Assembly: GCA_947623225.1 (NCBI GenBank)
Contig: CANQGO010000016.1
Location: 1-38,691, forward strand
Direction of reading: 5' to 3'
Origin: an uncultured Clostridia bacterium
GTDB lineage: Bacteria > Bacillota > Clostridia > Christensenellales > CAG-314
DNA: 38,691 nucleotides
The translations under genes were made by a program, and so were the position numbers. The notes below the pieces were generated by a model. It had not been told where the DNA came from and did no database searches. It saw nothing but the letters and a program-made list of their open reading frames with translations. Positions 1-38,691 of the stretch are shown here, in pieces (within the stretch, counting starts at the first letter, position 1; the number at the start of each line of letters is the position of its first letter).

Positions 1-1965
1 CTCACAAACGAAGAATACGAAGAAATAGAGCGTATCGAAAAAACTCCGAAAAAGGAACGTACTCCCGAACAAATTGCCTTGCTCGAAGAGAAGAAGAATC
101 AATACAATCAAGCTGCGACTGCTCGCTCCATTTTGCGGGGCATATCTATTCGTATCCCGCTTTTGGTTTATGGCGCAGACGTGCCGTTCGACAAGGAAAT
201 TACCACTGAAAACTTTACCGACCTTATAGACGACATATCTTGGGAAGAATTTATGCCCAAGGGCGTTGACAAGGCCACTTTTCGAAAGTTTTCAAAGTAC
301 TACGAGCAGGACGTGTTTGTTGCCGCGGGGCGCAGTATCAGGCAACAGGCTTTGGCGGCAGATAAACTTTCACCTACCGAAAGAGTAAAAAAGATCGCGA
401 GTATTTTCAACACATTCAAAAACCCCGACAAAGAAACTGTGCTTACCCCTTGGCGCGTCGTCAATATGCACCTCGGGGACTGTTTGGGCGGTTACGATTT
501 TTATGACGAAAATCATGAGGAACTCTTGGATGGAGAACCTCGCTTTGTCGACAAGGGTAAAGTTACCGATGATACGCTCGGCAACGTGAACGCGCACATT
601 TTGGAAATCAACTCCAAATCGGGTTTGTATCCACTGTACGTTACATATAGCATTTTCAAAAAACGGTGTTCGCTACTTCCCGATAGTGAATTGACCTTTG
701 AAAAGCAGTGGGAACTTTGGAAAAAGACCGTCGAAGATAATATCTTTGTCATCTGTAAAACACCTATGGCGCGTGCGATCACCAAACGCACCTTGCTTGG
801 ATATCAAGGCGGCAAAATAAATGCTCACGCCTTTGATGACCTAATCATGCAGATAAAAGAAAAACCCGATCAGTTGATAGAAAAGATAACTCGCGGAAGT
901 TTTTGGAACAAGGAGGTAAACAAAATGGTATTTGATGCAGTAGTCGGTAATCCGCCGTACACAGAAATAGTTGAAAAAGAGGTAAAAAATTCCTCAGCAT
1001 CTATACAGTTGTTCCCAGATTTTATTATTTTGTCCGTCAAGATAAATGCTAAATATGTTTCTTTAATCACGCCTTCGAGGTGGTTTGTTGGTGGTGAGCA
1101 GGCTGGGTATTTCCCAAAATTGAGAAAATTTGTCCGCGAGCATAATCATATAGTTCAACTCACGCATTTTCTTAACCATCGGGAAGTATTTGATAATGTC
1201 AATATCCCTGGTGGCGTGAGTTATTTCTTATACGATAAAGATTTCAGTGGAGATGTTCTGTTTTCTACTGTTCAGAATGGAATTTTTCAAGCCGAGCGTA
1301 GACCTCTTTTTGAAAGTGATTTTGATATGATTTTGGCCGATGGCAGACTTAGGTCTATTATCGGTAAAATTAAATCACTTAAATTTACTCCGTTTAATAG
1401 TATTGTTGGCGAATGGAACTCGTTTGGCTTTGTGGGAAGGCTTGATTATCTTCGGGCTAACTCTACCACAGATTATTTCCCGGGGGCTATAAAAATTCAA
1501 TGCGCTTATGAGGAAATTCGATACACGCAAGAAAGCAAGATTACAAAGAATAGAGAAATTTTAGAAAAATGGAAAGTTTTCACCTCCAAAGGCAATGGTG
1601 GAGCAGGTACTTTACAAGATGGGAAACCTGTAAGTATTATTGGAAAATCTTTTGTCGCCGCCCCGATGATGGCGTGTACTGATTCTCTTATCCCCATAGG
1701 TCCTTTTGATAGTATGGAAGAGGCTCAGGCTTGTTGTGCATACATGAAAACCAAGTTTTTGCGATTTATGGTGGGTATTTTGAAAGTATCACAAAACATT
1801 TACCAAAACGTATATAAACTCGTCCCGCTTCAAGATTTTACGGAACAATCCGATATTGATTGGAGCAAGCCTATACACGAAATTGACAAGCAACTTTATG
1901 CTAAGTACGGCTTGACTGAAGAAGAAATTTCCTTCATCGAATCTATGATAAAACCTATGGAGTAA
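1..1965 (+). CDS. Eco57I-type restriction-modification methylase, C-terminal part (5' truncated by window)
   Basis: The frame is open from base 1, so this is the last 654 residues of a larger protein; the TTG at 79 is unlikely to be the real start. In family members I recognise, a helicase/nuclease portion precedes this part. Visible are the methylase region with the family phrase EINSKSGLYPLY (around residue 200) and the amino-methyltransferase motif NPPY at residues 317-320. A target-recognition-like C-terminal half follows and ends at TAA. The expected role is adenine methylation together with restriction of foreign DNA. The helicase and nuclease parts are outside the window, so activity cannot be judged. 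The next gene starts 4 bp downstream, implying one operon. Base composition is AT-richer than the genes after 4,280, consistent with horizontal acquisition. Confidence 0.85.
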   Translation, partial: LTNEEYEEIERIEKTPKKERTPEQIALLEEKKNQYNQAATARSILRGISIRIPLLVYGADVPFDKEITTENFTDLIDDISWEEFMPKGVDKATFRKFSKYYEQDVFVAAGRSIRQQALAADKLSPTERVKKIASIFNTFKNPDKETVLTPWRVVNMHLGDCLGGYDFYDENHEELLDGEPRFVDKGKVTDDTLGNVNAHILEINSKSGLYPLYVTYSIFKKRCSLLPDSELTFEKQWELWKKTVEDNIFVICKTPMARAITKRTLLGYQGGKINAHAFDDLIMQIKEKPDQLIEKITRGSFWNKEVNKMVFDAVVGNPPYTEIVEKEVKNSSASIQLFPDFIILSVKINAKYVSLITPSRWFVGGEQAGYFPKLRKFVREHNHIVQLTHFLNHREVFDNVNIPGGVSYFLYDKDFSGDVLFSTVQNGIFQAERRPLFESDFDMILADGRLRSIIGKIKSLKFTPFNSIVGEWNSFGFVGRLDYLRANSTTDYFPGAIKIQCAYEEIRYTQESKITKNREILEKWKVFTSKGNGGAGTLQDGKPVSIIGKSFVAAPMMACTDSLIPIGPFDSMEEAQACCAYMKTKFLRFMVGILKVSQNIYQNVYKLVPLQDFTEQSDIDWSKPIHEIDKQLYAKYGLTEEEISFIESMIKPME

Positions 1966-1969
1966 AATT

Positions 1970-2308
1970 ATGAACGATTATTTGGATGTATTAGAAAAAT
2001 TCAAAGACGTAAAGGACATTCTCGATCTTTATAATGAAGTGCTATTACTTCGCGAATATCACAACGCAAGGTTATATCAAGAAATGATGGAGTATATAGA
2101 TCACTTGGCGTCAAAATATTGGATTGAAAAAGTTGCTTGGAATCTTCGCAATACGCAACAGCCAATCACTTGTGAGCAAGCGTATATCAATGCCGAAACC
2201 TTTTTGTGTGAAAAAGGCGCAAAGTTGATAGTTTCTAAAGTTATAGATTATAAGAGTTACTTGTCAGCCGAGGAATTAAAACTTTTAGACGCCATGCTTG
2301 CATTATGA
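1970..2308 (+). CDS. Hypothetical protein in restriction/TcmP operon
   Basis: This is a 112-residue, mostly helical, acidic protein that I do not recognise. The ATG lies 4 bp after the methylase stop, with the purine-rich end of that gene (ATGGAGTAA) serving as ribosome binding site. There is no signal peptide or membrane segment. Leucine/isoleucine-rich helices in residues 1-60 could mediate protein-protein contact. Its position between the methylase and the TcmP-like gene, with almost no spacing, argues that it belongs to the same functional unit, perhaps as a specificity, inhibitor or accessory subunit. That role is inferred from position only. Confidence 0.6.
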   Translation: MNDYLDVLEKFKDVKDILDLYNEVLLLREYHNARLYQEMMEYIDHLASKYWIEKVAWNLRNTQQPITCEQAYINAETFLCEKGAKLIVSKVIDYKSYLSAEELKLLDAMLAL

Positions 2309-2351
2309 GATTTTTTCTAAACGTAACGATAAATTAACCAGGGGGAATAAT

Positions 2352-3254
2352 ATGGGAAAACAAACGAGGATGAGTGGAAGTCAATTTGGTGGCAAGTGGA
2401 CAAGAGAGAAACTTTATATTATTGAACAATATCTTGAATCATATTCGACCATATTGAAGTATCAAAAAGTTAGGAAAATATATATAGATGGGTTTGCTGG
2501 TAGTGGTAAAACGGAATTGAAAAATGAAACGAAGATAGATGCGCAAGAAGGGCTTTTCCATAATGAAGTTCAAGAAAAACCTGTAATTGATGGTTCGGCA
2601 TTAATTTCACTTAAATATAATTTTGATGAATATTATTTTTTAGAAATAGATCCAGATAGGATTGAAACATTAAAAAGGAATATTGTATCAAGTTATCCAG
2701 AAAAAATGAGTAAAGTTCATTTCCTTTTGGGGGATAGTAACGAAAAGTTATACGAGTTGATGGGCAAAATTACTTGTTATGATAGATGTTTAATGTTTCT
2801 TGACCCATATTCATTAGAATTGAAATGGAATACCTTGGAACAAATATCCAAATGTGGCGTAGTGGATTTATGGTATTTGTTTCCTATAAACTCACTAAGT
2901 AGGTTGCTACCCAAGGATGGCAAGGTGGATTCTCGAAACAAACAGTTGATAACAGATATTTTGGGTACTTCAAATTGGGAATACACGCTCTACACAGAAA
3001 ATCTTCAGATGAATATTTTTGGCGAAATTGAATATGACCGGATAGAGTGGGATGAGTTTGTAAACTTTATAATTAAGAGATTTGGAGAATTGTTCCATTA
3101 TGTTTCCCCTGACACAAAGATACTAAGAAATACTAAAAAACAAGCACCGATGTTTCTGCTTTGTTTCATGATGACAAATCCTAGTCCCAAGGCTGTAGCA
3201 GCGGCGTCAAGAGTTGTTCAGTCAATTATAACCAAAACGGAAAAAATACAATGA
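2352..3254 (+). CDS. tcmP: Three-Cys-motif partner protein, TcmP-like
   Basis: The product has 300 residues. The ATG at 2352 is preceded by a GGGGG ribosome binding site, which is better than the upstream in-frame start at 2298. Family hallmarks are DGFAGSGK near residue 50, YFLEID near 98, MFLDPYSL near 150 and DLWYLFP near 175. DGFAGSG, the acidic strand end and LDPY resemble motif I, motif II and the DPPY motif of Rossmann-fold SAM-dependent methyltransferases, so a methyltransferase-like fold is inferred. To my knowledge the family is defined by its pairing with a three-cysteine radical-SAM-like protein, which is exactly the next gene, overlapping by 4 bp (ATGA). The biochemical function is not established as far as I know. 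AT-rich coding suggests recent transfer. Confidence 0.8.
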   Translation: MGKQTRMSGSQFGGKWTREKLYIIEQYLESYSTILKYQKVRKIYIDGFAGSGKTELKNETKIDAQEGLFHNEVQEKPVIDGSALISLKYNFDEYYFLEIDPDRIETLKRNIVSSYPEKMSKVHFLLGDSNEKLYELMGKITCYDRCLMFLDPYSLELKWNTLEQISKCGVVDLWYLFPINSLSRLLPKDGKVDSRNKQLITDILGTSNWEYTLYTENLQMNIFGEIEYDRIEWDEFVNFIIKRFGELFHYVSPDTKILRNTKKQAPMFLLCFMMTNPSPKAVAAASRVVQSIITKTEKIQ

Positions 3255-4009
3255 ATTATATCGAACGTAAATCTCTACTTTATAAAACTGGTGTTGAATA
3301 CGGCGATTACACAATAAATCATGTTCAGGGATGTTCTCACGGTTGTACATTTCCTTGCTATGCCATGATGATGGCGAAACGTTTTGGCAAGATTAAAACC
3401 TATGAAGATTGGTGTGAACCCAAACTTGTTGCAAACGCTTTGGAAATTTTGGAAAAGGAAATTCCTAAGTACAAAGATGATATTAAATCGGTGCAACTTT
3501 GTTTCGCAACAGATCCTTTTATGTGCGGATATGATGAAGTGAAGGATATGAGCCTTAAAATAATTAGTAAGTTGAACGACGAGGGTATTAAGTGTACCAT
3601 TTTGACAAAAGGCATTTTACCTTATGAATTGATAAATTATTCATATGAAAATGAATATGGAATTACTTTGGTGTCGTTGGATGAAACATTTCGCGAAAAG
3701 TATGAATGTAACACTGCACCATATGTCGATAGAATAGCGGCCTTACGTGCATTGCACGATGCAGGTTGTAAAACTTGGGTGAGCGTGGAACCATATCCTA
3801 CGCCCAATATCTGTGAGCAGAATTTGATTGAGATTTTGGATGCAATTTCTTTTGTGGATAAAATCATCTTTGGTAGGTTGCATTATAACAAATTGGTTAC
3901 TCAATATAAAAACCATAAAGAGTTCTTCAATAATGTTGCCAAACAGGTTATAGAGTATTGCGAGAAACACGACATTGCTTATCACATAAAAAACAAGACC
4001 ATAACTTAA
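3251..4009 (+). CDS. Radical-SAM-like protein with three-cysteine motif (TcmP partner)
   Basis: The product has 252 residues and is translationally coupled to the TcmP-like gene (ATGA overlap). The N-terminal motif is CSHGCTFPCYA, with cysteines at residues 28, 32 and 36, i.e. Cx3Cx3C rather than the classical Cx3Cx2C of radical SAM enzymes. The rest has a TIM-barrel-like rhythm: LCFATDPF, CTILTKG, ITLVSLDE and TWVSVEPYPTP resemble the strand ends of the spore-photoproduct-lyase / Gp37-Gp68 branch. The likely role is a [4Fe-4S]/SAM radical enzyme acting with TcmP on nucleic acid or protein; the substrate is unknown. It is the last gene before a terminator and the tRNA-linked repeat, so it marks the end of the island. 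Confidence 0.75.
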   Translation: MNYIERKSLLYKTGVEYGDYTINHVQGCSHGCTFPCYAMMMAKRFGKIKTYEDWCEPKLVANALEILEKEIPKYKDDIKSVQLCFATDPFMCGYDEVKDMSLKIISKLNDEGIKCTILTKGILPYELINYSYENEYGITLVSLDETFREKYECNTAPYVDRIAALRALHDAGCKTWVSVEPYPTPNICEQNLIEILDAISFVDKIIFGRLHYNKLVTQYKNHKEFFNNVAKQVIEYCEKHDIAYHIKNKTIT

Positions 4010-4045
4010 TATTCATTGTCTGACAGCCCATCATTGGCATAAAAC

Positions 4046-4080
4046 AATACGAACCCAACAGCACTTGTCGGGTTCGTATT
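4046..4080 (+). terminator. Terminator of the island operon
   Basis: An 11-bp perfect inverted repeat (AATACGAACCC at 4046-4056, GGGTTCGTATT at 4070-4080) with a 13-nt loop lies 37 bp after the radical-SAM stop. The T-run is weak, so efficiency is uncertain. It could also act on leftward transcription. Confidence 0.6.
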
Positions 4081-4089
4081 ATTCTGCTT

Positions 4090-4110
4090 TGGCGGAGGCG
4101 GAGGGATTCG
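4090..4110. repeat. 21-bp copy of tRNA-Ser 3' end (att-like)
   Basis: These 21 bases are identical to 4280-4300, which encode the CCA end, the 3' acceptor strand and part of the T arm of tRNA-Ser. Identity stops abruptly at both sides. Duplication of a tRNA 3' end next to a foreign-looking gene block is the usual scar of integrase-mediated insertion. No integrase lies in the window, so it would have to be to the left. Confidence 0.6.
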
Positions 4111-4220
4111 TCCCGAGCAGAGCGAGGGGGAGTGAAGTGAGCAAAGCGAACGGAACGCTACATTATTTCGCACTCCCATTTCTGAAGCGAAAAGGCAACA
4201 AGCATAAGGCAGCAATGGAA
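4111..4220. other. Intergenic stretch with degenerate GAGC/GTGAAG repeats
   Basis: There is no convincing gene here. Bases 4114-4160 carry loosely repeated purine-rich units such as GAGCAGAGCGAG, GTGAAGTGAGC and AAAGCGAACGG with about 8-10 bp spacing. I know of no function; they may be a remnant of an att or insertion region. Confidence 0.35.
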
Positions 4221-4246
4221 AAGGAAGCACCTTGTCGTGCTTCCTT
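4221..4246 (-). terminator. tRNA-Ser terminator
   Basis: AAGGAAGCAC (4221-4230) pairs with GTGCTTCCTT (4237-4246) around a 6-nt loop. On the minus strand the stem is followed by a short T-rich stretch, 34 bases after the tRNA CCA end. Confidence 0.65.
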
Positions 4247-4279
4247 TCTGTTGCAACTATAAGCGCAGTTGCCGCCGCG

Positions 4280-4368
4280 TGGCGGAGGCGGAGGGATTCG
4301 AACCCCCGTGGCGTTGCCGCCAAACGGTTTTCAAGACCGCCTCGTTGTGACCGCTTCGATACGCCTCC
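4280..4368 (-). tRNA. tRNA-Ser (anticodon UGA)
   Basis: Read on the minus strand, the molecule starts GGAGGCG (4368-4362), pairing with CGCCTCC (4290-4284), followed by discriminator G and an encoded CCA (4282-4280). The anticodon loop CTTGAAA with TGA lies between GCGGT and ACCGT. A long variable arm (TTGGCGGCAACGCCAC) and a GGTTCGAATCC T arm are present, as expected for a class II serine tRNA. Its 3' end is the source of the repeat at 4090-4110. Confidence 0.95.
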
Positions 4369-4426
4369 GTATATGATGGATCCGAGTGCTGCCGATAGAG
4401 CACGGCGTGCAGGATCATCGTACAAT

Positions 4427-4455
4427 ATTATACCAATCCGATCGAGAAGTGTCAA
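4427..4455 (-). promoter_or_regulatory. Promoter of tRNA-Ser
   Basis: On the minus strand TTGACA (4455-4450) is followed after 17 bp by TATAAT (4432-4427). Both are perfect consensus, giving a start near 4420, about 50 bases before the mature tRNA. Confidence 0.85.
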
Positions 4456-4522
4456 ATCGTTCCGGATAATTTTTTGCGAAGAGCCTGCGATGGTGTAAAT
4501 TTTCAAATTAGCGTTGCAAACA

Positions 4523-4551
4523 TTGCTTTTTTTTGACAATATTGATATAAT
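4523..4551 (+). promoter_or_regulatory. Promoter of asnS
   Basis: TTGCTT (4523-4528), 17-bp spacer, TATAAT (4546-4551). The leader is about 60 nt. I see no T-box elements. Confidence 0.65.
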
Positions 4552-4617
4552 TGTACATATCTTGATTCGCGTATATGCCGAGCGTGGCTTGGAGAGTGTA
4601 CGTTTTGGGGAGAAAAT

Positions 4618-5994
4618 ATGAAGCATATAGATATCAAGCAGGTATTTGATAGTTACAAACAGTTTATCGGCAAGCAAATCACCGTTTGCGGTTGGGTACG
4701 TACGGCGCGTGACTCCAAAAATGTTGCCTTTCTGGAAGTGAGCGACGGAACTTGCCTGAAAAATCTGCAAATAGTTATAGACAAGTCTCGTTTCGACGAC
4801 AAGGTATCAGGGGCTTTCTCTGTAGGTTGCGGTGTGCGCCTGGTAGGAGTGCTGGCAGAGTCGCAGCAGAATGTGTGCGAGTTGAAACTGGACTCGTATG
4901 ACATTCTGGGTGAGTGTCCTGCCGACTATCCTTTGCAAAAGAAGCGGCACACATTGGAGTTTCTGCGCACCATGCCGCACTTGAGAGTGCGCACCAATAC
5001 TTATATGAATGTGCAACGCGTTCGCTCGGTATTGAGCTACGCTACGCATGTATATTTCCAAAGTAACGGGTTCGCATACGTGCATACGCCTATCATTACG
5101 GGAAGCGACTGTGAAGGCGCGGGCGAAGTATTCGGCGTCACCACACGACGTTGGAACGATACCGCTCCCAGTGAGCAGGAGTACTATGCCGAAGATTTCT
5201 TCGGAAAGCATGCATATCTGACTGTGTCCGGACAGCTGGAAGGGGAGGTCGCCGCTATGGCATTGGGCAAGATATACACCTTCGGTCCGACATTCCGTGC
5301 GGAGAATTCCAATACTTCCCGTCACGTGGCGGAATTCTGGCAGGTGGAGCCGGAAGTGGCATTTGCCGAACTGCCGGATATCATAGAGATAGTGGAGAGT
5401 TACGTTAAGTTCGTCGTGGGGTATGTGTTGGAGCATTGCCGTGCGGAGTTGGAATTCTTTGAAAGATTCTACGAAAAAGGACTGATCGACAAACTCAACA
5501 ATGTGGTACACAGCGACTTCGTCGTGCTGGACTACACCGACGCGATAGAGCAACTGCAGCGATCGGGAGTGGAGTTCGTGTACAAGCCCGAGTGGGGCGC
5601 GGAGTTGCAGAGTGAGCACGAGCGTTATCTGACAGAGCAGGTATACAAGAAGCCCGTATTTGTGACCAACTATCCCAAAGGGGTCAAGGCGTTCTACATG
5701 AAGCAGAATCCCGACGGCAAGACCGTCGCCGCTACGGACCTGCTTGTGCCGGGCATAGGTGAGATAGTGGGCTGCAGTGAGCGTGAAACGGACTATGACA
5801 AGTTGGTGAGCGCGATGCGTACCAAGGGTATGACGGTAGAGAGTTACAAGCAATATCTCGATCTACGCCGCTACGGAAGTGTGCCGCACAGCGGATTCGG
5901 TATGGGATTGGACAGAATGGTAATGTACCTGACGGGCATGTCCAATATCCGCGACGTGCTGCTGTATCCGCGTGCACCCAAAGAACTCAAATAA
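4618..5994 (+). CDS. asnS: Asparaginyl-tRNA synthetase
   Basis: The product has 458 residues, the normal family length. It charges tRNA-Asn with asparagine using ATP in the cytoplasm. An N-terminal OB-fold anticodon-binding domain (residues 1-100; CGWVRTARDSKNVAFLEV) is followed by the class II catalytic core. Motif 2 is visible as FRAENSNTSRH (around residue 225) and motif 3 as GFGMGLDRMVMY (around 425). The ATG at 4618 has a GGGGAG ribosome binding site 5 bp upstream and its own sigma-A-type promoter. It ends in a terminator, so it appears monocistronic. Confidence 0.96.
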   Translation: MKHIDIKQVFDSYKQFIGKQITVCGWVRTARDSKNVAFLEVSDGTCLKNLQIVIDKSRFDDKVSGAFSVGCGVRLVGVLAESQQNVCELKLDSYDILGECPADYPLQKKRHTLEFLRTMPHLRVRTNTYMNVQRVRSVLSYATHVYFQSNGFAYVHTPIITGSDCEGAGEVFGVTTRRWNDTAPSEQEYYAEDFFGKHAYLTVSGQLEGEVAAMALGKIYTFGPTFRAENSNTSRHVAEFWQVEPEVAFAELPDIIEIVESYVKFVVGYVLEHCRAELEFFERFYEKGLIDKLNNVVHSDFVVLDYTDAIEQLQRSGVEFVYKPEWGAELQSEHERYLTEQVYKKPVFVTNYPKGVKAFYMKQNPDGKTVAATDLLVPGIGEIVGCSERETDYDKLVSAMRTKGMTVESYKQYLDLRRYGSVPHSGFGMGLDRMVMYLTGMSNIRDVLLYPRAPKELK

Positions 5995-6004
5995 AACAAA
6001 ATGG

Positions 6005-6046
6005 TTGCGAATCCGAATCACGGGTTCGCAAATTTTGTGTGTTTTT
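6005..6046 (+). terminator. Terminator of asnS
   Basis: TTGCGAATCC (6005-6014) pairs with GGGTTCGCAA (6022-6031, one T-G pair) around a 7-nt loop. It is followed by a T-rich tract ending in TTTTT at 6042-6046. Confidence 0.75.
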
Positions 6047-6097
6047 GACGAAAGTGCCTGTTTGTGCCGTCAAGAAATATTGTGATGCGGTAAAAAA

Positions 6098-6126
6098 TTG
6101 ACAAAAGCGTTGCCGAGGAGTATTAT
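6098..6126 (+). promoter_or_regulatory. Promoter overlapping the tsaD start
   Basis: TTGACA (6098-6103), 17-bp spacer, TATTAT (6121-6126). The predicted start is near 6133-6134, which is the second in-frame ATG of tsaD. If this promoter is used the mRNA would be leaderless. The spacer also holds a GAGGAG that would serve as ribosome binding site for an RNA started further upstream. Confidence 0.5.
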
Positions 6127-7162
6127 GCTATATATGAAAAAAGCAGATGATATCTATATATTGGGTATAGAAAGCTCGTGCGACGAGACTGCCGCCGCCG
6201 TGGTGGCAAACGGACGTCATATCCTGAGCGATGTGATCTCTTCGCAGATAGAGATACACCGTATCTATGGCGGAGTAGTGCCGGAGATAGCCTCGCGCAA
6301 CCATGTAGAGATGATAGACCAAGTGACGAGTCGTGCGCTGGACAGTGCAGGCGTGACCATGGCGGATATAGATGCCGTAGCGGTCACATACGGTGCCGGA
6401 CTTGTAGGCGCGTTGCTGGTCGGCGTATCGTACGCCAAGGCCGTCGCGCAGGCGATGAGGTTGCCGTTGTTGGCGGTCAATCATATAGAGGGGCATATCT
6501 GCGCCAACTATCTTACCTATCCGGACCTGGAGCCGCCATATACTTGCTTGCTGACAAGCGGCGGGCATACCGCCATTGTAGACGTAGAAGGGTACAACCG
6601 CTATGAGGTCATATGCTCTACGGTAGATGACGCTGTGGGCGAGGCGTTTGATAAAGTGGCGCGCGTACTGGGTCTGCCCTATCCCGGCGGACCGCAGATA
6701 GACAAGATCGCCCAGTCCGGCAAGCCGATATTCAAATTTGCCTCCGTGGTGACCTCAAACGGCAATTTCAGCTACAGTGGACTGAAAACTGCAGTGATCA
6801 ACCTGATGCACACTGCGCAGCAGCGAGGAGAGGAACTTGCGGCGGCAGACGTGGCGGCAAGTTTCACCGCCGCAGCCATAGACGGGCTTGTGGACAGGCT
6901 GCGTGAGGAAGTGAACAGGCGGCATATCCGCACCGTGGCGGTAGCCGGAGGCGTCGGTGCGAATACATATCTGAGAATGCGATTGAAAGAATTCGAAAAT
7001 CAAGGAATACGTGTATGCTTGCCTGCGCTCTCTCTATGCGGAGACAATGCGGCGATGATAGCCTCTCGAGGATACTACATGTACCTGAACGGCGACAGGG
7101 CGGATCTGATGCTCAATGCTTGCCCTACGCTCAAGTTGCGCGGGGAGAAACCTCATCATTGA
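6125..7162 (+). CDS. tsaD: tRNA N6-adenosine threonylcarbamoyltransferase
   Basis: The product has 345 residues and belongs to the Kae1/TsaD/Qri7 family. It transfers the threonylcarbamoyl group to A37 of ANN-decoding tRNAs, in concert with TsaB, TsaC and TsaE, none of which is in this window. The signature GIESSCDETAAAVV is at the N terminus, the iron-binding NHIEGH has histidines at residues 120 and 124, and ASK-fold nucleotide motifs (SGGHTAI, GGVGANTYLR) follow. Two starts are credible: ATG 6125 (GAGGAG only 4 bp upstream) and ATG 6134, which matches the usual family N terminus and would be the start of a leaderless transcript. It is followed 10 bp later by the P-type ATPase gene. Confidence 0.95.
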   Translation: MLYMKKADDIYILGIESSCDETAAAVVANGRHILSDVISSQIEIHRIYGGVVPEIASRNHVEMIDQVTSRALDSAGVTMADIDAVAVTYGAGLVGALLVGVSYAKAVAQAMRLPLLAVNHIEGHICANYLTYPDLEPPYTCLLTSGGHTAIVDVEGYNRYEVICSTVDDAVGEAFDKVARVLGLPYPGGPQIDKIAQSGKPIFKFASVVTSNGNFSYSGLKTAVINLMHTAQQRGEELAAADVAASFTAAAIDGLVDRLREEVNRRHIRTVAVAGGVGANTYLRMRLKEFENQGIRVCLPALSLCGDNAAMIASRGYYMYLNGDRADLMLNACPTLKLRGEKPHH

Positions 7163-7172
7163 TGGAGTGTAT

Positions 7173-9695
7173 ATGAAGAAAAACAAGGAAAATATGGTGC
7201 GCTATACACCGGATATAAACGAAGGTTTGACGGATCTGGACGTAAAACTACGTCGTGACGCCAAACTTGTCAATCGCACGAAAAAGGTGGTAGGCAAAAG
7301 CTATCTGCAGATATTCATGTCCAACATATTCACGTTCTTCAATTTGTTGGGATTTATAGTTTTCCTGCTCATGCTGCTGTGCCGCAGTTACGACAACATG
7401 ATGTTCATCGTCATCATCGTCGCGAATACCGCCATAGGCATAGTGCAGGAGATACGGAGCAAGCGTGCTGTGGAAAAATTGTCTATAGTATCCGAACCCA
7501 CGGCGCAAGTGGTGCGCAACGGTGAGAAACAGACCATATCCACAAAAGATATAGTCGTGGACGATATCTTGCACTTGGCGGCAGGCAAGCAGATATGCTG
7601 CGACAGCGAACTGCTTGTGGGAGAAGTGGAAGTAAACGAATCCATGCTCACGGGTGAGAGCGAGCCGGTAAAAAAACAAAAAGGAGATACGCTGTACAGC
7701 GGTAGTTTTATCGTGTCCGGCAATTGTATCGCACGCTGTGACAAGGTGGGCAAGGACAACTATGTAGAGCAATTGTCTTCACGCGTAAAGAAGGCAAAAA
7801 CGCCGGACAGCCGCTTGATGAAGGGAATAAGAAGCATTATTAAATTCATCTCGATCATCATTTTCCCGCTGGGAATAGCGACATTTTTCTGCAGTGAACA
7901 GATGCGGTATTTGCTGGGTAGCAATGTCAACGTGTGGTATGAGTACATACACGGGGAAACGGTAGGCGGCGAAGTGAGCAACGTGGTGGAGTTGGTGAAC
8001 AAGGCGTTGAAAGCCATGTCCGGCAGCATGATAGGCATGGTGCCCAGCGGTATGGTGTTGCTCACCAGCGTGGCACTGGCGGTGGCTGCGCTCAAGCTCG
8101 CTCGCAGGAAAGTGCTTGTGCGCGAACTGCCCTGTATCGAGATGCTCGCACGCGTGGATACGCTCTGCCTGGACAAGACGGGAACTATCACGGACGGCAG
8201 TATGACCGTAGAACGCATATTACCGCTCGGCAAATTGTCCGAAGAGGAACTTAAACGCCTCATCAAGAGCGTGCTGAACGCCACGGGCGACGACAACATG
8301 ACCGCAAAGGCCCTGAATGCATATCTGAGCGAGACGGAAGCGTATCCGAGTTCTGCGGCGATACCTTTTTCTTCCGCTCGCAAATACAGCGCGGCGACAT
8401 TGAACGGCAAGGGTACCGTGGCGATCGGTGCGTCGGAGTTCTTGTTCAAAAGGGTGACAAAAGAGTTCACCGCGCAGTGCGACGAGTTGCTCGCGCAAGG
8501 GTTGCGTGTGTTGGCTGTGGGCAAATCGGACAAGCCTATAGCCGGAGATAGTGCGGAAGGATTGCAACCTGTCGCGCTTATAGTGTTGCATGACACGATA
8601 CGTGCCGACGCTCCCGAGATCATCGGCTGGTTCCGTGACAACAACGTAAGCGTCAAGATCATATCCGGAGATAACCCGTTGTCCGTTTCCGTCATCGCCG
8701 GCAAAGTGGGTGTGCGGGACGCCGACAAATATGTATCATTGGAAGGTATGACGGATGAGCAGGTGGTGGACGCTGCAAATAAATATACTGTTTTCGGCAG
8801 GGTCACACCCGAGCAAAAGGCGATACTCGTTCGCGCGCTGAAAGCGGCGGGACATACCGTTGCCATGACGGGCGACGGCGTCAACGACATACTCGCCATG
8901 CGCGAAAGCGACTGCGCCATATCTGTCGGCTGCGGTACGGATGCCGCCAAGACGGTCGCCAATCTGGTGTTGATGGATGACAAATTCAGCTCCATGCCGA
9001 AGGTGGTGGCGGAGGGCAGACAGGTAGTCAACAATATACAGAACAGTTCTTCGCTGTTTCTGATGAAGACCTCCATGACGATACTCACTACCATACTGTG
9101 CCTGTGCTTGCTGACGACATATCCATTTGAAGCGAAGCACTTGTATGCGATGGAGTTTTTCGTGATAGGAATATCCTCCTTCCTGTTGGCACTCAAGCCC
9201 AATCGCGCGCTCATCACCGGCAACTTTGTGGCGAATACCCTCAAGCGTACTCTGCCCAGCGGTATTGCCATGTTTTTGTCGGTGGCTATGACATATGCTT
9301 TCAGAAATGTATTGCAACTCACCTCCGAGCAAGTGAGCACCGTCGCCATGTTCTCCATGACGGCTACGGGCTTGGTCGCGCTTTGGATATTGCTGTATCC
9401 ATACGGCTGGTATAACCTGACGGTAGGAGTCATAGGTACAGTAGGTACGGTGGCATGCTATCTTGTGTTCCCATGGGCACTGAGGCTTATTTCCAAATGG
9501 TTGGGCAACCCCGCGCCCGAGGCTATGTATGTGGCAATAAGCGGGTATTCTATATTGTTCATCGCAATCAACGCATTAGTGATGGGCGGGATCATCATCG
9601 GGCTGAAATTTGCCGTGCCCGCCATAGAAAAAGCCATCAAACGGCGTAAGACCGCAAGACAAGCGGCGCAGGGTGACGATACGGGAGAAGAATAA
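7173..9695 (+). CDS. Cation-transporting P-type ATPase
   Basis: The product has 840 residues and is an integral membrane E1-E2 ATPase. ATG 7173 has GGAG 5 bp upstream. The actuator motif TGES is at residues 160-163, the phosphorylation motif DKTGTIT starts at 334, and the hinge motif GDGVND is at 567-572. Transmembrane pairs flank the actuator domain, and about six helices form the C-terminal end. The M4 ion-site segment reads MVPSGM (around 290) instead of the PEGL of calcium pumps, and LVRELPCIEMLARVD precedes the phosphorylation site, as in the CtpE-like branch. There is no N-terminal heavy-metal domain. Ca2+ or another divalent cation is plausible; the substrate cannot be read from sequence. 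The stop overlaps the next start (TAATG), so the genes are coupled. Confidence 0.9.
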   Translation: MKKNKENMVRYTPDINEGLTDLDVKLRRDAKLVNRTKKVVGKSYLQIFMSNIFTFFNLLGFIVFLLMLLCRSYDNMMFIVIIVANTAIGIVQEIRSKRAVEKLSIVSEPTAQVVRNGEKQTISTKDIVVDDILHLAAGKQICCDSELLVGEVEVNESMLTGESEPVKKQKGDTLYSGSFIVSGNCIARCDKVGKDNYVEQLSSRVKKAKTPDSRLMKGIRSIIKFISIIIFPLGIATFFCSEQMRYLLGSNVNVWYEYIHGETVGGEVSNVVELVNKALKAMSGSMIGMVPSGMVLLTSVALAVAALKLARRKVLVRELPCIEMLARVDTLCLDKTGTITDGSMTVERILPLGKLSEEELKRLIKSVLNATGDDNMTAKALNAYLSETEAYPSSAAIPFSSARKYSAATLNGKGTVAIGASEFLFKRVTKEFTAQCDELLAQGLRVLAVGKSDKPIAGDSAEGLQPVALIVLHDTIRADAPEIIGWFRDNNVSVKIISGDNPLSVSVIAGKVGVRDADKYVSLEGMTDEQVVDAANKYTVFGRVTPEQKAILVRALKAAGHTVAMTGDGVNDILAMRESDCAISVGCGTDAAKTVANLVLMDDKFSSMPKVVAEGRQVVNNIQNSSSLFLMKTSMTILTTILCLCLLTTYPFEAKHLYAMEFFVIGISSFLLALKPNRALITGNFVANTLKRTLPSGIAMFLSVAMTYAFRNVLQLTSEQVSTVAMFSMTATGLVALWILLYPYGWYNLTVGVIGTVGTVACYLVFPWALRLISKWLGNPAPEAMYVAISGYSILFIAINALVMGGIIIGLKFAVPAIEKAIKRRKTARQAAQGDDTGEE

Positions 9696-11173
9696 TGAAG
9701 GAATTGGAATACTATCTGCAACAGCGAAAGAAGATATTGGCATTCAACTACATCAACTTTCTTACGGAGTGGGACGCCCAGACGGACGCCGCAGGCGGCA
9801 GCGTCGCGGCGGACAGCGAGTACGTGGCTACGTTGGCGGAGATGCAATACAGACTGGCCACAGAGCCGGAATTCGAACGTTGCGTGGAGCAACTCTATCT
9901 CAAGCGGGAGGAGTTGGACGACGTCCAGCGTCACGAAATCGAGGTGACGTACAGGTCTGTATCGGAGACCAAGAGGATACCGGTAGAAGAATATGTCGCG
10001 TACAATCAACTTACGGCGGAGGCGTATCCGGTGTACGTTCGCGCAAAGCAAACGGGCGACTTCCAACTTTTCCGTCCTTATCTCGAGCGGATAGTGGAGT
10101 ATTGCCGCAAGCAAACGGTATGGCTTGCTACCGACTCGCTCAAGGGCTACGACGTCTTGTTGGACAAATATGAACCGCACTTCACTCAAGCCAAGTACGA
10201 TACGTTTTTCCGCGTTTTGCGTGACAAATTGGTGCCTTTTGTCAAGCGGAAAGTGAGTACGGATCCGGCACCGGATTGGACGAAGCAGGTGTTTGACAAG
10301 GCTAAGCAGAAGGAATTTTGCGAATATATACGCGACGTGATGTGCTTTGACAAAAATTTCGGCATTATGAAGGAAAGTGAGCATCCGTTTACTTCCGGAA
10401 TTGGCACCGACGATGTCAGGATCACCAACCATTACTATGAGAATGACCTCACGTCCGCAATCTTTTCCGCCATTCACGAGACGGGACATGCCACATATGA
10501 GAGACAGGTGGATCCCGCACTGAACGGGACGTTGTGCGGCGGCGGTGCGAGCCTGGGCCTGCATGAAAGTCAGTCGCGGTTTTACGAAAATATGATAGGT
10601 CGTTCGCACGCCTTCTGGGCTGTACACTATCCAAAATTGCAGAGTGTATTTGCTCCTCAGTTGGACGGCGTGAGCACGGAGGAATTCGTGCGGTATGTAA
10701 ACAGAGTGCAAGTCGGTTTCGTGCGTACGGAAGCGGACGAGTTGACATATCCGCTGCATATCATGCTGAGATATGAAATAGAGCGCGAATTGATAAGCGG
10801 ACGATTGCAGGTCAAGGATCTGCCGGCATTCTGGAACAGAAAGTTTACCGAATACTTCGGCGTCACCCCTCCAAGCGATACATTGGGCGTGTTGCAGGAC
10901 GTGCACTGGGCATATGGCAATTTCGGATATTTCCCCACATATGCACTGGGCAGTGCAATTGCGGCTCAGCTGTACCACGCCATGAGCAAAGACTTCGATA
11001 TAGAGGCATCGTTGGCGGATGGCACCACGGCTCGTATCAATGTCTGGTTGAAAGACCATGTCCACAAGTACGGCGCGAGCAAGTATCCCGACGAGATATT
11101 GCGTATTGCTACGGGAGAGGACTTTGAACCGAATTACTATGTAGACTATCTTATCTCCAAATACTCCGCGTGA
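9695..11173 (+). CDS. M32 family metallocarboxypeptidase (carboxypeptidase Taq-like)
   Basis: The product has 492 residues, the usual length. It is a cytoplasmic zinc carboxypeptidase that removes C-terminal residues from peptides. The zinc motif HETGH is at residues 261-265, in the family phrase AIHETGHATYE. A downstream helix, GLHESQSRFYENMIG, supplies the third ligand, and the family motif for the C-terminal lobe (RYEIERELISG) is present. The start overlaps the ATPase stop by one base, so it is translated from the same message as tsaD and the ATPase. No functional link between the three is obvious. Confidence 0.93.
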   Translation: MKELEYYLQQRKKILAFNYINFLTEWDAQTDAAGGSVAADSEYVATLAEMQYRLATEPEFERCVEQLYLKREELDDVQRHEIEVTYRSVSETKRIPVEEYVAYNQLTAEAYPVYVRAKQTGDFQLFRPYLERIVEYCRKQTVWLATDSLKGYDVLLDKYEPHFTQAKYDTFFRVLRDKLVPFVKRKVSTDPAPDWTKQVFDKAKQKEFCEYIRDVMCFDKNFGIMKESEHPFTSGIGTDDVRITNHYYENDLTSAIFSAIHETGHATYERQVDPALNGTLCGGGASLGLHESQSRFYENMIGRSHAFWAVHYPKLQSVFAPQLDGVSTEEFVRYVNRVQVGFVRTEADELTYPLHIMLRYEIERELISGRLQVKDLPAFWNRKFTEYFGVTPPSDTLGVLQDVHWAYGNFGYFPTYALGSAIAAQLYHAMSKDFDIEASLADGTTARINVWLKDHVHKYGASKYPDEILRIATGEDFEPNYYVDYLISKYSA

Positions 11174-11248
11174 CAGTCGCTTGCCATGCATCGCTCGGAC
11201 GAAGGAGCATATTCGTCAAACCCTGCAATGTTGCGAGCAAATATACGT

Positions 11249-11275
11249 TTGTTTTCACTGCAAATAGTGTACAAT
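11249..11275 (+). promoter_or_regulatory. Possible promoter of ferredoxin
   Basis: TACAAT at 11270-11275 makes a good -10 box. The best -35 is a weak TTGTTT at 11249-11254 with a short 15-bp spacer, so only the -10 is convincing. Confidence 0.45.
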
Positions 11276-11304
11276 CAATGTAAATATTTGCGGAGGTGAC
11301 AATT

Positions 11305-11490
11305 GTGAAAGCGTTTGTAAAGAAAGATGACTGTATCGGCTGCGGTATGTGCGTAGACGTGTGCCCGGAGGTATTTGAGATAGGATCGGACGGCTATTCT
11401 TCCGTCGTGGGCGATCCCAATGGCTTCCCGGACAAGACGTATGAGGCGGCGGAGATATGTCCCGTCAACGCCATAGAAGTGGAAAATTGA
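11305..11490 (+). CDS. Monocluster [4Fe-4S] ferredoxin
   Basis: The product has 61 residues. GTG 11305 is chosen because GGAGG ends 8 bp upstream; the GTG at 11296 lies inside that site. The motif CIGCGMCVDVCP supplies three ligands plus a fourth cysteine before proline, and a further ICP is present near residue 51, the arrangement of small single-cluster ferredoxins. It is a low-potential one-electron carrier in the cytoplasm. It stands alone in its transcription unit, a few hundred bases before the anaerobic ribonucleotide reductase and thioredoxin reductase genes, to which it may donate electrons (inference). Confidence 0.92.
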   Translation: MKAFVKKDDCIGCGMCVDVCPEVFEIGSDGYSSVVGDPNGFPDKTYEAAEICPVNAIEVEN

Positions 11491-11564
11491 CCGGGATCGA
11501 GAAGGCTATCTGCTTACGAGCTTATTCGTGAAAAAATAGTATTCGTCGTTCGCCGAATTGGGTA

Positions 11565-11593
11565 TTGACAATCGGCAGTAGTGATGATATACT
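11565..11593 (+). promoter_or_regulatory. Promoter of small RNA
   Basis: TTGACA (11565-11570), 17-bp spacer, TATACT (11588-11593). This near-perfect sigma-A promoter has no open reading frame after it, only a structured segment ending in a strong terminator. Confidence 0.8.
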
Positions 11594-11599
11594 AACTAA

Positions 11600-11713
11600 G
11601 GTTTAGAATACATGGGTGTTCTGCGAAATAGAACTCCTCCCTCCATAATAAATGTTCTAACCGAACCCTCCTTCACGAAGAAACGGCATGCTTGTCAGCC
11701 GTTTCTTTTTTTT
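11600..11713 (+). ncRNA. Candidate small RNA with two anti-Shine-Dalgarno-like motifs
   Basis: The stretch is bounded by a consensus promoter and a strong intrinsic terminator, about 114 nt, and has no start codon with a ribosome binding site. A closing stem is formed by 11600-11608 (GGTTTAGAA) and 11655-11662 (TTCTAACC, one bulge), enclosing a hairpin GTTCT/AGAAC (11618-11622 / 11630-11634) with loop GCGAAAT. Two CU-rich stretches, CTCCTCCCTCC (11634-11644) and CCCTCCTTCA (11666-11675), lie mostly unpaired and are complementary to Shine-Dalgarno sequences. It could be a trans-acting regulator that blocks ribosome binding sites, comparable in principle to C-rich-motif small RNAs of Firmicutes. 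I do not recognise a named family. Confidence 0.65.
11680..11713 (+). terminator. Terminator of the small RNA
   Basis: GAAACGGC (11680-11687) pairs with GCCGTTTC (11698-11705) around a 10-nt loop and is followed by eight T. Confidence 0.88.
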
Positions 11714-11739
11714 ATGCCTGTCGTAGTGTTATGAAAGAC

Positions 11740-11755
11740 ATACTATATATTGTGT
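11740..11755 (+). promoter_or_regulatory. NrdR box 1
   Basis: ATACTATATATTGTGT differs from the NrdR consensus ACACWATATWTTGTGT at one position. It lies 32 bp (three helical turns) before box 2, the standard tandem arrangement upstream of ribonucleotide reductase genes. Confidence 0.88.
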
Positions 11756-11771
11756 TAAAAGTGAAAAACTA

Positions 11772-11787
11772 ACACAATATATTGTGT
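11772..11787 (+). promoter_or_regulatory. NrdR box 2
   Basis: ACACAATATATTGTGT is a perfect consensus palindrome, ending 8 bp before the -35 box of nrdD. Binding of the dATP-sensing repressor NrdR here would block transcription. The nrdR gene itself is not in the window. Confidence 0.93.
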
Positions 11788-11795
11788 TTCATCTG

Positions 11796-11825
11796 TTGAC
11801 AAACGGGCAACGATTGTACTACAAT
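11796..11825 (+). promoter_or_regulatory. Promoter of nrdD-trxB
   Basis: TTGACA (11796-11801), 18-bp spacer, TACAAT (11820-11825), immediately downstream of the two NrdR boxes. Confidence 0.8.
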
Positions 11826-11890
11826 AAAAGGGCTCACCCCCGCAACGGTAGAATAGGTGCGGAAAATAAGTGCAGGTACGGAGGATAAAA

Positions 11891-14254
11891 ATGTACAAGG
11901 TACGAAAGAGAAACGGTCAAATTATCGATTTCAAACTTTCCAAGATCAGCGATGCCATCAAGGCGGCTTTTGACGGGTGCAAAAAACCGTATACTCAGGA
12001 CGTGATAGACATGCTGGCACTTAAGGTCACCGCGGACTTTTTGGATAAAGTTAGCGACGGCGTTGTGTCCGTGGAGGACATTCAGGACAGCGCGGAGACG
12101 GTGCTTATCCAGGCGGGCTATGCCGATATAGCGAAGGCGTACATTTTGTATCGTAAATCTCACGAAAACGCTCGTCATGCGGGAGAGACTTTTCTTGATT
12201 ACAAATCGGTGGTGGACAACTATCTGAGAATTGCCGATTGGCGCGTCAAGGAGAACAGCACCGTGACGTATTCCGTGGGCGGACTCATTCTGAGCAACAG
12301 CGGAGCCATCACGGCGAACTATTGGTTGAGCGAGGTCTATGACGAAGAGATCTCGGAGGCGCACCGCAGCGGTGCGATGCATTTGCACGATCTCGGCATG
12401 CTCAGCGGCTACTGCGCAGGATGGAGCCTGAAGCAACTCATCCAGGAAGGACTGGGCGGAGTGACGAGTAAGATAACTTCTGCTCCCGCCAAGCACCTTG
12501 CCACGCTGTGCAACCAGATGGTCAACTTCATCGGTATCATGGCGAACGAGTGGGCGGGTGCCCAGGCGTTCAGTTCCTTCGATACTTATCTTGCCCCCTT
12601 TGTCAAGGCGGACGATCTGAGCTACGAAGAGACGAAGAAGTGCATAGAGTCATTTATATACGGAGTCAATATCCCCAGTCGCTGGGGCACTCAGGCACCG
12701 TTTTCCAATATAACTCTGGACTGGACCGTTCCCGACGATCTTGCCGAACTGCACTGCATAGTGGGCGGCAAGGAAATGCCTTTCCGCTACAAAGATTGCA
12801 AAAAAGAAATGGACATGGTCAACAAGGCATTCATAGAGACCATGATAGAGGGAGACTACAATGGACGCGGATTCCAATATCCCATCCCCACATACTCCAT
12901 AACAAAAGATTTCGACTGGAGCGAGACGGAAAACAACAAGTTGCTCTTTGAGATGACGGCCAAGTACGGTACGCCATACTTCAGCAACTATATCAATAGC
13001 GATATGCAACCCAGCGACGTGCGCAGTATGTGCTGCCGTCTTCGTCTGGATCTGAGGGAACTGCGTAAGAAGAGCGGCGGTTTCTTCGGCAGCGGCGAAT
13101 CCACCGGTTCTATCGGTGTGGTGACGATCAATATGCCTCGTATAGCCTATCTGAGCAAGAATGAGGAGGAATTCTTCAGCCGTCTGGACAAGATGATGGA
13201 TATAGCGGCAAGATCGTTGAAGATCAAGCGTACGACCGTTACCAAACTCATGGAGGCGGGTCTGTATCCTTACACCAAACGCTACTTGGGCACATTTGAC
13301 AATCACTTCTCTACTATAGGTTTGGTGGGCATGAACGAAGCTTGTCTGAATGCGGCATGGCTGGCTTGTGATATGACGGACGTGCGCGCACAGACATTTA
13401 CCAAGAAAGTATTGAACCACATGCGCGAGCGTCTGAGCGACTATCAGGAGAAGTACGGCGATCTGTACAATCTCGAAGCAACTCCCGCGGAATCCACCGC
13501 TTACCGCCTTGCCAAGCATGACCAGAAGTTGTATCCGGATATGATATTCGCAGGAAAGAAAGGCTCCACTCCGTACTATACGAACAGTTCGCACCTGCCG
13601 GTGAGCTATACATACGATATTTTCGACGCATTGGATATACAGGACGAGTTGCAGACGCTGTATACGTCAGGAACGGTCTTTCACGGATTTTTGGGAGAGC
13701 GTTTGCCCGATTGGCGTGCCGCTATGAAGTTGGTGCGTACCATTGCGGAAAATTACCGCTTGCCGTACTATACCATGTCTCCGACCTACTCCGTTTGCCC
13801 CGAGCACGGATATCTGTCCGGTGAGCAATACGAGTGTCCGCATTGCCATCGCAAGACAGAGGTGTACAGCCGTATAACCGGGTATTACCGTCCCGTACAG
13901 AATTGGAATGACGGCAAGCAGCAGGAGTGGAAAGATCGCAAGACGTATGAGCCGGAGCACAGCGTGCAGAAGAAATGTCTTGTCTCGCATGAGCAAGAAG
14001 AGGATAAAGTGCAGACGTGTCTGCTGAAGCCGTTGCTCTTTGTACAGGACAACTGTCCCAATTGCCGTATGGCAGAGATCATGCTACAGAAGGCGGATCT
14101 GGACGTAGAGGAAGTCAACGCCATGCAAAATGCGGAACTGTCCAGAAAGTTCAAAGTCAAACTGACTCCGACGCTGATAGTATCCGACGGCGACAGTTAT
14201 AAGGTGTACGAAAACGCATCAAACGTTCGTAAGTATATAGAGAGCGTCAAGTGA
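11891..14254 (+). CDS. nrdD: Anaerobic ribonucleoside-triphosphate reductase fused to a redoxin domain
   Basis: The product has 787 residues. ATG 11891 has GGAGG 7 bp upstream. It makes deoxyribonucleotides from ribonucleoside triphosphates by glycyl-radical chemistry. Residues 1-95 are an ATP-cone (VRKRNGQIIDF) for allosteric control, and the barrel follows. Near the C-terminal end of the core, Cys636, Cys649 and Cys652 with a nearby His form a zinc site, and the radical glycine is G664 in RITGYYRP. Unlike the standard enzyme, about 77 extra residues (711-787) form a glutaredoxin/thioredoxin-like domain with CPNC at 722-725 and a cis-Pro-type LTPT. This suggests a redoxin-driven rather than formate-driven class III subtype. 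trxB follows 13 bp later; no activase gene nrdG is adjacent. Confidence 0.95.
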   Translation: MYKVRKRNGQIIDFKLSKISDAIKAAFDGCKKPYTQDVIDMLALKVTADFLDKVSDGVVSVEDIQDSAETVLIQAGYADIAKAYILYRKSHENARHAGETFLDYKSVVDNYLRIADWRVKENSTVTYSVGGLILSNSGAITANYWLSEVYDEEISEAHRSGAMHLHDLGMLSGYCAGWSLKQLIQEGLGGVTSKITSAPAKHLATLCNQMVNFIGIMANEWAGAQAFSSFDTYLAPFVKADDLSYEETKKCIESFIYGVNIPSRWGTQAPFSNITLDWTVPDDLAELHCIVGGKEMPFRYKDCKKEMDMVNKAFIETMIEGDYNGRGFQYPIPTYSITKDFDWSETENNKLLFEMTAKYGTPYFSNYINSDMQPSDVRSMCCRLRLDLRELRKKSGGFFGSGESTGSIGVVTINMPRIAYLSKNEEEFFSRLDKMMDIAARSLKIKRTTVTKLMEAGLYPYTKRYLGTFDNHFSTIGLVGMNEACLNAAWLACDMTDVRAQTFTKKVLNHMRERLSDYQEKYGDLYNLEATPAESTAYRLAKHDQKLYPDMIFAGKKGSTPYYTNSSHLPVSYTYDIFDALDIQDELQTLYTSGTVFHGFLGERLPDWRAAMKLVRTIAENYRLPYYTMSPTYSVCPEHGYLSGEQYECPHCHRKTEVYSRITGYYRPVQNWNDGKQQEWKDRKTYEPEHSVQKKCLVSHEQEEDKVQTCLLKPLLFVQDNCPNCRMAEIMLQKADLDVEEVNAMQNAELSRKFKVKLTPTLIVSDGDSYKVYENASNVRKYIESVK

Positions 14255-14267
14255 CGGCGGAGTAAAT

Positions 14268-15182
14268 ATGTACGATATTGTTGTTGTCGGCGGAGGACCC
14301 GCCGGAATGACGGCTGCCCTGTATGCGGCGCGTGCCGGGAAGAATGTCATGTTGCTGGAGTGTAATGCCTTCGGCGGACAGATGGCGACCGCTCCGCTGG
14401 TGGAAAATTTTCCTGCTGCGGACAAGATGCCAGGTGCGGAGTTGGCAAACAGAATGTTCGGACAGATCACCGGGCATGACGTGGATTTCGATATGGGCAC
14501 CGGCGTGATAGATAAGACGGACGACGGCTTTGTTGTCCGTACGGAATATATGGATTACGAATGTCATGCAGTGGTGCTGGCGACCGGCGTGACTCACAAA
14601 AAACTCAATGTGGAAGGGGAAGATCGTCTGATCGGTAACGGCGTATGCTACTGTGCCGTGTGCGACGGAGCCTTCTACAAGGATAAGAACGTATGCGTTG
14701 TCGGCGACGGCAACAGTGCCGTGCAGTACGCGCTGTATCTCTCGGAGATATGCGCGCAGGTCACGCTTGTCACCATGTTCGACAGATTATTCTGCGACAA
14801 AGAGTTGGAGCAGAGGCTTTTCCTGCACGAAGGGATAAACCGGGTACAAGGTGTATTGGTGACGGAAATAGTCGGTGACGAGCATGTCAAGGGGCTGGTA
14901 TGCCGTGGCGATGACGGAGCGGTGAGTTACATAGACTGTGATGCGGTATTTGTGGCAATAGGACAGGAACCGCACAACGAGAACTTTGCCGGAATGGTGC
15001 AACTGGACGACAGAGGCTATATAGTAGCGGGAGAAGATTGCCGTACTAGCCATGAGGGAATATTCGCCGCAGGCGATTGCCGGACCAAGTCGGTGCGCCA
15101 GTGCGCGACCGCTGTTGGCGACGGTGCCGTTGCCGGATATATGGCGGCAAGTTATGTGACCGATCTCAAAAACAGAAGATAG
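14268..15182 (+). CDS. trxB: Thioredoxin reductase-like flavoprotein
   Basis: The product has 304 residues. FAD-binding GGGPAGMTAALYAARAG is at the N terminus, the redox-active CAVC is at 129-132, a second nucleotide motif GDGNSA is at 146-151, and the FAD-binding IFAAGDCR is near the end. The HRR motif that grips the 2'-phosphate of NADPH in the E. coli enzyme is replaced by TMF (around 169-171), and the later arginine is also absent. The electron donor may therefore be NADH or ferredoxin, as in clostridial ferredoxin-dependent homologues. The likely acceptor is the CPNC domain fused to NrdD, with which it is cotranscribed under NrdR control. Confidence 0.92.
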   Translation: MYDIVVVGGGPAGMTAALYAARAGKNVMLLECNAFGGQMATAPLVENFPAADKMPGAELANRMFGQITGHDVDFDMGTGVIDKTDDGFVVRTEYMDYECHAVVLATGVTHKKLNVEGEDRLIGNGVCYCAVCDGAFYKDKNVCVVGDGNSAVQYALYLSEICAQVTLVTMFDRLFCDKELEQRLFLHEGINRVQGVLVTEIVGDEHVKGLVCRGDDGAVSYIDCDAVFVAIGQEPHNENFAGMVQLDDRGYIVAGEDCRTSHEGIFAAGDCRTKSVRQCATAVGDGAVAGYMAASYVTDLKNRR

Positions 15183-15187
15183 AATGA

Positions 15188-15222
15188 AAACAAGCGGCAG
15201 GATATTGCCGCTTTGTTTTTTA
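15188..15222 (+). terminator. Terminator of nrdD-trxB
   Basis: An AAACAAGCGGCA-type left arm pairs with TGCCGCTTTGTTT around a 5-nt loop and ends in TTTTTT, directly after trxB. Confidence 0.88.
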
Positions 15223-15251
15223 TTGACGAATATGGTATGCAATGTTAAAAT
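15223..15251 (+). promoter_or_regulatory. Promoter of membrane-protein gene
   Basis: TTGACG (15223-15228), 17-bp spacer, TAAAAT (15246-15251), directly abutting the previous terminator. Confidence 0.75.
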
Positions 15252-15295
15252 ATTGCCAGTACGGCAACGCACTCAAGCCTCGCCGTGGAGGAACC

Positions 15296-15913
15296 GTGGA
15301 TAAGGATAAATACAGAAAATTTCATAAGAAGGTCAAGGCGGTGGGTATCGCAATGCTTTGCGCAATGGGAGCCACGCTTATTTTCGTAATAATTGCCCTC
15401 GCCGTCTATAGTACTACGTCGCTGCCGTTGATAGTGGGCTTGCCGCTTTTTCTTTGCGGCGATATCACATTGCTCATGTTGTGCTACTTCATGACGCGCA
15501 AGGACAGAGACATGCGCAACGAATTTCGCGATGCGGATCTGTCCGAGGGAATGTCTCCGCTATTTGCCGAGGTGACCAGGGACTACAGAGCGACGCATCT
15601 CGAGAGCGTGTGGGACTCCGTGCTTCCGAGCGGATGGCGGTTGCGCGAAGTGTACAAGGCAGAGGACAAGATAGAAGTCGCCATGCTGGAGAAGGACGCC
15701 GCTGTCGGTCGGGAACCGTGCGAGATGACTATACAATTCGGGGAAAGAGAAGTGACGGTATACTTCGACTACGGCGACGACCAGGACACCGAGACGATGG
15801 AACTCACCTCGTCAAATTTTCCGGACTATCCGTCCATGGTCATATGGTTGGGCGATATCTGTAAACGATACGCAGACAAAGCACTCTCGCTCAAACAAAT
15901 TTCGGAAGAGTAA
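15296..15913 (+). CDS. Small membrane protein of unknown function
   Basis: The product has 205 residues. GTG 15296 is chosen because GGAGG lies 4 bp upstream; earlier in-frame starts lie before the predicted transcription start. A basic N terminus (KFHKKVKAVG) leads into two hydrophobic segments (about residues 16-42 and 46-65). A soluble cytoplasmic or extracellular domain of about 135 residues with charged, alternating pattern follows. I do not recognise the family. It is monocistronic with its own promoter and terminator. Confidence 0.75.
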   Translation: MDKDKYRKFHKKVKAVGIAMLCAMGATLIFVIIALAVYSTTSLPLIVGLPLFLCGDITLLMLCYFMTRKDRDMRNEFRDADLSEGMSPLFAEVTRDYRATHLESVWDSVLPSGWRLREVYKAEDKIEVAMLEKDAAVGREPCEMTIQFGEREVTVYFDYGDDQDTETMELTSSNFPDYPSMVIWLGDICKRYADKALSLKQISEE

Positions 15914-15925
15914 ATTCACTTTTTA

Positions 15926-15958
15926 TACAAAAGCAACGCTTTAAGCGTTGCTTTTGTA
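15926..15958. terminator. Bidirectional terminator, contains nnrD stop codon
   Basis: TACAAAAGCAACGCTT and AAGCGTTGCTTTTGTA form a near-perfect palindrome centred on 15942. It serves the converging membrane-protein gene and nnrD. The nnrD stop codon (15943-15941, minus strand) sits in its loop, so the last nnrD codons form one arm. Confidence 0.8.
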
Positions 15959-16846
15959 CATTATAGACGTGATCGCTTGCACTATACACGATACCGTGTC
16001 GCTTGCTATCATGGAAATGGAGTTGGTTTTCTGTTGGGCAAACTCCCCCGCCAAGCCGTTGACGTAAGCCGCCGTTGCCGTCGCTTGCAGGACGCTGTGA
16101 CTGTTGTATCCCAGCAGAGCAGCTATTATCCCGGACAGTACGTCTCCGCTGCCTGCCGTAGCCATACCGGCACAGCCGCGTTTGATCAGGTGTACGCTGT
16201 CCCCGTCCGTCACGACGGTGTCGGAGCCTTTCAGTAACAATATTACGCCGTGCTCGGCCGCAAAACGGCGCGCAAGGTCTGCTTTGTTTGCAGATATGTC
16301 TTCTGCCGACGCTCCCGTCAGGCGTGAAAATTCCCGTACATGCGGCGTCAGGATCACCGCGTGCGGTCTGCATCCACGGAGAATATCCGTCCCCGTAAGG
16401 GCGAGAACGTTCAGACCGTCGGCATCTATCACCAGATCGCCGTCGTAGTTGTTGAGCAGATATCTCAAGGCGAGAGCAGTGTTCTTTCCCGTCTTGCAGC
16501 CCATTCCGAACGCTACCGATCGTACATTACGGACAAGCTCGCGAAATTCATCTTCGCGGAAAAGCAGCTGCCCGTCTGTTTCCGACAGCGGGAAAAGGGT
16601 ACTTTCGCACAGATAGGGCATGACGGCGTGCGCTATGCTCGCAGGCACAGCCAACTTGACAACGCCCGCTCCGCTTCTCATAGCCGCCGCAGCCATATTG
16701 GCAAGTTTGGCGGCACCGCTGTATTCCGTACTGCCGGCGACCAGGGCTATATAGCCGAAATCCCCCTTGTTGCATTCGCCGCTTCGCGGAGGCAGGCACT
16801 GCAAGCAGTCTTCTGCGGTCCATATGTGTTGTCGTTCGTATTGCAT
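15941..16846 (-). CDS. nnrD: ADP/ATP-dependent NAD(P)H-hydrate dehydratase
   Basis: The product has 301 residues and is a ribokinase-like YjeF C-terminal domain protein that repairs hydrated NADH/NADPH. Visible motifs are GYIALVAGS near the N terminus, AFGMGCK, DADGLNVLAL, LTPHVREFSRL, LLKGSDTVVTDG, and the catalytic/nucleotide loop ATAGSGDVLSGIIAALLGY. There is no N-terminal epimerase (NnrE) domain, so it is the stand-alone form. The ATG at 16846 has AGAGGA upstream and its own minus-strand promoter. Confidence 0.93.
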   Translation of the reverse strand: MQYERQHIWTAEDCLQCLPPRSGECNKGDFGYIALVAGSTEYSGAAKLANMAAAAMRSGAGVVKLAVPASIAHAVMPYLCESTLFPLSETDGQLLFREDEFRELVRNVRSVAFGMGCKTGKNTALALRYLLNNYDGDLVIDADGLNVLALTGTDILRGCRPHAVILTPHVREFSRLTGASAEDISANKADLARRFAAEHGVILLLKGSDTVVTDGDSVHLIKRGCAGMATAGSGDVLSGIIAALLGYNSHSVLQATATAAYVNGLAGEFAQQKTNSISMIASDTVSCIVQAITSIMYKSNA

Positions 16847-16864
16847 AGTAGTCCTCTTGAGTAT

Positions 16865-16893
16865 ATTATACTACGCACAAGCAGGGAAAACAA
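16865..16893 (-). promoter_or_regulatory. Promoter of nnrD
   Basis: On the minus strand TTGTTT (16893-16888), 17-bp spacer, TATAAT (16870-16865). It lies between the upstream Spo0A-like gene and nnrD. Confidence 0.7.
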
Positions 16894-16894
16894 G

Positions 16895-17335
16895 TCACTT
16901 TATGTGTTCTTGTTCCTTTTCCGCCTGCAACCAACCGACAACGCAACTTATAAATTCCGTATTGGACGGTACGTACTCATCGGTGACGACCTCCGTGTGC
17001 AACAACTCATTCAGCGCGTACAGATTGCCGTACTTTTTGCAATCGATGATGGCGCAGCGTATGGACCGCTCCACACATGTCGCGCACGTATTCTGCTTGA
17101 TCGCCACGACGTCGTATATGTCATGCGTATAATTGACGTGTACCACGTCCGCTTTTTCGTACCGGCAGAGGATGGCGTCTTGCAGATATCCGGTCCCTAT
17201 CAACCTGCTCTTGAATCCGAGCCCGATAAGCAGTCTCCACACGAAAACATTTGCATCGCCGGTGTGGTCGCCCACGATACTTTCATACAATTCTTTGCCG
17301 TGCAGAAAGCCGTGACGTTCTTTGTCGTTAAACAT
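16895..17335 (-). CDS. Stand-alone Spo0A C-terminal domain DNA-binding protein
   Basis: The product has 146 residues. The ATG at 17335 has AGGAGG 8 bp upstream; the earlier in-frame ATG at 17371 lies within the promoter. From about residue 30 it aligns by eye with the Spo0A effector domain: LIGTGYLQDAI corresponds to IKGYLYLREAI, CVERSIRCAI to RVERAIRHAI (the recognition helix, keeping E, R and R), and PSNTEFISCVV to PTNSEFIAMVA. The phosphoacceptor receiver domain of Spo0A is missing; only about 30 unrelated residues precede. It therefore probably binds DNA but is not controlled by phosphorylation in the usual way. A near-consensus 0A box lies upstream of its promoter. Target genes are unknown. 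Confidence 0.85.
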   Translation of the reverse strand: MFNDKERHGFLHGKELYESIVGDHTGDANVFVWRLLIGLGFKSRLIGTGYLQDAILCRYEKADVVHVNYTHDIYDVVAIKQNTCATCVERSIRCAIIDCKKYGNLYALNELLHTEVVTDEYVPSNTEFISCVVGWLQAEKEQEHIK

Positions 17336-17366
17336 TTTCGATTCCTCCTTTTGGGGTGATGAAACC

Positions 17367-17395
17367 ATCATAGCACAATTTTCTACACATTACAA
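17367..17395 (-). promoter_or_regulatory. Promoter of the Spo0A-C-like gene
   Basis: On the minus strand TTGTAA (17395-17390), 17-bp spacer, TATGAT (17372-17367). The leader is about 25 nt. Confidence 0.7.
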
Positions 17396-17463
17396 TATTT
17401 TTTTACAAATTTTTTACATTTTTTAATGAAAAATACTGTAATAAATTTTTTTAAACAATAAAA

Positions 17464-17473
17464 TTTTCGACAA
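17464..17473 (-). promoter_or_regulatory. Putative 0A box
   Basis: Minus strand TTGTCGAAAA contains the Spo0A recognition core TGTCGAA. It lies in an AT-rich divergent region, about 100 bp upstream of the predicted Spo0A-C-like transcription start and about 95 bp upstream of the leuS -35 box. The rest of 17396-17566 is A/T homopolymer-rich with no other clear site. Confidence 0.55.
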
Positions 17474-17566
17474 TTATCGAACAAAACAGACAAAAATTGA
17501 CAAAAGTAGACTTTTTCACAATTTTTAATTGCCATATTGTTTCATAGTATATTATCTTGCTTTTTC

Positions 17567-17595
17567 TTGACATTTTTCCCTGCTTGTTCTACAAT
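17567..17595 (+). promoter_or_regulatory. Promoter of leuS
   Basis: TTGACA (17567-17572), 17-bp spacer, TACAAT (17590-17595). The leader is only about 17 nt, so there is no room for a T-box. Confidence 0.88.
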
Positions 17596-17618
17596 TCTTA
17601 TGATATACAGAGGTTAGT

Positions 17619-20048
17619 ATGGATAAGATCGCAGTAGAACGCAAGTGGAATAAGTATTGGCAGGAACATGAAGTCTACAAATTCGACGAGAATAATGCAG
17701 ACAACAAGTATTATGTCTTGGAAATGTTCAGCTATCCCAGCGGCAGCAAGTTGCACGTGGGGCATTGGTACAATTACGGTCTGACGGACAGTTTCGCCAG
17801 ATATCAGATAATGAAGGGTAAAAATGTGTTTCAGCCTATGGGTTTTGACGCATTCGGTTTGCCTGCAGAGAACTATGCCATCAAGACGGGCGTGCATCCG
17901 CAGGACAGCACTTTACACAATATAGAAGTGATGGAGGGGCAGCTGAAAAATATCGGTGCCATGTTTGATTGGGATCACGAGATCAAAACATGCCTGCCCG
18001 AATATTACCGCTGGACTCAGTGGATATTTGCTCAGCTGTACAAGCACGGGCTTGCATATCGCAAGAAGGCTCCCGTCAATTGGTGCCCGAGTTGCAATAC
18101 CGTATTGGCTAACGAGCAAGTGGTGGACGGGCACTGCGAGCGTTGCGACAGTCAGGTGGTCAAGAAGGACCTGACGCAGTGGTTTTTCAAGATAACCGAC
18201 TACGCAGAAGAGTTGTTGCAGGGGCTGGACGGTCTCGATTGGCCGGAAAAGACAAAGGCAATGCAGCGCAACTGGATAGGTAAATCACAGGGAGGAGAGA
18301 TAGTATTCGACCTTGCCGACGGCAGCGGCAGTTTCAGAGTGTTCACCACGCGTGCGGATACCCTGTACGGCTGTACGTATGTGGTGCTTGCTCCGGAGCA
18401 TGAGTTGGTGGAGAAGATCACCACTCCCTCCCGCCGTGCAGCGGTGCAGGCGTATATCGACGAGGTCGCCAAGACCAACGAGATAGAACGTCTGTCCACT
18501 GCCAAGGAGAAAACGGGAGTATTTACAGGCGCGTATGCGCTCAATCCCATCAACGGTGAGAAGGTGGAAGTGTGGATAGGCGACTACGTACTGGCGAGTT
18601 ACGGTACGGGTGCGGTCATGGGCGTACCTGCGCACGACGCGCGCGATTACATATTTGCAGAGAAGCACGGTTTGCAGATAAAGCGTGTGATAAAAGCCGC
18701 CGATGCGGGAACGGATGACGCGTTGCCCTTCACCGAGAGCGGCATCATGTGCAACAGCGGCGAATTCGACGGCATGAGCAGCGAGCAGGGAAAACTTGCC
18801 GTCATAGACAGACTCTCACATATAGGCAAGGGACAACTTCGCACTAACTATCGTCTGCGCGATTGGTTGGTATCGCGTCAGCGTTATTGGGGTGCACCCA
18901 TACCCATCATCTATTGTCCGCATTGCGGCGAGGTGTTGGATGAGGACCTTCCCGTCACATTGCCTTACGACGTGGAGTTCCGTCCCGACGGTACCAGTCC
19001 GCTTGCCAAGCACGAGAAGTTCATCCACGACGTGAAGTGTCCCAAGTGCGGCGCGCCTGCCACGCGCGATCCGGATACTCTTGATACGTTCGTGTGCAGC
19101 AGTTGGTATTATCTGCGCTATCCCGATGCGCACAATGCAGACAAGCCCTTCGATACGGAGTGGATAGACAAGATGCTGCCCGTAGACAAGTATGTAGGCG
19201 GTGCGGAACATGCTTGTATGCATCTGCTCTATGCACGGTTCATCACCAAAGCATTGAGAGACATGGGCTATCTGCACTTCGACGAACCATTCAAGTCACT
19301 GGTGCATCAGGGCGTCATTTTAGGCCCGGACGGTAACCGTATGAGCAAGTCACACGGCAACGTGGTCTCGCCAGACGACTATGTGAATACATACGGCGCG
19401 GACGTGTTCAGGTGCTACCTTGCGTTCGGCTTCCGATATATCGAGGGCGGCCCATGGTCTGAGGACGGTATCAAGGCGATAAACAAATGGTTGGACAGGG
19501 TGGAACGCTACGTACTTGCGGCTTACGGAGAGTATGAGCGCACGGACAATCTCGGTCACGACGAGAAGGAACTGAACCGTATTCGCCACAGCACTATCAA
19601 GGCGGTGGACGCCGACTATCCTGCGTTTTCCTTCAATACCGCAGTGGCGCGTATGATGGAACTTGTCAATGCGTTGTCCAGATACGACTTGCTGACGAAG
19701 AAGAACGCTCAACTGTATCGTGCTACGGTAGATGACCTGCTCAAGTTGCTTTGTCCGCTTGCGCCGCATTTCTGCGAGGAACTGTGGCAGCAGACGGGAC
19801 ATAGTGGAAGTATAGTGGTCAGCACCTTCCCCGAGTATGACGAGCGTGCTCTGCATATAGACGAGGTACAGATACTTATCCAGGTCAATTCACGTCCCAA
19901 GGTGCGCTTGACTGTGGATACGTCCCTGTCCGAAGGAGAGTTGAAGGAGTATGTACTTGCCGATACGTCTGTCAGAGAAGTGCTCGGCGGCAATCAGGTC
20001 AAGAAAGTCATAGTCATACCCGGCCGCTTGGTCAATATAATTATTTAG
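17619..20048 (+). CDS. leuS: Leucyl-tRNA synthetase
   Basis: The product has 809 residues, the bacterial LeuRS length. It attaches leucine to tRNA-Leu. The class I HIGH motif appears as HVGH at 46-49 and KMSKS as RMSKS at 574-578. A CP1 editing domain (about 220-415, with [12 protein letters not shown]) and two zinc-ribbon-like pairs (CPSCN near 154, CERCD near 172, and CPHCG near 430) are present. The ATG at 17619 has AGAGG upstream, and a strong promoter gives a very short leader. Confidence 0.97.
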
Positions 20049-20052
20049 AAAA

Positions 20053-20108
20053 AAACCGCCTATCCGTAGAGTGAGGTCTATACGATCTGTCTGCGGGCAG
20101 GGCGGTTT
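20053..20108 (+). terminator. leuS-cysK intergenic stem-loop
   Basis: AAACCGCC (20053-20060) pairs with GGCGGTTT (20101-20108) around a long 40-nt loop that may fold further. The T-tract is poor, so it may be a leaky terminator or an attenuator allowing some read-through into cysK. No separate cysK promoter is evident. Confidence 0.45.
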
Positions 20109-20125
20109 GTCATACAGAGGTAAAT

Positions 20126-21037
20126 ATGGATTTTTATAAATTTGCACGTCAGTTGGGCATAGGCGATACGCCGCTTATACCTTACGAAGAGGACTTCGAC
20201 GCGGATATCTATATCAAGAACGAAGCCATGAATGCAAGCGGCAGCGTCAAGGATAGAGCGGCACTGGCCATGATCCTTGCGGCGGAGGAGCAGGACATAT
20301 TACACAAGGGCGATACCATAGTGGAAGCCACCAGCGGCAATATGGGCATATCCCTTGCCTATGTGGGATCGAGGCTGGGCTACAAAGTACTGCTGACTAT
20401 GCCGGACAGCATGACGGAAGAGCGTAGACAGTTGCTGCAGGGACTGGGCGCGCAACTCGTGCTCACCGAGGGCAAATTGGGCATGAAGGGTGCCATCGAT
20501 GCCGTATCGCGGTATGCGGAACGTCCGGGACATGTGTGGTTGAAGCAATTTGAAAATCCCGCCAATCCTCAGGCACATTACATATCTACGGGAGAAGAGA
20601 TATGCCAACAGCTGGATAGAGTGGACGTATTTGTCGCAGGCGTCGGCACCGGCGGTACGCTGGTGGGCACGGGCAGAAAACTCAGAGAGCGATTCCCCGA
20701 AGTGCAGATAGTCGCCGTGGAACCGGAGGGCAGCCCCGTCATATCCCGCGGACAAACGGGCACGCATGCCATACAGGGTATAGGCGCGGGCTTTGTCACG
20801 GCTATATACGACAGCAAATTGGTAGACAGAGTGATCACGGTCACGGACGAGGATGCACTGGATATGTTCCGTTTGCTGAATCTGAAGCAGGGATATAGCT
20901 GCGGTATAAGCTCCGCCGCCAATATAGTCGCGGCAACGAGGCTGGCGCAGGATCCCGACTATAAGGGTAAGAATATCGTCACGCTCTTTCCCGACGGTGA
21001 CGACAGATACTTCTCGTTGCTCCACGCCGACAAGTGA
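20126..21037 (+). CDS. cysK: Cysteine synthase (O-acetylserine sulfhydrylase family)
   Basis: The product has 303 residues, with AGAGG 6 bp before the ATG. It is a PLP-dependent fold type II enzyme. The Schiff-base lysine is K42 in NASGSVKDRA, the substrate loop is TSGNMGISLAY, the phosphate-binding loop is GVGTGGTLVGTG, and a C-terminal SCGISSAAN segment is present. The usual NPGGS before the lysine is NASGS here, a small departure. It makes cysteine from O-acetylserine and sulfide; a cystathionine-beta-synthase-like activity cannot be excluded. Confidence 0.92.
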   Translation: MDFYKFARQLGIGDTPLIPYEEDFDADIYIKNEAMNASGSVKDRAALAMILAAEEQDILHKGDTIVEATSGNMGISLAYVGSRLGYKVLLTMPDSMTEERRQLLQGLGAQLVLTEGKLGMKGAIDAVSRYAERPGHVWLKQFENPANPQAHYISTGEEICQQLDRVDVFVAGVGTGGTLVGTGRKLRERFPEVQIVAVEPEGSPVISRGQTGTHAIQGIGAGFVTAIYDSKLVDRVITVTDEDALDMFRLLNLKQGYSCGISSAANIVAATRLAQDPDYKGKNIVTLFPDGDDRYFSLLHADK

Positions 21038-21060
21038 TACGGGCAGGACAGGCGTATTAC

Positions 21061-21094
21061 AAAAGTGAAAAAATAGGCGGTATTTCGCTTTTCA
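21061..21094 (+). terminator. Probable cysK terminator
   Basis: AAAAGTGAAA (21061-21070) pairs with TTTCGCTTTT (21083-21092, one T-G pair) around a 12-nt loop. Confidence 0.5.
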
Positions 21095-21098
21095 TAAG

Positions 21099-21127
21099 TT
21101 GAAAAAAAGTGCCGTTGGTGATAGAAT
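21099..21127 (+). promoter_or_regulatory. Promoter of small lipoprotein gene
   Basis: TTGAAA (21099-21104), 17-bp spacer, TAGAAT (21122-21127). Confidence 0.7.
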
Positions 21128-21157
21128 GGTAGTACCGAAAAGGTGGAGGTAAAAATT

Positions 21158-21568
21158 ATGAAAAAATTTGTAAGAATAATTGCTGTTACCCTTGTGGTGG
21201 TTACCGCGTTGGCAATGTTCGCGGCTTGCGGATACTCCGGAGATCCCGATAAAGACAGAGACAGACTGGAGAAAAAGGACTACGGCGTGACCGTATCCAA
21301 GATCCCCGTCGGAGACGTCACCGCGACTTTGCATGGACTCAGAACCAATGTGAACGAGTTTACAATCGCTGAACTGGCGCAAGAGGAAACATTGAAGAAA
21401 CTTAAGGCAGACGTAGTGACCATCACCTACTACAAGGACAAGGAAGCAGCCAAGAGCGCGTATGACAAAGTTAAGTCGGATGAGAAGGATCACTCTGTCA
21501 AATTGCAAGGTAATATGATCGTCGTATCTTACTCCGTCAAGGGTAAGGACGCTTTGGGCACCAAGTAA
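21158..21568 (+). CDS. Small lipoprotein of unknown function
   Basis: The product has 136 residues, and the ATG has a GGAGG site. A signal peptide (KKFVRIIAVTLVVVTALAM) ends in a lipobox-like FAAC with Cys24; Phe at -3 is unusual but tolerated. The mature part is short, very charged and lysine/aspartate-rich, with no recognised domain. It is probably anchored to the outer face of the membrane. It is monocistronic, with a strong terminator. Confidence 0.75.
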   Translation: MKKFVRIIAVTLVVVTALAMFAACGYSGDPDKDRDRLEKKDYGVTVSKIPVGDVTATLHGLRTNVNEFTIAELAQEETLKKLKADVVTITYYKDKEAAKSAYDKVKSDEKDHSVKLQGNMIVVSYSVKGKDALGTK

Positions 21569-21612
21569 GCAAGACTACACTGTGGCTGTAGCGGCAAAAT
21601 ATTGCGTATATG

Positions 21613-21644
21613 AAACGCACCCAATGTGAATTGGGCGCGTTTTT
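21613..21644 (+). terminator. Terminator of small lipoprotein gene
   Basis: AAACGC-A-CCCAAT pairs with ATTGGG-C-GCGTTT around GTGA and ends in TTTTT. Confidence 0.88.
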
Positions 21645-21719
21645 CTGTATCGGCACCGTCCGGATAGATATATAGAATCGATACGTGTCCGTCAAGTGAG
21701 CAAGTATGGAGCATTGTTC

Positions 21720-21748
21720 TTGACAAACACTTCGGCAGGTGATATACT
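21720..21748 (+). promoter_or_regulatory. Promoter of trpS operon
   Basis: TTGACA (21720-21725), 17-bp spacer, TATACT (21743-21748). The leader is about 28 nt, with no T-box. Confidence 0.88.
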
Positions 21749-21782
21749 GAATAATACTTTATAATGGGTAGAGAGGTGCAAA

Positions 21783-22799
21783 ATGGCGGACGAGGTCAAA
21801 AAAAGAGTTTTTTCCGGCGTACAACCCACGGGCAAAGTGACATTGGGCAACTATCTCGGTGCCATACGCAACTGGACGCCGCTGCAAGAACAGTATGACT
21901 GTCTTTTTTGCGTGGTGGACCTGCATTCCCTCACGGTGGCACAGGTGCCTGCCGAGTTGCGCAAAAACACTCTCAACCTTGTGGCACTGTATATAGCGTG
22001 CGGTCTGGACCCGGACAAGAGCATATTGTTCATACAGTCCCACGTGCATGAGCATGCCGAGTTGGCTTGGATATTGGATACCGTCACGTATGTTGGAGAA
22101 CTTAACCGCATGACGCAGTTCAAGGATAAATCCAGAAAGCATGCGGACAATATCAATATGGGGTTGATGAATTACCCCGTGCTCATGGCAAGCGATATCC
22201 TGCTCTATCGTACGCAGTATGTACCTGTGGGCAAGGATCAGGTCCAGCACGTGGAGCTTGCGAGAGACATAGCCGAGCGTTTCAATTCCCGCTACAGCGA
22301 TACGTTTGTAGTGCCGGAGTGTCTGCTGTCCAGGACGGGCAGCAGTATCAAGAGCCTGCAGGAGCCTACTGCCAAGATGTCCAAGTCCGACCCTAACGAC
22401 AATGCCGTCATATCCATCACGGATGACGCGGATACCGTACGCAGAAAACTGCGCAGGGCCGTCACGGACAGCGATACCGATGCGCACTGCGTGCGCCGCT
22501 CGGAGGACAAACCGGGCGTAAGCAACCTGCTGAATATCTACTCGCTGTGTGCCGATGTCTCTACGGACGAGGCGGAGAGACTGTTTGAAGGAAAAGGCTA
22601 CGGCTACTTCAAGGACGCCGTGGCGGATGCCGTCATATCCGTCCTGCAACCTATACAGGACAGACAGCGCATACTGCTGGAGGACAAGGGTTATCTGGAA
22701 ACGGTGCTGAAACGTGGTGCGGAGCGTGCAAGTCATATTGCGCAAAATACCCTTGCCAAAGTCTATCGCAAAGTGGGACTTGTACCGCAAATTCGCTGA
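21783..22799 (+). CDS. trpS: Tryptophanyl-tRNA synthetase
   Basis: The product has 338 residues, normal for bacterial TrpRS. The class I signature is FSGVQPTGKVTLGNYLGAI at the N terminus (TxGN form of HIGH). KMSKS is intact in AKMSKSDPND near residue 200, and the ATP/indole pocket phrase PVGKDQVQHVELARDIAERFN is present. The ATG has GAGAGG 7 bp upstream. Its stop overlaps the next start (TGATG), making it the first gene of a four-gene operon with three uncharacterised proteins. Confidence 0.97.
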   Translation: MADEVKKRVFSGVQPTGKVTLGNYLGAIRNWTPLQEQYDCLFCVVDLHSLTVAQVPAELRKNTLNLVALYIACGLDPDKSILFIQSHVHEHAELAWILDTVTYVGELNRMTQFKDKSRKHADNINMGLMNYPVLMASDILLYRTQYVPVGKDQVQHVELARDIAERFNSRYSDTFVVPECLLSRTGSSIKSLQEPTAKMSKSDPNDNAVISITDDADTVRRKLRRAVTDSDTDAHCVRRSEDKPGVSNLLNIYSLCADVSTDEAERLFEGKGYGYFKDAVADAVISVLQPIQDRQRILLEDKGYLETVLKRGAERASHIAQNTLAKVYRKVGLVPQIR

Positions 22800-23662
22800 T
22801 GTTTGGATATTTGAACATAGAAAAGGATAAGATACAGGACAAGCAGGGCGTGTGGCAGACCTTTATGTGCGGAATGTGCTTCTCCACCAAGAGGCAATTC
22901 GGCAATATACCGCGCCTGTTCATCAGCAACGACGTCAATTTGTTCAACATGCTCTTTCACAGCGTCACACGTACCGACGTGACGGTGGAGCAACGGCGGT
23001 GTTTCAGTTCCCCGTTAAAAAAGCGCGCCGTACTGCAGCAAACGCCGCTGGTGGACAAGATGGCAGTCGCCAATGTACTGCTCACCTATTGGAATCTGTA
23101 CGACGATATAGTGGACGGCGGCAGCGTGAAGAAGAAGGTGGCTTTTCGTGCGTTACGCAGGGCATATCTCAAAGCGCAGGAACTTATGCCCGATCTGGAT
23201 GGTATGCTGGCTCTGCGCTATGCCGAGTTGAGAAAGCAGGAAGAGCAGAATGTAAACAGTATAGACGCCGTGTCGCACAGTTTTGCGTTGCTGTCGGAGG
23301 ATTTCGCTCTGCATATACTGGGCGAGCAGGCAGGAGACGACGTGCTCACGCTGTGTTACAATCTGGGCAAGTGGATATACCTTATAGACGCGCTGGACGA
23401 CGTGGACAAGGACATACGCAAGGGCAACTACAACCCCTTCGTCACATGCTACGGCGTCGGGAGCGCGGAAGAGTTGTGCTCGGTGTACGACGAATTGCAA
23501 TTTATCATGTATGCCGTGCTGAACAGAGTGGCTATGAGTTACAACGACCTCAACCTCGATATGTATACCTGTATCCTGCAAAATGTCTTTTTTGACAGTA
23601 TAAGGGACAAAACCAAAGAGATCTTGGCACGCTATCGCAAGACGTCGGAGAAGGCGGCGTAA
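22799..23662 (+). CDS. DUF5685-like protein
   Basis: The product has 287 residues and is translationally coupled to trpS. The start MFGYLNIEKDKI and a CGMC pair (Cys24, Cys27) match my recollection of the DUF5685 family of Clostridia, whose function is unknown. The body is helical. Two aspartate-rich segments, DDIVD at 102-106 and DALDDVDKD at 197-205, are spaced and set in helices much as in class I isoprenoid (phytoene/squalene) synthases. That resemblance is my observation and may not mean activity. The gene is followed 50 bp later by a J-domain-like protein, a pairing I believe recurs in Clostridia. Confidence 0.8.
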   Translation: MFGYLNIEKDKIQDKQGVWQTFMCGMCFSTKRQFGNIPRLFISNDVNLFNMLFHSVTRTDVTVEQRRCFSSPLKKRAVLQQTPLVDKMAVANVLLTYWNLYDDIVDGGSVKKKVAFRALRRAYLKAQELMPDLDGMLALRYAELRKQEEQNVNSIDAVSHSFALLSEDFALHILGEQAGDDVLTLCYNLGKWIYLIDALDDVDKDIRKGNYNPFVTCYGVGSAEELCSVYDELQFIMYAVLNRVAMSYNDLNLDMYTCILQNVFFDSIRDKTKEILARYRKTSEKAA

Positions 23663-23712
23663 GGGGGTGTGCTCCGGACACATTGCGCCGAATAGTATAA
23701 TTGGGAGACAAA

Positions 23713-24339
23713 ATGATTTACAACGCATACGAAATTTTGGGATTGACGGAATCCGCCACACAGGAAGAGATAGACGCGCGCTACAACGAGCTGAAAGAAC
23801 AATATCGTCAGGACAGATTCAAGCCGGGCGATGTCGGAGAAGAAGCCTCGGAAAAATTGCAGCAGCTGGAAGTGGCGTACAGGGATATCATGACGGAGCG
23901 GCAGGAGCAGCAACAGGCTCAGGATACACGCGACGATAGCGACTATACCCTTGTACAGCAATTGATCACCGACGGCAAGCTGGATGAGGCGCAAGCCAAA
24001 CTGGACGAGCGCGTCACTCGCGACGCCGAGTGGCACTATATACAGTCCATTTTGTTCTACAAGCGCAATTGGTTTCTGGAAAGCAAGCGTCAATTGGAAC
24101 TTGCGTGCGAGATGGAGCCTAACAACGAACGCTACAAGCAGAGTCTGGAGAAGCTGACCAAGATACTTGCGTCCAATACCATCAGCCCCGACCAACTGCG
24201 TTCCTCATCCCGCCCGGTAGACGAAGGTCCGCGCGTAGGCGCAGGTAACGGCACCTGCACCGGCAGCACCTGCACGGACTGCTTGCTGTGCAATATGTGC
24301 TGCAATTGCTGTCAATGTATGGGTGGTGGCGGTTGCTGA
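23713..24339 (+). CDS. J-domain-like protein with cysteine-rich tail
   Basis: The product has 208 residues. ATG 23713 has GGGAGA upstream. Residues 1-65 resemble a DnaJ J-domain (YEILGLTESATQEEIDARYNELKEQYR), but the essential HPD that stimulates DnaK is replaced around RFKPGD, so it may not act as a standard cochaperone. A tetratricopeptide-like helical pair follows (residues 80-150). The last 30 residues carry ten cysteines in a CxxC-rich, glycine-rich tail ending GGGGC, which probably binds metal or is lipidated/oxidised. The stop overlaps the next start (TGATG). Confidence 0.8.
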   Translation: MIYNAYEILGLTESATQEEIDARYNELKEQYRQDRFKPGDVGEEASEKLQQLEVAYRDIMTERQEQQQAQDTRDDSDYTLVQQLITDGKLDEAQAKLDERVTRDAEWHYIQSILFYKRNWFLESKRQLELACEMEPNNERYKQSLEKLTKILASNTISPDQLRSSSRPVDEGPRVGAGNGTCTGSTCTDCLLCNMCCNCCQCMGGGGC

Positions 24340-24977
24340 TGAAAGGATCTGCCCGTATCATTGCTCTGTGCGGTGTGTGCGGCGCAATCTCCTGCGTAGC
24401 CCTGTTACTCACAAGTCTTGTGCCCTATGCCGCACTTATATTCGGAGTCATGGCAGCTGTAGCCACAGCGATACCCATGACGGTGTCGGGAGGCGGTCTC
24501 CGCTATTCGTTGCTGACATATTTCGCTACGCTGGTAGTTGCGGCGGTGAGCGGTATATTCATCGGCAATATAGTCGCCGTCGCACCCGTCGCGCTCTTCT
24601 GCGTACCCTTTGCCATAGTGAAGGTGTGGGGCGAGTCCATGCGAGTCACAGCCCGTGTGGAACATACCGAGACGCTGGAAAGCCCGTTTGAGGGAGAACA
24701 AGACGCCCAGGTGCTGAAGGTAGAGGTAAACGGCAAACCAAACCTGAACAAGGTCGTCAAGTGGGTAATATACTATATCCTGTTGGAGACGGGTCTGGTA
24801 CTGACGTTCCTGCTGACATGGCTGCTTACTCCGTCGGTATTTGAGCGATTCTACTCTTCCACCGTTATATTCTGGCTGACGATCGCCATCGCGCAGGTGG
24901 CAGTGCCGTTGTATGACTTGCTGTTGCGCGGGTGCCTTATTGCGGCGGTGAAAGTAGCGCGTAAAACTTTCAAATAA
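24339..24977 (+). CDS. Integral membrane protein, ECF S-component-like
   Basis: The product has 212 residues. ATG 24339 is chosen for its overlap with the preceding stop. About five or six hydrophobic segments are seen: four in residues 5-95 and two in 150-205, separated by a charged loop of about 50 residues. The N-terminal half has the alanine/glycine-rich pattern of ECF-transporter S components, but no substrate signature. It is the last gene of the trpS operon. Confidence 0.65.
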   Translation: MKGSARIIALCGVCGAISCVALLLTSLVPYAALIFGVMAAVATAIPMTVSGGGLRYSLLTYFATLVVAAVSGIFIGNIVAVAPVALFCVPFAIVKVWGESMRVTARVEHTETLESPFEGEQDAQVLKVEVNGKPNLNKVVKWVIYYILLETGLVLTFLLTWLLTPSVFERFYSSTVIFWLTIAIAQVAVPLYDLLLRGCLIAAVKVARKTFK

Positions 24978-24986
24978 TACAAAATG

Positions 24987-25008
24987 CGGGCGAAAAGCCC
25001 GTTTTTTT
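24987..25008 (+). terminator. Terminator of trpS operon
   Basis: CGGGC (24987-24991) pairs with GCCCG (24997-25001) around GAAAA and is followed by seven T. Confidence 0.9.
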
Positions 25009-25023
25009 ATGCAAACGGGAGTA

Positions 25024-25052
25024 TTGGCAAATAAGGATATTTGTGCTAAAAT
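25024..25052 (+). promoter_or_regulatory. Promoter of the THUMP methyltransferase (leaderless arrangement)
   Basis: TTGGCA (25024-25029), 17-bp spacer, TAAAAT (25047-25052). Only six bases separate the -10 box from the ATG at 25059, and no ribosome binding site precedes it. Confidence 0.65.
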
Positions 25053-25058
25053 GGTGCT

Positions 25059-26186
25059 ATGAAGTTGCTCATTCCTTCCGCCACCGGCATAGAAGCGGTG
25101 GTCAAACGCCAATTGGCGGATCTCGGCTATCATGATACGAGGGCTATATACGGCAGGATCGCCGTGCCCGACTGTGCCTGGCGAGACGTGGCGCGTCTGA
25201 ATATGTTCCTGCGCAGCGGCGAACGTGTGCTCATCAATCTTGCCCAATTCGAGGCGAAGGACTTCGACGCACTCTATGACGGGATACGGTCGGTGTGCTG
25301 GAGCGATTGGATAAGTAAGCAAGGCAGGATCGTCGTCGTGACCAAGAGCGTCAGAAGCCTGCTGTCCGCGCATCACTCCATCCAGTCTGTGGGCAAGAAA
25401 GCCATAGCCGACGTACTGCTTGGAAGGTACTCCGAGTTGAATGAAGAGGGCGAAGAGTATCGGGTAGAGTTGGACATCACCGACGACGTGTGCTCCGTCA
25501 ATCTGGACACTACGGGCGAGGGGTTGCACAAGCGCGGCTACCGCACGCTGCCGTATGACGCACCGCTCAAGGAGACTACTGCCGCAGCCCTTATAGACTT
25601 GTCGGTATGGAATCCCGACAAAATGTTTTCGGATATATTCTGCGGAAGCGGTACGTTGCCGATAGAAGCGGCGATGAAGGCTTTGCATATGGCTCCGGGC
25701 ATGCACAGACGCTTCGCTTACGAAGATTGGCAATGTGTAGCCCCCGACGCGCACGCTGTCGCTCTGGAAGAGGCTCGGGACGCGCGCGTGGAGCGTAGAC
25801 TGAATATAATAGGCGCGGATGTCAGCGAGCGCGCCATCGAGACCGCCCGTTTTCACGCCATGCAGGCGGGAGTGGACGGATATATCAAGTTCAATGTGCG
25901 CCGTGCGCAGGAGTTCGTGACCAAGTCGAGTTACGGCGTGAATATAAGCAACCCTCCCTATGGTGAGCGGCTGGGTGACTTACAGACCGCTATAGCCACC
26001 GCCTCGGATATGGGCAAACTATACCGCACGCTGGACAAGTGGAACTTCTACTTCCTGACGCCGCTGGCGGACTTCGAGCGTCACTTCGGCAGACGCGCGG
26101 ATAAGAAACGCTACATATACAACGCCGGTATCAAGTGCAGTTATTACTCATTCAACGGCCCCAAACCGACAGTTAAACGACTTTAG
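25059..26186 (+). CDS. THUMP-domain class I SAM-dependent RNA methyltransferase (RlmL/YpsC-like)
   Basis: The product has 375 residues. An N-terminal ferredoxin-like/THUMP RNA-binding region (residues 1-160) is followed by a Rossmann methyltransferase. Motif I is DIFCGSGTLPIEAA near 192 and the N-methylation motif NPPY is at 298-301, followed by GERLGD. It probably methylates a guanine N2 in 23S rRNA, as RlmL does; the exact site is inferred. The short form without the RlmK half is typical of Firmicutes. There is no Shine-Dalgarno site, and the promoter position predicts a leaderless mRNA. Confidence 0.92.
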   Translation: MKLLIPSATGIEAVVKRQLADLGYHDTRAIYGRIAVPDCAWRDVARLNMFLRSGERVLINLAQFEAKDFDALYDGIRSVCWSDWISKQGRIVVVTKSVRSLLSAHHSIQSVGKKAIADVLLGRYSELNEEGEEYRVELDITDDVCSVNLDTTGEGLHKRGYRTLPYDAPLKETTAAALIDLSVWNPDKMFSDIFCGSGTLPIEAAMKALHMAPGMHRRFAYEDWQCVAPDAHAVALEEARDARVERRLNIIGADVSERAIETARFHAMQAGVDGYIKFNVRRAQEFVTKSSYGVNISNPPYGERLGDLQTAIATASDMGKLYRTLDKWNFYFLTPLADFERHFGRRADKKRYIYNAGIKCSYYSFNGPKPTVKRL

Positions 26187-26200
26187 TTGTACATAATGCA

Positions 26201-26230
26201 ACAGGCACGACGCGTATGCGTCGTGCCTGT
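26201..26230. terminator. Convergent-gene hairpin
   Basis: A perfect 13-bp stem (ACAGGCACGACGC / GCGTCGTGCCTGT) with a GTAT loop lies between two converging genes. It lacks a T-run on either strand, so termination is likely but not proven by sequence. Confidence 0.5.
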
Positions 26231-26266
26231 GTGTATACATAAGGGATATGTGTGTGAGTGTGTGCG

Positions 26267-26815
26267 TTATTGCACGTGCCAGTCTCTGAGCAGACTGTCC
26301 ACGTCCGTGATCACGGCTCCGTAGGTAGCTACGAAGTACTTGATACCGTAGTCGTAGTCCTCCTGAGTGAAGCTGTCTGTGGCGTCCTTGGCGACTATGA
26401 GGTCGTAGCCCAATTGGTATGCGTCCGCACCCGTATGGCGTACGCACATGTGCGTGTGCAGTCCCGTCAGTATCACGGTGTCCACGCCCAGTTCCTTCAG
26501 CAGCAGGTCCAGATCGGTGTGGAAGAATCCGCTGTAGCGACGCTTGGGTACCACGTAGTCCGTGTCACACAGTTTCAGTTCGGGTATGACCTCCGCGCCC
26601 TTGGTTCCCGCTATGGCGTGGTCGCCCCACAGTTTCAACTCGTGGTCTATACCCTTGATATGGGCGTCGTTGCAGAATATGACGGGTACGCCCGCTTTGC
26701 GTGCGCCGTCCAGCAGTCGGGCAGTCTGTGGAACTATCGCCAACCCTCTGTCGCACTTGAGCGCGCCCGTTACAAAGTCATTAAGCATATCTACGACAAG
26801 TATTGCCTGTTTCAT
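26267..26815 (-). CDS. Isochorismatase-family cysteine hydrolase
   Basis: The product has 182 residues. The catalytic triad of the family is visible: Asp9 (VVDMLNDF), Lys91 (VVPKRRYSGF) and Cys124 (GLHTHMCVRHT), preceded by the cis-peptide turn. Nicotinamidase-type activity is possible, since the size and triad fit. The metal-binding DxH of PncA is not clearly seen, so the substrate is left open. A GAGGTG site precedes the ATG at 26815. Confidence 0.88.
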   Translation of the reverse strand: MKQAILVVDMLNDFVTGALKCDRGLAIVPQTARLLDGARKAGVPVIFCNDAHIKGIDHELKLWGDHAIAGTKGAEVIPELKLCDTDYVVPKRRYSGFFHTDLDLLLKELGVDTVILTGLHTHMCVRHTGADAYQLGYDLIVAKDATDSFTQEDYDYGIKYFVATYGAVITDVDSLLRDWHVQ

Positions 26816-26838
26816 AGTAGCACCTCGTTTTTTTATTC

Positions 26839-26867
26839 AGTATACGCCGTGCCGCAGAGAATGTCAA
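26839..26867 (-). promoter_or_regulatory. Promoter of the isochorismatase-family gene
   Basis: On the minus strand TTGACA (26867-26862), 17-bp spacer, TATACT (26844-26839). Confidence 0.85.
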
Positions 26868-26922
26868 TATTTTTATATGGGCAATTCGATGCGTATATAT
26901 TGAAAATTTTTGATCAGCCTTA

Positions 26923-26952
26923 TTGATTATCCGATATAATATGTGGTATAAT
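26923..26952 (+). promoter_or_regulatory. Promoter of the flavin reductase gene
   Basis: TTGATT (26923-26928), 18-bp spacer, TATAAT (26947-26952). A second TATAAT at 26935-26940 could be an alternative. Confidence 0.65.
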
Positions 26953-26976
26953 CTAGAAAAAACAGAGGTGGATAAT

Positions 26977-27534
26977 ATGCGTAAAAATTTCGGAAAAAAG
27001 ACATGGCTGTTTCCTTGCCCGGTACTTATCATCGCCACATACAACGCCGACGGCACTGCCGACGCGATGAATGCCGCCTGGGGCGGGATATATGACACCA
27101 ATCAACTCATGCTGTGCCTGAGCGACGACCATGCCACTACGAAGAATATTCTCCGTACCAAGGCCTTCACCGTCAGTTTTGCCGACGCGGCACACGTGAC
27201 GGAGGCGGACTATATTGGCTTGGTCTCGGGCAACAGCGTCCCCGACAAGCTGGATCGTGCGGGACTGCACACCGTGCGCGCCGAGCATGTGGATGCACCC
27301 GTGATCACGGAGTTCCCCGTGGCGGTAGAGTGCACGCTCAATCACGTCAATGAGGACGGCATCATCGTCGGAGATATCGTCAATGTCACCGCCGACGAGA
27401 GCGTACTGGGCGACAAGGGCGGTCTGGATATAGGCAAGGCGCGTTTCATTTCCTACAACTCCGCCGCTCACGACTATCGTGTACTGGGAGATAAAGTGGG
27501 CAACGCCTTCTCCGACGGTAAGAAAATCAAGTAA
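26977..27534 (+). CDS. Flavin reductase-like FMN-binding protein
   Basis: The product has 185 residues. ATG 26977 has AGAGGTGG upstream; the in-frame ATG at 26941 lies inside the promoter. The family pattern is a split beta-barrel: PCPVLIIATYNADGTADAMNAAWGG near the N terminus, then DHATTKNILRTKAFTVSF, which lines the FMN phosphate, and EFPVAVECTL. Flavoredoxin-type proteins of this family shuttle electrons to or from NAD(P)H or low-potential partners in anaerobes. The substrate is unknown. Confidence 0.88.
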   Translation: MRKNFGKKTWLFPCPVLIIATYNADGTADAMNAAWGGIYDTNQLMLCLSDDHATTKNILRTKAFTVSFADAAHVTEADYIGLVSGNSVPDKLDRAGLHTVRAEHVDAPVITEFPVAVECTLNHVNEDGIIVGDIVNVTADESVLGDKGGLDIGKARFISYNSAAHDYRVLGDKVGNAFSDGKKIK

Positions 27535-27541
27535 CGTGTAC

Positions 27542-27578
27542 AAAAAAAGCGTTCCGAGTTCGATCGGAACGCTTTTTT
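27542..27578. terminator. Bidirectional terminator
   Basis: Seven A, then GCGTTCCGA (27549-27557) pairing with TCGGAACGC (27564-27572) around GTTCGA, then six T. It serves the converging flavin reductase and dehydrogenase-like genes. Confidence 0.92.
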
Positions 27579-27587
27579 GCGTATATT

Positions 27588-28601
27588 TCAGTTGATCTTG
27601 ACGACCTTGGACTTCAAGACAAGTTCTTCCGGCTCCGTCCGCTCCAGCTCCTCATCGAGCTTGTCAAAGGAAACGGTCTTGCCTATGAGGGAGTCCACAT
27701 TGACGGTATCGGTGACGAGCAGGTTGATGGCGGAGGAGTAACTGCCTGCGCCGTTGTACACGCCGAATATATTCAGATGCTTTCTGCATATCTGCGCCAC
27801 CGAGAGTTTGCTTTCCTTGTTGGAGTAGCCCGCCAGGCATATGTTCGCATTCACCGCAGCCACGCTGTAGACGTCTTTCATATTGAAGTCCGAGTTGGAA
27901 AACAGTACCAGTTCGTTGCACATTCTGCCGCCCGTGATGGCGAGGATCTCGTTTTCCACGTCCGTCACGTCGGGATTGAAACTGTAGAATATGCCCAGTC
28001 CGCGCGCGGTCTCCAGCAACTCTTCTCTGTTGCTGATGAATACAGGCACTGCCTGGTAGTAGGAGACGAGCTGCGCGAGTATCAACCCCGTCTTGGTGGA
28101 GGAGAATATGGCTATGTGCCGTCCCTTTTCCAGATTGAGTGCGTCTATCACGTTCAGGCAAAATGCCACATACGGTACGAACAGGGCTTTCTCCGTGGAC
28201 AACTTATCCGGCAGACGGTGCAGCAGGGTGTAGGGCAGATCGACGAAGTTCTGCAACAGACCGTTGCAGTTGTAGCCCAACTCCTGCATGTTGGAGCACT
28301 TGTCGTACTCGTCGTTTTTGCACTCGTCGCAAGCCTCGCAGGGAATGTACGGCTCTATCGCCACCCTGTCCATCTTGTTGAAAAACGGATTGTCCCCCAC
28401 CACCTTGGACACTACGCCGACGGCGTTCCTGCCCATGATGAAGGGATATTTGCGCTTGCTCGCGCCCGTGTAGATCTCAAAGTCCGAATTGGTGATGAGC
28501 ACCTCTTCGATCTTGACCTTTATCTGGTTTTCGGCTATCTCGGTGGGTGCAAATTCCTCAGTCCTGAGTGTTCGCGGAGCCTCCAGTATCCAAGCCTTCA
28601 T
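27588..28601 (-). CDS. Zinc-type medium-chain dehydrogenase relative lacking catalytic zinc ligands
   Basis: The product has 337 residues. ATG 28601 has GGAGG 5 bp upstream, better than the longer frame from 28664. The fold is that of medium-chain alcohol/threonine dehydrogenases, and the structural zinc site is intact (Cys88, Cys91, Cys94, Cys102). The catalytic site is not: the usual CGSD is TNSD at 37-40 and the usual GHE is GRN at 57-59. The nucleotide-binding GxGxxG is replaced by SSTKTG. It may bind another ligand, use no zinc (quinone-reductase-like chemistry), or be a non-catalytic family member. The coding frame is intact, so it is not a pseudogene. Confidence 0.85.
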   Translation of the reverse strand: MKAWILEAPRTLRTEEFAPTEIAENQIKVKIEEVLITNSDFEIYTGASKRKYPFIMGRNAVGVVSKVVGDNPFFNKMDRVAIEPYIPCEACDECKNDEYDKCSNMQELGYNCNGLLQNFVDLPYTLLHRLPDKLSTEKALFVPYVAFCLNVIDALNLEKGRHIAIFSSTKTGLILAQLVSYYQAVPVFISNREELLETARGLGIFYSFNPDVTDVENEILAITGGRMCNELVLFSNSDFNMKDVYSVAAVNANICLAGYSNKESKLSVAQICRKHLNIFGVYNGAGSYSSAINLLVTDTVNVDSLIGKTVSFDKLDEELERTEPEELVLKSKVVKIN

Positions 28602-28662
28602 ATAACCTCCGATGTTTCGTCGTGCGGCACGCCTCTGCGCCGCATTTCCGATAGACAGTATC

Positions 28663-28691
28663 ATTATAGCAGATATGCCGAAAAAAATCTA
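28663..28691 (-). promoter_or_regulatory. Promoter of the dehydrogenase-like gene
   Basis: On the minus strand an extended -10, TGC-TATAAT (TATAAT 28668-28663), with a weak TAGATT -35 at 28691-28686 and 17-bp spacer. Confidence 0.65.
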
Positions 28692-28781
28692 CACTTTTTG
28701 CAAATTGCTTGTCCGCTTCCGCCCGAAATACTCTATAACGCGCATACGTAGTGCGTTTTCACGGCAAAATTTTTTTCCGGT

Positions 28782-28810
28782 TTGACAATTGCCGTGCAAT
28801 GTACTACAAT
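28782..28810 (+). promoter_or_regulatory. Promoter of the metallo-hydrolase gene
   Basis: TTGACA (28782-28787), 17-bp spacer, TACAAT (28805-28810). Confidence 0.85.
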
Positions 28811-28839
28811 TTGAGTATATTGCGGCACGGAGGTGCGAT

Positions 28840-29484
28840 ATGAAGATACAATATCTCGGTCATGCGAGTTTCAGGATCATAAGCGATATGGGCACTACCA
28901 TAGTGACCGACCCGTACAAGGCGGACATGGTGGGCTTTGCCATGACGCCGGTGCGCTGCGACGCGGTCACCGTATCCCATCATCACGGCGATCACGACTG
29001 CATGGACGGCATCCTGGGCGACCCTGCCATACTGGATCGCGCTGGCGAGTGTACGGCGGACGATATAGCGATAGAGAGCCTTTCCTCTTTCCACGACGAC
29101 GCGCGCGGTGCCAAGCGGGGCAAGAACCTCGTATTCACCTTCGCCGCGGACGGTCTGCGCGTGGTGCATATGGGCGATATAGGCTGCTTCGACGCAAGTC
29201 TCGCCTCTCGTATACGCGGCTGCGACGTGCTCATGATCCCCGTGGGCGGCACTTTCACCGTGGACGCACGCGGCGCCAAGCAGTACGTGGACGCAGTCCG
29301 ACCCGGTATAGTCATTCCCATGCACTACAGGAGCGCGGAGCATCACTTCGACGTGGACGGCGTGGACAAGTTCCTCTCCCTGTTCGACGCCGACGCGGTG
29401 TACGACGCCGGCACGACTCTATGTATAGACGACCGCCCCGAGCCGCCTACACGCGTGGCGGTGATGACCCGTTTCGTCGACTGA
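28840..29484 (+). CDS. Metallo-beta-lactamase-fold hydrolase (UlaG-like)
   Basis: The product has 214 residues. ATG 28840 has GGAGG 6 bp upstream. The metal-binding signature HxHxDH is H47, H49, D51, H52 in SHHHGDHD; VVHMGDIG and IPMHYRS supply later ligands. The short UlaG/YtnP-like form acts on unknown phosphoester or lactone substrates in the cytoplasm (no signal peptide). It is monocistronic, and its stop lies 66 bp before the lipoprotein promoter. Confidence 0.9.
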   Translation: MKIQYLGHASFRIISDMGTTIVTDPYKADMVGFAMTPVRCDAVTVSHHHGDHDCMDGILGDPAILDRAGECTADDIAIESLSSFHDDARGAKRGKNLVFTFAADGLRVVHMGDIGCFDASLASRIRGCDVLMIPVGGTFTVDARGAKQYVDAVRPGIVIPMHYRSAEHHFDVDGVDKFLSLFDADAVYDAGTTLCIDDRPEPPTRVAVMTRFVD

Positions 29485-29550
29485 ACGCAATAGAGACGGA
29501 CAATTTTACACTTTTTTATTATATTTTATCGATTTTTACCTCTATTTTGT

Positions 29551-29580
29551 TTGACAAAACCCCACGGGGGGGGGTATAAT
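29551..29580 (+). promoter_or_regulatory. Promoter with G9 tract in spacer (putative phase-variable)
   Basis: TTGACA (29551-29556) and TATAAT (29575-29580) are both perfect, but the spacer is 18 bp and contains nine consecutive G (29566-29574). Slipped-strand changes in that run would alter spacer length; loss of one G gives the optimal 17 bp. Confidence 0.8.
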
Positions 29581-29586
29581 CAACCT

Positions 29587-29694
29587 ACCGACTTTGTTTT
29601 CGATACTTATACAGCCTGAAACGTAATAGTAAGTATATAAAAAAGTTTGAGTTATATACTTCACGCGAACGGGCGCATAGTCGCCTGTTTTTTT
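29587..29694 (+). promoter_or_regulatory. Structured leader with alternative hairpins before lipoprotein gene
   Basis: The segment TAAGTAT at 29630-29636 can pair with ATACTTA (29603-29609), or, as part of AAGTATATAA (29631-29640), with TTATATACTT (29652-29661). The two folds exclude each other, and an intrinsic terminator follows. This is the layout of an attenuator or riboswitch, but no known aptamer is recognised. Confidence 0.45.
29668..29694 (+). terminator. Intrinsic terminator inside the lipoprotein leader
   Basis: AACGGGCG (29668-29675) pairs with CGCCTGTT (29682-29689, one G-T) around CATAGT and runs into seven T. It lies 28 bp before the ATG at 29723, so full-length mRNA requires read-through. 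CTGTTT (29685-29690) can alternatively pair with AAACAG (29697-29702). Confidence 0.7.
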
Positions 29695-29722
29695 ATAAAC
29701 AGACGCCATACGAGAGACCGAT

Positions 29723-32700
29723 ATGAAAAGAAAATTATTCAAAATCGCTATATTTGCCCTGTTGTTCGCGCTGTCTGTGACGGCGTTGGCACTCGCCGCA
29801 TGCAAGCCGGATGATCCCGTCACTCCGCCGGGACCCGAGCCGTCTGCACAGGTCACCGTCACGGTGGACTTCGACCTGGAAGGCGCGGAGGACGCTACCT
29901 TTACCATAGACGCGGGCGCGAACTTCTATTCGCGGCTGCAGGAAGTGGTCAGGCCTATAACCGGCCTCGTATTCGACGGCTACTACCTCGACGGCGTTGC
30001 CGTCACGGCTCAGACTGCCGCTCCCGACCATGACTTCACCGTCACGGCACATTGGCTCGTGCCCTATAGCGTAGAAGTGTACCTCGAGGACCTCGAGGGC
30101 AACTTCACCAAGGATAACGCGCGTACACGCTCGTACACGGGCGCACGCGGCGGCAAGGCTACTGCCGAGGCGCAGAGCATAGAGGGCTTCGAGTGGGATG
30201 AGTCCCACCCCGACAACGTCACCGAGAGCACATTGACCGACGCCGGTACGACGCTCAGACTGTACTACAAACGCGCGTTGTATACCCTCTCTTTCGACAA
30301 GGGCAATGCAACTGCGGCTACAGGCGAGATGGGATCCCTCTCCGTCAAGTACGGTCAGAGCATATCCCTGCCCGCTTGCGGTTTCACTTCCGCTACCGCT
30401 CGGTTTGCCGGGTACAATACCCGCACCGACAACGGCGGTACGGCATACTCCGTGGGCGACAGCATCACCATGCAGGGCAATATCACCCTGTACGCGGTGT
30501 GGATGGCTACAGTCCATCAGACGGTGTGGCTGGAGAGCGTGGAGACGGACGGCGTATTCGATACGAGCGACACCGTCACATTCGAGGCGGTGGTGGGCAG
30601 TTTCGTCAACGCCCGCGACTACGACACCTCTCGCTATACCCGTGCCGGTGAGCACGAGGGCACCGTGGGCAGCGGTACTGTCGCGGAGAACGGTCTCTCG
30701 CTGACTACGTACCACACCTTGCGCGTATTCACCGTCACCTATGCCGACGGTACGGATAGAACGGAAAGCGTCAAGTACGGCAGACAACACACCGTACTCG
30801 AGGCTCCCGTAAGCGATACGGAAGAGGTAATTATGTACTGCACTTCCGCCACGGGCAACGGCCGCGACTATAACTTCGGCGATACCTTCACCGTGACGTC
30901 GGATATCACCCTGTACCCCGTGATCGTGGATATATTCACCGACGCGGCAGGCAGCGGCGACACGCTCCGCCTCCGTCGTAACTTCTCGGGCAGAGGCGCG
31001 GCTGTGCTGGTGCGCGGCGGCGAGGAATTGCCCGGCTTCGTGACCATCACGACCTACGGCGATATGATCATCGTGGACTTCGACGTGACCACGTATACAG
31101 ATGACGGTGAGGTGGATACCGTCTACAACGGCCGCGTCACCGACGCAGAAGGCCACAAGTTCAGCTACCGCGACGAGGAATTGTACGGTACGTATATATA
31201 CTACGACTACCTGAGCGATGAGCTGGTCATGGCACTGCTGGCGTTCGACGGGTATAGCACGGGCACCCTCGGTATCCCCGACCCCGACTCCGTAGACGAT
31301 AGGATAGCATTTTATTGGATATATAGATACGAGTACCTTCCCGATACGGACGACTATCTCGTGTACTACTACCTGCCCGCCGACCCTGAGAATACTCAGT
31401 CACGGACCTACTTCAAGGTCGTCAAGGATCCTCAGACTATAGAAGACGTGACCCTGGACGGCTACTTCATGGAGTTAGGCGAGGAGGGCTACTACGAGTG
31501 GCAACTCGTCCGCAACGGCGAGGTGCAGGACGTCCTCTTCGTCCCGAACGGCTACGGCGAAGCCACCCTGTACGATATCAGCATGGACGCGGATGGCAAT
31601 AGAGAACTCCTGCCATATCAGAGCGGTCACTACTTCAGTTCGGATATCAAGGGCGAATACGAGTTCGTCGTGAACGACAAAGTGGAGTTCTACTTCATCC
31701 TGAAGGCACAGCAGTATGAGGGCGAGACCTATTACTTCTTCCTGCAACGCGGCGAAGAGTACGGCGTATACCTGCAAAACGAGCAGGAGTACCCCCAAAT
31801 ATACCTCGACGGCTACGGCGGAGCAGCCTACTATACCGACGTATCCGATACGGAAGGCACCATCGGCTACTATACCATAACCGACCAAAACGGCGACTAC
31901 GTGGTGATCGTCACCTTCATGGACAGCACTCTCGGTGAGTTGGCTGTGCACGTGACATTGCCCGATGGCGAAGAGTACGGCACCTACGAAGTGTACGACG
32001 ACGGTCTCGTCATAGTGGACAACGTTGTCACTCAGTACCTCGGCCACTCCTCCGTCATAGTTATACCGGACGGCGTCACGGCTATAGAGGCAAGGGTGTT
32101 TGCCAACGTCAGCCTCACCTCCGTGACTTTCCCGAGTTCATTGACATATATAGGCGACTACGCCTTTGAAAACAGCAGCGCGTCCGGCGGCAACTCCCTC
32201 AGGACGGTCTACTTCCTCGGCGAGATTCCTCCCACACTGGGCGAGGACGTGTTCCGCTGGATCAAGGGCAACTTCACTATCGTCGTGCCCGACGGCTGCG
32301 AGCAGATCTATCGCGAGGCATTCGCGACAGCCACGCCTTCCCAGCCGAGTGGCTACGCCGTATACGTCGTCAGCCGCGCAGAGCAGGCAAATAAGCCTCT
32401 CTACGAAGTGGTGGACGGCACATTGGTGAGCTACAACAACAAGGACGAGGACCCCTCCGACGTGCATGTGGTCATCCCCGAAGGCGTCACCGCTATAGCC
32501 GACGGCGTATTCAACGGCATCACGTATATCACATCCGTCGACCTCGCGGGCGTACGCACCATAGGTGCCCGCGCCTTCTACGGCTGCACGGGTCTCACCG
32601 AGATCATCGGCGGCGAGCACGTCACGGATATAGGCAGCGAGGCGTTCTACGGTTGCACGGGTCTCACCGAGTTGGAGATGGACGCTATAGTCAATATAGG

Positions 32701-33991
32701 CGCGCAAGCATTCCTCGAGTGTTACTCCCTCAGCCGCTTCACGGCGGGCGAGCACCTCGCGTCTGTGGGCGAAGCCGCATTCTCACTGTGCTCGGTCACG
32801 TTCAATGAGGACGAGAGCGTATTCTACCTTCACGACTTCGTACTCGTGCTCCGCGGTACCACTCCGCCCACTCTGGGTCAGAAGCCCTTCGACCGCACTC
32901 AACCCCGCGTGTATGTGGATAGCTACGAGACGGGCGTGGAGTTTGCCGAGTACGGCAATTGGCACCAATACGTGCGCTACCTGCGCGTGGCGTCGGATGA
33001 CGAACCTCGCACTATGTATAGCGTCGAAAACTTCGGCGATACCCTCGTGCTCGATGACCGCGCCCTCTTCGGCGACGGCAGTCACTACGGCTTGTACAAG
33101 TGGGAGGACGCCTACACCCTCGTCGTGTGCTGGTTCGAGTATGAGTCTATGAACGGTAGTTTCAGTACTCTGACCGTCCGCGCCGAGCTTAACTCCGACG
33201 ATTGGCTGACCGGTATCCAATTCGAAGATACGCCTTACACATTCGTGGACGCCGGCACGACCCTCACCTATAGCCACGTGGACTCCGCCGGTCTGGACCT
33301 CACCGTCACGGTGGGCACCGGCGAGGCGACCTGGGGCGGTACTCGCGTCACCGTCGAAGTGGTCAACTATCGCACCCGGTTCACTCTGGATGGCTACGTG
33401 TATACCCTGTCTTTGTTCAACAACGCCGGCACCCTCACCTATAGCTACTCCCGTAGCAAGATAGTGGTGGAGCGCACCTATACCGCCGCCGACGGCAGCA
33501 GTATAACCATTCGCTTCGGCGACTATATCACCGCCAACGGTTGCCTCAAGAACGTCGACGGTATCACAGGTCCGTACGGCAATGGTCTCGAGACCACTGC
33601 ATACGGCTGGTCCCTCACCGAGTTGAATGAGGACACGTACACGTACTTGATACCTTGGCGTAGCGATAACTATACCATCACCATCCACCTCAGCGGCGAT
33701 ACCTTCACCTACGAGTGGACCAAGTCCGCTCAGTACAGGTACCTGACCGCCGCCGACGGCACTCGTATCACCGCGCTGGTGAGCACGGACGGCACCGTGC
33801 AGTCTATGCATATCATCTTCGCTACGGCGAGCGGCACGGTCGAGTTGCCTTGCAAGATAGTCGGCAACCATAGCAACGAGTACATAGTGGAGGCTACCTC
33901 CGACACCGACGAAGGTGCCGAGTTCGCAGGCTCCTATACTATCACTCTGGACCTTGAACACAATTCGTTTACATATGAGCGGCAGTCCTGA
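29723..33991 (+). CDS. Giant surface lipoprotein with InlB B-type and BspA-type leucine-rich repeats
   Basis: The product has 1422 residues. The signal peptide ends in a perfect lipobox LAAC (Cys27), followed by a proline/acid-rich linker, so it is lipid-anchored outside the membrane. Residues about 45-400 hold three or four Listeria-Bacteroides (InlB B/Flg_new-type) beta modules ending in phrases such as ITLYAVW. Residues about 400-770 are tyrosine- and acid-rich beta structure without a family I can name. Residues about 775-1030 are BspA/TpLRR-type leucine-rich repeats (VVIPEGVTAIADGVF, IGARAFYGCTGLTEI, IGSEAFYGCTGLTEL). The C-terminal 350 residues are repeated beta-rich, lipocalin-like units. 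There is no LPXTG. An adhesive or carbohydrate/host-binding role is inferred. The start has only a GAGAG site, so translation may be modest. Confidence 0.88.
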   Translation: MKRKLFKIAIFALLFALSVTALALAACKPDDPVTPPGPEPSAQVTVTVDFDLEGAEDATFTIDAGANFYSRLQEVVRPITGLVFDGYYLDGVAVTAQTAAPDHDFTVTAHWLVPYSVEVYLEDLEGNFTKDNARTRSYTGARGGKATAEAQSIEGFEWDESHPDNVTESTLTDAGTTLRLYYKRALYTLSFDKGNATAATGEMGSLSVKYGQSISLPACGFTSATARFAGYNTRTDNGGTAYSVGDSITMQGNITLYAVWMATVHQTVWLESVETDGVFDTSDTVTFEAVVGSFVNARDYDTSRYTRAGEHEGTVGSGTVAENGLSLTTYHTLRVFTVTYADGTDRTESVKYGRQHTVLEAPVSDTEEVIMYCTSATGNGRDYNFGDTFTVTSDITLYPVIVDIFTDAAGSGDTLRLRRNFSGRGAAVLVRGGEELPGFVTITTYGDMIIVDFDVTTYTDDGEVDTVYNGRVTDAEGHKFSYRDEELYGTYIYYDYLSDELVMALLAFDGYSTGTLGIPDPDSVDDRIAFYWIYRYEYLPDTDDYLVYYYLPADPENTQSRTYFKVVKDPQTIEDVTLDGYFMELGEEGYYEWQLVRNGEVQDVLFVPNGYGEATLYDISMDADGNRELLPYQSGHYFSSDIKGEYEFVVNDKVEFYFILKAQQYEGETYYFFLQRGEEYGVYLQNEQEYPQIYLDGYGGAAYYTDVSDTEGTIGYYTITDQNGDYVVIVTFMDSTLGELAVHVTLPDGEEYGTYEVYDDGLVIVDNVVTQYLGHSSVIVIPDGVTAIEARVFANVSLTSVTFPSSLTYIGDYAFENSSASGGNSLRTVYFLGEIPPTLGEDVFRWIKGNFTIVVPDGCEQIYREAFATATPSQPSGYAVYVVSRAEQANKPLYEVVDGTLVSYNNKDEDPSDVHVVIPEGVTAIADGVFNGITYITSVDLAGVRTIGARAFYGCTGLTEIIGGEHVTDIGSEAFYGCTGLTELEMDAIVNIGAQAFLECYSLSRFTAGEHLASVGEAAFSLCSVTFNEDESVFYLHDFVLVLRGTTPPTLGQKPFDRTQPRVYVDSYETGVEFAEYGNWHQYVRYLRVASDDEPRTMYSVENFGDTLVLDDRALFGDGSHYGLYKWEDAYTLVVCWFEYESMNGSFSTLTVRAELNSDDWLTGIQFEDTPYTFVDAGTTLTYSHVDSAGLDLTVTVGTGEATWGGTRVTVEVVNYRTRFTLDGYVYTLSLFNNAGTLTYSYSRSKIVVERTYTAADGSSITIRFGDYITANGCLKNVDGITGPYGNGLETTAYGWSLTELNEDTYTYLIPWRSDNYTITIHLSGDTFTYEWTKSAQYRYLTAADGTRITALVSTDGTVQSMHIIFATASGTVELPCKIVGNHSNEYIVEATSDTDEGAEFAGSYTITLDLEHNSFTYERQS

Positions 33992-33998
33992 TACTGCC
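33981..33998 (+). other. Hairpin around the lipoprotein stop codon
   Basis: GGCAGT (33981-33986) pairs with ACTGCC (33993-33998), with the TGA stop in the loop. It lacks a good T-run, so it is more likely a read-through or processing hairpin between the two lipoprotein genes than a full terminator. Confidence 0.35.
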
Positions 33999-34036
33999 CT
34001 CTTGTGATAAAAAAATCTTTTTATGGAGGAAACATT

Positions 34037-37000
34037 ATGAAAAAAACAGCTTCACGATGGTTGCTGTGTATAGTTCTCGTGCTGGCACTGACGGCGAGTT
34101 TCGCACTCACTGCCTGCCACAAGACGTATACGGCTACCTTTGTGGGAGGCGACGGTGCCACCGGCACAGCCCCTGCTCCTATAGAGTCGGAGGGCGAGAT
34201 CACACTCCCGCAGAACACGTTCACGCGTGACGGCTACACCTTCTCCGGTTGGTCGGACGGTTCCGAGACCTACCAAGCAGGTGCTACCTATACGCTGACC
34301 AAGGACACCGAGTTCACGGCTCAGTGGACGTCGAACGGCTCTACGCCTCCCGCGACCAAGTACACGCTGACCTTTGCTCTGGGCGATCACGCAGCGTCCG
34401 ATGCTACCGCACCCGCCGCTCAGCAACTGGAAGCCGGTGCCGAGTACACCCTGCCCGACGGACCCAAGGCGGCAGATGGCTACACCTTTGCAGGCTGGGG
34501 CGCGAGCAAACTCGCTGCCGGCAGCCAATACACCATGCCCGCGTCTGACACGACCCTGACCGCTCAGTGGACGTCGAACGGACCTGCTCCTGCGACTCCC
34601 TTCACCACCGGCTTGTTCAATGGTATTGCGGAGTTCCAGTACGAGGAACGCGCTTGCATTATCTCCTTCAACAATGAAGACTTCGGCGAAGATGGCGAGG
34701 AGATGGCAGGAATGGCTATTTCGATGATCATGATCGGCGAGGGTGAGGTACAATGTGAATACTTGTACAAGATCCAAGACAACAAGATCATCTTCTACGC
34801 TATGGAAGACGACGGCGACTCTTTCTTGCCTACAAACTCCATTACCGGTACTATCTCCGGCAATAAGCTCACCATCAATATCGATGGAAATATAGGCTAC
34901 GACTACGAAGGCGGCCAAGTACAAGTGAAGACTTCCTTCACCGTAAATATGTACAAGTTGACTGTCTCCGGCACGGTCCATTCCGACGGCGAGCATTGGG
35001 TAAGCGAAGGCACCCACATGTTGTTCTTTACTTTCCTGTTCATGTATGAAGATATCCCTTCCGCTACACTCAACGGTCAGACTTTCGACATTGAGGACGA
35101 AGAAGCAATCATGCCCGCTCAGGACAGCACTCTCGAGTGCAGCGGTCTGTACTTCCTTACGTACTCTTTCGGTACTGACAGCCACGCGGCAGAGGGTGTG
35201 AAGGTCCCCGAGCGCGACGGCGGTCCCGAGGGAGACGAGCTTTATCTTCCCTCTTACTTCGAGGCTGAGGAAGGCTGGAAGTTCGGCGGCTGGAGAGACG
35301 AAGACGGCACGGAATATCCTTCTAATTCGTATGAACCCTTCATCATGCCCGATCACAATGTGACCCTGACGGCTATCTGGATAGAGGTACCGTCCCTCAC
35401 AGATTACAACGGAATATGGAAACTTTCTCAACCTGTTAGCATTGGCTTCTACGATGCTATAGACTTCATCAAGATCGTAGGCGACTATGAAATATGGTTG
35501 CATGAGCAAGGAAGTAGTTTTACGCAAAAGAACAATGCGGACACCGAGAAGGTGGACGGTATCATCTCCGCAGAGTGGAACCCGACCTATACCTCCGGTT
35601 GCAGGATCGTATTCACGTCGGCTGACCAACTCGATATGTACGTCTATAGTAATGGGGATTTTGAAGGAGAACCCACTCATTTGACGCTTACTCGTGCTAC
35701 GACGGTGAAGGTCACATTTGACCTCGGCGATTGCACGGACGGCACTGCTCCCGATCCTATCGAAGTATTGCCCGGCGATACCGTTGCAAACTCGGATATA
35801 CCCGATGATCCTACTTGGGAACACCACAAGTTCCTCGGTTGGTACGCAGAGGGCGCGGAAGAGCCGTTTGACCTCTACACGACTGCTATCGAGAGCGATA
35901 TTACCCTGACTGCTCATTGGCAGGATATGAGCGCGACCAAGGTGACCGTTCACTTTGACGCCAACGCCGGCAGCGACAACGTCGAGGGTATGCCTCAGGA
36001 CGCTCAGGTGACTTGGGGCGATCACTTGACCAAGCCCACCGAGATCCCCACTCGTGAAGGATACAAATTCGCTCACTGGTCTACTTCTACCTATTCTACA
36101 GGTTCGGAATTTGACTATGCGAACAACGTCATAGAGGAAGAACTCACTCTCTACGCAGTTTGGAAGAAGGCGGTCACCGTCACTTTCAGCGTGGAAGGCG
36201 ACACTACCAAGGTCCCCGCTATCCATACCTACCAGGGAGAAGAAGAGACTCTGCCCGGATATGACGGCAACAACGCTGCAGGACACGCTTTCGTCGGTTG
36301 GAAACAACAAGGCGACAACGACCTGCTTGAGACACTCGACATTTACAACGAAGATATCACACTCGAGGCTGTATTCGGCGTGATCTACACTCCGGAGAGA
36401 GGCTCTGAGGGTTACGGCGACTTCATCGTCCGCGATGACAATCTCGTTGTATTCAGTGGCTATACCTATTCGTACACGAAGGAAGGAAACGTTTACACAT
36501 TCGGTAGCAGATATGCTCAAAGCGTTTGCAAAGTGAATGACGATACTCATACTTACGCAAGGGCAGACATGTTCGCAGGCTCTTACCAAGACAACGACCG
36601 GAAAGGTACTCTGGAACTGGACGGCTTCGGCGGTGCTACCTTCACGGTAGGCAGTGCCAAGACCACAGGTACATATACCTACGAGGAGTACGAATCTGTC
36701 ACCGTTACATTCGACGGCAAGCAGACTACGCTTGAATGGTCATACAATGATTACGAGTTCGTCGGTCTGCTGACCATAGGCGATGAGTCCTATGTATTCG
36801 GCAATTACCAAGTAACCCTGCTGCTCAATGGTTTGTATGAAGGTCAGAGCAGCCCTTACGAATACCAGATTACCTACGGTGAACTGTTCGAGATCGATTC
36901 CGTATTGGAAATGATCATCGAGATCCCCGAGGGCAAGACGCTCTACGGCTGGCAAAAAGAGAATGGAAGTTTCCTCGGCGAAGAAGAGGCTATCACTGCT

Positions 37001-38691
37001 CCTTTGACGCTGACTGCCGTATCTCATATCTGCGTCAGACTTGACGGCAAAGACGATGACAACAACGTCACTGTTCTCTGGGACTTGGAAGATACCGGTT
37101 CCATAGAAGTGACCTTCCCCGACGGCTCCGACCTCACACGTGACGGTTACACATTCGGCGGATGGAAGGCACACGACGATTCTTCCGCGGAGCCGCATAT
37201 CTATGCAGCCAATGAAAAGCTTACCGTTGAGGAAAGCACGATTTTCGACGCGGTATGGAACGGACAGGGTACCCCCCCCTTCACGACTGAAGCAATTAAC
37301 GCGTCTTTGGAGACGGAAGACCAATCAAGTTCTGTTGGCTTAGCTTCAGATGGTAGCGGATACGTTGTATGCAACGAAGAAGGCGATGCTGAATTCTCCT
37401 ATACAATTGCAGCCGACGGAACTGTCACAATTACGATCGATCAGGAAACTTCGGAAGAGTCGGGCGTTACATTCGTAAGCGGTTCATTGCACGGGCGCAA
37501 TCTTGTACTCACATTCTCATATAAATATTTCAGTAATGTGACTACAATTAAGTTTGAAGGTAAACTGATTCTTGTTAAAACCCAAAATTTGCAGTATGAA
37601 GGCGAAAACATGGATTTGGAATGTTACTATTTCGCCGGTGCAAAAATACCAGTTTCAGGCTACTTCGAAGATAAAACTCTCAAAGAGATCCAAGTAAACG
37701 GAACAGCGTTGTCTCAGGACGAGATAGCAAACGGCTATACCGTCCCCGATGAGGACGTAGTGCTTACCTTCGTATACGAAAGCGAAAAAGAGCCGGAGCC
37801 GACCACAACGTATACCATCACCTACAAACCCGGTGATGGTGCAACGGGTGAGGAATATCAACACAAAGTCGAACAGGCAGAGTACAAATTCCTCTATCCC
37901 TACAATGAAAGTCTCAAATATACGCGTGAAGGTTATTACTTCGGCGGCTGGAAGATCGAAGGCGACGACAGCGGCAAACTCTATCAAGGCAACGACTCAT
38001 ACACCCTCACGGGCGATATAGTCGTCACCGCACAGTGGAATCAACCTATCAAGGTCACGATCGAGGGACTGAACGAGTCCGGCGTCGAGGAGAACATAAG
38101 GGCATTGACATACGATAAAGGTACGCACACGCTTACTCTTTCGCCCTCGGAAGCAAAAAGCTTTGTTTTCTTCAAAGACGTAGCTGATGCCCGCTTGGAC
38201 TACATTGAGCGTGATGGCTTCACCGCAAGTTGGTCGTGCAGTTGCCATCCGGGAAAGACATATGCTCCGGGCGACGCTCACGCATTCACAGGCGACGCAA
38301 CGATCACTGTCACTTGGATACGGAAACCCTTTACTTCCGATCACTTCGCAGATAATTTCGGCGAATATACGACAGATACTCCGCTCAGCTTCTATGACTG
38401 TGACTTTGTCAAAGTAGTGTTTAACAGAGACGGTATTGCTTTCTATGAAAAAGGCGATTCCGATGACTATGCAACGCAATTGGGAACAATTAAGTATGAA
38501 GAGAGCCGGATCACCGGTATGATTGGTAAATACGAAATCACCATCACCTTCGAAGGTGATACGATGACAGTCGCATGGTCGTTTAATGGTAGTGGCTCCG
38601 GTACTCTCACCAGAGGCGGACAGGAGCAGGTCACCAAGTACGGCGTGACGTATTCGTCCGGCGAGCACGAGGCGACAGATTTGCCCTCCGG
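34037..38691 (+). CDS. Giant surface lipoprotein with many InlB B-type repeats (3' end outside window)
   Basis: The frame is open from ATG 34037 (GGAGG 8 bp upstream) to the window end, giving at least 1551 residues. The signal peptide ends in lipobox LTAC, Cys27. Listeria-Bacteroides (InlB B) modules, each with a GYxFxGW-like core and an LTAxW-like end, lie at about 31-97, 109-178, 379-447, 556-628, 635-709, 714-781, 998-1073 and 1258-1333. They alternate with lipocalin-like beta domains (about 185-375, 455-553, 795-960, 1085-1185 and from about 1365), the first of which starts PFTTGLFNG. It lies 45 bp after the previous lipoprotein with no separate promoter seen, so the two are probably cotranscribed. 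An in-frame C8 run lies at codons 1079-1081. Confidence 0.88.
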   Translation, partial: MKKTASRWLLCIVLVLALTASFALTACHKTYTATFVGGDGATGTAPAPIESEGEITLPQNTFTRDGYTFSGWSDGSETYQAGATYTLTKDTEFTAQWTSNGSTPPATKYTLTFALGDHAASDATAPAAQQLEAGAEYTLPDGPKAADGYTFAGWGASKLAAGSQYTMPASDTTLTAQWTSNGPAPATPFTTGLFNGIAEFQYEERACIISFNNEDFGEDGEEMAGMAISMIMIGEGEVQCEYLYKIQDNKIIFYAMEDDGDSFLPTNSITGTISGNKLTINIDGNIGYDYEGGQVQVKTSFTVNMYKLTVSGTVHSDGEHWVSEGTHMLFFTFLFMYEDIPSATLNGQTFDIEDEEAIMPAQDSTLECSGLYFLTYSFGTDSHAAEGVKVPERDGGPEGDELYLPSYFEAEEGWKFGGWRDEDGTEYPSNSYEPFIMPDHNVTLTAIWIEVPSLTDYNGIWKLSQPVSIGFYDAIDFIKIVGDYEIWLHEQGSSFTQKNNADTEKVDGIISAEWNPTYTSGCRIVFTSADQLDMYVYSNGDFEGEPTHLTLTRATTVKVTFDLGDCTDGTAPDPIEVLPGDTVANSDIPDDPTWEHHKFLGWYAEGAEEPFDLYTTAIESDITLTAHWQDMSATKVTVHFDANAGSDNVEGMPQDAQVTWGDHLTKPTEIPTREGYKFAHWSTSTYSTGSEFDYANNVIEEELTLYAVWKKAVTVTFSVEGDTTKVPAIHTYQGEEETLPGYDGNNAAGHAFVGWKQQGDNDLLETLDIYNEDITLEAVFGVIYTPERGSEGYGDFIVRDDNLVVFSGYTYSYTKEGNVYTFGSRYAQSVCKVNDDTHTYARADMFAGSYQDNDRKGTLELDGFGGATFTVGSAKTTGTYTYEEYESVTVTFDGKQTTLEWSYNDYEFVGLLTIGDESYVFGNYQVTLLLNGLYEGQSSPYEYQITYGELFEIDSVLEMIIEIPEGKTLYGWQKENGSFLGEEEAITAPLTLTAVSHICVRLDGKDDDNNVTVLWDLEDTGSIEVTFPDGSDLTRDGYTFGGWKAHDDSSAEPHIYAANEKLTVEESTIFDAVWNGQGTPPFTTEAINASLETEDQSSSVGLASDGSGYVVCNEEGDAEFSYTIAADGTVTITIDQETSEESGVTFVSGSLHGRNLVLTFSYKYFSNVTTIKFEGKLILVKTQNLQYEGENMDLECYYFAGAKIPVSGYFEDKTLKEIQVNGTALSQDEIANGYTVPDEDVVLTFVYESEKEPEPTTTYTITYKPGDGATGEEYQHKVEQAEYKFLYPYNESLKYTREGYYFGGWKIEGDDSGKLYQGNDSYTLTGDIVVTAQWNQPIKVTIEGLNESGVEENIRALTYDKGTHTLTLSPSEAKSFVFFKDVADARLDYIERDGFTASWSCSCHPGKTYAPGDAHAFTGDATITVTWIRKPFTSDHFADNFGEYTTDTPLSFYDCDFVKVVFNRDGIAFYEKGDSDDYATQLGTIKYEESRITGMIGKYEITITFEGDTMTVAWSFNGSGSGTLTRGGQEQVTKYGVTYSSGEHEATDLPS
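37272..37279 (+). repeat. C8 homopolymer inside coding sequence
   Basis: Eight C encode part of Thr-Pro-Pro at residues 1079-1081 of the second giant lipoprotein. A one-base slip would shift the frame and truncate the protein. The frame is open as sequenced. Confidence 0.85.

What the first reader, a model, noticed from the sequence alone, without database searches (positions are those of the whole stretch)
29551..29580. G9 run between perfect -35 and -10 boxes: candidate phase-variable promoter
Nine G inside an 18-bp spacer is a classical contingency design: slippage changes spacer length and switches transcription. It controls giant surface lipoproteins, the type of gene commonly phase-varied. 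The current 18-bp state would be moderate, 17 bp strong.
Basis: partly seen in the sequence, partly recalled or inferred. Interest (0 to 1): 0.75.

Follow-up and report, generated by a model that had tools for sequence, protein, structure and literature searches.

The report
Poly-G promoter switch for surface lipoproteins
An uncultured gut bacterium carries a run of nine G's between the two contact sites of a promoter for giant surface proteins; the same device recurs at many surface-protein genes across its genus and in other gut bacteria, so it is probably a slippage-driven on/off switch of a type known from Neisseria and Treponema, although no switching has been seen directly.

Summary
It is not chance. 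The same genome has about eight such promoters; 20 of 25 genomes of the genus have them (reversed-pattern controls zero). In an unbiased census, 54 of 104 G9 runs in the genus sit directly on a TATNNT (about 1 expected). Runs abutting TATAAT are bimodal: 0-2 G or 8-11 G. Tract lengths (G9 56%, G10 30%) match published phase-variable Campylobacter tracts (53%, 26%). Downstream genes are mostly secreted or lipoproteins (52/77 versus 8/25 for ordinary promoters). Homologous promoters differ in tract length in 29 of 52 pairs; one contig holds G8, G9 and G10 copies. Best explanation: slippage-driven transcriptional phase variation, as in Neisseria porA and Treponema tp0126. Not shown: length variation within a population, or any expression effect. 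"17 bp strong, 18 moderate" is unproven: poly-G promoters cluster at 18-19 bp, ordinary ones at 17. Tract length is partly genome-typical and paralogues often share it, so switching may be slow or the tract partly constrained.

The parts
29551..29556 (+). -35 hexamer TTGACA
   Evidence: (12 of 12 consensus matches with the -10)
29557..29565 (+). 9-bp non-G part of the spacer, AAACCCCAC; this length (9) is the commonest in the genus (49 of 86) and it ends in AC in most
29566..29574 (+). G9 homopolymer, proposed slippage tract, abutting the -10
29575..29580 (+). -10 hexamer TATAAT
29581..29722 (+). 5' leader of 142 nt with conserved AGCCTnAAACGtAATA box (29613-29628) and an intrinsic-terminator-like hairpin (29667-29690 plus T run); the layout is kept in 6 of 8 orthologues, so a second, attenuation-like layer is possible
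   Evidence: no Rfam match
29723..33991 (+). 1422-aa lipoprotein with lipobox (LALAAC), BspA-type leucine-rich repeats and a Listeria-Bacteroides repeat; proposed switched gene
34037..38691 (+). second giant lipoprotein (start ATG 34037 behind GGAGG; lipobox LTAC; runs off the window), 45 bp behind the first, so probably co-transcribed
37272..37279 (+). C8 run inside the second lipoprotein gene (G8 on the - strand): possible additional frameshift tract
28789..29484 (+). upstream metallo-beta-lactamase-fold gene, the syntenic neighbour used to place orthologues; not part of the switch

Best explanation
This is a sigma-A promoter whose spacer holds a slippage-prone G tract directly on the -10. 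Replication slippage adds or removes G's, changes the -35/-10 distance (17 bp at G8, 18 at G9, 19 at G10) and so raises or lowers transcription of the two-gene giant-lipoprotein operon in individual cells: transcriptional phase variation of the porA/tp0126 kind. It is one of a genus-wide set of such promoters that drive mainly secreted and surface proteins and some accessory metabolism. Shown: the architecture, its strong over-representation, the bimodal run length, the surface-gene bias, and tract-length differences between homologous promoters. Inferred: length changes within a population, the effect on transcription, and which length is ON.
For: Exact architecture. 20 of 25 genus genomes carry TTGACA-N6-15-G7-TAT, reversed-pattern controls all 0. 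54 of 104 unselected G9 runs in the genus are followed at once by TATNNT, about 1 expected. G runs abutting TATAAT in perfect promoters: 0-2 G in 53, 3-7 G in none, 8-11 G in 20 (the upper class is over-sampled because many loci were fetched for it, but the empty 3-7 gap is not, and the 49 promoters show it too). Lengths G9 52 and G10 28 of 93; Campylobacter phase-variable tracts peak at 9 (53%) and 10 (26%) (PMC6321876). Secreted/hydrophobic N-terminus 52/77 versus 8/25, p=0.002; 86/112 in other taxa. Homologous promoter pairs differ in tract length in 29 of 52; one contig has TTGACAGATGTTGACC with G10 and G8 and GAAGTTGACC with G9 (L224/L296). At the orthologous lipoprotein promoter the tract is in 3 of 8 species, the others have ordinary spacers. 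A G10 in another surface lipoprotein gene of this genome sits exactly where the frame breaks. The housekeeping aldolase has an ordinary promoter in every genome whose upstream region was read (7), while an accessory aldolase has the tract.
Against: No reads or same-species strains were available, so no polymorphism was seen. Paralogous promoters 5-9% diverged within one genome often keep the same length (four G10 in G006, three G10 in G014). Length is partly genome-typical (permutation p=1e-4), which individually switching loci need not show. MutS1 and MutL are present in this genome, which would lower slippage. Assembled homopolymer lengths in metagenome bins can be wrong by one.
Confidence: 0.72

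Rival explanations
1. The AC-G9/10-TATNNT block is a fixed promoter module: the G tract is a structural element or a regulator's binding site in the spacer that co-regulates surface genes, and its length is held by selection rather than being a switch.
For: Non-G spacer part fixed at 9 bp in 49/86 and ending in AC in most; spacer peak at 18-19 bp; genome-typical tract length; diverged paralogous copies keep the same length.
Against: No intermediate 3-7 G runs exist, as a binding motif would allow. Tract length differs in 29 of 52 homologous pairs. Orthologous promoters lose the tract entirely while the gene stays. G9-10 tracts of the same length occur inside coding genes of this genome.
Confidence: 0.17
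2. The promoter is real and constitutive; the G tract is a neutral by-product of biased slippage in a genome that tolerates G tracts in spacers.
For: Length distribution fits a slippage equilibrium; some tracts lie at spacings of 11-15 bp where a standard promoter would not work.
Against: Half of all G9 runs abut a -10, and the surface-gene bias is not expected of neutral tracts; the ordinary perfect promoters and the housekeeping aldolase promoters lack tracts.
Confidence: 0.08
3. Expression is set mainly by the conserved leader (attenuator/terminator), and the promoter tract matters little.
For: Six of eight orthologues share the AGCCT box and terminator in the leader, including species without a G tract.
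Against: The leader's fold energy is ordinary against shuffles (z=-1.3), no Rfam family matches, and the G005 orthologue has the G9 promoter without that leader.
Confidence: 0.1

Closest known systems
Neisseria meningitidis porA promoter (poly-G between -35 and -10)
   Same: G homopolymer inside the sigma-70 spacer of a surface-protein gene; spacer length set by the number of G (PMC7864442 discussion)
   Different: One locus in a Gram-negative pathogen; here a stereotyped set across a genus of uncultured Clostridia, tract on the -10 in most, switching not demonstrated
Treponema pallidum tp0126 promoter
   Same: Poly-G between -35 and -10 of an outer-membrane protein gene, length-dependent transcription; the tprL tract in vivo is mostly 9 G with 7-11 present (PMC7864442)
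   Different: Reported optimum there is 17 bp in all; the genus here peaks at 18-19 bp
Campylobacter poly-G phasome
   Same: Same length distribution, 9 (53%) and 10 (26%) (PMC6321876)
   Different: There 82% of poly-G tracts lie in open reading frames; here half of G9 runs are promoter elements
Neisseria opc poly-C promoter
   Same: Homopolymer length in a promoter region sets expression, 11 versus 12 C (PMC3447861)
   Different: Poly-C over the -35 region (PMC7864442) rather than poly-G on the -10

Membership tests
Homopolymer-spacer phase-variable promoter (porA/tp0126 type) | Homopolymer located between -35 and -10 of a recognisable promoter | tested here: met
Homopolymer-spacer phase-variable promoter (porA/tp0126 type) | Tract long enough to slip (poly-G of 7 or more) | tested here: met
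   G9; cut-off of 7 used in PMC6321876
Homopolymer-spacer phase-variable promoter (porA/tp0126 type) | Drives a surface-exposed or secreted gene | tested here: met
   lipobox and surface repeat domains
Homopolymer-spacer phase-variable promoter (porA/tp0126 type) | Tract length varies between homologous promoters or strains | tested here: inconclusive
   differs in 29 of 52 homologous pairs, but at this locus the three orthologues with the tract all have G9 and no same-species strain was available
Homopolymer-spacer phase-variable promoter (porA/tp0126 type) | Reversible length variation within one population | not testable with these tools
   no reads held
Homopolymer-spacer phase-variable promoter (porA/tp0126 type) | Transcription depends on tract length | not testable with these tools
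   needs a reporter assay
Invertible-promoter (recombinase) phase variation | Promoter flanked by inverted repeats | not tested
   no dedicated inverted-repeat or recombinase search was made at 29551; a 70-bp inverted copy was seen only at the C37 promoter

The most novel reading that the evidence does not exclude
Tract length is set genome-wide rather than locus by locus: a species-level shift of the slippage equilibrium (for example G9 in G013 and G017, G10 in G006 and G014) lengthens the spacer of the whole surface-gene set at once, so the G tracts act as a shared rheostat on top of random switching.
Probability: 0.12. Interest if true: 0.85.

Novelty: new member of a known kind. Interest (0 to 1): 0.6.

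Why it matters
Promoter-level slippage switches are known from a few loci in pathogens. Here an unnamed genus of uncultured gut Clostridia, and many other animal-associated bacteria in the same scan, use one stereotyped G9/G10-on-the-minus-10 design at many surface-protein genes. If confirmed, commensals hedge their surfaces by transcriptional slippage on a large scale, and a simple sequence pattern predicts the switched genes in metagenomes. It also makes testable whether poly-G spacers have a longer optimum (18-19 bp) than ordinary ones.

Tried and rejected
Rfam on the leader: nothing. Absence of mismatch repair as the cause of tract tolerance: rejected, MutS1 and MutL are present in all but a couple of genomes, including ours. 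A phase-varied essential gene (aldolase) looked like a counter-example, but that gene is an accessory paralogue; the housekeeping copy has an ordinary promoter. G001 C11/C25 and G073 C1/C2 looked like the same promoter with G10 and G9, but the flanks show no significant similarity, so they are not used as evidence. Literature searches found no report of poly-G promoter spacers in gut Clostridia in the held library, which is weak evidence of novelty because most subscription journals are missing.

Full report
Observation. The promoter is exactly as described: TTGACA 29551-29556, AAACCCCAC, G9 29566-29574, TATAAT 29575-29580, spacer 18 bp. It is the only perfect promoter match in 28700-34200. 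The gene behind it starts at 29723 (1422 aa, lipobox, BspA-type leucine-rich repeats and a Listeria-Bacteroides repeat). A second giant lipoprotein starts at 34037 behind a good ribosome site and runs off the window; the 45-bp gap suggests one operon.

More than chance. Runs of G or C in the window stop at 5 except for one 8 and this 9. The genome has 19 G>=8 runs, of which about eight lie in promoter spacers: C4:43647 TTTACA..G10 TATAAT, C14:261, C16:29551, C20:20927, C23 (tract inside a 19-bp spacer), C37, C51, and C32, where the contig begins with the run. C37 and C51 share an identical 258-bp stretch. The pattern TTGACAN6-15 G7 TAT hits 20 of 25 genomes of the genus, with zero hits for the reversed pattern in all 101 genomes searched. 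A census that did not ask for a promoter found 104 exact G9 runs in the genus; by my count of the printed rows 54 are followed directly by TATNNT, against about one expected.

Anatomy of the set. In 86 genus promoters the non-G part of the spacer is 9 bp in 49, its last two bases are mostly AC, and the run is G9 or G10 in nearly all. The spacer peaks at 18 and 19 bp, whereas ordinary perfect promoters of this genome peak at 17 (31 of 46, my count). Run length on the -10 is bimodal: 0-2 or 8-11, nothing between. The length distribution closely matches that of Campylobacter phase-variable tracts (PMC6321876).

What they control. 52 of 77 downstream proteins begin with a strongly hydrophobic segment, many with a lipobox, against 8 of 25 for ordinary perfect promoters (p=0.002). 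These are heuristic gene calls and a hydropathy rule, not a signal-peptide predictor. An accessory aldolase carries the tract in G018 and G004, with an interrupted version in G002; the housekeeping aldolase has an ordinary promoter in each of seven genomes read.

Is the length variable? Orthologues of the window lipoprotein in eight species show the tract in three, always G9, and ordinary spacers in five. So the tract is gained and lost at a fixed promoter. Among 52 homologous promoter pairs, 29 differ in tract length; one contig has three paralogous promoters with G8, G9 and G10. The pairs are not independent. A G10 tract in another lipoprotein gene of this genome lies exactly where the reading frame breaks off and continues in another frame, as in a frameshift switch or an assembly error. 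Against easy switching: several diverged paralogues share a length, length is partly typical of the genome, and mismatch repair genes are present. In meningococci with intact mutS no change was seen at opc in 89 colonies, while loss of mutS raised phase variation (PMC3447861).

Mechanism. Slippage changes the spacer by single bases around 17-19 bp. In T. pallidum tp0126 the same layout gives best transcription at 17 bp (PMC7864442). Whether 17 or 18 is the ON state here cannot be told; the clustering of poly-G promoters at 18-19 argues against simply transferring the 17-bp rule.

Second layer. The leader of this gene holds a conserved AGCCTnAAACGtAATA box and a terminator-like hairpin in six of eight orthologues. 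The box's GCCU could pair with the hairpin's 5' arm, an attenuator-like layout (inference). The G005 orthologue has the G9 promoter without it.

Organism. 

Noticed in passing
window 29581-29722 and orthologues L158-L161, L165: Conserved leader with AGCCTnAAACGtAATA box and an intrinsic terminator upstream of the lipoprotein gene; possible attenuator or unknown regulatory RNA, no Rfam match.
   Followed up: partly
window 37272-37279: C8 run inside the coding region of the second giant lipoprotein; possible frameshift tract in the same operon.
   Followed up: no
L305 (G000:C4:18414-18423): G10 run at the exact point where a giant surface lipoprotein frame stops and continues in another frame: candidate translational phase-variable locus (or assembly error) in the same genome.
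   Followed up: partly
L039 (G000:C37) and L334 (G000:C51): Identical 258-bp promoter cassette on two contigs, with a 70-bp inverted near-copy beyond the gene's end; several poly-G promoters in relatives also lie within a few hundred bases of contig ends, hinting at repeated or recombining surface-gene cassettes.
   Followed up: partly
genus-wide: Tract length is partly a genome-level trait: G006 and G014 nearly all G10, G013, G017 and G003 all G9.
   Followed up: partly
L224 and L296 (CANRKS010000004.1): Three paralogous promoters on one contig of a 'Lapin' gut Bacilli bin with G10, G9 and G8 tracts, upstream of proteins with near-identical signal sequences.
   Followed up: partly
L051, L063, L073, L081, L351: G9/G10-TATNNT preceded by TTGACA at only 11-13 bp, too close for a standard promoter; OFF states, chance hexamers or another promoter type.
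   Followed up: no
G019: The G019 genome (97% complete) gave no MutS1 or MutL match, the only one in the genus with neither.
   Followed up: no
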